Positions 1 through 64,000 of a DNA stretch of 64,000 nucleotides are shown in pieces. How positions within the stretch are numbered: position 1 is the stretch's first letter; the number at the start of each line of letters is the position of its first letter. The position numbers and the translations under genes were made by a program. Origin of the DNA: Dicyema japonicum (lineage: Eukaryota > Dicyemida > Rhombozoa > Dicyemidae); contig RDEW01000009.1 in NCBI GenBank assembly GCA_011109175.1, positions 1,229,652-1,293,651 on the forward strand. The letters run 5' to 3'. The notes beneath the pieces are model-generated. The model worked only from the letters and a program-made list of their open reading frames with translations. It was not told where the DNA came from and did no database searches.

Positions 1-32
1 GTCTTGGAAACCATTGTTTCAGTGAAATCCGA

Positions 33-505
33 GTGAAACCGTCCGAAATTGTGTTGAAGAACTTGCCATTTTGGGTTGATGATAACGACCTTCATGAATT
101 TGTCAAGGAAATAGCTTCCTCTACTACAAGCATATGTCGTTTCTACAAGGGAGAAAGACTCCCTCTTGCAAAAGTTCTAGTTGGATCAAGGGCGGAGGCT
201 ACATCGCTGGTCCGTCTTGGTTTCAACATTGCCACGTGCCGATTACATGTGAATGGTACAGGAGAGGCTCACCTAGGTGTTTCAAGTGCCAACGCTATAG
301 ACACATATCCTCCTTCTGTAAGGAGAAGACAAAATGTCTCCATTGTGCAGGGGAACACGACCTGACTGCTTGTGGAGAGACTCCTGCGAACACAATGAAT
401 TGCATAAATTGTGGCTCGTCCTCACATTGTGCCAGATATGGTGGATGCCCAGCCGCCAAGAAATCTGATCAGAGGAAGCAACTAAAAGCGATGGACAGGC
501 GATAA
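33..505 (+). pseudogene. LINE ORF1 (gag-like) with three zinc knuckles, frameshifted
   Basis: ORF1 proteins of Jockey-type LINEs bind the element RNA. The N-terminal half reads in one frame from position 33 (LVGSRAEATSLVRLGFNIAT, the conserved region before the knuckles). The C-terminal half reads in another frame with three consecutive CCHC-type fingers: CFKCQRYRHISSFC, CLHCAGEHDLTAC and CINCGSSSHCARYGGC. One frame change between about 260 and 285 separates the halves. This block arrangement is typical of Jockey/I-clade gag. The reading stops at 505, before the endonuclease. Confidence 0.85.
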
Positions 506-653
506 TAGGCGATATTGGGAGAACGTGGACAGCAAAGACAGTTACGTCAAAGTCGGCACCTAAAATTCGTCGAAAACTGAACGATGTCCCACCCAATCTA
601 TCAGAGAAGATATACACTGAAATATCGGAGATTATGTCACGGCTAAACTATCT

Positions 654-1671
654 GTGCTCGATTGCACATGTGGATTTAATGGAAACGGTGACTTTGGCTT
701 TGAAGAAGCAAGGTCACCCAAATGTTTGAAGCAAGGACTAAAAATAGTGCTATTGAATGCCCGATCTCTATGGAAAAGGCATAATGAACTAGCACTACTT
801 GCAAGGGCCTCCAAGATCGACATCTTGGTGGTCAATGAGACGATATTAAAGAAAGCGAAGAGTAATATAATGACTGGATACAATTCTGTGGACGTTTTAT
901 GGAAGGCTGGAGCAGTTGCTGTTACGAGCAACGTCTATTTTCAACCGGGACTGCCTCCGAATTCGTAATCCAATAGTCGTTTGTGATGTATTGTGTGAAT
1001 TTGTAAACATGGACGTTTGTTGCGACGGAGTATGGATTAGTGTTGGAGGTCTATACTCCAAGAATCTTGAGACTTGTTCTACAGATATCACTGAGTTCTA
1101 CAACAAGAATCCCTATACTATCTTAATTGGGGATCTTAATTCGAAGAACACTAGTTATGGTTGTAGCAAGACAAATCAGGATGGACGACGTTTAGAATTA
1201 TTGTCTGATTCATGTGGCTTTGTGATCCTTACGTCGGATGACCCAAATCATTTTTCTTATCATGGTGGCGACAAACTCGGCGTTTTCCTAGTATCGCCAG
1301 CTCTATCTGTGTATGTGGGAAAGCCAAAAACTCTATGGGATATCGGGAGTGACCATATTCCACAAGAATTAGTTATTACTTTGAGACCAGATGTTATGGA
1401 AGATGTCTTCTTGAAGTTCAACATATCTAACTTGGATTGGGGCCACTATAGGGTCTTCATATCCAATAATTTGTGTGTTCTACCGAGAGAGTTTTCAACC
1501 ATTGAAGGTATCAATGCTGTAAGTAGAGAATTAACAAATCTACTGCAGTCATATCTTCATCTGTATTCACGAAGAGTTTTCTCAAAAAAATCATTATTTT
1601 GTGTCGCCAATTATTATGAGGCTTATTCGGGAGAAGAATCGCCTAAGGGCAAAGCAAAGACGTTGTGCTGA
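654..1671 (+). pseudogene. LINE endonuclease domain (APE type), frameshifted
   Basis: The apurinic-like endonuclease nicks target DNA for target-primed reverse transcription. The start of the domain reads KIVLLNARSLWKRHNELA then IDILVVNET, the usual first strand and catalytic Glu region. After a frame change near 910 the central GDLNSKNTSYGC motif and the terminal SDHIPQ motif (catalytic Asp-His) follow. The catalytic residues look preserved although the frame is broken. The domain runs without a gap into the linker before the RT. Confidence 0.85.
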
Positions 1672-3196
1672 CAAAATAGACGGGGAATTCATATCAGCCA
1701 GAATCAGGATGATGAAGGAAGCAATCAGCAATATATGGAAGGAGGAGACTGACCGTATATGGAGGGCTGAGGCTGCAAAAATTGATATGAAGAATCCCTC
1801 TTTTTGGAAATGCTATCAGAAGATAATGTGTCCGAAGTCGGGTGCAGAAAAAATTATACTGGATAAACCAGACGGGGGAGTATGCATAACGGAGGAAACA
1901 CCTTCGATATTCAGGGATCAGCTCCAAAAAATTCAGGGTGTGGATCCGTGGAGTTTGATCCCTGATGACAAAAAGAAGGTGTCTGCCGATATATTTAAAC
2001 ACTCCGACGAGGAACTACCTATTGCTGATAGCACTGTCAGCATCTTTGAAGTGATGACAGCTATCAGGGAATGCAAGGTCAATGCTCCAGGATATGACCA
2101 CATATCAATGAAACTTATCAAAGAGGGTCCGGATATTTTGTTTGACTATCTGCGATGTCTTTATGATGGGTGTTTACGACTTGGCCACTTGCCTTTAATA
2201 TGGAAGAAAGCTGTTGTGAGGATGATTCCAAAACCAGGGAAGCCAAAGAGAGATCCGGCAAGCTACAGACCAATTAGCTTAATATGTTTTTTCGCGAAAG
2301 TGATTGAACGTATCATTTTCAAAAGGCTAAGCAGACATATAGAAGAGAATGACATTCTGATTCGGAACAGTGAGGTTATCGTCCCGGAAGAGGCTGTGCA
2401 GACTGTTTCTTTCTACTGAATTCTGAAATCATGAAAGCAAAGGATTCCAAGAGGCAAATAAACTTATTATGTCTTGATATCTCGAAAGCATTCGACTGGT
2501 ATGTCATGAAGCGTTGTTAAAGCAGCTTGTATCAGCATATGTTCCAAGATACCTATTTGTTTGGCTAGTAAATTATCTTTAGGAAAGACAATCTTTTGTG
2601 AAGGTGTGTGGAAATTTATCCGATGCAACATCATTCAAAAAAGGAGTACCACAAGGTTCAATATTGAGCCCTATTTTGTTTAATAGATTCATGGCGAGCT
2701 TTCCACGTCCGAAGAATATTAATACTAGTCTTCTTAATTATGCGGATGACGAAATCGTGGTGAACACATCTCTAAAATCTTCTATATCTGAAGGAAGAAT
2801 CCGGGAGTATGTTGACCAGATTGAGCATTGGTGCAACTTGAGAGGGCTAAATCTCTCTGCTGAAAAATCTTGCGCACTCTGAATAAGCAATGTGAAAAAG
2901 CACCTGAAACAAGAATACACACTGGGAGTAAACAATTCACACAGTCTGCGCTACCTGGGGGTCGACTATGGACACGCAGGAGATTACATGGACGACATAA
3001 ATGGAAGGAGAAAGAGAGCCTTTCAGTCGCTCCTATGTACACGGAAGTTGCACGTCACACTTACCTGTTTATCTTCAAGGGAGTTATTCTCCCTAGCCTA
3101 CTTTATGAGTGCGAGGGGTGGTTCTTCTCTCCGAAGAGGGACAAAATCTTATCCCTCCTAGAGAAGACTAGAAGAGTTCAACTAAGCTCTTCTTAA
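1601..3196 (+). pseudogene. LINE reverse transcriptase, broken in several frames
   Basis: This is the polymerase of copy A. Landmarks in order are WKKAVVRMIPKPGKPKRDPA and SYRPISLICFFAKVIERII (RT block 1-2, about 2200-2320), LLCLDISKAFDW (block 3, about 2466), GVPQGSILSPILFN (block 4, about 2643) and LLNYADDEIVV (block 5, catalytic YADD intact, about 2731). The C-terminal part with LRYLGVDYG follows near 2945. Frame changes or stops fall near 2395, 2505, 2580, 2880 and 3040, so no single product can be made. Confidence 0.9.
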
Positions 3197-3495
3197 ACAA
3201 GAAGCTGAAAGACTGTCTAAACGAGGACGAAAACAAACTCTTGGAACCGATTAGCAAGATTGTGGAGGATCGGATCAATGTTTCAGGAGGAGATCAAAGG
3301 TCCAGGACACATATATAAAGCTGGGAAAATAAAGATTAAAAAGCTGGGAGAAACGTTCCGAAAAAGATTAATAATAAAAAAAGGAGGAAGGGTCCAGGTG
3401 TGGAGTCCAAGCCTTATGGTATGACTCAGATGTAATACTCTCCAGAAATCTCCTTAACTCTTTTGTCAATAAATCGTTGTTGTTGCTGTTGTGGT

Positions 3496-3939
3496 AGCAT
3501 TACTTACTTAAAGTATTGAAAAAGAGTCACCAACTTTCTATCCCGTGAATGGAGTCACATCTTGTTCTTCTACCACGGGGAAGTCGAAGAAAATCTTGTA
3601 CCAGATTACTATTACTAAGCACTCTCGCTGTGCCATGGTCATGCACTAGATCCAGTAGTCCACCCGGATCCTCTCCCTCACTGGAGCGTATCCAAATCTT
3701 TTGGAAGTCCCCTCGGTCGTCCACAGAATCAGGATTCCCGACGATAGTCAAGGACTGCCAAAAAAGTCTTCCATGGCCATGTTAGTTAGGGTCCCCAGAT
3801 CAATTGAAATTTAATATATTTAAAACTAAAATATGATAATTTTGAATATAAAAATAAAATTAACTAAATATTTATATTTCAATCAACTTAAAAATAATAA
3901 AATATTTTGCTATAGTAACTCTAAACTCTCAAAGAAAAA
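3496..3939. other. Intergenic stretch between LINE copy A and the TRP gene
   Basis: The first 300 bases are moderately GC-rich and carry short overlapping open frames on both strands that I do not recognise. The remaining 150 bases are very AT-rich and lead into the TRP start codon at 3940. I see no domain, RNA gene or clear promoter motif. Confidence 0.4.
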
Positions 3940-6541
3940 TGGAGCGATTTACGATTAATGTTGAATCCGATGATAAGTTTCATTAATATTTAACATCAAG
4001 AAATTATCAGTCAAAAACGATAGAACAGGTCAGTGATGTCTATTCCATAGTGAAAAAATTTATTTATAAGAGAAGATTCAGCGATTCGAGTCTGATTCGG
4101 TCTTATTAAAGGCAAGCAAATATTTTCTGGAGTTTCCTCAAAGAAGGAGGAAGAAAATTTATATAAATTGATCAGTTACTTCGGCAGCTTCAACAAGTTC
4201 TTGTTATAAAGTAAAACAGGCTATCCCTGAGTCGAGATAAATTTCCTGATATTGATATCAATTTTATCGAATCAGCAATCGAAGCAGGTGCTGATGTGAA
4301 TGAGGTTGATGATTATGGGCAAACAATACTCCACGATGTAATCAATTTCACTTTAATCGTTGCTAGGCAGCCTGTAACTGGTCAACCGATGTTGTTATGT
4401 TTCTGCTAAAACATGGAGTCAATGTAAATGCCATGGACACCTTTGGCAGAACTCCTTTGCACGTGGCTGCCACCGCTGACTATCCAGAAATGGTTCATTT
4501 TCTTGTCGGAAATGGGGCTGACATGAACGCCTTGACTAAAAGAGAGATGCAGACTCCTGTCCATTACGCAGCCAAAAACGATTCCACAAAGTCACTGAAA
4601 GCTTTGATAAAATTGGGGGCAAACTACAAAACTGTGAAAGACTATAAGAAGAGGACTCCTCTGTTCCTGGCTGCAGAATTAGGTCCCCTTTCCAGTTATT
4701 GCTAGACCGAAGTGAGACAGCCACTGTCCTAATAGACAACGGAGCTCCGGTAGAGGAACGAGACTACTGCGGACAAACAGCCATCATTTGGATGGCGAAA
4801 AAAATGCCCAAAATAGTATTTTTAAAGCCAAACCATTTTAGGCTGTGGAAGCTCTCAATACACTCCACACAAAGGACAAACGAAAGCGTAAACAAGAGTA
4901 TCGTCTTGATTGCCTCGAAAATGTCAAAGGTATTTCTGACAATTTGGGGTCACATTTAGGATCTTTCATTGACTTCTCTCCACCGTCTCTGGTTTATATT
5001 AAGTTGAAAATTCATAGTTAGCTTAAGGCAATAGCTGACTCCGAAAATTATGATTTCTTTCAGTGTCCGATAGTCAGAAAATTCATCGACATTAAATGGC
5101 GGAAATTTGGATTGTAAGTTTGGTTTGCCACGTGCGTAGGTTGAATGCCTGGGTGAACCTGATAATCACTTTACTCTTCAACGTATTGTGGACTGTTATA
5201 TTTTTCCTACTTCCCAGCGGAAATGTCTACAAGTATGTCTACCCGAAGGATTACGGAATCACGTTTACCTGGGTTTGTTTATTTTTATTATGAAAAGGTA
5301 TTTGCCTTGTTTTTCTTGCTGCTGATTTGGATTGTGGAAATTCAGGACTACAGGATTTCCAAGGCTTACAACAGCGTTGTGTTGCCTAAAAATGTTAGAA
5401 ATGGGAATCTTGGAGGGAAATAGAAATTCGGAAAGACATGGAGTTTTGTCATCCTCGATACCCGGAAGAACAGACTTATTGGGATATTGAGTTACAGAAC
5501 ACCAAGGAAGAGAGTCCCTCGTACTTTTCGGACAAAAAGTTTGAGTTGATGCCAAATTCAAGGAATGTGGTGGACTGGGTTGTTTTTATACTATTGCTTG
5601 TCTGTTTTATTATCCACCTAATCGCCCTGGCGAAGGAAGATTCAAATCTTGGGTACAATCTTAAAAGGGTCTACTCATTCGCCCTTCTTATGGATGAGGT
5701 TCTTGATGTGTGCTAACTTTTTTGAAAGTCTTGGTAATTCATTTTACCCTTCATTGTGATTCTGTCTCACACCATCAATGACATTGTTCGCTTCCTTTTT
5801 ATTTACTTTATTTTTTTCATTCCATTCTGTAAAACGGTAATTTGACTCAAAGACTGCTGCTTCTGGGTATTCTATGGAGGTTCTACGGGCTTTCCGGTCG
5901 ACAGTCAGAGATTTTCCACAAATGTCACAAAAATTACAGTCCAAGGCTTTGACAGCGTAAGACAGGGAATATTCACACTTTTTCGGATCTCCATGGTTGA
6001 CGACTATGACTACACTGTTTGCCTGAGTGAATAATTCCCAGAATATGTCATCTATCGACCCAATAATGTCAGATATTTTGATTGGATGCTGGATTTTCGC
6101 TACGAGCATAATCTGCATTAACCTGCTGATTGCTCTGTTGTCTGACACTTTTCAGAGGTTTGCCAGTTGTTATTTCCAGAGTTTACGACAACGCCTTTTT
6201 CAACGCAATCATGCAGAGAACGAAGCTCATTTTGGCGGCTGAGGAGAGTTTCATATACAAAAACTGCGTTCACGGATGTTACAAATATATTATAAGACAT
6301 TGCAACCCTGTTGAGGAGTTTTTCGACGACGATGATATGACGGATCATGATCTTCAGAAGGTCACCTTTATTGTCAAGGTTGAGTGCGGTCTGTTAACCA
6401 ACGCAGGATAAAGTGGAAGAAATGTACGAATATATCCAAAATAAGAACGACGATAACCTTAAGCAAATCACTGATATGTTTAGTGAGATAAAAACGACTG
6501 TTACGAAGTTATCGGAAATATTTAAAATTAAGGATGGGTAA
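3940..6541 (+). CDS. Ankyrin-repeat TRP-family cation channel, 15 exons with 22-30 bp introns
   Basis: A cation channel of the TRP superfamily that would act in the plasma or ciliary membrane. The ATG at 3940 opens MERFTINVESDD. Ankyrin repeats follow (TILHDAACN, TPLHVAATADYPEMVHFLV, TPVHYAAKN, TPLFLAAEL), then the pre-S1 linker ending IDIKWRKFG, S1-S4, the pore helix GIFTLFRISMVDDYDY and S6 with ICINLLIALLSDTFQ. The tail is acidic and ends at the TAA of 6541. Fourteen GT-AG introns restore the frame at 3977-4000, 4090-4111, 4197-4219, 4338-4366, 4683-4706, 4816-4841, 4930-4959, 4992-5021, 5114-5139, 5273-5297, 5829-5852, 6017-6041, 6158-6179 and 6379-6406. Three single-base frame breaks remain: a GGG run near 5415, near 5681-5690, and a CCC run near 5747. 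They may be assembly errors. The subfamily (TRPA, TRPN or another ankyrin-TRP) is not certain. Confidence 0.88.
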
Positions 6542-6704
6542 TGACATTCAACGCATTAAACGACATCTGCGTGCTGTCCACGGAGGCACTAGGGAATAAA
6601 TATTAACATAATAACAATTAACATTCTCTAATTATTGGTTTATAGAATACGCACACTGTCACCATATTCGATAGGGCTGTCTCTTGAGTGTCGATTAGCT
6701 AGGG

Positions 6705-6850
6705 CAGGGGTCAACAACCTTCTAAGCCAAAGAGACAATTTTTTGGCAATTAAAAAATTGAAGATCCATTTTTTTAATAATAAAAATAACAAAATTATAT
6801 TTAATCTAATTAATGAGATTATTGACCCTGCATTTCTTCGTCAATAGTGC
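6705..6850 (+). mobile_element. hAT-like terminal fragment
   Basis: AGGGCAGGGGTCAACAACCT at about 6703 has the CAGGGGTC-type start typical of hAT elements in animals, followed by AT-rich sequence. No transposase is attached and the other end was not found. It is probably a solo end or a small non-autonomous copy. Confidence 0.35.
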
Positions 6851-7064
6851 TATGTTTGGGTTGTAACTTGTCATTTTTAACTTAATACAAGATTCCAAAT
6901 CAGTAATTTGACTCCTTAATTTTGAATTGATCTAATTCATACGGTGTATTTTTAATTTTATTTAAAATCTCTGTTTTATTCGTAAAATTTTGGAATAGTT
7001 GTGGCATTTTTAGAAAACAGGGTTTGATTTATTCACCATCTGTGAATTTTTTTAAATGGTCATA

Positions 7065-7180
7065 TAGCGGCTTCCCTGACTGCGTGGCTATTCCCTCTAA
7101 AGATGGCAAGCGAGATTCACTCAAATAACCAGCAGCGCTCACGAGGGTCTCTTGATCGTGTAGCGATCCGATTCCCTAGA
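7065..7180 (-). mobile_element. 3' end of a restriction-endonuclease-type LINE
   Basis: Read on the minus strand this gives SLGNRIATRSRDPRERCWLF then SLEGIATQSGKPLYDH. It matches the last codons and 3' end of the plus-strand LINE at 63050-63170, including the shared GCGTGGCTATTCCCT block. Its start abuts the hAT end at 7183, so one element landed next to or inside the other. Confidence 0.6.
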
Positions 7181-7182
7181 CC

Positions 7183-7735
7183 AGGGGTCGGCAAATACTT
7201 TCGGAGAAGAGCCACTTTTTGACATTTTCGGAAATTGAGAAAAATTGAAGAGCCATTTTTTATTTGCTTATCACTTATTCTAATCAAAAGTCCAACAATT
7301 ATTAAGTAAATCATTTCAAAAAAATAAAATTAATTAAAGTCTCATTAATGAAAGATATGATTCCTCATTTCATTCGACAGTTGTCTGATGTCTGAGTCGT
7401 AACTAGTCAATTTTAATTTGAGGTTTGATTCTAGATTCAAGCCTGTAATTTTGTTCCAAGTTTTGAATATGAGATCCTCAGGTTTCTCCAGTTTTATATC
7501 AATATTGCTGCTTTTGCATTCTACAGAATAATTATTTTTTTCCATGTTTTCAAGTTCTTCAGAAAGACGAACAAATTTTGACGCCCATAAATCTTTACAT
7601 GTCAAGTCTAATAGTTGCATTTCAAACTCAGCTGCGTTAATTTCAAATGGAAATAAATTAAAAGTGCTCATTTTAGCACATAGAGGATTTATAACAAACG
7701 ATAAAGTTGCTTTTTTTTAAATCCTGAAACCTAAT
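7183..7735 (-). pseudogene. hAT transposase C-terminal relic with one terminal repeat
   Basis: A CAGGGGTCGGCAAAT-type hAT end sits at about 7183, followed by GAAGAGCCA, a familiar hAT subterminal word. The minus-strand frame 7671-7345 reads FPFEINAAEFEMQLLDLTC, then KDLWASKFVRLSEELENMEK, the region just before the C-terminal dimerisation block in GTF2IRD2/ZBED-like hAT transposases. The N-terminal two thirds and the other terminal repeat are missing. Confidence 0.6.
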
Positions 7736-7763
7736 AAATTAAAAAACCTATATATAAACATTA

Positions 7764-8086
7764 CCCGGGTGGCATAGCGGCTAGGTGTCGGGCCTAAGTG
7801 GCTTAGGTTACGGGTTCGAATCTCGCTGCTGTTCACCTGGTGGAAAGTTCCACGCATCTACGATGCAGAAAGGGTTTGACGAGTGACGCCGTCATTAGTG
7901 GATACTCACTGCGGAACTGGATTGTCTAGAAAGGACCCACACACAAGAAAAAGAAAAAAAGAAGTGAAGATCATTCCTTGGTTCTACGATTAGTTAAAAT
8001 TAACTGTTCTTTACTTAAATAAAGTGTGTGACTATGCGGAGCTATAAATATTATGGCTCTCGTGAAAAGGCTTTATTATTATTATG
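7764..8086 (+). mobile_element. tRNA-derived SINE with 9 bp target-site duplication
   Basis: A 323 bp element starts with a tRNA-like head (CCCGGGTGGCATAGCGG, then GGGTTCGAATCTCG), continues with an unrelated body and ends in a TTATTATTATTATG tail. The 9-mer TAAACATTA flanks it exactly at 7755-7763 and 8087-8095, the mark of LINE-assisted insertion. Head and loops are closest in feel to a long-variable-arm tRNA (Leu/Ser class), but no full cloverleaf is proposed. It is not a functional tRNA gene, because the 3' half runs straight into the SINE body. Confidence 0.85.
7770..7823 (+). promoter_or_regulatory. Internal RNA polymerase III promoter (A and B boxes) of the SINE
   Basis: TGGCATAGCGGCTAGG at 7770-7785 fits the A box and GGTTCGAATC at 7813-7822 fits the B box. 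The spacing of about 28 bp is normal for a tRNA-type promoter. Confidence 0.8.
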
Positions 8087-8189
8087 TAAACATTAATTTT
8101 GAACCTATCTTTAAAAGATTCTCTCATATACGAAAAAACATTTTAAAATTTTTAGATTTTTAGGTCAATTTTTTAAAGAAAAAGAGATC

Positions 8190-8415
8190 AAAATTAAGGC
8201 ATCTGAATGGCCATGCTATTTCCCCTAACAATAGCCAACGAGATACGTTCTCGGAACAACCAGTCTCTCGCGGATCCTTGGTTTACAGCTTGAATCATGG
8301 AGCCGATCTTACGAACCAACTCATCTGCTTGGGGGCCAAGGATTCCTGACGTTTCCACCGCGAATGGAACAAATATATACTCCTCCGAAATTCTCTGGTA
8401 CTTCCTCCTCTTTCG
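8190..8415 (-). mobile_element. 3' fragment of restriction-endonuclease LINE, near-identical to 52920-53165
   Basis: On the minus strand this encodes the end of the endonuclease region, FAVETSGILGPQADELVRKI, and ends in a serine-rich REN/AIQML-like tail. The same block at 52920-53165 differs at only a few bases, so the two copies are recent relatives. Upstream parts of the element are absent here. Confidence 0.75.
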
Positions 8416-8859
8416 TAAAATGGGTTTATTTATAACTTGATTATTTTTTTTCTAAATATTGATGTAATTTAGAGAAATTTAAAATATCCCGTTCGATATC
8501 CTCTTCAAACAGAATTAATTTTTTTCAAACAATATAACTTCCTCAAATATGGAAAGGCTATATTCCCACTTTCTTGCAATTTTGAGTTTAGTTGGATTAG
8601 TTCTGATGTTACGTCGACCATAAAATAAAATTTCTGCAGCCATTGGTCATCAGTAGGAAGTTGTTTCTAGCACTTAAAAAATTTTTAGAGCTAAAAAATC
8701 ACAAAATCTAGCAATTATAATTAAAAAGTTAGCACAAAATGATAAAATCTAGCATTTAAAATTGTAAAATCTATAACTAAAATAATAAAATATAACATTT
8801 AAATTTTATTTATTGTAATATAATAAAAGGTAATGCTTGATGTTGTCTGGATGGAAGTT

Positions 8860-10730
8860 CCTATTTTTTAAAATATTTTTTAGCATTTTAATAGCTCTTT
8901 CAACAGATGCAGAGGATGCCTGACAGCGTGTAAGAGAAAACTACATCACTTAATTCGTTATAAGAATTTTTTTCTTATTAAAAAAAAGTTTGATTTCTCG
9001 CATACAAAATGAAAGCCGAGAACGTTCCCCTCGGGAGCAAACCAACTTTGATGTACTGGAGAAGATCACTATACTCATTGTTCGCTTCTTTTAACAAATT
9101 TTTAAATAGTCTGTCAGAGTCTGATAAATCGTCAGTTACCCGTTTGGGGGTAAATTCCTATACTTTGCTTCCATACTCTTCATATACTTAACATAAAATG
9201 TTTTACTCTTTAAAAATTTAAAAAAAATTCAATTAATTCAAGTCCGGAAATATGTATTTCTACTATAATTTCTCCGCCATTTTCAGGTTCTATGGAATAA
9301 ATCGGAAAATTTTGCTCTACTACACAGTATTTAGCAGTATCCAAACCATCATATAGTGGATACCTCTTCGGCAATATAGCGATTTCTAGGACCCATCGCG
9401 ATTATGGATTAAATTGTGCTTAGCCTTAAATTAGTCTAAACGATTTAATTACTTCTGGATTTGAGTTTCAATTCAATATCTTCAGCACAAAAGAATCACA
9501 ACTTGTAACCTTTCTCCTATGGTAAGTTCCTTCTTAGTCAAAAATAAAATTTATAGCTATTTTCGATTGAACGATCTCTTTCCCGTCTTAAGATGTTTAA
9601 CTCCTCCTTTATTTCCTTTATTTTTTTTGATTTCTCTTTAAATTTGCACCAGACGCATTTCACGCCAATTTAATTAATTAATTTTTAAGATATTTTATTT
9701 ATCAATTAATAAAATTTGTAAATTCCAATGGTTTTTAAATATTCTTAATATTTTTTAATTCAATCTGTGGAAAATGGCGATTTATCGGACTGCGACATAT
9801 TCGATGGTTAAGTCCTTTAAATAGATAATAAATAATATATTACTTTTGATTTAATGAAGTTAGCAATATTTATCACCAATTCGATTCTATTAAGTGGAAT
9901 AAAATTCGTTTCCAGATGTTCTACAACTGTGTCGACAAAATCTTGATCACGAGTTTGACCCTTTAGAGGCAATAATGCCAAAAGTTCTTATCTAAGGAAG
10001 CCTCAAGACACATAGCGAACAAACAGAGACACCTAAGGATAATATTTAAAAAAATATCTGTGCAATGTCATTTATATCACATGATTCATCTATTGCTATC
10101 GAAATCGAATTAGCTTTATTTCAGGTCAGTAACTTGTTGAATAGTTGCATTCGAAAACATCTTAATAGTCCCGTCTGCTACTTTTCCCGTTTCAACTTCT
10201 CGCCTTTTCAACGGCAGAACAGGCTCCAGAGGCACTCTATAGTAGGTCGCAAAAGGCAAACGTGTTGATGCAGGTGACATCCAAGACAAGAGGTTTCTCG
10301 GCTCTAAAAGGGAAGATTGTCATCCATCTGGTCGCTTCCGTCCGCCTGCATGACAAACTGGTTCGAGCATGGAGGGGTGTCCGGCGTCGTCCAAAGCTCG
10401 CCTAACGACTTCGTTCAAGGCCATGTGTCTGGGAATCTGCCTGCACTTTTCCTGTAACCATTTCTGGATCTGTGAATTGTTTTTCCATTTTTGCAATCTC
10501 ATGACTGACGATTTAGCTTCAATATTAGTAGTCCTGGCAGACTGCTTCTAATAATGAAATGTTGAACTTTTAATTTTAATATTTTTTGGAGTTCTTCCAC
10601 ACCTAGTTTTGTGCATTGCAATTGGATATTTCAGTGAATAATCACCATGTTTTGAATTTACGTGTCTCTCCAGATTTGACTTAATGTTCTGATTGAATGT
10701 TTCGTGGCGAAGGAGACATTTTGAAAGTGA
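8860..10730 (-). pseudogene. hAT transposase relic with BED-like finger, interrupted by a LINE fragment
   Basis: Reading the minus strand from about 10720, the protein begins CLLCHETFNQNIKSNLERHV then NSKHGDYSLKYP, a BED/hAT-type zinc finger. A central piece near 10120-10060 gives AIDESCDINDIAQIF, the catalytic region after the first Asp. The C-terminal dimerisation block ASSASVERAIKML lies at about 8930-8890. Stops and frameshifts are frequent. A LINE fragment (10185-10510) sits between the finger and the catalytic part. Confidence 0.65.
10185..10510 (-). mobile_element. LINE fragment with restriction-like endonuclease motif nested in hAT
   Basis: The minus-strand reading is RHMALNEVVRRALDDAGHPS, LEPVCHAGGRKRPDG, then PLVLDVTC after a frame change. 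The PDG...LDVT pair is the PD-(D/E)xK-like core of restriction-type LINE endonucleases. The same block occurs at 30138-30467, 22860-23110 and 62740-62890. Confidence 0.7.
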
Positions 10731-10829
10731 TCTGATATTATGACAAAAGTCTCAGTCCATCGAGGTTAAAAAACGTTTCTATCCGTTTTTTACTTTTTTC
10801 TTATTTATAGTCATTATTTATTTATTTTA

Positions 10830-12300
10830 TTTATTTAATAACCCCGAAAAGGGAACACCAAGAAAGAAGGAGTAAACAAATCAATTAATTGATTCCTATG
10901 TTCCTTCAGAGTACCCACGGTTTTCCTGAATAGACGACGATCATTTTTTATTAGAGTTTGAAGAGAGGTGGGTATTTTCCCAAATTTTGTGTATTTGAGG
11001 CCTCCAGCCTTGAATGGAAGAAACGACTTGTTTCTTGACCACACAGACCGATGAAACCGGAGCCGTTATTTTGATTGCGGAGTGGTCAAGCATTGGGGGG
11101 AAAAGATCGGGGGTAGATTTGTTAGACGTGCAAGTTTGCCTGTTAGGGAGTTGATCTTGTATGAATTGGACATTAAAGCTCCATAAGCCAATGGAGTTTT
11201 AGAAGTTGATCACGTCTCTACCGTCAGTTTTAGAAGTTGATTGAACAAGACGACAGCGCATTCCCGTGACGGCCTGAACTTCAAGAGCGGTTTGATTATA
11301 TTTAGTTTCCTGAGACCCTTTGTCATAACGTTCTTCACATGTTGAGAAAATGTCATCAAAGGGTCGAAAGTCACTCCTAGAATAGTTGGATGAATCTGTA
11401 ATGGTAAAGAGTCTCCATAAATGTTCAAATCCAGTGTATGTTTTTCTTTTCTGTCCGTGGTGAAGATTGTATACTTTGATTTATCCCTGGATATGGAGAG
11501 ACGATTCAACTTAAACCAGGCTCCCAGGTCGTCAATATGTGACTTAAGCTCTGATTTTGCTATACTTACTTATTTGTTCCTGCAAGCGATGATTAGGTCG
11601 TCAGCATAAGTGAGAAGCATTTATTCTGGTCTTCCAGGGCAGGGTAAATCGTTGAGGAATAAGTTGAATAACGCCGGAGAGAAAGGGGATCTTTGAGGGA
11701 CGCTATTTGGTAGGAAACGGGACCTCGATCTTGCATGGCCTATAAATACACGTCCTCTTCTTCCGGAGAGAAAATTGGCTATCCATCTTTTCAAAGCCGG
11801 CTGAATGGTGGAGTCAAAAATCTTTTTCGTGAGTAATGTTCTCGGACAGAATCGAACGCCTTCTGGATGTCTAGGGAGACCACTATTGTCCTTAGATGAC
11901 GTTTTGGTTCGTTGAACTCTTCTGATATAAATTGAGAGTAAAGTCAAATGTGTCGTAGTTGATCGCTCATATTTTAAACCATGTTGAAAGTGACAGTCGG
12001 GCAAATGGGATTTAATTTTCCAAAGTACGAGTTTCTCTATTATGCGAGATAATGCGCACGTTAATGAGATTGGACGGTAGAAAGAAGGTAAGGTTTTCGG
12101 TTTTCCTGGTTTTAGGATTGGTATTATAAATGAGTTCTTTCCATTTGCATAAGATGACGTTCTTGTTAGAAGACAAAAATTAAAAATTGACGTAATCGAA
12201 TTGATTGCAACATTACCAAGGTGTTTTAGCAAAATTCCCGGATGCCGTCAGGACCACACGTATAAGATCTCTTCATCGATCTTATAGCCAGTGTGACCTC
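10830..12300 (-). pseudogene. Jockey-like LINE reverse transcriptase, 5' truncated
   Basis: The minus strand reads FIIPILKPGKPKTLPSFYRP, ISLTCALSRIIEKLV (about 12150-12020), FQHGLKYERSTTTHLTLLSI, then VPQRSPFSPALFNLFLNDLP (about 11690) and a TYADDLII-type block just before 11600. LGVTFDPLMTFSQHVKNVMTKGLRK (11365-11290, given here only as a landmark) and a short C-terminal part end near 10835. The endonuclease is missing. Frame changes occur near 11930 and 11620. It is closest to the LINE at 56775-58475. Confidence 0.8.
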
Positions 12301-13030
12301 GGCATACGTAAATAAATTGATCCACAAAGTTGGTTTAGGCATTATAGTCATAAGTTATAATTGAAGAGCCACAAAAATAATTTATGATTAAGTAAGATTT
12401 TTTAAAATTAATGTATGAAAAATATATATTAATTTAAATAAAAATAACAATTTAATATAAAATAGTCTGACCGCCTCTTTTATTCAGTAACTTATTCTTA
12501 GTCATTACTTTACAATATTTTTATAATTTAAAATATATGCGAGACGTGATTCGTGTATATCGATACTGTTATGGCACCGAAGCTTGACGGATTTGGAGGT
12601 TTCCTTTCTTCACACTGGTATCCTTCTTTAAGTCGTTTGATTGGATGATTATTGATGGTTTTGCAATGAAATCGGTTGTTTGATTGGCTGATTATAGAGA
12701 CCGCTTGAAATTGGATTTCCCATTTCTTGAAATCAATGAAGTGGGAAATAAGTCTTCGGACACATGTTTTTGTGATAGGATGTTTAGGCCTATTCATAAT
12801 GTCAATTGAAATATATTCCTAATCATATATGTCTGTAAACTCATTCAGGCGTATTCTGCGTCATCATAAGTCAGACAGTCCTTGGTATGGACAATTGTGC
12901 AATCTATGAAGAATATTTACAAAAGTTGATAAGAATTCAGAAATCTAAAGATATTATATCACTAATTCTCGCTTAATAAAGTCTTAGTTCAATATTCGAA
13001 AATGAAATTGTTCTTATTTAAATATATGTA
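12300..13030. other. AT-rich region with an unrecognised frame and a hAT-like scrap
   Basis: GAAGAGCCACAAAAATAAT at about 12363 resembles the internal edge of the hAT end at 7183. A minus-strand open frame (12797-12528, 89 codons, Lys/Arg/His rich) has no recognisable domain. I see no intron-joined gene here. Confidence 0.35.
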
Positions 13031-13265
13031 AATTAACTCATACGGTCATTGTGACTGCTTTGACACTTCTCATAATGGATCCAACGGTACCATGAATGGA
13101 AGTACAATTGAGGACGATCGAGATGCAGTCCAAGAAGACCTAAGGAATTCAAAAATAAAGATCTACAATGTTGAGGACCTAGATGCTCTCCGAAAAATCC
13201 TCAAAAGGCCACGTGGTGCAGCTCAAACGACAGAATCTCCAAGTTGTGCTCAAAATAAAGGCTGA
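13031..13265 (+). CDS. Unrecognised reading frame ending inside the 118 bp tandem array
   Basis: From just after a TAA near 13031, an open frame runs NSYGHCDCFDTSHNGSNGT, then IEDDRDAVQEDLRNSKIKIY and NVEDLDALRKILKRPRGAAQ to a TGA at about 13265. No standard domain is visible. The C-terminal half is charged and helix-like (LDALRKIL, then a basic RPR), and the very end falls in the first copy of the tandem repeat. It could be the last exon of a larger gene whose upstream exons I could not join, or the 3' end of a mobile element. There is no function call. Confidence 0.35.
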
Positions 13266-13765
13266 GTCATAGAAACTGTGGTTATACAATCAGGACCTAG
13301 ATGCTCTCCGAAAAATCCTCAAAAGGCCACGTGGTGCAGCTCAAACGACAGAATCTCCAAGTTGTGCTCAAAATAAACGCTGAGTCATAGAAACTGTGGT
13401 TATACAATCAGGACCTAGATGCTCTCCGAAAAATCCTCAAAAGGCCACGTGGTGCAGCTCAAACGACAGAATCTCCAAGTTGTGCTCAAAATAAACGCTG
13501 AGTCATAGAAACTGTGGTTATACAATCAGGACCTAGATGCTCTCCGAAAAATCCTCAAAAGGCCACGTGGTGCAGCTCAAACGACAGAATCTCCAAGTTG
13601 TGCTCAAAATAAACGCTGAGTCATAGAAACTGTGGTTATACAATCAGGACCTAGATGCTCTCCGAAAAATCCTCAAAAGGCCACGTGGTGCAGCTCAAAC
13701 GACAGAATCTCCAAGTTGTGCTCAAAATAAACGCTGAGTCATAGAAACTGTGGTTATACAATCAG
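13175..13765 (+). repeat. Tandem array, 5 copies of a 118 bp unit
   Basis: GGACCTAGATGCTCTCCG recurs at 13175, 13293, 13411, 13529 and 13647, exactly 118 bp apart, and the array ends at about 13765. Copies 2-5 appear identical; copy 1 differs by AAAGGCTGAG versus AAACGCTGAG. Since 118 is not a multiple of three, the array cannot extend an open frame. Confidence 0.97.
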
Positions 13766-13769
13766 TTAA

Positions 13770-14177
13770 ATATTAATAAAACTCAGCGTAGCATTAATAA
13801 TTATAAATCTACATAATTTTGAATGTCAGAAATGAACAAAGACCAAGTTGTTAGTTTTTCCACTTTACTTTTAAGAATAACATTTTAGAAGAAATCGAAC
13901 GCAAAGTAGAAAATTCAGTGACTTCTGAGATTGGGGGGTTCGATTTGTATTCATGTCTAGTATGTCCGATTATTCAAATGATAATTCTATGTATTTTTTG
14001 GCTTATTTTTAGAAACTGCAAAGAAAAACTGTAATATATTTATATTTCTTTAGATACGAGACTGTCGTTAAAATTATAAACAACGTCGACGATCAGCTAA
14101 ATAATGATAAATATAACCTTTGAGGGTTCTGAAACCTCACACTAACAATAATTTAGAAATTTAGGAATTAACAAATT
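13770..14177. other. AT-rich stretch without recognisable content
   Basis: Short frames only, with no repeats shared with the rest of the window that I could spot. Confidence 0.4.
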
Positions 14178-14860
14178 TCAATCAAACGTTAAATGTTGGT
14201 TTATTAATTGAGTTAATTCTTTATTAGCACACAAGTTAAGTGGTTTTAATGTGAGGGATGGTTGAAATATTGTGGGTCCTGCCTTGTAGGGCCTGGACCT
14301 TTCACTGGAGTACCTCCACAATTGTATATATGATGACAGTCCACAGGCAAAGACATAATCTTCTATTCCACAGGCTCTAATTGTTTTTAATAATGCCTCT
14401 TGATACATAATCAGTTTTTTGGTAAAAGTCAGTTTTTTATGGTAGAAGGTTAAACCTTTCTTTCCTTGGAGTTAAAAACTACACTTCGCATCTCCGAACA
14501 AGCGAAGGCAGAATGATTGCCTAAATTGAAATAAGGGTGTCTCAAAGAATCCGGAGCTTCTAGAGGCGTGGATTGGAAGACTTTCTTTTTCTCGGCCTCA
14601 ATATTCTAAAGTCTCCTTTTCGCTCAAAATGGACCCTAAGACATTCTTCACCCCTCACAATTTACAGTCTGATCTGAGAATTTCCTAAGATTTGCAATTC
14701 AAATCGCGGTCATTTAAGATCAGCCTCTTTCTCCTACAGCAGTAATCGATACATTCCACAAACTGCATTAATTTTCTTTCAGAAAGTTCATAGCTATTCG
14801 ACGTGTCTGAGATAAGGATATAATTCGCATAGATTGGTGCTTGTGAGCTCGGTTAATATG
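14178..14860 (-). pseudogene. Reverse transcriptase relic
   Basis: The minus strand reads YANYILISDTSNSYELSERK then LMQFVECIDYCCRRKRLILN near 14830-14720, the RT active-site region with YADD changed to YANY. After frame breaks, 14408-14178 gives LLKTIRACGIEDYVFACGLS, the region after the RT in Jockey/CR1-type LINEs (usually YG..VWG). It is strongly decayed. Confidence 0.5.
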
Positions 14861-16860
14861 GTTGGTGGAAGTCGTGATAATAATATTAAAAAGGGGGCTT
14901 GGGACGAAAAAGTTGGTAAGTGATCAGACTATCATACTCTCCACCAACATTTGAGTAACGTTTTTAGGAAATATGTCCCATAACAAGAGTTATTCTTCTA
15001 TGGCTATGCTTGAAGATTATATTTTGAATTTGAAGTTCTTTTTTTTTAATTTTAAGCCATAAAATGTACATTTGTGAATTGACTACATTTATGGTCTCAG
15101 TTAGTTATATTGCACTGAGAAAGTTGAGTGAAGACCAGATAATTATCTTGCATGAATCCTTATTTATTTTTTAAGCAAAGTTATTTTATTTATAATAACT
15201 TTTAATTGTAGAAAAATTAAAACCATAAAATATAAAATTAATTTATCATTTATTTTTTGTATATAATCGTCGGTAAAATGATGCTCATGGTTGCCCTTGG
15301 GTTAATTAAGTCATTAAATTGTGCTTCCACCATGTATGCGTAAGTTCTTAAAATCAATGGTGGGGTACTGTTGTGCCTCGTGGGCTTATGGTTTTTTATA
15401 CCACACCACGAACCATAAGATGACTATGATTTTTGATGGAGAAATTATATACTTCACCACACTCACGCGTCTTCCAATCGGGAGCGCATTTGATGACTTA
15501 TGAAGTCTGGTAAAATCTGGCAGCTTTTTTCCGCATCAGTAATTCTTTTACTGACAACATCATAAAAGCAGGGTTTCTCACTTCTTTGGTGCAAAATATT
15601 TTCCCGAAAGTTAGGCATTCCAAAAGAGGCCTCTCCCCCCTGCACTTGTTACAATGCACCACCTAGCCTTATTATTTTTTTTAAACTCCGAATATACCCG
15701 AAATCGATTTTATCCAACTTTCTGGGTTGGAGTTTTTTGTTGTTGAAGCCAAGCTTTGGGTATTGCCTGAGTTAAGTGGATCCATTGAAGTGACCACAAA
15801 GCAGAATCCTTTAACCAGGTAGATAGTGTGCATAAATTATAGAAAATCGTGAATGGCTATTGGGAAATCAACTGAATTGTGTTGCTACGGTTCATAGACA
15901 TACTCATAATTAATTTGGAAGCTCAACCTAGCGTTGTCATATAGAATTGCTTCACCTTGGAGGATCAAAATCATTTTAAGCCACGATTTCGGTCTTAGTC
16001 ATTATGTCCCTCTTGTCTTCTATACGACCATAAGACAAAACACCTCTTCTCTTGTCTGAGGTTAAACCGGATAGACCTGACAGATCTGAGAGCGTCCGCT
16101 TTTGGTGGTTACTTTAATGTTATGTTGTCTCTCGAGTCCCGATTGGGTGTGTAAAGATAAATTTGAATATCTGAGCATGTATTATTTTTTGTGGTAATAC
16201 AATCTCTCTTTTATGTCTAAACACTCGAAATAGTACTCGTCGCTGAGTCATTGATTTACAGGAGGCTATTTTCGATATTTTGTTTAAGCAGATTAAGTTT
16301 TCTCAAGTGAACATTCTAATGGATTTGTCATCGTTCTGACATTTACTGATTCTCTGTTTTATAAGGTTTTCTGACCAAGTGAGATCCTTACATTCCGACC
16401 ATAACGAACCTGTTTCGTGAACTGGCTAAAATCCATCAACTACCTCCCATAAAACCAAGTCAAAGGCAAACATGACCACATCTCTACAAAGGCTATCCGA
16501 AGACTGATCTGGAACGATCTGCTGGATTACCTTCCTCCATTTGTGAATGAATCGAAGACTACACTCGACAGAGAAACAAGGAGGACCCTAGCATAACTAC
16601 GTTCTTGGCACTTTTTCCTTATAGATGAGTTGGGTCCTTGACTCCCATCATCGGACCAACTATCATTGATTTTGCAAAAAGCTTTCTCCTTCCCGAAACT
16701 TCGGTGAACATCAAAGACTTGTGGAAGCGTCCAGTTGGTGTCGCCAGAGGATGGATGGCCTCTTACAGGGTAGCGAGGTCAAGGTCGATAATTTATGAGT
16801 TGAAGTGAAATTCCAAATTAAAGAATAGTCGTAACCAAGACAACAATAATAAATTGGTGT
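14861..16860. other. Gene-free region with scattered LINE scraps
   Basis: Near 14858 an ATG opens MVGGSRDNNIKKGAWDEKVG followed by a GTAAGT donor-like site, but no matching downstream exon was found. Overlapping short frames at 15321-15645 are not recognisable. A block near 15765-15800 (TTAAGTGGATCCATTGAAGTGA) resembles the dispersed motif at 25690, 35665 and 52680. Around 16370-16810 GC content rises and the sequence looks like the 3' part of a LINE (ARGWMASYRVARSR), but it is too decayed to classify. Confidence 0.35.
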
Positions 16861-16864
16861 GACC

Positions 16865-17378
16865 ATGCCTACAGCCCAGCGTCCTTTAATACTCTTGATA
16901 GGACTAGACGGATGCGGTAAAACTTCATTGATGAGAAATTTGGTACCCTCCGCTAAACCTAGCGTGGGAATATCGGAATATTATTTTAACTTCAAATCCC
17001 GTCCAGTGGAAGTAATTGAAATTTCTGGACATGGCCGGTGCAGTCATTTCTTTACGTAGATGTCGTCATTTGTGGGACAATTTTCTACAGGAATGTCAAG
17101 GAATAATTTTTGTAATAGACAGCGAACAGAAAAACCGCTATGACGTTAGCTATTGCGAGTACAAACGTATTACAGATAATGATCTCACCAAATATGTCCC
17201 CATAATATTGGGAGTTAATAGATCGACCGACGAACAACTCAGAAAAATTGAGTCTCTCTTTAGCAGTGATGAATTGGCCATAAAGCCCATTATTATGGTA
17301 ATAGATTGTCTCAATGGAAATGGAGTTGACTATGCTTTTAATTTTATTTTAAATAAATTTAACATTTATTTTTTTTAA
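16865..17378 (+). CDS. ARL6: ARL6-like (BBS3-like) small GTPase, one 22 bp intron
   Basis: ARL6 recruits the BBSome coat to membranes for ciliary trafficking. From the ATG at 16865 the protein begins MPTAQRPLILLIGLDGCGKT, with the P-loop GLDGCGKTS at residues 13-21. Removing a 22 bp GT-AG intron (17038-17059) joins EISGHGR to CRHLWDNFLQECQGIIFVID, which parallels the [20 protein letters not shown] region that separates ARL6 from other ARFs. Oddities: the N-terminal amphipathic helix is missing (about 10 residues shorter than usual), the switch I Thr is Ser (PSVG), the switch II DxSGQ is EISGH, and the G4 NKxD is replaced by NRST. It may be a divergent orthologue or a GTPase with altered nucleotide handling. 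The protein is about 163 residues and ends at the TAA at 17376. Confidence 0.8.
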
Positions 17379-18060
17379 TTTCAACAACTACCACAGACTG
17401 AGTCCTTCCCACACTGAGTCCAGGCTTCGGATATGACCTTGATGAACGGAGATAGAAAGGAGTTATGTAAGGTATCAGCTAAGATCATTAGCTTTAAGGG
17501 CATGAGGACAAATAGAGTAGAAGTGTAACGTCCTTCGCCAAATGATGACCAAGATCATCTATGGCAATCGAAAGTTTTAATTAGGACAAGCCCGGGCTGT
17601 TCAATCGAATATTCAGGACATTTTGTGTCGAACTCAGTAGAATCAAGTGATCTATGGATGTCATCATGTATGAAGGCATTAGAACATTTGAAGTTTTATG
17701 TTTTTCGGTATATGAATACGATCCTTTAGAGACAACACAGAATGGCAGACAAGTACCTTCAGTTTTCAAGACGTGGAATATTTTTCCTTTAAAAAGGGAA
17801 TACCAATAAAGGTCAAATACGAAATGTGGGATGATTTGGCGTCAGACGACAATTCCTCAAATTTTTTCAACAGCGGAAATATTGGCCTAATATACGCCCA
17901 CAATGATTCTCTCACCCCTATCATTGATGCCTATTTTTGAGTTGGTCGATATAATCAACAAATCTGCACAATCTCCCGGACAAACATTAACCGGTCTACC
18001 TATGTTACCAAACTCCAGCCAAGATTGTCTTTAACTATTATCTAAATATTATTTTATAAC
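17379..18060. other. Intergenic region, no recognised gene
   Basis: A minus-strand frame at 17769-17581 (62 codons) has no recognisable motif. The 3' part grades into the RT relic beginning near 18060. Confidence 0.4.
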
Positions 18061-18900
18061 TCCACAAAAATGAATCGGATTATATCTTCAAGATTCAATT
18101 TAGAGATCTCTAACCATGTTCCTGATTTATGTAACCGCGTTCCACAGGGCTCCCCATTATCTCCCCTATTGTTCAACGTTATGATGGATGACTTGCCACT
18201 CCCTCAGGGGGACGATGACTTATTATTAACGTAATCTGATGATATAGTCATTGCCTCGAGGGATGTGAGTATTGTGGAAGCAACGAGAATACAGGACATT
18301 ATGAATAAATTAAGTTTATGGCTTTGGGAAAATCAATTGACTGCTAGCCCAGAGAAGTCGGTGTCGACCCTATTCACGACAAACAGAAGACTAGGGAAAT
18401 TGACGTCACACTGGATGGGAAGATTATCCGTAAAACAAATACCAGAAAATCCTGGGAGTCACCTTGGACACCTTCTTAAACTTTACAAAACACGTTGAAA
18501 ATATGTTATTGACTTGAACGAGAGAAAATCAACTTCTCGAAGGCGTTCTTGAGAAACTTAAGAGACATAAAAGATGAGTGGTCTGGATGTCATATACAAA
18601 CAGTTCATCGAGGCTACAATAGGATACGCATGTAATATCTGGGGATCGAACCTTTCTGCAACGAATTTGGACAAGATATGCAACATTCAAGTAAAGGCAG
18701 CAAACCAACTAAAGAAATATTCCCGAGTGGAAATCCTGCCAAGAAACTTAGAAAACATGATAGAGGCGACTGGAACAGTGCCTCTTCCGAAGGACTCGGG
18801 TATGCGGACCCGCCATTAGGAAATGCGCAGGAACGCAGTCGGAACACCGAGAAAAGATGCGGAGACTGCTAAGGGAGGCTGGGATCACCTGAATTTGTTT
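18060..18900 (+). pseudogene. Jockey-like LINE RT relic (C-terminal half)
   Basis: In shifting frames: NRVPQGSPLSPLLFNVMMDD (about 18132), a TYADD-like block degraded to LT*SDDIVIASRD (about 18228), NKLSLWLWENQLTASPEKSV, and IYKQFIEATIGYACNIWGSN (18590-18640). The 3' end GRLGWDHLN-like text ends near 18895, matching LINE ends at 58395 and 51645. No intact frame. Confidence 0.75.
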
Positions 18901-19189
18901 ATTTTGGTTATGACGGTGGTTTTTTTCGATGGCCTCAATCAGATTTCTCATCTCTCCTCGTGCACCTTCTGGGATCCACCAAACATCTCTCCGGGCGGGT
19001 GCTTTAGGTAATAGAAATTAGAAAAGAGTGATGTATACCTTTCTCATAAGACACGTCGTAGATGTGTATTGTTGAGAGTTGCACCGCTTGTACAGGGTAG
19101 CAAATTCCTATCCAATTATCGGATAAGGTCATTAAGTGATGAAGGTATTAGTTTTTATAGTTTCCAGAGATTATTAGTAGTATAGGCTG

Positions 19190-19840
19190 TTAAGGCCTGA
19201 ATGTCCCGGATTCTTTGTTTGTTCGTCCAGAACAGATTGATTCCCCATGAAGTACAGCATAGCTGACAGATGGCTCAATGAATTGTTTGTACAACAAATT
19301 CAAAGCTGGGAAAAGAGTTTTAATGCCACCGAAAATAGTTTTGATAATCCCTAGCTTTCTTGAGCAGCTTCCAGAGACATCGTCGACGTGAGATGAAAGG
19401 GAAATGTGTGTGTCGAAGGTGATCCTTAAAAATTTCAGTTTCTTCGTGAAAGGTATTTTTGTCTGGTTGATAAATATATCAACTGTCATTTGTCCAAGTC
19501 GTCTGTCCACATCCACTGTCATTTGTCCAATAAGGACGAAAAAGATTTTCAGTAGATATATCAAGCCGGTTATAATTTAGCCAAATTTGAATCTTGTGAA
19601 AATATTCTTGTAGTCTTTCTGATGCCTTAATGAGATCTTGATCGCTAGAACAATTTCCGGGTTAGGATTTTCCTTAAGACAGAGTCGAAGGCCTTTTGTA
19701 AATCGATCTAGCAAACGACTGTTTTGAGGTTGCGAGGATTTGTGTTAAAGCCTTCAAGGATAAATTGGTTGAGGGCAGTGAGGTGAGTGACCTTCTTAAT
19801 CCATGTTGTGAATACAGTTTCCATATAGTGTTATTGTTTT
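19190..19840 (-). pseudogene. Jockey-like LINE RT relic
   Basis: The minus strand reads YSQHGLRRS then LTSLPSTNLSLKALTQILA (19830-19760, RT block 2b), SIYKRPSTLS (the block 3 region) and, after a deletion, KKLKFLRITFDTHISLSSHV and LYKQFIEPSVSYAV (19480-19260). The catalytic YADD region is deleted. GQMTVDVDRRLGQMTVD shows a small internal duplication at about 19540-19490. Confidence 0.7.
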
Positions 19841-20029
19841 TTTCCATTCTAAAATTTTTTATTTTAAACCATATAAATGTAAAAAAGGTAAGAGATTTTA
19901 TTTTATGAATAATAATATCTATCAAGTCGCTCTTTAACGAAGTAATCGGTTATTTTTCCTCCAATTTTGTAACCATTTCGGATGTTTCTCATTACTGCCA
20001 TTCGAAATTCGTAGAATTTTTTTAATGAC

Positions 20030-20778
20030 TTTGGTGTTATGCAGGGAATGTTCTGTTCCAGAGTATTCAAAGTTTCCAGAATTTGTTCTCTGTCACGTCC
20101 TCGTTTTTAACTATATCTCCATTATAGATAAAAGTGTCGCATTCAATTGTTTCTTCATCATCAGCCTCGGTTAATATTTCATTTATAGGTTCGGTCATTA
20201 TTTCATCAGTTAGGCAATCATCAATATTTAAAACATCACGAATTTTTTTCAATTTGTTTCCAACAATCTGTGACTGAAATTTCTGTTACTTCATTCCAAC
20301 TTTTTGAAACCAGCACTACAACCTGACGAAGGTTTAGTTTTGAAAGACGTTCTTTAAGATCACTTTCGATGTCCTGAAGACATAAAAATTCGATTAAAAA
20401 AGTAGAGTAATAGTTTTTGAATATATTTTATGATCCCCATATATAGGGTGTCGTATTTTTAGGCAAAAAAGAATTCGATATTGGAGCATTCAATAGTTTT
20501 CCTGCATTATCAAGTAATAATAATATTTTTCTTTGATGAGTAACCAATTTCTCATTTAGCTTGCATAACCAGCTTTTAAAAATGTTCCCAATCATCCATG
20601 CACTTTTGGAAGCTGAATATAAAACACCAAAATCTTCAATCGAAATTTTGCTCCGGTTTGGGGCTCCAGAAAAATTCCAAATTTGTAAATTAATGCTGGA
20701 AAATAGATTCCAAATGAAAACTGCCCAGAAAAGCGGGGGTGCCCCACCCGGGGTGTGCTCCGAAACGGGGTCGGACTG
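20030..20778 (-). pseudogene. Tigger/pogo-family DDE transposase relic
   Basis: The minus strand reads GAPNRSKISIEDFGVLYSAS, KSAWMIGNIFKSWLCKLNEK, RKILLLLDNAGKLLNAPISN, then FLPKNTTPYIWGS. The order AWM...F..WL, LLLDNA, FLPKNTT is diagnostic for Tigger/pogo DDE domains. The C-terminal text KLNLRQVVVLVSKSWNEVTE then SVTDCWKQI matches the AW..V...TI.NCF block. The 5' terminal repeat ends as ...GGGGTCGGACTG at 20778, followed by TA. Stop codons and the lost QPLD motif show it is dead. Confidence 0.85.
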
Positions 20779-21340
20779 TAGTTGGAATTGTATTCATGTT
20801 TATTGAATAGTTAAAAATCACTGTGCTTGCATCAATCGCAATAGGTCCAAGGTGTTTTAGTAAATACCAGTGATAGAATCAGGCCAACATGAGAGGGAAG
20901 AATTCATCCTCTTCAAACCCTCACTGACATCTGAAGTTAATCGGGTGGGTTCTATTCGGTCTTAATGAGGATAATAAGGCCCATCCATTTTCCTAATAAT
21001 TTTGTGGCTTATACTGGCGCAACATTTCATGAGCTTGGTAAGACTGTGCTGATCCGTCTGTTGTCTTTTAAAATTTCCTTTTGGGCCAAATTGTTTAATT
21101 TCTCTCCATATCGTCTGAGCGGATTTCTGAAATAAGGGAAGATCCATTAGTACCATTTGTTGGCTTCAGCTTTTCTCATCCTTTTTGATGCTTCGTTATT
21201 TAGAATCATTATATTGAATTTCGATAACTGGGATTAACAAAACAATAAACTAATTATTAAAATTCAATTTAAATAAAATAAAATTACCATTGTCAGAATT
21301 AATTAATATTCACACTGTGATCGAAAATTCCATCAATTAA
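20779..21340. other. Region between Tigger relic and IPMK
   Basis: A minus-strand frame at 21156-20962 (LPLFQKSAQTIWREIKQFGP) and an upstream piece (EASKRMRKAEANKWY) look like one decayed basic, possibly DNA-binding, protein that I do not recognise. About 150 AT-rich bases precede the IPMK ATG and could hold its promoter. Confidence 0.35.
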
Positions 21341-22248
21341 ATGGACCGATCCACCTGTAATGATGAAATGAATGTAGAAAATGTTGTTTATTCCTTATAT
21401 TTCAGAAGCAATTCAATATTTCCGAAGCCTCTTCTTTCATCAATCAGGTGGCTGGCCACACTGACGGAAAAGTCAAAGGTCCCCCATTCGATAATTTCAG
21501 ATTTTCTCAAATATGGGGACGACAAGCTCCTGAAGAGACTCAAGCCCGACAGAAGGGGAAAAGTCGAAGAGTCCTACTATAAAACCATCTCGAGTTCATC
21601 AGCGGACGAGTTCAACTCCCTATTTTACAAGTTCACCCCCACCTACTACTATACTCTCTTCAACCCTGAGTCTGCCAGCTGTATGGTTTATTTCTCACCG
21701 AGATTACCTCTGCCTCAAGGACGTCTCATCCATGTTTAAGAACCCTTCGTTGATCGACATCAAGATCGGTCATGTCACGTGGGAACCTGATTGTGTGGAC
21801 TCTTATAAAATCAACAAATTCCCTCATTCAAAGGAGATCAAGTTCAGAATCTGCGGAATGAAGGTTAGCTTAGGTTCCGGCCAGTATGAGGTCTACGGAA
21901 AAGAGTACGGAAGGAAGCTGAACCCCGATAGCACCTTGACAGGTAGCCATGCGGTATACCTTAGCCCTAAAACTGTTTTTTATTAACGGGAGTAGGTTTG
22001 TGAAGCCCATTATAAAGAAGCTAAGGGACCTACTGGATTTGTTTGAGAGGCAAAGAAACTGGCAGTACATTTCGAGCTCACTCTTGATTATATATGAGAA
22101 TTTTGAAGAGACTGAGGGACTTAATGATGAATTTGAGATTAAAATGATTGATTTTGCTCATGCATCGCCCACAAATAAATTGGACACGAATTATATTGAG
22201 GGACTCACATCGCTCATAGCATATTTAAATTCAATCAATTTTAATTAA
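21341..22248 (+). CDS. IPMK: Inositol polyphosphate multikinase-type kinase, 22 bp introns
   Basis: IPK-superfamily enzymes phosphorylate inositol phosphates (IP3 to IP4/IP5) in nucleus and cytoplasm. From ATG 21341 the protein has KRLKPDRRGKVEESYYKTIS, then, across a 22 bp intron at 21681-21702, YYLCLKDVSSMFKNPSLIDI. The family signature PSLIDIKIG (PxxxDxKxG) follows at about 21745. A second 22 bp intron (21943-21964) joins STLT to ALKLFFINGS. The SSLL motif (ISSSLLIIYE) lies at about 22070 and the metal-binding IDF motif (KMIDFAHAS) at about 22140. A 21 bp GT-AG segment at 21864-21884 stays in frame whether spliced or not. The product of about 285 residues is a compact single-domain kinase. 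I prefer IPMK over IP6K or IP3K because it lacks the long extensions, but the exact subfamily needs a tree. Confidence 0.87.
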
Positions 22249-22859
22249 TAAATTGTTGTATTATTATTTTTAACTTTAATTATGTAATATTGACAGTCGG
22301 TACGGTGTCATAAATGGTAGACAATATTTAGTCGGTTCATGAATCTCGTGCAGTCTATCCCTTTTGAAGGTTCATCTGCTCTCGCTATAGTTGGCGAGAC
22401 TTTCCAAAGTGGGCAAGTCTCCTAACATCTTTTTAGACAGGAACTCAGATTATATATTTTCGAAACACCTCTGGTGACAGACTTGACCACATCCAAAGTC
22501 TCATATGGAATAAGGACATAAAAGGAATAATTAATTAATAATTATTATGTTAATGTGACCTTTGATCTTGGTGAAGGTTCATATTTTTGATTTAATAGGT
22601 ACTCTGATGTCTCCTCTCCCAGATACTCAAATTAATTATCTCTAAGGTCGTCTGTGCGAATCCGAAAGATAAAGATCTCAACCCTTGTCAAACTGATCCC
22701 ACCAGTGAGGCGACTAGTTCTTCATGCACGACACAGTAGTTAAAAGAAATCTTCATACCTTTCTTCCTGACCAAATTCTCTGATGAAGATTGCATTTTGA
22801 AAACTATTCCGCTAAAGTAGGAATTTGGAAGTAGAATTGAACATTTTTGCCAAGACACC
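22249..22859. other. Intergenic region downstream of IPMK
   Basis: AT-rich 3' flank (poly-T/A runs at 22250-22290), then mixed sequence with no recognised domain. Confidence 0.4.
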
Positions 22860-23940
22860 ACAATCAAATAACCAGCAGCGCTCATGTGCAGAAATCCGAT
22901 TCCCTAGACGATTCAAGAATTCCAGCGTCGCAGTCGCACGGGAACAAGACGTCTCAACGGTGAGTAGAACAAACACAAAATCATTTGGGGAAGATGGTCA
23001 TCTTATCTGATCGTTCCCTGTTATATCTGCAAAAACCGACTGTTTCGTGCATTGAGGAGTGTCCGGCAGTGTCCAAAACTCCCTAACGACTTCGTTCAAG
23101 GCCATGTGTCTGGGAGATTTTCCGGCACTCTTTGGTTAGATGACACCAGCAGATCTTCAAAAGACTTGGGGCATTGTCCAGACCCCGTTGAGAAAACATG
23201 GAAGGTTGGGAGAACTGATACGTACGACTCCAGGCTCAAGAGCATGACCTGCGTCCTGGTCAGTAGGGAATCCAGGGAGAGTGTAGAATCCTCTGAAAAT
23301 GGTGTCACAGGCCATTAGCGACGAGAAATATGCTGGGAGAGAGATGTCTAGATAGTGTCACTAGCCCTCCGAGTTGACCGGCAGTGTGGCCTGCTTCCAT
23401 GAGTAATCTCAAACCGGACGTCGAAGATACGCTCCGCTTTCGAACGGAAGATCCCGTCAATCTGTGCGAGTTGGTAACGCTGGGTGAAATAGGGAGCAGT
23501 CCTCAGACATATATGCAAGCCTCTGTACGTCGAGGCTGTTCTTTAGGAGGAATAATGATGTGTTCAACACAAGCGGTCCAGAATGTTTTAATCGGGAGGG
23601 AAATACTTCCAGGTAGACAATTAGCTAAAGATGACACAGCTTGTGACTACTTCTATTCTGAAAGTCCAAAAATGTATATTTCGCATTTACTGCAATTTAA
23701 TTCCAGTCCAGCTTCTGACAAGGCTGGAGTTATCACTTCCAAATCCTGGAAGACAAGATCTGGGGTTCTTCCGAGGACCGCATTATCTAGATACTATTGG
23801 TTGAGGGACGATCGCGGAAGTTTAGTGATTCTCTCGAATGCAAGACAGAACAACAGGGGTCAGAGATCTCCTTGTTGCACTTCAGAAGACGAAGGGATTA
23901 GGTATTCCCAGAAAAATATGGATGAAGATAGACTTTAGGA
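22860..23940 (-). pseudogene. Restriction-endonuclease LINE: RT and endonuclease fragment
   Basis: Minus strand, in broken frames: SSSEVQQGDLLTPVVLSCIR (RT block 4, about 23880), a YLDN-type active site near 23780 (YLDD in relatives), LELNCSKCEIYIFGLS (about 23690), then PRHMALNEVV (about 23100) and the FADITGNDQ region before the nuclease core. The end near 22860 carries the CCAGCAGCGCTCATG block shared with 7120. The long plus-strand frame 23384-23938 is the antisense of this RT. Confidence 0.75.
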
Positions 23941-24094
23941 CTTATTCAAAAATCGAAATATTAGAACATCTTTCTATACACGCTCCAGGATATTTTCTCT
24001 CCTAAATTGTAGATAACAGATAACATAATTTATTCGCAAAACCCCAACTAACTAAACAAGGTAAGAGCCATTAACTAAAGAGGAAAAACCAAAA

Positions 24095-24470
24095 TTTGGG
24101 GTCGTCTATATCGGGGCACTCTCATGAGACACCGTATGTCTCTTCTCCGTAAAAAGCCCCAATTACAATGCGAGTTTCCACAAGCAATGTAATAAATCAC
24201 CGATTCTTCTCGTTTTTCTTTCGTATTCGTCATCAATTTCAGATGCTAAATCCAATCCATGTGTTTCAATTTAGTTTCGTTTATAATTAGAACTTCCATC
24301 TGGATCGTGCTGGCTATAGCAACCAGCACTGAGGCCCGTTTCCGAAGAGAACGGGCATTAATCAGGGTTATCCTGACTACTTCTGGTTTTTTCGGTGGCT
24401 GCCCTCTCTTCTTAAGAGCACCACTCTCTTCTCTGTGTTGAAGCTTCTACTGTTTCTTTTTTAGAAGGTT
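24095..24470 (-). pseudogene. LINE APE endonuclease N-terminal fragment
   Basis: The minus strand reads KKPEVVRITLINARSLRKRA then IQMEVLIINETKLKH (24400-24260), the beginning of an APE endonuclease with the catalytic ET. It is preceded by a Lys/Pro-rich stretch. The rest of the domain is lost. Confidence 0.65.
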
Positions 24471-24529
24471 TCTTATTATATGTCTAAATTGTAATTATTT
24501 ATAACTTTAAATTACAACCTCAAGCGTTC

Positions 24530-24560
24530 CAATTAGAGGTCGGACTGTATTACACTTCTT
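24530..24560. repeat. Solo Tigger-like terminal sequence
   Basis: AATTAGAGGTCGGACTGTA ends like the Tigger termini at 20770-20780 and 40660-40673 (GGTCG[GT]ACTGTA). Confidence 0.4.
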
Positions 24561-24779
24561 ACTCATCATATGGTTTAGTAGACTAGATTTTTTCTCATTG
24601 CAATAAGTTGTCAATTTTGTAATAAAAATTTTATTATTGTTTACAAATCAGTCAAATTGAAGCAATCTTGCAAATCAAGTGGAATTCAATTTAATTTTCA
24701 GGGCAGCCGCTCTATGACCTTTTCGTTTATTTTATTCTGTTCTATTATAATTATTATTATGTACATTCAACGAAAAGAA

Positions 24780-25072
24780 AATTAATCAATTACGTCGCTT
24801 CTGCCACACCTCAGATAATCTTTGTTGTCGGACGACTCCACGCTCCTCTTGAGATTGCGATTTTAGGAGGTCGTTTAAGTCATCAAATTTTTCCAGTCGC
24901 ATTTCGGCATTTTTAAGTCGTTATTTAAGGTCAGTGGAATGGTAGTCCGTGGTCTGCCCCAAAATGGACCAGTGCTTAGGAAGTATGATTCCATGATATC
25001 ATTTGCAGGAGCAGCAGGATCCATCCCCAATATATGTCCACATAATCGAATTAATAATAAGCCAAAAATCAC
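24780..25072 (-). pseudogene. LINE 3' terminal coding fragment (RTE-like)
   Basis: The minus strand reads LIRLCGHILGMDPAAPANDI, GRPRTTIPLTLNNDLK, then a Lys/Asn-rich end. W/L-GH-I/VLRM followed by a GRPR-TTLP block is the usual C-terminal tail of RTE/CR1-type LINE polyproteins. The same region at 49520-49790 is better preserved. Confidence 0.7.
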
Positions 25073-25089
25073 CAGGTAAAACTAATTAA

Positions 25090-25265
25090 AAGGAAAAAAG
25101 CCATCAGGTGATCCCGGCTTCTCTCAGCAATATTCTCATACTTTCCCGGTATCGCTCTCGGAACCGACACATTTTCGATAACACTGTTCTACTGACGGTT
25201 TTTTAAAACTGTCTTGGGGCAAGAGCACGTAGAATCCACTGGGGAGGCAGTCGAATTTTCTTATT
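25090..25265 (-). mobile_element. Jockey-like LINE 3' end fragment
   Basis: The minus strand encodes a Cys/Arg/Glu-rich tail followed by LREAGIT-like text (AGGTGATCCCGGCTTCTCTC on the plus strand), matching the ends at 18880 and 58395. Confidence 0.5.
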
Positions 25266-26509
25266 TTAGAGTTTTCAAATACAAATGAGTAATTAAAATG
25301 TTTTAATCAGTAATTGCTTTTACTAGTCTTATTGACGATAGAAATAATAATTGATTATAAATGTCCTTAGAACATGAAATTATAATAACCACCGTAACAG
25401 AATTAACTACTCACGTGATTTCGACATGGTTTAGCAGAGACCTCATCTTTCTCCTTCGAATCTACAAAAACACGTTTCTTACGTGGAACCAATGCTAGTA
25501 GTTGAATGGGCACGCCCCTTGCCTCTGACGAATTAGGGATTCAGGGAAGATTTAATTAACGCCTAATTAAGATATATCAAGTTCCCACAGTCGGAGCGAA
25601 ACATATTTTTCCAACTGTCACGTCTATCCATATCTGCTATTGTAGAAACTCACTCAACTGAGTAGGGGAGAGATATATTCTTTTTGGATGCTGGCCAGAT
25701 ATTAAGCGTCTCGTAAGATAGGTGGATCAAGTGACGCCTCTTATGATTTGAAGATGGCACAGAGAAATGAATTCTTCAACCAGGTTGGTAGCGACATATG
25801 AATCAAGTCCACAGCTAATTGAGTCAAGCGACATCACTAACCACTATTCTACCAGGTCAGGCTAGTAAATATTTTATTGCACAATTGGACACTTTAATGA
25901 TCTGAAACATCAAAAATCAGTTTCACGAATGTAAAAGAAGTTCTGGGGGTGAAAAGAATCATTTGTTCACCTCACTCCCCAACAAACAGCTGTAAATAGA
26001 ACTAATAAAGTTAAATTTTGTTAATTCAAATATCAATTTATTATAAAAGAACAATTGAAGAATTAGTGTTAGTAATAACCCCGAGAGGATCCTCATCCAA
26101 ATTAGCTCTTCCTCAGATATTTTAAACCAACTTTGAATCTTAATCCTCAATGTATGAGGTTACACAAATACATTCGGACAAGAGAGCCGCATAAAGTCCT
26201 CACCCTCACTAACATATAGAAGGCCAGCTAGCATCTATTGTCCATGTTAGTAGTTGTAGTAAACTAGTTAGTTGCCCCGACCCTCACTAGGGGGCAGGAT
26301 GCCATCAAACGTGTTGGGGGCTCCCACAAGTCCCTTGTAGCGATTGGTGTCCGTACTCGTTATAGTAAATCTGTCGTTTATTAAGTCAATAATTAAATAG
26401 GCAGTTTATGAAATTCAGTTTATTAATGTAATTAAACTAATTGATAGGTAAAATCAATTTTTTGCGTGTTTTATAATTGTGCTACTCATATTTCTCTGCT
26501 AATTTCATT
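25266..26509. other. Gene-free region upstream of VAChT with a dispersed repeat
   Basis: At about 25690-25870 lies a copy of a dispersed motif (GCGTCTCGTAAGATAGGTGG, then TCAAGTGACGCC) that also occurs near 35665 and 52680. 26160-26350 carries a GC-richer block of unknown nature. The last 150 bases before the VAChT ATG are AT-rich. I see no upstream exon of a choline acetyltransferase. Confidence 0.4.
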
Positions 26510-27933
26510 ATGTGGAGTAAAGTTAAAAGTTGGTTCACGAATACACTCAAATGCTACAAAGAGAACATGTCGAGGATTTACTTGGATGAGAGAAAACGAA
26601 AATATTTGGTCCTTACGATTGTTTGTTTGGCCTTGTTTTTGGATAACATGCTGTATATGGTCGTTATTCCTATAATTCCGAACTACATTGAATCCTTCGA
26701 ACAAAAAGGACAAATTCTTAATTTCAATGAAACCACAAAACGAACTGTGATCCCTATTGATAGAACATCTTCTACTAGTTTGAAGACAGGGATCCTTTTC
26801 GCGTCCAAAGCCATAGTCCAACTAATCGTGAACCCCTTTCGGGGACATTAATTGACAAATATAGCTACACCATGCCTCTAATGTTTGGTCTGCTTGTCAT
26901 TTTTATTTCTACGACTATTTTTGCCTTTGGTCAATCATATGGAGTGCTTTTCCTTGCTAGATCTCTACAAGGAGTGGGCTCAGCCTTTGCAGACACGTCT
27001 TCTCTTTCAATGATTGCAGAGATCTACAAGGATCAAATTGAAAGAAGCAGAGCGATGGGGATAGCCATTGCTTGTATATCATTTGGGTCTCTTGTGGCTC
27101 CTCCGTTTGGTGGATTTATGTACGGACTTGCTGGAAAAGAAATTCCGTTCCTCGTGCTTTCCTTCATTTCACTGTTTGATGCCATTCTGTTGTACCCCTT
27201 CATATCAAATTCTCATCAGTTACAGAAAAGTCGGGATGAATCATTCCATTTCACTCCCATTTATAAATTGTTTCTTGACAAGTCGATTTTTATTTGTGCC
27301 GGTTGTCTTGTACTCGCCAACATCTCCTTGGCCTTTCTGGAGCCCACTATTTCCCTGTGGATGGAGAAAACTATGAGGACGACAGAATACGAGATAGGCT
27401 TGGTCTGGCTCCCAACATTCTTCCCCCACGTGTTCGGTGTTTATATGGCCTATAAATTGAACAAAAGTTATCCCGATAAGAATTGGCTCATTGCAATGAT
27501 TGGCTTAGTCATTGAGGGATTCTCGTGTCTAATTATTCCGTTTTCGACAGTCTATGCATCACTAATGTTTCCCCTAATGAGCCTGTGCTTTGGAATTGCA
27601 CTGGTGGATACAGCTATCCTCCCCCTGCTGGCCCAGATTGTTGATATCAAATATTCCAGCTTATACGGCTGCGTCTATGCCATTGCTGATATTTCCTATT
27701 CCATTGCCTACGCCCTCGGTCCGATTGTTGCTGGGGGAATTATGTCTTCAATTGGCTTCATGTGGCTCAACGTCTTCATTTTCTTATCCAATGTTTTATA
27801 CGCTCCTGTAATGTACTTCCTTACATCCACACATAAATATCACTCCCTCAATGAAACCGAGGTGGATATTATGAGATGTGACCTCGAAACTCCAGCTTTC
27901 AGAAGTCAGTCAATCGAAAATGACGACTTATAA
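26510..27933 (+). CDS. SLC18A3: Vesicular acetylcholine transporter (SLC18A3/UNC-17 type)
   Basis: VAChT loads acetylcholine into vesicles by exchange for luminal protons; it is a 12-TM major facilitator protein. From ATG 26510, TM1 reads LALFLDNMLYMVVIPIIPNY with the conserved Asp, and TM2 reads FASKAIVQLIVNPF with the conserved Lys. VAChT-type rather than VMAT-type blocks follow: LARSLQGVGSAFADTSSLSM, ERSRAMGIAIACISFGSLVA, FLEPTISLWMEKTM, LVWLPTFFPHVFGVY, LCFGIALVDTAILPLLAQIV and YAIADISYSIAYALGPIVAG. The Asp residues of TM10 and TM11 are kept. No intron is needed. One base is missing relative to a continuous frame at the GGGG run near 26841-26844 (between NPF and the LIDKYS loop). The C-tail is short (about 30 residues). 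The family is certain; the transported substrate is inferred from the VAChT-specific blocks. Confidence 0.93.
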
Positions 27934-28654
27934 TCAAAATCTAATCACTAACGGCTTTTTTAATAATTTATGTTGTTTTATGATCAATAAACTTTATAAA
28001 CAAGACTATCAAGACAAACTACTTTATCACGTGTCTTCGCTTCCCCCTAGCCAAGATTTTGTTCACCTCTTTACTATTATTTTCTACTATTGTAAGGTGC
28101 ATAGAAGCATGGCGTACATTAGGAGACACGTTCTCAATGGTTCTCTTTAAGATAGTTGCTTGTAATAGATATTTCTACTCCCAATTCGTTTGCGGGGAGA
28201 ACGTATTTCCGTTCTTCTCCACCTCCACTGTTTGCAAACGTTCTTGGTAAGTGATGCCACTTTTACTTTTACTCTCCATACGACCAATCATAGACCTAGG
28301 CTGTACAGCCAGTCTATGGTCCCCCACCTAATGTGGACATGATTCTCCCTCAACACTTGACAGATACTCAGCACCACCAATTTGGTAATTAATTCTTATA
28401 GTGCTGGCATTCATGTAATCATCCTATACTCACTCTGGTTGTCTGCTTTAGGAATCAGGTACGTGATCACAGTTTATAACCATTGGGGAATAATACTTGG
28501 ATTAGCTACATAATCGCTCAAATATTACTCAGATTGCCACTTTTGATAAAGAAATTAAATATTTTATCAACTTCCGGGTTTTCCAGTTCGACAGCTTGCC
28601 GGTGGCACTTGTCATCGGACTGTGAATCCCAGCACTGCCACATAATTCAGTCAT
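27934..28654. other. 3' flank of VAChT, no second gene
   Basis: An AATAAA at about 27985 could be the VAChT polyadenylation signal. Short frames to 28250 are not recognisable. Near 28565-28640 a GC-richer scrap (PGFPVRQLAGGTCHRT in one frame) resembles LINE ends but is too short to assign. Confidence 0.4.
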
Positions 28655-29730
28655 GCGCTGATAATAGTAATAATAAGAAAGATTTATTAACAAGAGTTAA
28701 GGAGTTTTCTGGAGGGTATTACATCTAAGTCCTACCATAAGGCTTGGACTCTACACCTGGACCCTTCCTCCTTTTTTTACTTTTTGTTCAGGACGTTTCT
28801 CCTAGCTTTATATACGTGTCCTGGATCTTTGATCTCCTCTGAAACTATTGATCCGATACTCCACAATCCTGCTAATTGGTTCTAACAGCTTGTTTTCGTC
28901 CTCGCTTCGACAGTCTAGCAGTTTCTTGCTAAGGAGAGCTTAATTGCAGCTCTCCTAGTCTTCTCTAGGAGGGATAAGATCTTCTCTTTCTTCGGAGAGA
29001 AGAACCATTCTTCGCACCCATAAAGTAAGCTAAGGAGAATAACTCCATCACTTCCAAGAAGCTGACAGTGCTATCAGCAATAGGCAGTTCCTTGTCGGAG
29101 TGTTTAAATCGGCAGACACCTTCTTTTTGTCATCAGGGATCTAACTCCACGGATCCAAACCCTGAATTTTTTGAAGCTGATCCCTGAATATCGAAAGTGT
29201 TTCCTCCGTTATGCACACTCCTTCGTCTAGTTTATTCAATATAATTTTTTCTGCTCCCGACTTAAGACAAATTATCTTCTGATAGCATTTCCAAAAATAG
29301 GGATTCTTCATATCAATTTTCGCAGCCTCAGCCTTCCACATACGGTCAGTTTCCTCCTTCCATATACTGCTGATTGCCTTCTTCATCATCCTGATTCTGG
29401 CAGATATGAATTCCCCGTCAATTTGTCGACACAACGCCTTAGCTTTGGTCTTAGGTGATTCCTCTCACGAATAAGCCTCATAATAATTGGCAACACAAAA
29501 TAATGATTATTTTTTGAGAAAACCCTTCGTGCATATAGGTGAAGATATGACTGCAGGAGATTCGTTACTTCTTGACTCGCAGTATTGATATCTTCTATGG
29601 TTGAAAACTCTCTCGGTAGAACACACAAATTATTGGATATGAAGACCCTATAGTGGGCCCAATCCAAGTGAAATATGTTGAACCTCAAGAAGACTTCTTC
29701 CATAACATCAGGCCTCATACTAATAGCAGT
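28655..29730 (-). mobile_element. Jockey-like LINE copy B, 3' part, RT core deleted
   Basis: The minus strand matches copy A (1-3495): RPDVMEEVFLRFNIFHLDWA, FSTIEDINTASQEVTNLLQS, then RIMMKKAISSIWKEETDRMW and ITEETLSIFRDQLQKIQG. At about 29050 it jumps from the pre-RT linker (copy A about 2035) to the 3' end (copy A about 3075), losing about 1 kb with all catalytic RT blocks. The 3' UTR and TTA-rich tail end at about 28655. Confidence 0.85.
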
Positions 29731-30004
29731 GCGGAAATAATAGGACATTTTTAGGGACATTTTAAAAACAAAATAATACAATTAGGACATTTAAATACAA
29801 AAATATGAAAATTTTATTATTTTTGAAATTATTTTGTATTTTTAGCGTTTAACTATAAATAAGATATAACAAATACTCAATCTGAGCTTTAAATTATTCT
29901 CAAAAATAACCAATCTAAAAAATCATTTTAGGACAATTTATTTTGTTATGAGCAATTTATTTATTTAAAACATTAAAAATTTATTAACAATAAAATATTC
30001 TTTA

Positions 30005-30467
30005 TTAACTATGGAGAGCGGCTGCTGACATCACAAGAAAGCGTTTTCGCGGACAACTGCGATACCAGTTCTTTGCCTCAGCCAGACCGCTTCCCGCACG
30101 TCTTTCTTGCGGTGGGCCAATTTTCCCCCGATTTCCTTTAGGAAAGAGGCTGTAATACTTCCGGCCGCACCAGAAGTCTCGATTGATACCGGTACAAAAC
30201 GGTGGCAGTCTCCAATTTCGACATATTTTTTAATCTGATTTTCTCGGCCAGATCGGCTGCCGATCCAGCAAACTGCGCCGAGCTAAGTATCATCGAGTTC
30301 GAGAAAGAATCCACAACAGTGCAGTCCCATACAAGCGATTTTCCCTCAATGAACGGAAGGATAGTTAACCCATCCGGTCTTTTCCCATCTCCGCGGTCCA
30401 ATCCTACAAGCTCCAGTACTGCCAGGAAGCCTGCCGCTTCAAGAGCTCGCATGACAATGTTGTTCAT
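30005..30467 (-). pseudogene. LINE restriction-like endonuclease domain and C-terminus
   Basis: The minus strand reads AAGFLAVLELVGLDRGDGKR, PDGLTILPFIEGKSLVWDCT (PDG and WDCT forming the nuclease core), AGSAADLAEKIRLKNMSKLE, then, after a frame change, FVPVSIETSGAAGSITASFL and an end VRENAFLVMSAAALHS. This is the best preserved of at least seven copies of this domain or its end in the window, and served as the reference for the others. Confidence 0.8.
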
Positions 30468-31825
30468 ACCAGCGTGGCGGGGTGCTCTTCCCGCACTCCT
30501 TTTGCATGAGAGCGGATGGAGCCCTTTGGAATCGACGATCCCTCCACAACGACATTGGTGTTCGACGCAAACATCAACTCCCAGGTGTTGTGCGATCCCA
30601 ATCCGAATGCAGTCATCGTCAAAAAGGGTCCCCAGGGAGGAACACTAGAGTGCATCCAGCCACGCTCTGCTCCCATGGTTAGCGGCGAACACGAGGCATG
30701 CAAGACGATGCTGGTTGGCCTCAGACTTTAGCACGTCGAAGAATTCTGGAGAGTAGATATTATCCCAGTCACGTTGCCTCGAAAGATAGTTCGGCATTTT
30801 TAAACCAGTTTCACACCATTCGCGACGAGCTTCGTCTCAGACTCTTTCCCAAGAAAGTCCGGTTGTAAACGTAGGATTTCTCGGACCAAAAGGCTTCCAC
30901 TTGAAAGCGATGACACATATGCTGGATAGGCGATCTCCAGCGCCGACCGGAGGCCCTTTCCTCCGAGACGTGTAGGAAACTTGCATCGGTTCCAACTCAG
31001 CACATCAAAGTGGATGTTCAGAAGCAATTCAGCTGATTTTCTCAATGTCCTATCCAGTGACAGGAGGATGTCACGATGTTTGAAGCAGGAAGAAAATCGG
31101 AGAGCATATAGGAGTTTGGACAAGCCGATGCTCGGACAGACAATGCTGCATGCGATTTTCGCAGTAAGTCTTCTGAAATAGTTGCCGACCGCGATGGGGC
31201 GGACCTCACCTTCAGGTTTTTGAAGGCCAGTAGATATGCACTAAAAGGAAGCTCCTTGCGTGGGGAGGTATATCTCCGCTCCAAAATACGCATAACCAGT
31301 TTTGTAATTGATTTGACAAGGTTGCAGCCAGCTTCTGCAGTAGCCTCCGCCGTAAGATCCTTTGATGTGACCCGGCCGCAAGCCATCGATACCTCCACTG
31401 CTACTCGCCGCAAACGACGAAATGCCGTGTCGCACTTCGCCTTCGGTGACGGTCATTCTTGTCAAATTTCCCAGAAGCACGAATGGGCGGTAATCTTCCG
31501 GAGCACATGGATGTTTATGTCTGAGTAGTTCCAGTACCTCAGGTGTCGCAGCCATAATAGTTTCGTCGCCTTCGAATAGTTTGCGGTTCACTCTCTATTT
31601 AAGTTTCTCCGGGCCATTCAAATAAACCGGAAGGTTGGAATCAGAATGTCTTGATTTCTTGACTTCCGTCTTGGTGAGAGAAAGCACATAGAAAACCTGG
31701 ATGCTCTTCTTCATTTTTCAAGAAAGGAAGTTCTCAAGTGTCGTGCCTTTCCTCTGTATTCCGTTGATCTCTTTTTGAGTCGATAAATGGAATTCCAAGG
31801 GACATCGGAGCAAAACTGAGGAGTT

Positions 31826-32080
31826 TTAACCAGTTTGGAATGATCCTCTGGGTTTCCAACCAGTGCCCATGCAGACACTGCAGTTCCACAGGCAGAGCGA
31901 GCACGCAGCCCGCTGAGACATCTTTATGCATCCAAAGTGGAAAAAGTCACCGCAAGACGAGCAGAAAAGTCCATATTTGCGTGCATTGGCAAAACCGCAT
32001 GTAGTGTCCAATCTCTTGGGTGTAATGTGTGTTGCTCCATTGTATGATCGACGCTCCATGATGATGCAATTACTCACCAC
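31826..32080 (-). pseudogene. PHD-like finger module of the LINE
   Basis: The minus strand reads CGFANARKYGLFCSSCGDFF then HFGCIKMSQRAACSLCLWNC and SVCMG: Cys pairs, a His-x2-Cys and a final W-x-Cys-x2-Cys in PHD order. A Cys pair before the block is partly lost. PHD-type fingers at the N-terminus occur in several LINE families and probably aid chromatin targeting. A decayed counterpart lies at about 61910-62035 on the plus strand. Confidence 0.6.
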
Positions 32081-32264
32081 AAGACCACACGTTTTTTTGT
32101 TTGAGCAATTTATTTTGTCCGAGTAATTTTTAATTTTGCTTTAAATTCGTTAAATAAACCGAATATTAAATTAAAAAAAATAAAATTAATAATTAGACTA
32201 AAAATGAGCTCAAAGATTTTAATTTTATTAATTTTCAAATAAAAAGCATGAAAATATACCGGCA

Positions 32265-32480
32265 ACTGCTCCAGCCTTCCATAAACGTCCACGGAATTGT
32301 ATTTAGTCATTATATTACTCTTCGTTTTCTTTAATTTCGTCTCATTGACCTCCTTGATGTCGATTTTGTAGGCTTTTGCAAGTAGTGCTAGCTCATTATG
32401 CCTTTCCCATAGGGATCGGGCATTCACTAGCACTATTTTTAGTCTTTGCTTCAAACATTTGGGTGACCTTGCTGTGACGA
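32265..32480 (-). mobile_element. Jockey-like LINE copy B, 5' part (endonuclease start)
   Basis: The minus strand reads ARSPKCLKQRLKIVLVNARS, LWERHNELALLAKAYKIDI and MTKYNSVDVYGRLEQLPV, matching copy A 710-915. Similarity starts abruptly at 32475-32480 and stops at about 32265. With 28655-29730 in the same orientation it is most simply one LINE copy separated by a later insertion plus loss of about 480 bp. Confidence 0.8.
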
Positions 32481-32772
32481 TGGTTGGAAAAAAATGGTTC
32501 AAAAAGTTAATTCAAAAGGATCGAAAAGTGCGACATTAAAAGTTAGCATTTCTCAACGATCTACAGGAGTCGGACAGGAACTTTTTTATGTGAACATAAT
32601 TGGTGGTGTCTAGCTAAAGACTGTGGCGGTGTGTTGAACTATGACTACGTGAATTTGTTCGGATAATTCAATTTTTTTTCAATTTTGGGGTGGACAAGAT
32701 TTAAACCTGTTCACTCGACGCTTCCTTTATTCAGATTTGATTTCCAATATCTCCAGAGTTTATCACCTAATT

Positions 32773-35215
32773 CAGGGGTTCTCAACCTTTTTTTACTCAT
32801 CGACCCCTTGACTTTTTTTCGACCCCCTAATATTTAATCGATATTTAAAACTTTTTTATTTCGAACATACAATTCTAAGTAAAATTAGTTAACTATCTAA
32901 AAAAATTCATTGTTAATAATCAAATCAAACAAAAAAAGTATATACTGGATGTTAAATTGGTATCTTAGCATAAATCTATAATAAAAAAAGAATTAAATAC
33001 CAATGGGATCCCTGTGACTGATGTTTTTGACCAAAGATTCGATATCTAACTCTATTTGTGTTATTTTTAAACGAATATCTCCTCTAATGGACACATCCAA
33101 TCTGTTTCGTTCTTTATTTACAATTCGATGTAGAATGCTAAATCCGTATTCAATTTCTGTCCACAATTTTGGATAACTCTCTTTCATATTTTGCCAAAAA
33201 ATAACAGGTGATTGTGATCATTATAACATAGTTTTAATTCTGGATTGAATTTTAACATAACTAATTCCTCTTGAATATTTTCTTTTTGTTCTTCTGGCTT
33301 TGATAAAAACGGATTAATCATCCAAGATGGAAATTCAATTTCAAGAATCCAAGATGGAAATTCAATTCAATTCTTGCCTCGGGGATCGCTACCGATTTAC
33401 TCCTGTTGCGACCGAATCATCGGGAGCCGTTGGTCCAATAACGGCTGAATTCTGCATGAACTTGGAGGATTGCTTGCCAGAAAGAAAAGGGATCAACGAG
33501 AAGGGTTATGGCTAAGACAAAAGATCGAATAGCCATACTCCGAGGGAACTCGTTCGCAATCCACGCAGCAGGCTTCCTCAACTGACATTTGTTTAATTGT
33601 TAAAAAAATTTTAAAAATAAAAAAAAAAAAAAATTTCAAGAATATCTTGGAATCGAAGAAATGTTGCAAAAAATTGTTAATATCGTCATCATCGAATGTT
33701 TGACCAATTGAGTGGAATTCGGGAATGTTATAATAATTTATTTTTTCCAAGTTATATTTATATAATTTAATTTTTTCGATAAATATTTGAATAATTCTTT
33801 TACAATCTATTAACGTCACATACTTTCCTGTGAAACTTCATTAAATTTTCCAAAAATCCAAGTCAAGTAAACAATTTCTTTCTTTTTCGATACAATTAAA
33901 TCTGCTAAATTTTTGTCACCATCAGAAGTAGAAAATTTACGATTGTGTCAAATAATATTGAAAATCGTTATAATGCATTCCCTTGATAACCATCGTACCT
34001 ATAAAATAAAATTGGAAAATTCAGTGTTTGGCACAAGACGGACATATGTTTCTTTAGCCTCATAGCAAAATTTTCTAAAAAGACGATCATACTTGCTGTT
34101 TGCTTTAATTTTGTTTATGGTTTTAATAACTATATTTAACGTTTCATATAGAATTGGTGAAAGAGCTTTTGAAACCAAATGTTGTCTATGTGGAACGCAA
34201 TGTATATAAATCACATTTGGACATATTTTTTTCAAATATGCCGGAAATCCTTTATATTTTCCAACCATAGATATTGCACCCTTTATGGCACAAGAAACCA
34301 AATTTTCATATGGAATCTTCTTGTCATGCAAAAATAATTTGACTACGGAAAAAATAGAAAATCCAGTCGTATAAGTTTCCAAATATTTGACGAATAATAA
34401 ATCTCTGTAAGAAGAGCATGATCGTCAAAATATCTTAAAGGGTAAGTTTCTAATAAGATTAACCTGACATATCCCATTAGAATTGATTGGTTGTCACATA
34501 TATGACTTTTGTCAATTTGAAGCGAAAAAATAGTATTTTTAAGCCTTTCACATAAAATATGTTCAACATTATCTGATATTTCGTCAATCCTGCGGCGAAT
34601 TGAATCATTGCTAATTAGTACGGAATTTAAAATTTCGTCGGGATTTAAACCCATCAGATCTGATAGAATCACTGATATAGATGGTTTGATGAAATTTTCA
34701 CCAGAAACATGGGAACTCTCATTTTTGGCAATAATCATTGCAATTTTATAGGATGCAATTAGTCCTCTTAAATATAATTTAAAATAACAAAAACTATTGT
34801 TTCTTTCATTACTATTTGTAAAAACAGTGTCAATCGTTTTTTGTTTACGAAAAGAATACTTTAATTCTTCAAAATACTCTAATGGTTTATCTTTTTTATC
34901 CGAATGTTTCCTCCTAAGATGATCCAACAATTTGACAGTTTCATTGCATCATTTGATAATGACTTGTTACACAGTAAGCAATATGGTCTATCATCAAAAT
35001 AATTTTTTATAAATCCAAATGCCAAATATTCATTGATATATTGACGAATTTTGACTCATACACGAACAAAAAAGCATGGTAATTTTAAAAATTTTAAAGA
35101 ACAAAGGTTTATCACTTTAAAAATAAACTAACTTAATTTAAATGAAAAAAATTAAATATATTAAATTTATTTTCGATCCCCAAGTATTTCATTTTCGACC
35201 CCCTTACGTTCGATC
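32773..35215 (-). pseudogene. hAT element with ZBED5-like transposase, broken
   Basis: The element starts with CAGGGGTTCTCAACC at 32773, the animal hAT terminal signature, and ends in ACCCCC-rich text near 35215. The minus-strand transposase opens with a BED-type finger (LDHLRRKHSDKKDKPLEYFE), then SGENFIKPSISVILSDLMGL, SNDSIRRRIDEISDNVEHIL and FSLQIDKSHICDNQSILMGY, the pattern of ZBED5/FAM200-type hAT proteins (usually QLDES). Further pieces are HCVPHRQHLVSKALSPILYE (about 34190) and the C-terminal GFSILHRIVNKERNRLDVSI (33140-33080). Stops and frameshifts plus an inserted LINE end (33349-33632) inactivate it. Confidence 0.82.
33349..33632 (+). mobile_element. 3' end of restriction-endonuclease LINE inserted in the hAT, with 11 bp target duplication and A-tail
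   Basis: The plus strand reads DRYRFTPVATESSGAVGPIT (compare FVPVSIETSGAAGSIT) and ends with a RGNSFAIHAAGFLN-type C-terminus and an A-rich tail. The word ATTTCAAGAAT occurs at 33338-33348 and again at 33633-33643. A 19 bp flanking sequence is repeated at the 5' junction. Confidence 0.75.
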
Positions 35216-35274
35216 TGGATTGATTTTATAAACTATTCTTAATTAAAATAAAAAGAAGGAACAGTCAGCCGAGA

Positions 35275-35345
35275 GACATACAGCGGCCGCCCTGACTGCG
35301 TGGCTATTCCCTTTCAGGATGGGGCCGAGATTCTCTGTTAAATAA
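35275..35345 (-). mobile_element. Short 3' end of restriction-endonuclease LINE
   Basis: CCCTGACTGCGTGGCTATTCCCT with flanking GCGGCC is shared with 7070-7110 and, reversed, with 63130-63165. Confidence 0.55.
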
Positions 35346-35877
35346 ATAATGATAGAGTCATTCCAATAATTAATGTAATGGTAAATATATTTTTAGATAA
35401 AAGAACATAAGACTCATAATAAGGTAGGATTTTCAGTATCCTCAAGAACAAGTCGTGGAAGAGCTGTTTCAGAATCTTCTGTCTACATTCCTGTATGGGC
35501 CCAGAAATAAGTCATTGCATTATAAATATGGTATGCTTAACCACCATATTAACGAGAGGCTTGTTAACGGGGAATGGTCCGTGTCCTCTCTAACATCACC
35601 TCAATTTCAATTATCCACCTTTATAAAAACCCTTCACTGGAGTGTGGAAGATAGGGATTTTTAGGTGTCGGACAGGCATTGGGCGTCTCCTGCGTTAGGC
35701 GGATCCAATGATGCCTTTATAAATTGAGGAAAGCAAACAGCAGATAGGAAATTCTTCGATTAAGCAGTTAGCGTTGTGGAATTCACAGCTACATGCGACG
35801 GGGGGAACAAATATAACCTCGAACTACAAAACAATAATTCCAATTTTCGTAATTGAAAATATCAGTTAATTTTATAA
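35346..35877. other. Region downstream of GLUT with a dispersed motif
   Basis: 35455-35664 is a 69-codon plus-strand frame without recognisable domain. 35650-35810 carries the dispersed motif GGGCGTCTCCTGCGTTAGGC, then GGATCCAATGATGCC, shared with 25690 and 52680. The rest is AT-rich. Confidence 0.4.
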
Positions 35878-37482
35878 TTAATTGGTTAAATCATTATAAG
35901 CAAAAGTAGATCTGAACTTTTCCAAAAATAATGAAATTGCCAAATAAGACATGTTCACGGTTTCGTGCATAAAGAAATACAAGTAACTGAATACTAGAAG
36001 ACTCACTACTGCATTAATGAGAAATACATAGTTTTTCATATTCTGGGCTCATCACAACAACAAAACCTTTAAAAATCCCAAAGGAAGAATGGAAATTAAA
36101 CTAAATAGATTCTGAATGATGTGTCCCAGCGACAGAGCAGCTGGTCTGGCGTCTTGGATGAAATATTCGATGGATATAACTTGACAAACACAACCGAAAG
36201 ATAATCCGAAGCTTGCAAAAAAGATTATGAAACAAATGTCACTCAACCAATAAACTTTGAAGGCGAATGAGACCACTATTAATAATTGGGAGATCGTTAA
36301 TGGTATAATAGGCCACATCAGGATTTTCTTTCGACCGATAATGTCGATTAGAACATCTATAGCAAATTGTAGCCAAATAAACTCACTCCGACTGTCGTAA
36401 AGACTATATGTACTGATGTATATACCAGAATTATTACAGTATAGTGCAGAGAGCCAAGAATTGAGGAGAATAAAAGTTTCGGAAAGGAGATAAGCTTGAA
36501 AGTGATAAACATCTTACCAAAGTAATTCCTGTCATTTGGTAGCCAATGTGGCAAATTAACACAGTCGTCAGTGGAAATCTCAGTTTTTTACTTCGAACAA
36601 GATCGATAATGTTCAGAGGGCGACCAATGTGTTTATTCTCCTTGTCCATTTCATCGATTTCAGACTGAATTTCATAACTTCCTCTCAATTTCAATAGAGC
36701 TAGAAACTCAAGATATTGTGCTACATAGTCTGGCCTTCTCTCGGTTCTTAGCAACGAAAAATAAAAATCGGGGACTTTCTGGAAAAAATGGAAGGACGAT
36801 CAAGGAGATGACCGATAAGATTCCTGGAAGACTGAAAATATATTTCCAGTATTTTCCCAAATGATCTAACTGGAGACATAAAATTACCTAGGATTTTATC
36901 AATGGTTATTATTTCAGCGAATAAAATTCCAAGTGGAACTCCCAAAAATTGGTAGATGACCGCTTTTGCACGGAATTCATCAACACTAATTTCAGATATG
37001 TACATAGCCACGAAGGGTACTAACATTCCTGAAATTATGCAAATTGTATACCGAAAGAAATGCCATACGTAAACCCTCCAATAAAAAGAAATGTATAGAT
37101 ATCAAACTTTAGTGACGATATTTGGAAGATCGAAGACAAAAACAGGATTCCCGAACTTATCAAGAGACTGTTTTTAGGTCCACATTTGTTTACGGGAAAA
37201 GTAGATATTCCGGAACCAATAATTCCCCCAATTATGTACTGGGTTTGCAGCAGTAAAAATTCTGTCCATTCACTAGTAGTCACTGCTTTTGTCTCAAATT
37301 CGTTCCAAATTTTCTAAATTTGTTGAAATCAGTAAAACTAACTTTTTGGAGATTGTTGATGATCCCAAATTCGTATCCTTGCGCGAAAGAAATGAGAGAG
37401 ACTGTAAAAAAGATTACAAAATATATTGGAGTGATGCGCTTTAAATAACTGCATATTTGTCTATAATTTGTCGAACACTCAT
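35878..37482 (-). CDS. SLC2/GLUT-type facilitative sugar transporter, 22-29 bp introns
   Basis: A 12-TM major facilitator of the glucose-transporter family, expected in the plasma membrane. Reading from about 37482, exon text RITPIYFVIFFTVSLISFAQ and GYEFGIINNLQK is TM1. Introns at 37314-37342 (29 bp), 37029-37051 (23), 36866-36887 (22), 36495-36517 (23), 36357-36382 (26) and 36043-36066 (24) join GIIGSGISTFPVNKCGPKNS, ISFGMLVPFVAMYISEISVD, ILDHLGKYWKYIFSLPGI, LPFFPESPRFLFF (PESPR kept), GYQMTGITL, VNVLIDIIGRKKI and QDARPAALSLGHIIQ. The stop is at 35878. The first exon is uncertain: an ATG at 37482 needs one more intron before RITPIYF. RxGRR is reduced to NKCGPK, QLS is changed and PETKG reads HETVN, so substrate specificity is open. 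Confidence 0.86.
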
Positions 37483-38509
37483 GGTGTAGTGGATTTTGTA
37501 CATATTAATCGTCCTTGGTTTAGTTTTGTTATAAAATTGACGTAAAATAATCCGAATTTATTATAATAAATTAGAGTGACTATATTAGATAGACTCTCAC
37601 TCGATAATAGGTGAACTTTGATATAACTTGCGAAAAAGATGGGACATTGATATGACTGATAAAAATGTGGTAAGCGCTGCACAAGGAAATTTTATTTGAC
37701 TTTTTGTTTTTGTGTTCTAGGTAGTGGCAATAATAATAATAACATCGAAGCCACATGAGTTAAGGTTTCTGTTTTTTATATGTTCCTTCTCTCCCCTTTT
37801 CTAATAGAGTAGCATCATTGATCTATCTATTTCAGGTGGCGCACAGTACCATGGTGACACAAAAAAGGATCATTTGCTCTTCTCTCTCTACTGGAAGTGT
37901 TACCACAACTCAAAGAATGGACGTCTTCTACCTTTCATGCTGGTTCTGAATGAACTTGTGTGACGTTGAAAGAGTGTTTTTGTGACAGTAGAAATTGGAT
38001 ATACTTAATTAGTTGTTTACTTTTTTGTCGGTATATACGGGGTTCGTAATAATAATCCCTACAAAGGGGGCTGATACCGGCGTTGATGGGTATCTTGTAA
38101 TCATTTTATATTATATTGAGTCAGCTCAATAATTAGAGTTAGTAAGGATGTCTGAGAAATATTCTGCTTAGAAGGTTGGTTGTCGTTAGAGATAAGCCTT
38201 TTAAAAGGGATAGAGTCGAAATTAGGTCAGATGACTCTGTTGGAGGCTTCCTGGGTTTTGGAAAGAACAGTTCTCTAAACTCAACCAAAAAATTACGACA
38301 AGGTTATGTGTGCTAACAGGATGATGTGTTCAAAATCCGACCTGTAAACAAGATGTAAAGATTGAATCTCGGACATGCAGTTTTCTGTTGATATGTCTGT
38401 TTGGATTGCCTACTGGTTTATGATTTTCCATATTTCAGAAATTGCGTTGACCTTTTTGTTGAAGAGACTATAATTCTTACAAGAAATTGAATTTAAGGGA
38501 TACGGTCTT
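37483..38509. other. Gene-free region upstream of GLUT
   Basis: AT-rich with short frames. The first 200 bases would contain the GLUT promoter. No transposon domain is recognisable between 37700 and 38500. Confidence 0.4.
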
Positions 38510-38720
38510 TTTTACAAAAATGGCTTGAGAAGACAGACGTATCTGAAGAGAAGATCAGGAATTGTTTCAAAGTTTAAAACTCGACTAACGAAATTCTTGA
38601 AATTGATATTAATGATACATAAATCAGAAGAACAGACATTCTCGCTCCTCTCAAAGTTGAGGATATTTTAAATATTGAATACACGGAAAATTAAACATTT
38701 ATTGAAAATCAAAAAATTTT
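38510..38720 (+). pseudogene. Tigger transposase C-terminal scrap
   Basis: One frame reads WLEKTDVSEEKIRNCFKV, the AW..V...TIRNCF block of Tigger/pogo transposases, then ILAPLKVEDILNIEYTEN. It lies directly upstream of, and in the same orientation as, the next Tigger element. Confidence 0.55.
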
Positions 38721-39069
38721 TAAAGATTCAGAAAAAAGTGAACAAAAATTTGAAAAAACAAGGCATACAGACAAAATGGATATTTCAGTTAAATATACTC
38801 CAATAGATATGGAACTCTTTGCCAATGTTAAGAATAAACATGAAGTTTCTCTATTTTTTCAATAAGAAAGTACAAGCAAGGATTTTTGAAGAAAAGCAAG
38901 AACAATTAGGAATTACAATTTATTTTAATAAAAATTAAAAACATTTTTTGTTTATTTAAGGCTTTGGGGGCGATTTTTTTAATAAATATTATTTTGAATG
39001 ATTTTTACATTTTGAATGATTTTTACATTTTTTTACATTTTTTGACCAATAGGAAACCTAAATTTAAAA

Positions 39070-40671
39070 TACAAAACCCCGCTTATTGGGGCACTTTTTC
39101 AATCGATAATGTTAAAATTTATTATTTCATTTTTATATTTATTTAATTAATTTTAAAATATTTTTAAGCATGCCTGCGGAGCTTAGTCGCCACCTGAAAC
39201 AAAAGATTTCCTATTCTTTAATGAACGAAAATATCTCAGAAAGAAAATTTTATCAATTATACAATTTTGAAGGGAATGTCTCACGAATTAAAAAAGAAAT
39301 TAGAAAAGGGGTCTCAAAACACAAATATGCTCTGATGAACTTTCATCTAAGAAGTTCGAATCATATCTTTCTATTCGAATTGATCGATTAGTATTCGAAG
39401 TCTTTAAAAATTTGAGAGTGGGTGGTATTTCAGTTTCAGGATTTCTCCTCAAAACTATTGCAAAAAAATTGCAGCTAATCTTGACTTCAATGATTTGAAA
39501 GCATCAAATAGATGGTTGGATCGATTTAAAATGCGCCATGAATTATTGTTCAAAGTAATTTTGGGTGAAAAGAACTCGTGACAGAAATATAAATTAAAGA
39601 TTTTTTTAACGATTACGAATTTATTCGATAAATACGAGAAAAAAGATATTTTTAACTGCGACTAAACCTCTCATTTTGTTAAAAAAATTCATGTAATAAT
39701 TTGTCTCTTCGAATGATGAGTGTTTTGGTAAAACGAAATCAAAGAACGAATTTCAGTTCTTTTATGCTTCAGTCTTGAAGGTGAGAAATTAAAGCCCCTC
39801 GTTATCGGGAAATTTAAAAAGATGCTTAAAAATATACAAACTGAGGATTATGGGGTATTATTATTTTTATTTGTACACAGCGTCAAAAAATGCTTGGATG
39901 ACGACAGATATTTTTGATAATTGGTTACAAAAAATAAACTTTGAAATGGTCCAAAACAGAAAATTTTGATTTATGGATATGCCACATCATTTTTTAAATT
40001 TCCTAAAAATACAACAGCACTTCTTCAACCTTTAGATATGGAGATCATAAACTCATTCAAGACATACTATAACAACGTTCTTTATGAAATGATGTCTTGA
40101 CGATGTTAAGGAATACTATTCGACCCCATTGAAGATTAATATGAGGCAAATAATTGCATTTGTAGGAGAATCTTGGAGTCGAGTAACAACAACAACAATT
40201 GTCAATTGTTGGATGAAAATAAACGAGCAGAAAACATGTGTTCGTGAAATTAATTCAAAACATTGATAAACATGTTTCAGGGTTAATGGAACTTTAAATA
40301 AACGGAATTGAAGATAATGGGACTTTGTATAATGGAATTGATGAGATTGAAGGGTTATGTTTAAAAGATTCAATGAATAATAATGAATAATCTCGAAACT
40401 TCTTTATTCAATACTTGCCCTGAAGGGCTCAAAGAATACTACGAATTCAGAATAAAAATTTCAAAAATTCTAAGAAATAAGTATAATACTGGGTTCAAAA
40501 TAACTGATTATTTCTCATAAGATATATTAAATCCTCTTTTCCTATCGAAACAACATATTTTGTTATAAAAAAACAAATAATGGTTTTAAAATTATAGAAT
40601 TATATATACCCTCTATATTTGAAGCACCTGCTATATTTGGGGCACTTTTCTATCAGGGCGGGGTCGTACTG
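39070..40671 (+). mobile_element. Tigger/pogo-like element with near-complete but frameshifted transposase
   Basis: A 3' terminus ...GGGCGGGGTCGTACTG at 40671 is followed by TA, and CCCCGCTTATTGGGGCACTT at about 39075 marks the 5' side. The transposase opens at ATG 39170 (MPAELSRHLKQKISYSLMNE). Then come the CENPB-type helix-turn-helix text VGGISVSGFLLKTIAKKIAA, NDLKASNRWLDRFKMRHELL, INCDE-like and NAWMTTDIFDNWLQKINFEM, and finally LDMEIINSFKTYYNNVLYEM (about 40035-40095). At least six frame breaks make it a pseudogene. Confidence 0.8.
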
Positions 40672-41603
40672 TATTTATCAATTGTTCTTCAAAATTATTG
40701 ATATTATTTTTCTTAAATTGCCACATAATTCTAAGTAACTAAAAAAGTTAATTTGCGAGGATCAAGTGTATTTTCATCGTTGTCTAATCGGGGATAAATA
40801 CTTCTAGGTTCCTGACTTGCTTTGATATAAAAATTATTTTTGTCGCATTTTTTGAAACACTCGTTGAAAAATCGCCTTCTCGTAAAAATGTTGACAGACA
40901 GAGATATAGATAGTTCAATACTGCATGTTGTAATACCCCCGGTGACTGGGCTGCATTAAAAACGATATATCTCTTCTCTACTCGACTAAGGAGTTCCCAC
41001 AACTGCATATATGAAGCCTCACTCAGACCGTAGGAATTAAATATGGGTTAATTAGTTTTTAAATGCTAGGATTCAAATCACAGTTCTAATGTATATTTTA
41101 CCCTTGATCCTCTCGAGTTAAAGAACCGATTGCTAACAAGTACTTCACAGCCAAGAGCGGAAGCTCCCAAATATCAGAAGGTTTATTTACATTTTTGCAG
41201 ATCTCTGAGGCGGACAAGAGAAAAGTCGACACGTTCTTATGTATATTGGAATCGCGACACCTAAACGGATTTCAAAATCAAATGAGAGATAATCGATTTT
41301 ATAAAAATTCAAATTTATATCATATTGTAAGTAGTATCCTTTTGTATCTTCAGCTTAGTTGACATTTTCCTCAATCGTTAGCAATAAAGAAACTATGTGG
41401 CCGTCTCAGATCATGAAATCGTGAGAGGGAATACATTTTCAATTCTAAGAGCATCCACGCTTAGTTGTACAATATGTTTAGTTATTTTAACAATTTCATG
41501 ATTATATGATTAAATAGTGAATATAACAGTGACTATATCAAGGACAAATAACAACGAATCTCTCTTTATGAGACATAATTAGTAAACTTGTTATGGTTAA
41601 TTG
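40672..41603. other. Gene-free region
   Basis: A minus-strand frame at 41008-40784 (LWELLSRVEKRYIVFNAAQS) is not recognised. The rest is AT-rich. The segment nearest 41603 is the 3' flank of the aquaporin gene. Confidence 0.4.
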
Positions 41604-42388
41604 TTAACTATCCACTACTCCGTCACTTAACCAGATCCCCACAAATAACTGGTATACAAATGTGCCAAAAATGGCCCCGAGTGGTAGAGAAAATAATGGA
41701 ATAATGCAGTACGGAAATCGCCAAGTTATAGAATTATTGAATCCCATGATAGATGCTGTTATTCTTCCCGTAAGATCCAAATTTAGATGAATTGTGGTGG
41801 ATCCTGAAGCGTTAAATGTACTGTAAACACCAGTTACTAACAATCCGAACATTAAAGGATGCAATTTTTTTCCATGCAGTTTAGTTTTTTGTCAATTATT
41901 GTTAACAATCCAACCATGACTGAACTGATTGCGAGGAATTGTTCCAAAAACGCTAGAATTATATTATTATTCGGAAAAGTCGTAAAAATGTGGATATTAT
42001 GTACATTCAAGTTAGAGATATCACCACGGGATTGACTAAGAGAAATTCATTATTGCAAAGTCCATAAATGACGAAACAACTTGTAAAACTGGCAGGAAAT
42101 GAACCAAGACAAAAGAAGGTAGTTTCTTCCATTTTACACGTCCAATAATGCACAGTGAAAGAGTAACTGCTGAATTCATTTGTCCTCCTCCAACAGAATT
42201 GGAAATATAAAACCCCAACATGACTCCAATTCCGATGCTCAGATTTTGGGCAAGGTAGTTTTCAGTTTTTATACGACTCGCTATAGCCGCCTGTTTGAAG
42301 ACAAGGAATACAACTGTCCCCAGATATTCCCCAAATTATCACGTCCAATAATATTAACAAATTTCTTTACCCTTCTTTTAAAATTCAT
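41604..42388 (-). CDS. Aquaporin/aquaglyceroporin-like gene with three single-base frame breaks
   Basis: MIP-family channels move water or glycerol. From an ATG at 42388 the pieces line up with aquaglyceroporins: VNIIGRDN then FGEYLGTVVFLVFKQAAIAS (TM1), YISNSVGGGQMNSAVTLSLC (loop B; first NPA is NSA), SSFMDFAIMNFS, ISNLNVHNIHIFTTFPNNNI (FATYP-like), FLAISSVMVGLLTIIDKKLN, MFGLLVTGVYSTFNASGS, LNLDLTGR (second NPA is NLD) and GAIFGTFVYQLFVGIW (TM6). Frames change at a T3/A3 run (42333-42335), near 42034-42043 and at a 7-base run (41865-41871). Each is a one-base change; two are at homopolymers. Either sequence errors in a real gene or a young pseudogene. Both NPA motifs are altered, which would be unorthodox for a working channel. 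Confidence 0.72.
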
Positions 42389-42807
42389 TTAAGAAAGCTT
42401 CGTACATTCCATTAATATTCAAAGTTATTAATTCTGATGGTGAACACTTCCGAAAATCAATTGATTTTTTATATAAAATAGATTTCCACTGTTAATTAAA
42501 AAAACTTGTATATAATCAACTTGTAAGGTGACGGAATTTATGCGGAGTTGTCTATATACTAAGTCAGTTCAACAGTTTATTAAAAGTCATGTTATAACGA
42601 CGAGAAAGCTGATAACGTAAAGTTGCCTTATTCCTAGGTGATTCTGCACAAAGTCCGACCTCTTAAGAGATTCTGTACAACTGAGACGCATTAAATGGAT
42701 AGATAAGGATTATTGTAGGCTTTCTAGTAATGACTGTAGCACAGAAGGTTAAAATGTAACGAAAGTGTATATAAAATTTATAATTTAAAAAATGAAAGCA
42801 TAGATCA

Positions 42808-43525
42808 TTTGTTCTTAACCTTTTTTTAAGTCAGCGCCCCTTTTTGATACAATTTTGAAGCTTCAAATTTTCAGCCCCTTAAGATTTTTTTTCAATTTCG
42901 GATTTATTTGGCCATTTTTTTCAAATTGTGCGTCGTAACTGTTCTTTTATCTTAGAATGCAATGTCAATTTTTACCAATTATTTTTAAAATTAAAAAGTT
43001 TATTCACAGAAACAAAAACTTCATTTGTTATGTAAAAACTATTTTAATGACTGTCTTGTGTTTGATGAGAATTTGTCAATCCCTTTATGTCAGCTTCCAT
43101 AGTTGACAGATTTAGTCTCAAATCTCCTGTATTACAAATTGTAATTTATTTCTATTTTTTTATCAAAAATTGGAGACTGCATTAAATCCTCTTCAACTAA
43201 ATATTTTGAAGGAAATGCATAAGTGTTTCAATTTCATTCCACAATCAAGGATATTTTTCACTACTAACTTTAAGTTCTCATCCGAATATATAGTCATTTT
43301 ACTTTTTAACATACATTTATAAAATATTAACTACAATTAGAAAATATTTCTAAATATATCAGTAAATTATTTTTTTTGAAAATTACACACAAGAAAAGTT
43401 GAATTAATTATAAAAAACGTGATAAATGATTTATAAAACTAAATTCAAATATTTGTAATAATTAAAGAAAATTAAAAATCCAGCACCCCCTAATATGTTC
43501 CAGCAACCACGTTAAGAACCACTGT
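42808..43525 (-). mobile_element. hAT relic, mostly internal deletion
   Basis: Inverted ends read TTCTTAACCTTTTT at about 42812 and GTTAAGAACCACTG at about 43512. Inside, the minus strand near 43140-43030 gives GDLRLNLSTMEADIKGLTNS then HQTQDSH, the C-terminal end of ZBED/GTF2IRD2-like hAT transposases. The rest of the transposase is gone. Confidence 0.65.
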
Positions 43526-43789
43526 CTTAGACGGATCTCTTCTTAAAACGACTACAGTGAAGATGAATCCTCTGGAATTAGTTCTATTCCGTTGTTTTTT
43601 TAAGTTTCTTTGTATACTGTCACAAGATTATAATTTATTTTTAGTCCCACAATAACTTTCTTTAGCCTTGAACAGGAATTGAATTACTACAAAAGTTTAA
43701 AAAGCTATTCAACAGATTTCAAGAGCTGACAAAAAGACACATGAGAAGTAGTCAAAGTGACTTGATTAATAATATAATCATATTATTGA

Positions 43790-44027
43790 AAACTACGTGA
43801 GAGATTCACTGAGTCATATAAGAGCAGCTAATTCAATTGTACTGCAAGGATCCTTTAAAAAATCTGAAGGAACATGGAGTTGCATCTCTGACAGAGATTA
43901 CAACCAAACAACTAACTCAAACTGTACTCCAAGCATGTGTAACTTGGGCATGTGTTTTTTACGTGGATTCGAAATAGAAACCAACATCCATTCACGTTGC
44001 TTCTTTAATCCAGTTTGGCTTCTCGTA
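43790..44027 (+). other. Unrecognised open frame before the tandem repeat
   Basis: A frame from about 43797 reads RDSLSHIRAANSIVLQGSFK and has several Cys, but I recognise no domain and it ends in the tandem repeat. Confidence 0.25.
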
Positions 44028-44315
44028 CAAGCTCAGAAATATGAAAAGTGTTTTTTGTTCGATTGACATTCACAAGGTATTTAACTCGGAGTCAAAAAAA
44101 TCTCAGAAAATCCACTCGGGCTTCGTACAAGCCAGAAATGAAAAGTGTTTTTGTTCGATTGACATTCACAAGGTATTTAACTCGGAGTCAAAAAAAGCTC
44201 AGAAAATCCCTCGGGCTTCGCTTACAAGCCCAGAAAATGAAAATTGTTTTTTGTTCGATTGACATTCACAAGGTATTTAACTCGGAGTCAAAAAAAGCTA
44301 AGAAAATCTTTCTCA
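44028..44315 (+). repeat. Tandem repeat, three copies of about 95 bp
   Basis: GTTCGATTGACATTCACAAG recurs at about 44058, 44154 and 44252, each followed by GTATTTAACTCGGAGTC and a CTCGGGCTTCG...CAAGC linker (missing after copy 3). The copies differ by small indels and substitutions. Confidence 0.92.
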
Positions 44316-44344
44316 CGGAAATTTCGAAAATACTCAAAGTCATA

Positions 44345-46070
44345 ATAGGCATATAATGTGAATATACAAACTAGAAACATGTATAATGAGATAGAAACGC
44401 ACGATTATTTTGATAATCTTAACATAATGTTTTCTGCATATTACCTGAGTTGCTGAAAGTTTTCAGATTTTTGACTATTATAATTATAATTGTCAGAATT
44501 GAACTAGAAAATAACCTATTTAGTGTTTTATTGGGTCAAATTTTCAAAATACACCATTTATAAAAATACAGCACAAAATAACACAAGATCTAAAATTAGT
44601 AGTTGTTATTATAAGATTTGAAAGAAATTCGAATCTACAGATGACCTAGAATACAAAAGGTTGCATGTTCTGGACAAAGCCCGCAGGATAAGTATGTCGA
44701 AAAGAACCCTAAATCGTGTGGCAGAAACGACCCTTCAGTTAATACAACATTCTTTGGTTTTGTGAATAATAATACAGTGAATTCTTTCTAATTGGCCAAC
44801 CTTTAAGTTATCCAATTATCATTCCTGAACTTGATTCTAAGCTATTAGAATCGATGGATTTGATGGAATCTAAGGGTATTTTTAATTTGTTTATGTTAGG
44901 TGCTTTTTAAATGAGGGACTAATATCAAATAAAGAACAAAATATTGCAGAAAAGTTATCAATTATTGATTTCAAGAATTGTATAGGATTTCTTACAAGAT
45001 TCAACAAAGACATGGTTTCGGATGGGGAAATGATAACTGAGAAACTACCTGACCCAGAAAAATTTAGATGACTTTCAAGAAATTTCCAAACATTATGAAA
45101 AAGGCGAAATTTACAAAATGCACAAGACAGAGTTTATTATAAATTGATTCCGTACAGGCTTATAAACTGATTATTTTGATAAAAATAATATTTTCCTTTC
45201 ATGGTTTTTTAAATAATTTTTTTTAATTCCCAAATTGGCCAAAAATAGTTCAGGAACAATTTTGGGCCAATTTAAGTGACTTTACTATAATAGTTGAAAG
45301 TCTTTTAGAACTCCTAATATAGGCAATATTGACTATAATATATCAGTGGCTTTAATCGGTTATAGGTAATTCTAGATCATTAAGAAATCTGATTTAGCAG
45401 TTCAATTTTAAGTATAAAACTGATTAGACACGTAGTCAGTGTTTTTAGATAATGTTACAATATACAGAAACATCTCCTATTATTCCATGTTAATAAATAA
45501 TACGTAAATGTTAGTCCAATATTGCAGCGAATGAATTTTTTGGCCCATATAAATCTGTCACACCTGTAGTTTCATGGATTGTTTGCGAAATTTTTAAAAC
45601 TGTAGCTATAATTGAAATCGTCATATTTTCAACATAATGTATGTATTCAGTTCGGTATTATTCTTCACCACCAATTTTCCGTTTTCACAGGACTAGATTC
45701 AGTGCCTACTATTTCAGAGTTGGAATCTAAAATATATTTTTATCAAATACAGTCACATCGTGTGTAACTTAGTTCCTCGTTATTAATGATAGAATGACAT
45801 AATACTAAAAGTGAAACCAACATTAATTAGTTTACCATCTATTTGACATCTTTTTTTTGGATTAGCCGCTGTAAATATATTTATAAATATTTATTATAAC
45901 TTTACTTTAACTAAACAATATTTAGCTGTTGGGTATTTTAAAGAATAGAATGTTACCGGGTTTTGCCCTGTTACTGTTTTTCAGGGACGGTAACTTATTT
46001 TTTTTTTTTAAATTACACAAATATATTTATATTCACTGGAATTAAAAACTATTAAAATTTTAAAAAAATA
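44345..46070 (+). repeat. Dispersed repeat, copy 1 (with two transposon insertions)
   Basis: Shares long stretches with 53430-54850, for example ACTAGAAACATGTATAA at the start and CAGTGCCTACTATTTCAG later. Copy 1 is longer because a pogo-like element lies at 44775-45287 and a mariner inserted at 46071. No coding capacity is recognised. A short inverted repeat (GTTACCG...CGGTAAC) lies at about 45951-45993, so the unit may itself be a non-autonomous transposon. Confidence 0.85.
44775..45287 (+). mobile_element. Small pogo-like element with a CENPB-type HTH piece
   Basis: About 513 bp. The left end is CAGTGAATTCTTTCTAATTG and the right end complement has AGTAAAGTCACTTAAATTGG, an imperfect inverted repeat sharing AATTGGCC; TA flanks both sides. 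Inside, one frame reads KEQNIAEKLSIIDFKNCIGF then LTRFNKDM, resembling the second half of a CENPB/Tigger HTH. The related repeat at 53830 lacks the insertion. Confidence 0.65.
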
Positions 46071-47595
46071 CAGGGTTTTCCTATTTATTTAATAACTTTG
46101 TCATAAAAATTTAAATACTTTGTCAAAATATCTAATAACTTTGTCATAAAGTTTAATAACTTTGTCACAATATTTAATAATTTTGTCAAAATGTTTAATA
46201 ACTTTGTCAAATATTTAATAACTTTGTCAGAAAATTTAATAACTTTGTCAAAATGTTTAATAACTTTGTAAAATATTTATGGGATTATTAATACATTTTT
46301 GGGATCATTTTTTATATTTATTGGATTATTAAGTTCCTATAAAAACAAATTTTAGCGCAAAATGAATTAAATGAATAGTTACCAAAACAAAAGTACTACT
46401 GTATCCGAGGATAACCGAGAACTTATTATAAATAAATATGAAGCAGGTTTGGCTTATTCAAAAATAAGCGAAGACATCTGTATTAACTACCAGACAGTTG
46501 TTTCTATCGTCAAAAAATACAGGAAGTTTTGCTTCAACAAGAAATAATTGTGGACGAAAAAAAACTTAATTCATCGGACATCTTATTTTTAACTGAAAAA
46601 ATTGAAGAAGATGCTTCATTTACGCTGAAAAATTTACAAAATTCTTTATTTAATGTGCAAAGAAAAAATGTCTCTCTATTGACAATAAATAGGACGCTAG
46701 AGACATTTGGATGGCGAGAAATTCTAAAATAAATATGAAGAAAGATATAGATCTGCCAGAAAAATAATTGAAATTGATAATCAACAGCTTATTTTTATAG
46801 ACGAAATGGGAGTCAATTGTTCGATGAGATCCAAATTTGGAAGATCTATAAAAGGAGTTACTCCGAAAAAATGTACTAGAAACATAAGAAAGAAAAATTT
46901 CTCTATTTGTTCTGCTATTTCTGTGGACGGCCTTTTACATTACGTAATCAATTCCTCCCCTTATCATGCGGAGACGTTTATTGATTTTGTAATACAGTTT
47001 AATTATAAGCTTGAACATGCAAGGAAAAAAAGTATGGTTATATGTTTTATTTTAAGACATTGGTAATGATATGTGACAATGCATCAATTCACAAGAGCGA
47101 GCAATTAAAAAATGTTGTATTCGGAACTGGTATCCAATTAATTTTTAACGTGTATAGGGAATGAATTGTATTTTTTGCCTCCTTATACTCCTCAACTTAA
47201 TCCAATTGAAGAGTTTTTTTCTGTTTGGAAAAACAACATCAAAAAGAAAAAATTGTAGGAACTCGATGAATTAATAAACGCAACCCAAAACATCGGAGAA
47301 ATTCCATCAGATGTGTGCAATAATTTGTATAGCCACATGCGGAGCCATTTAGTTAAAGCATTGGCTAATGAAGAATTTTAATTTATAGTTGTTTTTTTTC
47401 AATTAATTATAAAATTGGTTTCTTTTAATTTGACCCTTGACAAAGTTATTAAGTATTTTGAAAAATTATTAAATTTTTTGACAAAGTTATCAAATATTTT
47501 GAAATAATTATTAAATTTTTTGACAAAGTTATTAAATTTTTTGACAAAGTTGTTAAATTTTATGACAAAGTTATTAAATAAATAGGAAAACCCTG
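46071..47595 (+). mobile_element. Complete Tc1/mariner element with iterated terminal repeats
   Basis: 1525 bp between TA dinucleotides (46069-46070 and 47596-47597). The inverted ends start CAGGGTTTTCCTATTTATTT and match for about 38 bp. Inside each end sits an array of about 20-22 bp units built on AATAACTTTGTCA: about nine units at 46092-46275 and several, inverted, at 47440-47580. The transposase lies between. Completeness of both ends and the TA duplication suggest a fairly young insertion. Confidence 0.93.
46371..47381 (+). CDS. Tc1/mariner transposase (DD34E) with two micro-introns, slightly broken
   Basis: Cuts and pastes the element. The start MNSYQNKSTTVSEDNRELII leads into an HTH (YEAGLAYSKISEDICINYQT). 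The DDE residues are in LIFIDEMG, VMICDNASIHKS and PPYTPQLNPIEEFF, with 34 residues between second D and E once a 28 bp GT-AG intron (47130-47157) is removed. A 20 bp intron (47037-47056) joins KKSM to TLVMICDNA. Two further single-base frame changes occur, at a TTTT run near 46529 and near 46729, so the copy as read is not intact. The stop is at 47381. Confidence 0.8.
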
Positions 47596-47599
47596 TAAT

Positions 47600-47795
47600 G
47601 TAATAATGTACAACCCGTTGTTGTAGAGACGAATGGAGTCTTCGTGCCCAAGACGGTCTTTTTTTTAAGATGCTTGGGTCAATGATTTCGAAAGTTAGTG
47701 ATGAGCGTCGGGAAACCGAATGGCTGTTCCAAAGTATTTCTCTGGCAGTTATCCGGGAAACAGCCATTCAGTCATATCAGCTGGATTATTTTTAT
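47600..47795 (+). mobile_element. 3' end of restriction-endonuclease LINE
   Basis: The plus strand reads QPVVVETNGVFVPKTVFFLR and RRETEWLFQSISLAVIRETA, matching the C-terminus FVPVSIETSGAAG...IAVVRENA of the 30005 copy. It starts almost at the mariner end. Confidence 0.65.
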
Positions 47796-47984
47796 TGTCT
47801 TGTTGCGTAATAAATTGTTTTTCCGATTGTAATAATTAACTAAATCTAGCTTTCTCAACAAACTACGTGATCCCAGACCGACAATAGAGAGGACAAGTCT
47901 GTGGGGTCGATAATCCCGCAGTGCTCTTCTCATCGATGTCTGTAGACTAGCCATCTTTAAGAGTTTATGTTGAAATTCTATTTT

Positions 47985-49107
47985 AGGATTATGTTCAGTT
48001 CCACATGGCTCGACGACCTCCTTCAATCTAGAAATCAGAAACATCTCTACCGAGGGACTTTTGGATAATTATATATCGTTTGCGTGATGAATACGAACTA
48101 CCACATTCTGAAATGGAGTCAATTGTCTTCTTTCAGGAGGTTGGAATTATCCTGAAAGAAAATAAATGTCTTAAAAGACATTTGATGATTCTTCTCCATC
48201 AGCGGGAGAATACAACATGGATGTGCGATAAAAGTTGTTGTCGAACTTATAGTTCTGTCAGAAACGTTATAATAAAATAGTATTTTATTTTTAGGTACGT
48301 GGCTTGAAGACACGACAGTTTCGTTACAAACCTGTATTGGTTTCATATATATGCGGTGCTTCGACAGTTAGCTAATCGTCCGAACACACTGATCGGTATT
48401 AGTGTATTATTAGATTGTATAGGTGGAATTGGAAAAGTTGTCCAAGCTGATGAGAGCATGTTCTCTAAAAGAAAAAACAATGCAGGAAGGATTCTCCCTC
48501 AACAATGGGTGTCTGGGGGAATTTGTCGGGGAATTAAAAACTGTTTCCTTGAGATGGTTCCTGATCGGTCGAAAAGAAATCTAACAGCTGCTATAAAGCG
48601 AAATATCGCGCCGGTATGGGTGATACACACTGACAAATGGAAGGATAATTGTAATTAATATATTCTGGAAATAGGTTATTCAACGCCAGATCTTAATGCT
48701 CTTGCCTATGTGCACCTCAAAGTTAATCACAGGTGTATTGAAATTCGTTTATAAATTTGCAGACGAAATTTTATAGACCCAAGGACAGGTGCACATAAGC
48801 AGACTGTTGAGAAATCCACATAAAAATTAAATAGGAAAATTTATACTGTGGGGAAGCGCAAAATGGCGCAATAAAAGACAAAGAGGTACTGCGCGTCACT
48901 TCATGAGTTAATATTTTGCTGGTATTTAATACTCCGAGTTATTTTGTAGAATTTTTGTGGAGAAGGCAAATGAACCATTTGGACAACTCCTTCGATGAAT
49001 TGATATATGTTATCGTCAGATATCGTCCATCGAACATTACGCTATGTAGAAACAAACTGACTTATTTTTGTAATAATGACTTTTTTTCGCTAAGGGAATT
49101 ATTATAA
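47985..49107 (+). pseudogene. Merlin/IS1016-type (DDE_Tnp_ISXO2-like) transposon, frameshifted
   Basis: Opens near 48003 (ATGGCTCGACGACCTCC; the copy at 50110 reads MADDLLQSRKSETSLPRDFR). A zinc-ribbon piece gives TTWMCDKSCCRTYSSVRN. The DDE domain reads GKVVQADESMFSKRKNNAGR (first D), QQWVSGGICRGIKNCFLEMV, PDRSKRNLTAAIKRNI, VIHTDKW (second D), then NALAYVHLKVNH, FIDPRTGAHKQTVEK and FVEFLWRRQMN. This is the ISXO2-like order known from IS1595/IS1016 and eukaryotic Merlin elements. Several single-base frame changes interrupt it. Terminal repeats were not identified. Confidence 0.82.
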
Positions 49108-49339
49108 GCATCAATATGAAGCCCATAACTGTTTTCCTAATTTGTTAAAGATTTAGCAATTTATTTTTAAAAAATTTATAATAACATTTTTACGAATTCG
49201 GTATTGTTCATTTTTTTAATTTTAGATCTAATATTCAAAAAATTTTTCATTAATACATTTAGAGCCTTATTTCGTGAAACATGTATTGCAAAGTACCCAA
49301 ATATCTACCTCTTTAAAAATCAAATTATACAATATGTTC

Positions 49340-50038
49340 GTAAAACCGGTTTTACTGTACAACTCTTCTACTGGGCACTCACAATGCCTGAAATGGAAAG
49401 TCTGAACTCCTTTCATAGAATGCAGCTCAGATACATTCTAAGAAGAATTTCCTGACCAAAGCACACCTCAAACAAATACCTCTATTCCCATTACAACATC
49501 CACCCATTGGACGGAGAAATAAGAAGTAACAGATGGGGCTTATTTGGTCACATCTTAAGAATGGACAGGAATACTCCCGCTAATCTCGCGAAGGAACACC
49601 ACTATGCTCCTCATCCGGGATCAACTTTCCGGAGAAGACCACGAATTACTCTACCAACCCTTCTACATCAAGACCTAACTTCGAATGGAAAAGGGTTGAC
49701 GTTGGCAGATGATCTTGAGCACCTGAGGGACCAATCGAGGAACAGAGGGAACTGGAAACGATTAACCGAAACCGAAAACACTTAATTCAAACAGGAATTA
49801 GTTTAAGGGAGTCCGCCAATGCGGCCTGGACACTTCCGATTCAGCCCATCTCCATATTAATCTCGTCTAGCGTCGGATCCCATGAATCTCTAAACGCCCT
49901 TATATCCAGAACGTAGTAGGTACAAAGCAAATAAGCCTATCTCCAGTTAGTTCTCCCTAGTAGGTCCCCTCCCCAGTATGTTCTTCCACGTAGTCCCAAG
50001 CCGCCTTGTAGGTACCAATGATGTGATTAATAAAGTCT
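49340..50038 (+). pseudogene. RTE-like LINE 3' end
   Basis: FHRMQLRYILRRIS, then SNRWGLFGHILRMDRNTPAN and RRRPRITLPTLLHQDLTSNG, and a C-terminal Arg/Asn-rich tail ending at 49785. The 3' UTR ends in GTGATTAATAAAG at about 50036. The same protein region occurs at 24780-25072 on the minus strand. Confidence 0.78.
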
Positions 50039-50089
50039 TGTGTAGCACCCAATTCGAATGTAGGGAACAATTGGTGTGGAATCAGGGAT

Positions 50090-50215
50090 CTTTAGTAAAT
50101 TTTCCACATGGCTGACGACCTCCTTCAATCTAGAAAATCAGAAACATCTCTACCGAGGGACTTTCGGATAATTATTTATCGTTTGCGTTCTGAATACGAA
50201 CTACCACAAGTTATT
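50090..50215 (+). mobile_element. Truncated Merlin copy
   Basis: About 105 bp nearly identical to 48000-48105, from the start codon region through RDFRIIIYRLRSEYELP. It is cut off where a minus-strand LINE begins. In this copy the N-terminal frame is intact where the longer copy has a stop. Confidence 0.8.
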
Positions 50216-51270
50216 CAATGCTGAAAAGTCGGTCGAAGTAGACCTATCCTTTCTATAAACATGTTGAAATGACAAGTCCGGGAAGAAATTTTTGATTTTC
50301 GCAAGAACCAGCCTTTCCAGAATTTTCGACATCGAACACAATAACGCGACCGGTCTGTATGAAGCTGAGTCCTTCTTCACTTTTCGGGTTTCAAAATATC
50401 CCCTGGTGTAGTTGAAGTGGTGTTTAGGTACAGATAGTGATCTCGCATCCAAGATAGTGTGGTTTACATAAGCGACTACTTTGTCCATGGAAGTAATGCA
50501 TCCAGGTACTGCAGTAGGTTGTCAGGAAGTGTACAGTAAAGTCTCCAGTCTGCGCGTTTGTAGTTGAATTGTTCTGGGGACCTCCTCCTATTTGATTCGT
50601 TTGTTTTCTTCTGTTGAGCAGATGGATTGCAGTGAACATTTTTGATGAGTATTTGAACTGTTCAACTTCTGTAGCTCTTAGATCAAGTAGGTTAGTGGCG
50701 TACTTATTCAAAATCTTTATAGTTTTCTGGGTGGATCTTCTAGACTTCAAGATTTGTTTCCTGTCCGGATCATACGTATTTTCCAGTTGTAATCTTAGTT
50801 CCTTTGTTCTTTAATGAGGGCGGGGACATCTGGATGTATATATTTTTAAACAGTGCTGGGACCAGGTTCCGATACTCCATTTGCTGCCGAAAGGATCCCT
50901 TTCATTGTCTCCGCCCAGGTGCTTCCCGGAGGAAGTCCGGGATCCAGGTTTCAAAAGAATTTTGTAATTGATATTTGGTAGTTGTCTCTGATCGATGTAG
51001 AGTAACACAGTTGTTCCATTTTATAGCTTCTTCTTACATCTACGTTTGGCTCTCTTCTTGTTAGGTCAGTCAAAGTCCTCGTTGTGAACTTGGCATAGAC
51101 TATCTCGTGATCACTGTCGATAGCTGCATATCCGTAAGACCTCGAGTCGCGTAGGAGTGATTTTCTTTGACTCGGCAGATGATGTAGTCAATTTGGTTGA
51201 AAATGTTAATAGAGCCTTCGGAAAGGTAAGAATCGTTGCCTGTCCATGTCGTTTTCAAGAGAAGCACGTG
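50201..51270 (-). pseudogene. Jockey-like LINE, endonuclease end to RT start
   Basis: The minus strand from about 51255 reads TWTGNDSYLSEGSINIFNQI, DYIICRVKENHSYATRG and SDHEIVYAKFTTRTLTDLTR (terminal SDH motif), then the linker, then RT text SASYRPVALLCSMSKILERL and LSFQHVYRKDRSTSTDFSAL ending at 50201. It is 3' truncated against the Merlin scrap. Confidence 0.78.
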
Positions 51271-51359
51271 ACCACCTCAGCCAAAAAAATCCTAATTGAA
51301 AAATAAAAAATAATAAAATTGTCCCATTTTTCTTAAGATGTCCTAATTGTAATATTTTT

Positions 51360-51740
51360 ACAACCAATTCATCGAACCTTGCATTTCTTATGCATGTGGA
51401 ATCTGGCTCTGTTCATTTCTTGGACAAATGTTTTGAAGATAGAGGCTAGCCGAAAAAAGCCTCTAAAATTACGGAATAATGGACCTATGGAGCCCCAGCC
51501 ACGAATGCTTTAGAATCCATGATACGCATTAACTGTAGAACGTCCTGTTTTGACAACAAAGATCCAGTTATTCGGTCAATACTTGCTTATGTGGGTCGAT
51601 GGAGAAACATCTGGACATGTTGAGGTCTCTGTAGAGAGTGCTGGGATCAAGTGATTAGTTTGCTTGTGTAACCGTGGTCTCTGTCTTATTATTTCCCACA
51701 TAGTTTATAGGACAGGATCCCGGCGGGGGAATGTATAAGT
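51360..51740 (+). mobile_element. Jockey-like LINE 3' end
   Basis: QFIEPCISYACGIWLCSFLG near 51362 is the post-RT block; a GVLGSSD-like end near 51645 (GTGCTGGGATCAAGTGA) matches the ends at 18880 and 58395. Confidence 0.6.
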
Positions 51741-52919
51741 TGATCAAAATGATGTGACCTAAACCATTAACCACATCAATCGATATTTTCCCGCGGCCCT
51801 GTCATGCAAAATTAGGTCAAACCTTTTATAATGATGGTACACTTCCAAGTCGGTCTTTTATGATGACTTTCAACCATAGACCAAGAATGGTTTAATGCTA
51901 AATGTGTATACATATAGGAACGTATCAGGATTCAGACAAGACTGTAGAAGTTATTTTGACCTCATTGTGGCTTTCTTCTTTCATTATGTATGATCTTTGA
52001 AGGATCCACTCTCATCCACACACCAAAGCCTTGATTTCATCCTATTCTCATAATCATTGATATTTCTGTTTAATATCCAATAAATAGCATATTTTTCATG
52101 AGATTAGGGAACCATTTTAGGAATCATTTTACGATAAAACAAATGTTACAAAATTTTAGATAATATTACGTCACAGTCCTATTAATTAATGCGCGAATAA
52201 ATTAATTTTAAAAATTTTGTTTTGTTTTTTTTTATTAAATTTAAAATGCACACTAATTATGTAAAACCTTTGTTTTTGTGATCTTCATAAAAATTATATA
52301 ACCTCAGAGAACCAAACGCACTTATTTTTTGCTCATTTTATTAAGTGGGCTAATGTCCCATCCTAAGTCAAGATTATTACTGATTTCCTTTACTTCTTTA
52401 ATTTTTATTGAATTAATCGCACTAGACGCATTTTTTCACGTTTTTTTAAATTAAAACGCATAAATAATTAATTAACACAGCCATCCATCCAATTATTTGT
52501 TTAAAATCTGCTTTTTAAATATAATTTTATTCCAAATAAAATTAAAATTATTCCAAAGACCAAGGGTAACCAAACTAACTAACTTTTTGATCCTGACTCG
52601 TTCCAGCTTTCCAAAACTTGTCTCCAGATAATGACATTGTCCCTAGGGAAGAATAATTGGATCCTTTTGATGTCGACCAGGCATCGGGCGTCTCTTCAGT
52701 ATGTGGGTCTAATGACGCCATTGGAAAGAAGGAAAATAATTTATGGCCAACTAGTCACATGTGTCGTTAAATTAATTAATTTTGTTGATTAATTATTAAA
52801 ATTTATGGATATATTCTAAAATCCAATGAAAATTTTATGAAAATTCATATTTTTAATTTAATTTGCGGACAACAATTAATTTTTTTTTAAATAAAAATTT
52901 ATTAAGGTAATTAATAAAA
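51741..52919. other. AT-rich gene-free region
   Basis: Includes a copy of the dispersed motif (CATCGGGCGTCTCTTCAG, then TCTAATGACGCC) at about 52680-52730 and a stretch near 52380-52445 resembling 9600-9665. Nothing else is recognised. Confidence 0.4.
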
Positions 52920-53165
52920 ATTAAATTAAAGCATCTGAATGGCCATGCTATTTCCCCTAACAATAGCCAACGAGATACGTTCTCGGAACCAACCAGTCTC
53001 TCGCGGATCCTTGGTCACAGCTTGAATCATGGAGCCGATTTTACGAACCAACTCATCTGCTTGGGGGCCAAGGATTCCTGACGTTTCCACCGCGAATGGA
53101 ACAAATAGATGCTCTTCCGAAATTCCTCTGGTACTTCCTCCTCTTTCGTTCCTCGGCCTGCTTCG
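52920..53165 (-). mobile_element. 3' fragment of restriction-endonuclease LINE, second recent copy
   Basis: The minus-strand frame 53177-52926 is open: GISEEHLFVPFAVETSGILG, ADELVRKIGSMIQAVTKDPR, RERISLAIVRGNSMAIQML. Near-identical to 8190-8415 but without that copy's frame damage. Confidence 0.8.
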
Positions 53166-53400
53166 AAGCATGTCCAATTAATTTATTCGCGGATCATTAC
53201 CGACTTCTGTCAAATGGAGTTCTTCAAGACTCCGTTTTGTCACCTACCTTATTTAACTTGCAACTAAGCGACATTCCAACTAATTCCAAGACACTTCTCT
53301 TACCGTGTGCGGATGACCTGATTACGAAGCAACGAAGGATGTTCAGAACCACTTGAACACTCTTGAAGAGTGGCTTGGAGCAAACCACCTAAAATGACTC
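53166..53400 (+). pseudogene. LINE RT block 4-5 fragment
   Basis: NGVLQDSVLSPTLFNLQLSD and LLLPCADDLITKQ: PQG changed to LQD, YADD to CADD. Short and decayed. Confidence 0.7.
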
Positions 53401-53429
53401 TACGAGAGTCGAAAAATGAAAAGATTCCC

Positions 53430-54850
53430 AATCAGCGTTTAATGTGAGTATATAAACTAGAAACATGTATAACTTGAAAGATTCTCTTGATATTCTTAAC
53501 GGAATGTTTTCTGCATATCACCTGAGTTGCTGAAAGTACTCCGATTTCGACTTAATCTAATGATAATCGTTATAATTGGACTAGAAAATAACATATTTAG
53601 TGATTTATTGTGTCAAATTTTGAAAATAGACAATTGATATAAGTAACACCACAAAATCTATAATCAGTAGTTGTTATTAGACGTTTGGAAAAAAAATTCA
53701 AATGTACCAAAGGTCGCATGCAGTGGACAGAGCCCACAGGATACGATGGTGAAGAGGACTCTAAATCGTATTCCACAATTGAGACTTTCAGTTAACAACA
53801 TTCTTTGATTCTATGAATAATAATTAGTTGGAAGTCTCATTGAACTCCTAATATAGGCAATATTGACTATAATATATCAGTGGCTTTAATCGGTCATAAG
53901 TCAATCTGAATCATTAAGAGAGTCTGATATAGCAGTTCAATTTTAAGTACAAAACTGATAAGACACGTAGTCAGTTTTTTTAGATATTGTTACAATATAC
54001 AGAAACATCTCCTATCACTCCATGTTAATAAATAAGTAAATGTTACTCCAATATTGCAGCGAAATGAACTCACAGACGAGTTCGGCTACGTTGGTCTTTA
54101 AGAATCAACTTTAGCTTTGTTTTAATGAAGAAAGTCTTAAAAATTAATAAGTCAAGACTTTTCCATAATCACACGTGTTATAGTAGTGGAAGTGAATCAC
54201 TATGATATCATCAGCTCTAGCTGGAAGTCTAGTCGCCAGAAAATCTTTTGGATCACTAGTTTCATAAATTGTTCGGGAAATTCCAAAAACTGTAGCTATA
54301 ATTGAAATCGTCATATTTTCCACATAATGACCTATTAATAATTATAATTTTTTATTACCAAGTTTTGCGTGGATGTAGGTATTCAGTTCGGTATTTTTCT
54401 TCACCACCAATTTTCCGTTCCTCACAGGACTAGATTCAGTGCCTACTATTTCAGTGATGGCATCTAAAATATATTTTTATCAAATACAGTCACATCGTGT
54501 GTAACTTAGTTCCTCGTTATTAATGATAGAATGACATAATACTAAAAGTGAAACCAACATTAATTAGTTTACCCTCTATTTGACATCTTTTTTTTGGATT
54601 AGCCGCTGTAAATATATTTATAAATATTTATTATAACTTTACTTTTAACCAAATAATATTTAGTTGTTGGGTATTTAAAAAAATAGAATGTTACCAGGTT
54701 TTGCCCTGTTACTGTTTTTTAGGGTGCTGGGCAGTTAGCTCATTTTATAATTTAATTTTTTAATATAACTTACATAAATATATTTATTTTCACTGGAAAT
54801 TAAAATTGTATTAATATTTTGACAAAAAATTGTAATAATGACGTTAAGAT
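53430..54850 (+). repeat. Dispersed repeat, copy 2
   Basis: Collinear with 44345-46070 and continuing past the mariner site, but lacking both transposon insertions. At 53815-53840 the pogo site reads AATAATAATTAGTTGG (empty). At 54825-54845 the mariner site reads AAAAATTGTAATAATGA (empty). Confidence 0.83.
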
Positions 54851-54959
54851 AATTAACAAAATTGTTATGAACGTCTGATATTTTCATGGATGAGGAGCTT
54901 GAAATCTGCATTGCCACGATGGAGATGCATGTCATAAATTATTCATTAGCTAAGTAGCC

Positions 54960-56060
54960 GATTGAATGGTTTTGTTCCCGGAGGCATGAATAATTTTGTC
55001 GGTGAAGGAGAAGAAAGTTATCATTTCAGGTTTGTGGCATATCGTTTATGTAGAGGTTGAAGAGTTAAGTGACTCCATTTAGAAAGTAGCGAGATCTTGT
55101 ATGGTCCTGATGACATCCTGACTAGTGAGAGGCCCCAGTCATTGAAACGTTCAATGTTTTTCAGGAATTCTGCGTGTTCTTTTGAAAACTCCCTGTAGGG
55201 GATATACGTAATATATTTTATCAGGCAGTAGGGCTGATGTAGAGTTTGCCTTTTGTCTCTTGGCAGAATCTTCTGATAGAGTCGAACCACTTCCAGACTC
55301 TCTTCAATAGGGAATTCCTACATAGAGCCTTCAATAGTTTCTTCCATCTATAATGGATAAGAAAAATCATGAGTACAATGAATGTATCAACGTACTCCTT
55401 GAATCCTCTCAAGATAGCGAAGTTATTGTGATTGTCTTTGGGATCCCGATTTTTATTGATATCTAGGATTAGTTTGGTCTCTTATCGTATCAAAAGACAA
55501 AGTGATCCAGAGAGGGAGAACTGAGTGAAAGGTCAAGGGATGACGGTTCATCATTTTTTGTCGAGTTGGGGTCCTTGTAAGTAGTGTTGGGTTGTTCAGG
55601 ATACAGAGATTGTACATGTCTTCGATTTTCATTCCCCCTCTTATTGTGTGTCTGGTCTTTCAGCCATAAGGAATTCTTCGCATTTAGGTCTCCGCAGGGT
55701 TGTATTTTGTTGCCTGGAGTTCATGACAATTATTCCAAGAGTCTTCAATAAGTTTATTCAAATCTTTATTCCAAGACAACCGTTAAATCAAAACAACAAA
55801 GTGATCCCAACAAATTTAATCCAGGATTTCAGTTTGGTTCGATGCTCCTCCCTAGATCCTACACAAGCTCTTTGAGATCAAGTTTTCTCTTAATACGTTG
55901 GATCAAGCCGATTCCATTATTCCTTTGATTAGGATCTCCAAGGGTGTCAGATAATGTTCTTTTTGCCCGTAGACAACTTCTCCGTCACTCCAAAAGCCCT
56001 TTTTGTGTAACCTCGATTTTCTTAACATTAGTCCAAGAGAAGTAAGGTCCCATAAGACAC
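54960..56060 (-). pseudogene. LINE endonuclease-to-RT linker relic
   Basis: Minus strand: CGDLNAKNSLW near 55700 (endonuclease GDxN motif), RWKKLLKALCRNSLLKRVWK then WFDSIRRFCQE (55320-55260, the linker helix region) and GPLTSQDVIRTIQDLA (about 55130-55085, just before the RT). Many frame breaks. Confidence 0.55.
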
Positions 56061-56170
56061 ATGCATAGGAAATGCATGGCTCAACGTTTTATAATATTAT
56101 TTAAATATGTAATAATAGAAAATTTAATAATTAACAAAAACTTAAAAAAATTAAAATTAGAGAATCACAA

Positions 56171-56699
56171 TTACTTGTAGTTATTTTCATCAAACAAGCC
56201 AAAGCACAAAACAGAATTCAAATCAGACTGAGTTTTCGTTGACAAATCCTTGGATTTCACGGATTTGAAATTTCTAAAATATAAAAGTCAGCTTACATTT
56301 TTCGATGTGTGTTTTTACTTTTCCAACGCATTTTGCGAGGAATATCAGATTTTTTGAAAGATGAATCGTTATTACTTCCCTTATTGAGGCCAGAGAGAAC
56401 GTTTTCGTAAAAATTTATATGGATGTTGGGACTCCAATCTTCCTTTGAGCCCAGGCCTTTGATATGAATGCAAAATGCTTACCATTTAATGCACGATTAG
56501 TTTTGAGGGTGATTATCTCCTTTATTCCATCTTCCTGCTTTCCAAGTCCTTTGCCACTCTGCCAACCCATTTTTTCTAAGAGTTTCTGACCAATCTTATT
56601 GTTATCTTTTATAAGATAATTAAATTTACCTGATGACCATCTTAACCCACGAGGATCGATTTGCATTGGAATCCGTTTACGCTTTGGTTCAGCCAACAT
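56171..56699 (-). CDS. PINX1: PINX1-like G-patch protein, three micro-introns
   Basis: PINX1 is a nucleolar G-patch protein linked to rRNA processing with a DEAH helicase and to telomerase inhibition. The ATG at 56699 gives MLAEPKRKRIPMQIDPRGLR. Removing 24 bp (56606-56629) joins WSS to DNNKIGQKLLEKMGWQSGKG, the G-patch core. Removing 26 bp (56457-56482) joins NG to LGSKEDWSPNIHINFYENVL, matching the LGxG...W...Q..FN.LL block of PINX1. Removing 23 bp (56274-56296) joins the basic THRK segment to DLSTKTQSDLNSVLCFGLFD, matching the DLSS.S..DL..IFG block. The stop is at 56171. The product is about 150 residues, far shorter than the vertebrate protein: the long Lys-rich C-terminal telomerase-inhibitory tail is absent. 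Confidence 0.88.
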
Positions 56700-56774
56700 G
56701 AGTAAATGTGCTTTTTTCAAATTTAATGAATTAATTTTTAATTATCAATTTTAATTAATTTTAAAAATATAGAA

Positions 56775-58475
56775 ACTAATTTGAGACTGCCAAACTCATT
56801 TGTTAACGTAAACCAGATGTCACTCATCAAGAAACGAGATGCGCTGAAGAGGAATAGAACACAGACTAATAACTCTTTCTACTCCATACGTTCACTGAAT
56901 ACCAAATTATCTGAGCTTATCCGAACTAACAACAGACTCAAATGGAGCCGCCTAGTTGGACGACTATGTCACAAAAACTCTTGTGCCACATTTTGGAAAA
57001 CACTAAGAAGGATCAATAGCCTTATCAATGAGGAGGACCGCGGAGCTGAGGCCGTTACCCGCAACGCTTCGGAACCCGCACGCAAACTCGCAAACAAGAT
57101 TATGAATACTACGTATTGATCAGCCATAAAACTTTTCTTGCTCTACACTTGTTGAACGGCGCCAGCCACAACAAGAACCATATTCCACCTTCTTCACCCC
57201 CGATGATGTTGAAAAGGCTATTAAATTGCTACGTCCCACTCGTGCTTGTGGTCTCGACGGTATTTGCACTATTCACCTCAAACATGTTGGACCTCAGGCA
57301 CGGGCCATACTATCAAGACTGTACAACGACTCTATCAACTACCATACGCTACCTAATATATGGAAGAACTCGCTGATTACGCAATCCTAAAGCCCAGAAA
57401 ACCAAAAAGACGTTCCCTCTTTACCGCCCCATCAATAACTTGTTTTATCAAAAGTACTGAAAAGCTTGTGTTAATGCGCATCTCTTCTGTTCTACATCTA
57501 CCAGAGTTTCAGCATGGCTCCAGGGCAGACTCTTCTACAACGACTCATTTGGGTTCTATCTTCCAGTTTATTACTGACGGTTTTAACATGAGAACACACT
57601 TACGGATGGCCTTAGTGTCCATCGACATACAGAAGGCCTTTGACTCTGTTACGAGGAAACTCCTAACGCAAAAGATTTTTAACTTGAACTTACACCCAAA
57701 CATCAAGCTATGGCTGGAAAACTTCTTAACTGGACGACGCGGAAGTGTCCGTATTGACAAAACCACTTCAAATTCAAGACTATTCCCCAATGGAGTCCCG
57801 CAAGGCTCCTTTTTATCTCCTCTCCTTTTCAACTTATTTCTACATGACCTACCGACTACCAATGACCAGGACACTGTGTTTATCCTATGCGGACGACCTA
57901 ATTATCGCTGCAAGAAATAAATCTCCTCCCATGGCTGTAGCAACTGTTCAGACACACCTAAACCTAATTTGTGACTGGCTATCTGCAAATACGTTGTGTG
58001 TATCAGCATCCAAGTCTCAGTTCACATTATTCACTAAGGACAGAAGGTTTAAAGGTGGGCTTGAGATATCCATCGGAAACACTCCCATCTCTTCTACGCG
58101 GACCCAGAAGATCCTTGGTGTAGTTTTCGACTCTCTGTTGACGTTCTCGAGTCACGTGGAGGAGGTGCTCGCCAAGGGTCTTCGGAAATGGAACATTCTG
58201 AATCGATGATAAAGAAGAGCCCTTTCTACCCGGCCGACTGCATCAACAAGGTCTATCAACAAGTAATCATACCGACCATTAAATATGCCTGCTCCGCCTG
58301 GAGGTTTCCTTTGCAGAAGCAAGAGAAGACGCTTCCGGAGTGCGGTTGGATCATCAGAAGACCAATTGAAAAAAGTCCGGATGTTGCTGGAAGTTGGGAT
58401 CACCTAATTAGTTAGTTTTGACCTATCTTTCCTGGTGGTCTTAGGGTTAAATAAATAAAAATAAATAAATAACCA
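56775..58475 (+). mobile_element. Jockey-like LINE, RT half, best-preserved copy
   Basis: In order: SIRSLNTKLSELIRTNNRLK (linker), FTPDDVEKAIKLLRPTRACG (about 57200), IQKAFDSVTRKLLTQKIFNL (about 57628), NGVPQGSFLSPLLFNLFLHD (about 57790), LSYADDLIIAARNK (about 57877; catalytic YADD intact), LGVVFDSLLTFSSHVEEVLA (about 58113), and an AGSWDHLIS end at 58415. The 3' tail is (AAATAAAT)n at 58447-58475. Frames change near 57120, 57395, 57870 and 58210. The endonuclease is missing (5' truncated). Confidence 0.88.
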
Positions 58476-58557
58476 GATAACATGTATGGTATCCAACAGA
58501 GAAAAGGTTTGTCTTCAAATGTACGAGAATATTCCTGGTAGGCAAGAATCTCTTCTT

Positions 58558-58657
58558 CAGCTCGATTGTTGGTAGGATTATTGTTTATCTATGTTCGATT
58601 GTTGGTAGGATTTATTGTTTATTTATGTTCGATTGTTGGTAGGATTTATTGTTTGTC
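58558..58657. repeat. 34 bp tandem repeat, three copies
   Basis: GATTGTTGGTAGGATTTATT plus GTTTATTTATGTTC repeats three times with small differences, directly at the 3' side of the minus-strand LINE fragment that follows. Confidence 0.9.
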
Positions 58658-59006
58658 TAATAATAATTCAAGGTGAGGGAGAATATTGGGGATATACCAA
58701 CGGTCTTGAGGATCCCCATCTTTTTTTGACGAGGAATAATTTTCTGAATGATTAATTTTTCAAGTGCTGACGAGAGTCCACAGAGGACTGATACTGACGG
58801 TAAAACCGCGGGTCGGCTTGAGATTTGCTTCGTTTTGGGGTCGGCCGTATCAGGGATTTCTTCCATAATGTAGGAATTTCATTTTTATTTACCGAGTGGT
58901 TAAAAATTTTGGTCGTGACCCAAGTGTTTCTATTTGGCTGTGGAGATATTATCCGCTTTTCTGGATACTGTATTCTTTGTGTATTTTGAACGGAGAACAC
59001 CTTCAT
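58658..59006 (-). pseudogene. LINE RT start fragment
   Basis: Minus strand: NKNEIPTLWKKSLIRPTPKR then SKSQADPRFYR and, in the next frame, VLPSVSVLCGLSSALEKLII: RT blocks 1-2. The 34 bp tandem array sits at its end. Confidence 0.75.
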
Positions 59007-59179
59007 TGGCGTAAAATATTCATTATTACATCATATTTAAGAAACCAAGGTCTCTGATGGATGCTGTGAACACTATGGAGCCCATAAACTAATTATCTTT
59101 CCAAGTGAATCGAAACATTACGGACAAGGTTTTGCATCCCATGACCACCTTATTTTTCGAATACATCAATTTTGAAAAG

Positions 59180-59815
59180 TCAATGACAGGATCAATGTCC
59201 TGAAATCAGGATGAATGACATGTGCCTTTCCAAAAGCGACACGACAATCATTAACGTATATGCCGGAGACTTTAAAGCAAAAGTTAGGATACGAGGTAAT
59301 GGAGAAGAATTGTTCATCGACAGACATGGACGGGGGTAGAGAAACACTCCGGGAAACACTACTGGCTAATTTCTTTCAACTGAATGACCTCTTCTTCTGA
59401 AACACTACCTTTGTGCATTTAGGTCGCCACAGGAGCACATGGACTGGCCATAGAAACAACTTGGAAAACGAAAGTGTCAATATATTCAAAGTGACTACAT
59501 CATTTGTCGGACTAAGGAAAAACCCTTACTGCATGATGCCCGTTCTTACGATGCCCGTTGATGATAAATAGTGCCCATAAAATGGTTATTGACAAGTTCT
59601 GCCAAAAGAAATACTACATTGACAGAAAGAACCCGGACTTAAACAAAGTACCTATTAGTTGGCTTTCATTAGAAAGAACTCAGACCTAGCAAATGCATAT
59701 ATGACTGAGAAGCTCTGGTCTCTGCCGCTGGTGGCGATAAATAACCAAAAGCAAATTGAGAGCCGACTAAATACACTACCGAATAATATGCCTATATATG
59801 ACCTATGTGACCAGA
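59180..59815 (+). pseudogene. RTE-like LINE endonuclease relic, 5' part of a split element
   Basis: Frames give NVYAGDFKAKVRIRGNGEEL, ANFFQLNDLFF then NTTFVHLGRHRSTWTGHRNN: the GDFNAK, F...NDL.I.NT.F and TW.. landmarks of RTE-type endonucleases. The text before the Tc1 insertion ends MPIYDLCDQT. Confidence 0.65.
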
Positions 59816-60051
59816 CTATACCATTTCAGGTTTAAAGTGGGTCTTACCAAAAGCAAAGTGGGTCTTACCAAAAGCAAAGTGGGTCTTACCAAAAGCAAAG
59901 TGGTACTTACCAAAAGCAAAGTGGTACTTACCAAAAGCAAAGTGGTACTTACCAAAAGCAAAGTGGAACTTACCAAAAGCAAAGTGGAACAAAAATTATT
60001 TAATAAACCATGTCATCATTATTTAACACCGATGGGGCCAACCTCTGAATT

Positions 60052-61082
60052 CTAGCAATTACGGTGTTGCATAAAGATGGAGTGATTTATACATAATGAA
60101 TTAATCATACTTTCTTCTAACTTTTGAAGTCGAAACTCCGTAGTTGACAAAGCTTCTTGTCTCACACCATTCAAAATATTTTTCATATCTGTAGCAATGT
60201 GTCTTTTTACATCAGCTTTGAAAACTGACCAAATATTCTCAATTGGGTTGAGCATAGGGCTATAGGGACCCAATCTTAAAATTTTATTTCCGATGAATTC
60301 ATTATCTCTGACAATTTCTTCAATTCCTGAATGGCATGGAGCATTGTCTACTACTAGCACTACTGGAAAATTGTGAACTTCCCCTGGCTTTTCGTAGACA
60401 AATTCTCACCCATTCATGGGCGGATTCTTTAATTAAAGGATCCACGTTTGAATTCATAATGCAACAATCCAAGGGACCCGATGCAACCAATGAAATGTAC
60501 ATTGGCACCTTCGCGAACTTGTTGCAACGACATTAGCCCTTGTTCCTTTTTTGATCGACCCTTTTTACGGGATATGTGAATGTTTATATTTGTTTCATCC
60601 ATAAATAATATTGGAATTTCCTCCGATTGATATTCCAATAATGAAGTTATAAATTTTTTTCTTTTTTCATTATTTAATTCACTATTGCATTCTCTATATC
60701 AGGTTCATACCTGATATCTTTCAAAAAATAACAGGCACCTTCCAGGTGGACTCGAATGGTTTCTTTTGAATCATTTAAGCTGAAATTAGAATTTAAAAGA
60801 AGTCTCAAAAGTAATCCTAGGGTTAATTTCGAGCTGTTCAACACAATATTCTTTATGTTTATCAAGAAATTTTTTTTCTTTTGATCCCCCTCGCTGATAA
60901 GGTTTGTTTTTGTTTTCAACCAACGATAAGTAGTAGTTTTCGGAACATAGAGAGATTTTGCAAGTTCCCTCAGTCACCATCTCCCTCATAAGCCCGATAA
61001 TAAGATTTTTCTTAATTTCAGCTTCAGACTTTTTTATTTGAGCAGGCATATGAATAAAAAAATGAAATATTTGCGCAGACAT
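60052..61082 (-). pseudogene. Tc1-like transposase of the second element, frameshifted
   Basis: Minus strand: PAQIKKSEAEIKKNLIIGLM (HTH region), EYCVEQLEINPRIT, KETIRVHLEGACYFLKDIRY, then IPILFMDETNINIHISRKKG (first D), VVDNAPCHSGIEEIVRDNEF (second D) and LGPYSPMLNPIENIWSVFKA (E). There are 35 residues between second D and E. At least four single-base frame changes (near 60835, 60670, 60440 and 60400) prevent a continuous protein. The stop is at 60052. Confidence 0.82.
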
Positions 61083-61097
61083 GCAAATATATAGGTT

Positions 61098-61225
61098 TTT
61101 GCTTAGTCACTTTTGCAATTGATCTCGACACTTTTGCAAATGATCTCGTCACTTTTGCAATTGATCTCGACACTTTTGCATTTTGCTTTGTCACTTTTGC
61201 GATTGATCTCGACACTTTTGCAATT
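61098..61225. repeat. Second tandem array inside the Tc1-like element
   Basis: About six units of 20-21 bp, CACTTTTGCAATTGATCTCG with variants, lie between the transposase start and the right terminal array. No matching array exists at the left end. Confidence 0.9.
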
Positions 61226-61437
61226 GAAATTAATCTTCATCCTATAACAAAAAAAATAATTTTTGTTCCACTTTGATTTTGGTAAGTACCACTTTGATTT
61301 TTGGTAAGTACCACTTTGCTTTTGGTAAGTACCACTTTGCTTTTGGTAAGTTCCACTTTGCTTTTGGTAAGATCCACTTTGCTTTTGGTAAGACCCACTT
61401 TGCTTTTGGTAAGACCCACTTTAAACCTGAAATGGTA

Positions 61438-61830
61438 TAGAAGCATTATTTCCCTTGCCGCAAAAACACATCTTGGAGTGAGACAACCAGTTAAACAGAT
61501 CGAATTGATCGTATCTCATTTTGAAATACCGCTCAAAGCGAACGGTCATGAACTGGCCCCTTTAATCTGAGAACCGCGATGCTGAAAACGATTGTCACTT
61601 CTAAGGAAGTTCAGAGTGCGAGTAGCAATCTAAAGAATCACAGGAGCACTGGACGGATAGCATCTCCCCGGAACTGCTGAAAAATGGACTTATATATCTC
61701 TTCGAAACCATTGTGACATTATTTAATTGTTTTGCATAATACACATACCCGAATCCTAAGAATTCCATTTCCATGTATCCCTAGAGTTTCATCCACCTTT
61801 ATTCTAAGAGTCTCATCCACCATTATCTTT
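61438..61830 (+). pseudogene. RTE-like LINE, continuation after the Tc1-like insertion
   Basis: The frame resumes as IEALFPLPQKHILE, and later ELLKNGLIYLFETIVTLFN, the pre-RT block of RTE-type elements. Joining across the transposon with one TA removed gives DLCDQT-IEALFPL, so this is the same LINE. Confidence 0.55.
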
Positions 61831-61839
61831 CTCTCAAGT

Positions 61840-63170
61840 ATTCTGTTACTACTAAGAAGAAAATTGTACCGCCAAGTCATTTGAGACGTGTTTATCCTGT
61901 AGGCTAGTCAGAACCAGGATGCGTGGGATCTCCTGCTCTTCTTATGTTGATTTTTTTTCACCTCGGGTGTACAAAGCTATCCCAAACAGCAGCGAGCACA
62001 CTGTAGTATGGCATTGCCAGCCATGCCTTGGCCTATGGAGGGAGGTTCTTCGTGCTCGCGTTACTGTTAATTCTCTCGTTAATTACCCTTCAACCACGGA
62101 CACCGAAACATTTTTACGCTTCATCTCTGAGTTACGTTCTTTACGGACTATCCCTGTGAAGATCCCCAAGACCATAAGACCTGTCGCTGCAGAGGCCCTT
62201 TCAGGAGTAACGCAAGAGTAACGTAGTACAGGATTGGGTGCGCCTTCTGCACTGGGACTTGATCGAGTTGGTCACGGTGAGGAGTCTCTCAATACCACCA
62301 TGAGGACCAACATTCGTTCTTTTATGAAAAGAATCCATTAAATTCCACACAATTCTTGAAACCATCTTAAGTAGGGCGTCCAGTGTTCGCCTGGGATGCG
62401 AGGCCGCTGTCCATTCATTCCTAAACCGCAGTATAGAATATTCCTGATGTCCTTGTTAGACTGGACATCAAGAACGCCTTCAATAGTCTAAGAAGAGACA
62501 ATATCCTGGAGGTTGTGCATTGAGAGATGCCCTAATATTTTCGAATTTGTAAATCTGTCATACAGCCTACATCCTTACTTTTCTGGGACTACCTAATCCC
62601 TTCGTATTCCGGAGTGCCATTGGACCTTTATTGCTTTTCTTGTAATAGAGAAAATCACCAAGCTTTCGCGATCGCCCTTAACCTAGGGTATCTTGACAAT
62701 GCGGTTGTCGGAGGCTAGTGTCATCTAGTCATGACTTTGAACTAAGTCGTTAGGCGAGCTTTGGACGCCGCCGGACATCCCTCTGTTCTCGAGTCGGTCT
62801 TTGCAGACGTGACAGGAAACGAACAGATGGGATGACCATCTTCCCCTTCAAAGTCAGGAAACCTCTTGTCTGGGACGTCACCTCACCGATACGTATGCCC
62901 CTCTCAAACTACTCCAAATGCCTCTAGAGCTTATTTGGCAGCTGGGAGGCCGAGAGGTATAAACGGGCAACTTTCGCTTTTCTACCAAATGATTTTTGTT
63001 TGTTCCACCTACCGCTGAGACATTTGGTTCTCTTGCGCCTGCAGCGCTGGAATTTTTGAGTAGTCTAGGGAATCGGATTTCAGCAGATCCCCTGAGCGCA
63101 CCTTGTTATTTGAGCGAATCTCGCTCGTCATCCTGAGAGGGAATAGCCACGCAGCGGTCGCTATATGATC
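61840..63170 (+). pseudogene. Restriction-endonuclease LINE, internally deleted copy
   Basis: A decayed PHD-like end (IPNSSEHTVVWHCQPCLGLW) at about 61980-62040, then PSTTDTETFLRFISELRSLR. RT text: LGCEAAVHSFLNR-like and VRLDIKNAFNSLRRDNILEV (about 62455-62515), PNIFEFVNLSYSLHPYFSGT, and GYLDNAVVGG (about 62686; YLDD changed to YLDN). It then joins directly to VVRRALDAAGHPSVLESVFA and the endonuclease, so the RT thumb is deleted. The C-terminus is RISLVILRGNSHAAVAI, with the 3' end at about 63170. Confidence 0.78.
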
Positions 63171-64000
63171 ATTTTCTAACTTTTTTCCAAAATAAATTGT
63201 TAATATTTAATTTGATTTTTATTATCCAAAGTTTGCATAAGACATCTGAATCATTATATTTTCTTTTCATTGTTGACAAAATATTAAAATGATCATTTTA
63301 TTTTTTTCTTATGATAATTTTACTATAACTCCTAATATGTCTTATGTTTTACGGGATCTGTATTCGCCAGGTTCTAAGGAAAGTGTACAGCTAGTTCATC
63401 GAACTATATATCTCTTGTGTATGCGATTTCTGGTGAATATCTATACGTACAAATTCTCCGATATTTGAGAATGGGCCTCCTTTAATTCATTTAGACTCCA
63501 AGTGCAGTAATATGAAGGACAGGAACACCAGACAAATGAGGGATTTGATGGAACGGGAAATCATTTATTTAAGATGGATAACATAGACTTTTTTTTAATA
63601 AAAATAGGTTAAATATTCATATTTCGTTCACAAAGAATGGAAAATAAAAATAAAAATTATTAATTATTAAATTTTAAATACAAACTTTGTGTTATTTTCA
63701 TCATTATCCTATTGGAAGATTCCTTGTATCAATTGACGACTATATAATTCTATGATTGCTTTGCTTCTGATAATAGCTAAAAATAACAATTAAGAAAAAA
63801 AAAATTTAAGATTCTTCGATATATATAATCAAGTGATTCTGCTTCATTCAAATGATAATCGCCTGGTTTATTTTATTTTTAACTGGATACGCAAGTAAAT
63901 ATTTATAAGTAACTTTAGGTTTCAGACATACAGAGAATCTCGTTGAATCTAGGGGCGATTTCTGATAAATATCTATACGAACAAATTTTTTGAGATTTGA
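63171..64000. other. AT-rich window end with a short duplicated segment
   Basis: GGTGAATATCTATACGTACA at about 63432 and GATAAATATCTATACGAACA at about 63963 head two related 45 bp segments, possibly scraps of the Jockey-like post-RT region (QLVHRTIYLLCMRF). Nothing else is recognised. Confidence 0.35.

Follow-up and report, generated by a model that had tools for sequence, protein, structure and literature searches.

An intronless gene on the + strand of the window (the whole stretch of DNA analyzed, 64,000 nucleotides) is, as judged by homology, the dicyemid ortholog of the vesicular acetylcholine transporter (VAChT). The protein joins a known family, and its interest comes from its setting in an animal described as nerveless. 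Genes assigned by homology to choline acetyltransferase (ChAT), the choline transporter CHT1, acetylcholinesterase (AChE) and nicotinic receptors co-occur with it in the genome. Probably, then, VAChT works as one step of a neuron-free cholinergic module in the dicyemid, with transport, vesicles, cell type and target all presumed.

Compared with solved structures, the 3′ piece of the gene scored 379 bits with VAChT (PDB 9kkn; E 2.2e-112 for the PDB VAChT chain), 256 with VMAT1, 246 with VMAT2 and 40 with SLC18B1. The aligned part of 9kkn is identical to 8zmr, the human protein of PMC11369146. A large protein search returned 1306 proteins at E ≤ 0.001, of which 120 were listed. The closest public protein of these 120, here P0001, is deposited as 'vesicular acetylcholine transporter unc-17-like [Octopus sinensis]' and lies on a 1.03-Mb contig.

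For the phylogeny, 24 proteins were chosen from the 120 listed; owing to the pattern used to cut the sequences, four of them were absent from the first (24-row) tree and eight from the second, and none was lost from the 28-row tree. In the 28-row tree, VAChT and VMAT were split with 100/100 support, the VAChT clade itself had 100/100, and the window gene and P0001 were sisters, also with 100/100. Forcing this pair to join the VMATs was rejected (p-AU 0.017 in the 28-row tree, 0.007 in the second tree). Identity as VMAT or SLC18B1 is ruled out by the bit scores and the tree, and the VAChT assignment of an earlier note on this DNA, made from the letters alone, withstood this phylogenetic check. 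The pair joined a group of eight made up of the three named annelids and five unnamed proteins (90/81) and a similar group in the 24-row tree (92/81). Since its stem is long, the spiralian placement of the pair is only modestly supported.

Gene structure and the frame break

The gene maps to C181:1256161-1257584 of 1618314, and the VAChT reading is split over two frames (Table 1). The first begins with an ATG at 26510 and ends in a stop codon at 26849-26851; the second is open from 26779 to a TAA at 27931-27933. As assembled, 26510-27933 is therefore not a single open reading frame. VAChT coding in this span, as described in the earlier note, was borne out on the + strand; the one break in the frame had been overlooked. 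The blocks quoted there (SAFADTS, FLEPTISLWM, WLPTFFPHVFGVY and YAIADISYSIAYALGPIVAG) and the acidic membrane residues were all found on the + strand where they had been placed. Among Pfam domains, MFS_1 was found in the 3′ piece, and the 5′ piece had no match.

Table 1. Features of the VAChT gene and other features of the window (window coordinates)
Feature	Position	Strand	Remarks
VAChT 5′ open frame	26510..26851	+	N-terminus, TM1 with LFLDNMLYMVVIPIIPNY, luminal loop, start of TM2, then in-frame stop
VAChT 3′ open frame	26779..27933	+	Remaining protein to TAA; homology from about 26830
Break from the first VAChT frame to the second	26830..26848	+	Conserved stretch, short homopolymer runs, no intron
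AATAAA, possible polyadenylation signal	27986..27991	+	52 bases past VAChT stop codon; string search
Ankyrin-repeat protein, then ion-transport domain	4236-6538	+	Perhaps a TRP-type channel
Inositol polyphosphate kinase gene	21341-22236	+	Closest recognized neighbor upstream of VAChT
Sugar transporter	35932-37435	-	Own gene model
Probable aquaporin	41610-42332	-	Own gene model
118-bp tandem unit	13174-13765		Five copies, 99% matching
21-bp tandem array	59834-59987		Would encode GLTKSKV-type or related heptapeptide repeats
21-bp tandem array	61108-61227		As above
21-bp tandem array	61268-61422		As above
Mobile-element-like stretch	18-3811		Resembles reverse-transcriptase-type element (by eye)
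Mobile-element-like stretch	20428-20793		As above; DDE_1 endonuclease match
Mobile-element-like stretch	30037-31591		Resembles reverse-transcriptase-type element (by eye)
Mobile-element-like stretch	49960-50950		As above

Residues 1-109 of P0001 align with the first frame at 53% identity and residues 98-450 with the second at 78%, and no P0001 residue is lost between the two. Since P0001 aligns across both frames with nothing missing, the break is a small frame discontinuity in conserved coding sequence, and an intron spanning it is ruled out. An intronless VAChT is common to many animals. Origin as a retrocopy with flanking direct repeats was rejected, only short and imperfect repeats being found around the gene.

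A sole break in an otherwise sound gene suggests an error of assembly or in a homopolymer, or else a very recent allele, rather than an old pseudogene. Homopolymer runs are a frequent site of long-read assembly errors. The break could also be real and fixed, VAChT then being a recent pseudogene and vesicular acetylcholine loading having just been lost in this species. It does sit within the coding region, and the two other long conserved exons inspected, a 556-residue esterase frame and a 324-residue innexin exon, have no break, so the assembly is not obviously indel-rich. However, a second stop or frame change is absent over about 470 codons, the acetylcholine-binding residues are intact, the partners ChAT, CHT1-like and AChE are retained, and the break adjoins short homopolymer runs, in general typical spots of long-read error. 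Recent loss of function is therefore considered unlikely.

Partner genes and proposed neuron-free cholinergic signaling

The ChAT, CHT1-like, acyltransferase and innexin models were obtained ab initio with our own codon and GT-AG path search, and their ends and some junctions may be wrong; introns of only 18-90 bp were allowed, with about 35 bp favored, which bounds the intron lengths. In the whole genome, carnitine/choline acyltransferases gave 21 Carn_acyltransf matches at four loci. The model at C148:1366443-1368294 of 1773037 scored 311 bits with ChAT, 277 with carnitine acetyltransferase and 147 with CPT2, and its top-scoring named homologs were ChATs. It carries the triplet V-E-N, and among 120 listed homologs the place is taken by V-D/E-x in 102 and by T-D/E-T in 14, with four unmatched by the pattern; the remaining three acyltransferase loci carry a TET/TDT triplet. 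No ChAT exon was found in the window, as the earlier note had remarked, and none of the 21 genome matches lies on the VAChT contig.

The SSF family gave five matches at four loci. Against solved structures, two of these loci scored 204 and 120 bits with CHT1 (26 and 22 with SGLT1), and the model of a third, on C110, is a near copy of that of the 204-bit locus, which points to three CHT1-like genes in the genome. The models at C135:197646-198020 and C110:270983-272320 are near-identical, and C113 carries a divergent copy, which suggests a multiplied choline transporter family. Thus, both genes for which a genome search had been proposed, ChAT and the high-affinity choline transporter, have candidates in the assembly.

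Carboxylesterase gave one genome match, the 556-residue single frame mentioned above, with 450 bits to acetylcholinesterase. The Cys-loop ligand domain gave 20 matches at 11 loci, and a YxCC-type loop C was found on the gene's strand in eight of the nine loci inspected, a count made with a short six-frame pattern that yielded two other hits as well, in loci L014 and L018. A Munc13-type MUN domain gave one match of 32.7 bits, weak though above the cut-off.

Dicyemids are tiny kidney parasites of octopuses and squids and are described as having no nerve cells. In the mechanism proposed, choline would enter through CHT1 and be converted to acetylcholine by ChAT, secretory vesicles would be acidified by the V-ATPase, and VAChT, whose activity is predicted from its sequence, would trade protons of the vesicle lumen for acetylcholine from the cytosol, to be discharged by exocytosis. 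Since dicyemids are described as lacking neurons, the source would be secretory cells of the epithelium or the larva and the targets neighboring cells in the same animal, where nicotinic-type channels would respond, and hydrolysis by acetylcholinesterase would end the signal. The non-neuronal cholinergic reading advanced earlier is supported and widened by the putative ChAT, CHT1-like and AChE genes and the 11 Cys-loop loci.

The same module could export acetylcholine outward, into the renal sac of the cephalopod, to act on host epithelium or nerves, and dicyemids do mainly inhabit cephalopod renal organs (PMC12953835). Secretion toward the host is nevertheless improbable, given that the animal's own nicotinic-type receptors and acetylcholinesterase suit signaling within the animal and that no finding points outward.

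Other transmitter genes were sought by six-frame searches of this one assembly, of ungauged completeness. VAChT and VMAT2 queries each matched the present VAChT gene only, and no separate VMAT was found in the genome. Biopterin-dependent hydroxylases gave no genome match in a search that was positive in only one of 14 control genomes, and neither did the GAD/AADC/HDC decarboxylase family, for which the search was positive in 8 of 14. Staining of infusoriform larvae for dopamine, GABA and dopamine beta hydroxylase, as well as serotonin-like immunostaining in dicyemids, is reported in PMC6854800, where Lu et al. 2019 also give 'chemical synaptic transmission' as over-represented in infusoriform larvae.

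The chances are about even that dicyemids keep a whole, neuron-free cholinergic system as their exclusive classical small transmitter with dedicated synthesis, VMAT and the enzymes of monoamine and GABA synthesis being gone. If so, a synapse-like module outlived the nervous system and was taken over by cells of the epithelium or the larva; the larval dopamine and GABA immunostaining must then have another origin.

VAChT is the customary marker of cholinergic neurons, and a reduced animal, described as nerveless, that has a cholinergic kit and in which no enzyme of monoamine or GABA synthesis was found would uncouple the transmitter module from the neuron. The question of a lost or hidden neuromuscular system in dicyemids is now tied to five named genes.

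Acetylcholine contacts and substrate

In human VAChT, acetylcholine is contacted by Asn47, Tyr50, Met51, Ile221, Ser225, Asn302, Leu305, Ile394, Asp398, Tyr428 and Tyr432 (PMC11369146). All 11 contacts are retained in the dicyemid protein: I221, S225, N302, L305, I394, D398, Y428 and Y432 (8 of 11) were placed by alignment, and N47, Y50 and M51 (3 of 11) by the spacing of the TM1 motif, without the human TM1 letters alongside. Asp193, Glu309, His338, Cys391 and Asp425 are likewise retained. Y50, M51, S225 and H338, named in PMC11369146 as the four positions separating VAChT from VMAT, are all of the VAChT type. Position 225 is Ser in the window, P0001 and human, and Cys in Octopus bimaculoides, Capitella and Apis, while conservative changes are found at 197, 214 (gate) and 218, which are L, M and I.

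The earlier note had also considered that the protein may have changed substrate. The fold would then have been kept with another cargo, such as choline or a polyamine. The dicyemid pair does sit on a long stem (about 1.1 changes per column), which would be in line with this, but with the full set of acetylcholine contacts and H338 retained, and with ChAT and CHT1-like genes present in the genome, a changed substrate is very unlikely.

Origin of the sequence and comparison with known systems

The assembly comprises 64.67 Mb in 191 contigs, the VAChT contig being 1.6 Mb long, and the window has a GC content of about 36% (mean of 32 rows); genome size and GC resemble those reported for D. japonicum, 67.5 Mb and 36.7% (PMC6736024). 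An innexin on another contig is 77% identical over 100% of its length to Dicyema koshidai innexin1 (691 bits), the second-best of 12 matches scoring 317 bits. In six gene models, introns had a median of 25 bp and 32 of 45 were under 30 bp, within the 18-90 bp allowed by the search; PMC6543705 gives medians of 27 bp for Dicyema sp. and 57 bp for an orthonectid. The innexin, together with the short introns, identifies the source as a dicyemid, a point that the earlier note had left conditional. A search for COX1 gave no match in the assembly and was positive in 8 of 14 control genomes. Innexins gave 28 matches at about 15 loci, several of them long single exons, a large gap-junction set for a few-celled animal.

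The window protein is 77.7% identical to P0001 and 54.5% to O. bimaculoides VAChT, and P0001 and O. bimaculoides VAChT share 51.8%. In the 28-row tree, grouping P0001 with O. bimaculoides was rejected (p-AU 3e-5), and so was grouping it with five molluscs (p-AU 9e-5); in the second tree, the window with O. bimaculoides was rejected as well (p-AU 1.7e-5). Groupings that kept the pair together stayed above the 5% level, at p-AU 0.064 (28-row) and 0.073 (second tree) for the window, P0001 and O. bimaculoides, and at 0.088 for the window, P0001 and the five molluscs (28-row tree).

Contamination by cephalopod host DNA, against which the earlier note had cautioned, or a gene acquired from the host would fit the octopus label of the top listed match and the deep mollusc groupings, which are disfavored without being rejected, but is ruled out for practical purposes by the identities, by the rejection of O. 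bimaculoides as partner of either protein, by the best tree, which sets the pair beside the group with three annelids, and by the 1.6-Mb contig, in an assembly whose innexin is of the dicyemid type.

The comparisons suggest instead that P0001 is very probably dicyemid contamination under an Octopus sinensis label. The sequenced D. japonicum came from this octopus as host (PMC6736024). Two further proteins with the same label, P0243 and P0244, on contigs of 399 and 371 kb, are 53% and 48% identical to the dicyemid innexin, a resemblance by similarity alone. The public octopus assembly probably carries dicyemid contigs, with these three genes on them. No dicyemid ChAT under an octopus label was found among the names of 120 of 152 matches.

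P0001 resembles the window protein in its N-terminus and its short C-terminus as well as in overall identity, whereas it is deposited as one intact frame and its octopus label is at odds with the tree. With VMAT1 and VMAT2 (SLC18A1/A2), the dicyemid protein belongs to one subfamily and shares the equivalent of D398, but identity is 38%, and in VMAT1 positions 225 and 338 are L and Y, while 428 and 432 are both F. With SLC18A3 (PDB 9kkn, 8zmr, 8xtw), it shares the MFS fold, as predicted from sequence, and the acetylcholine contacts together with the four VAChT-against-VMAT positions, and the two are 54.5% identical where compared. It differs from SLC18A3 in length, with about 470 codons here and 455 in P0001 compared with 500-660 in the majority of the 120 listed proteins, which extend from 448 to 662, and in having one frame break as assembled and a position outside ChAT.

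In the cholinergic gene locus, VAChT is nested in ChAT, whereas the dicyemid VAChT lies neither inside nor beside it. Since VAChT (C181) and ChAT (C148) are unlinked, on separate contigs and each hundreds of kb from the nearer contig end, the nested locus is absent.

A literature search that left most subscription papers and bioRxiv preprints outside its scope found no pairing of dicyemids with a vesicular acetylcholine transporter and, for choline acetyltransferase, just a nemertean brain paper. The nearest precedent is Zverkov et al. 2019 on Dicyema sp. (PMC6543705), with eight nicotinic-like receptors and a hypothetical scheme of vesicular acetylcholine release. Nicotinic-like receptors and neuron-free vesicular release are common to that scheme (Fig. 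9 legend) and to the one proposed here; unlike the present analysis, its main text names no choline, ChAT, SLC18, CHT or transporter and, in its six acetylcholine passages, no esterase, and candidate genes for these steps are identified here.
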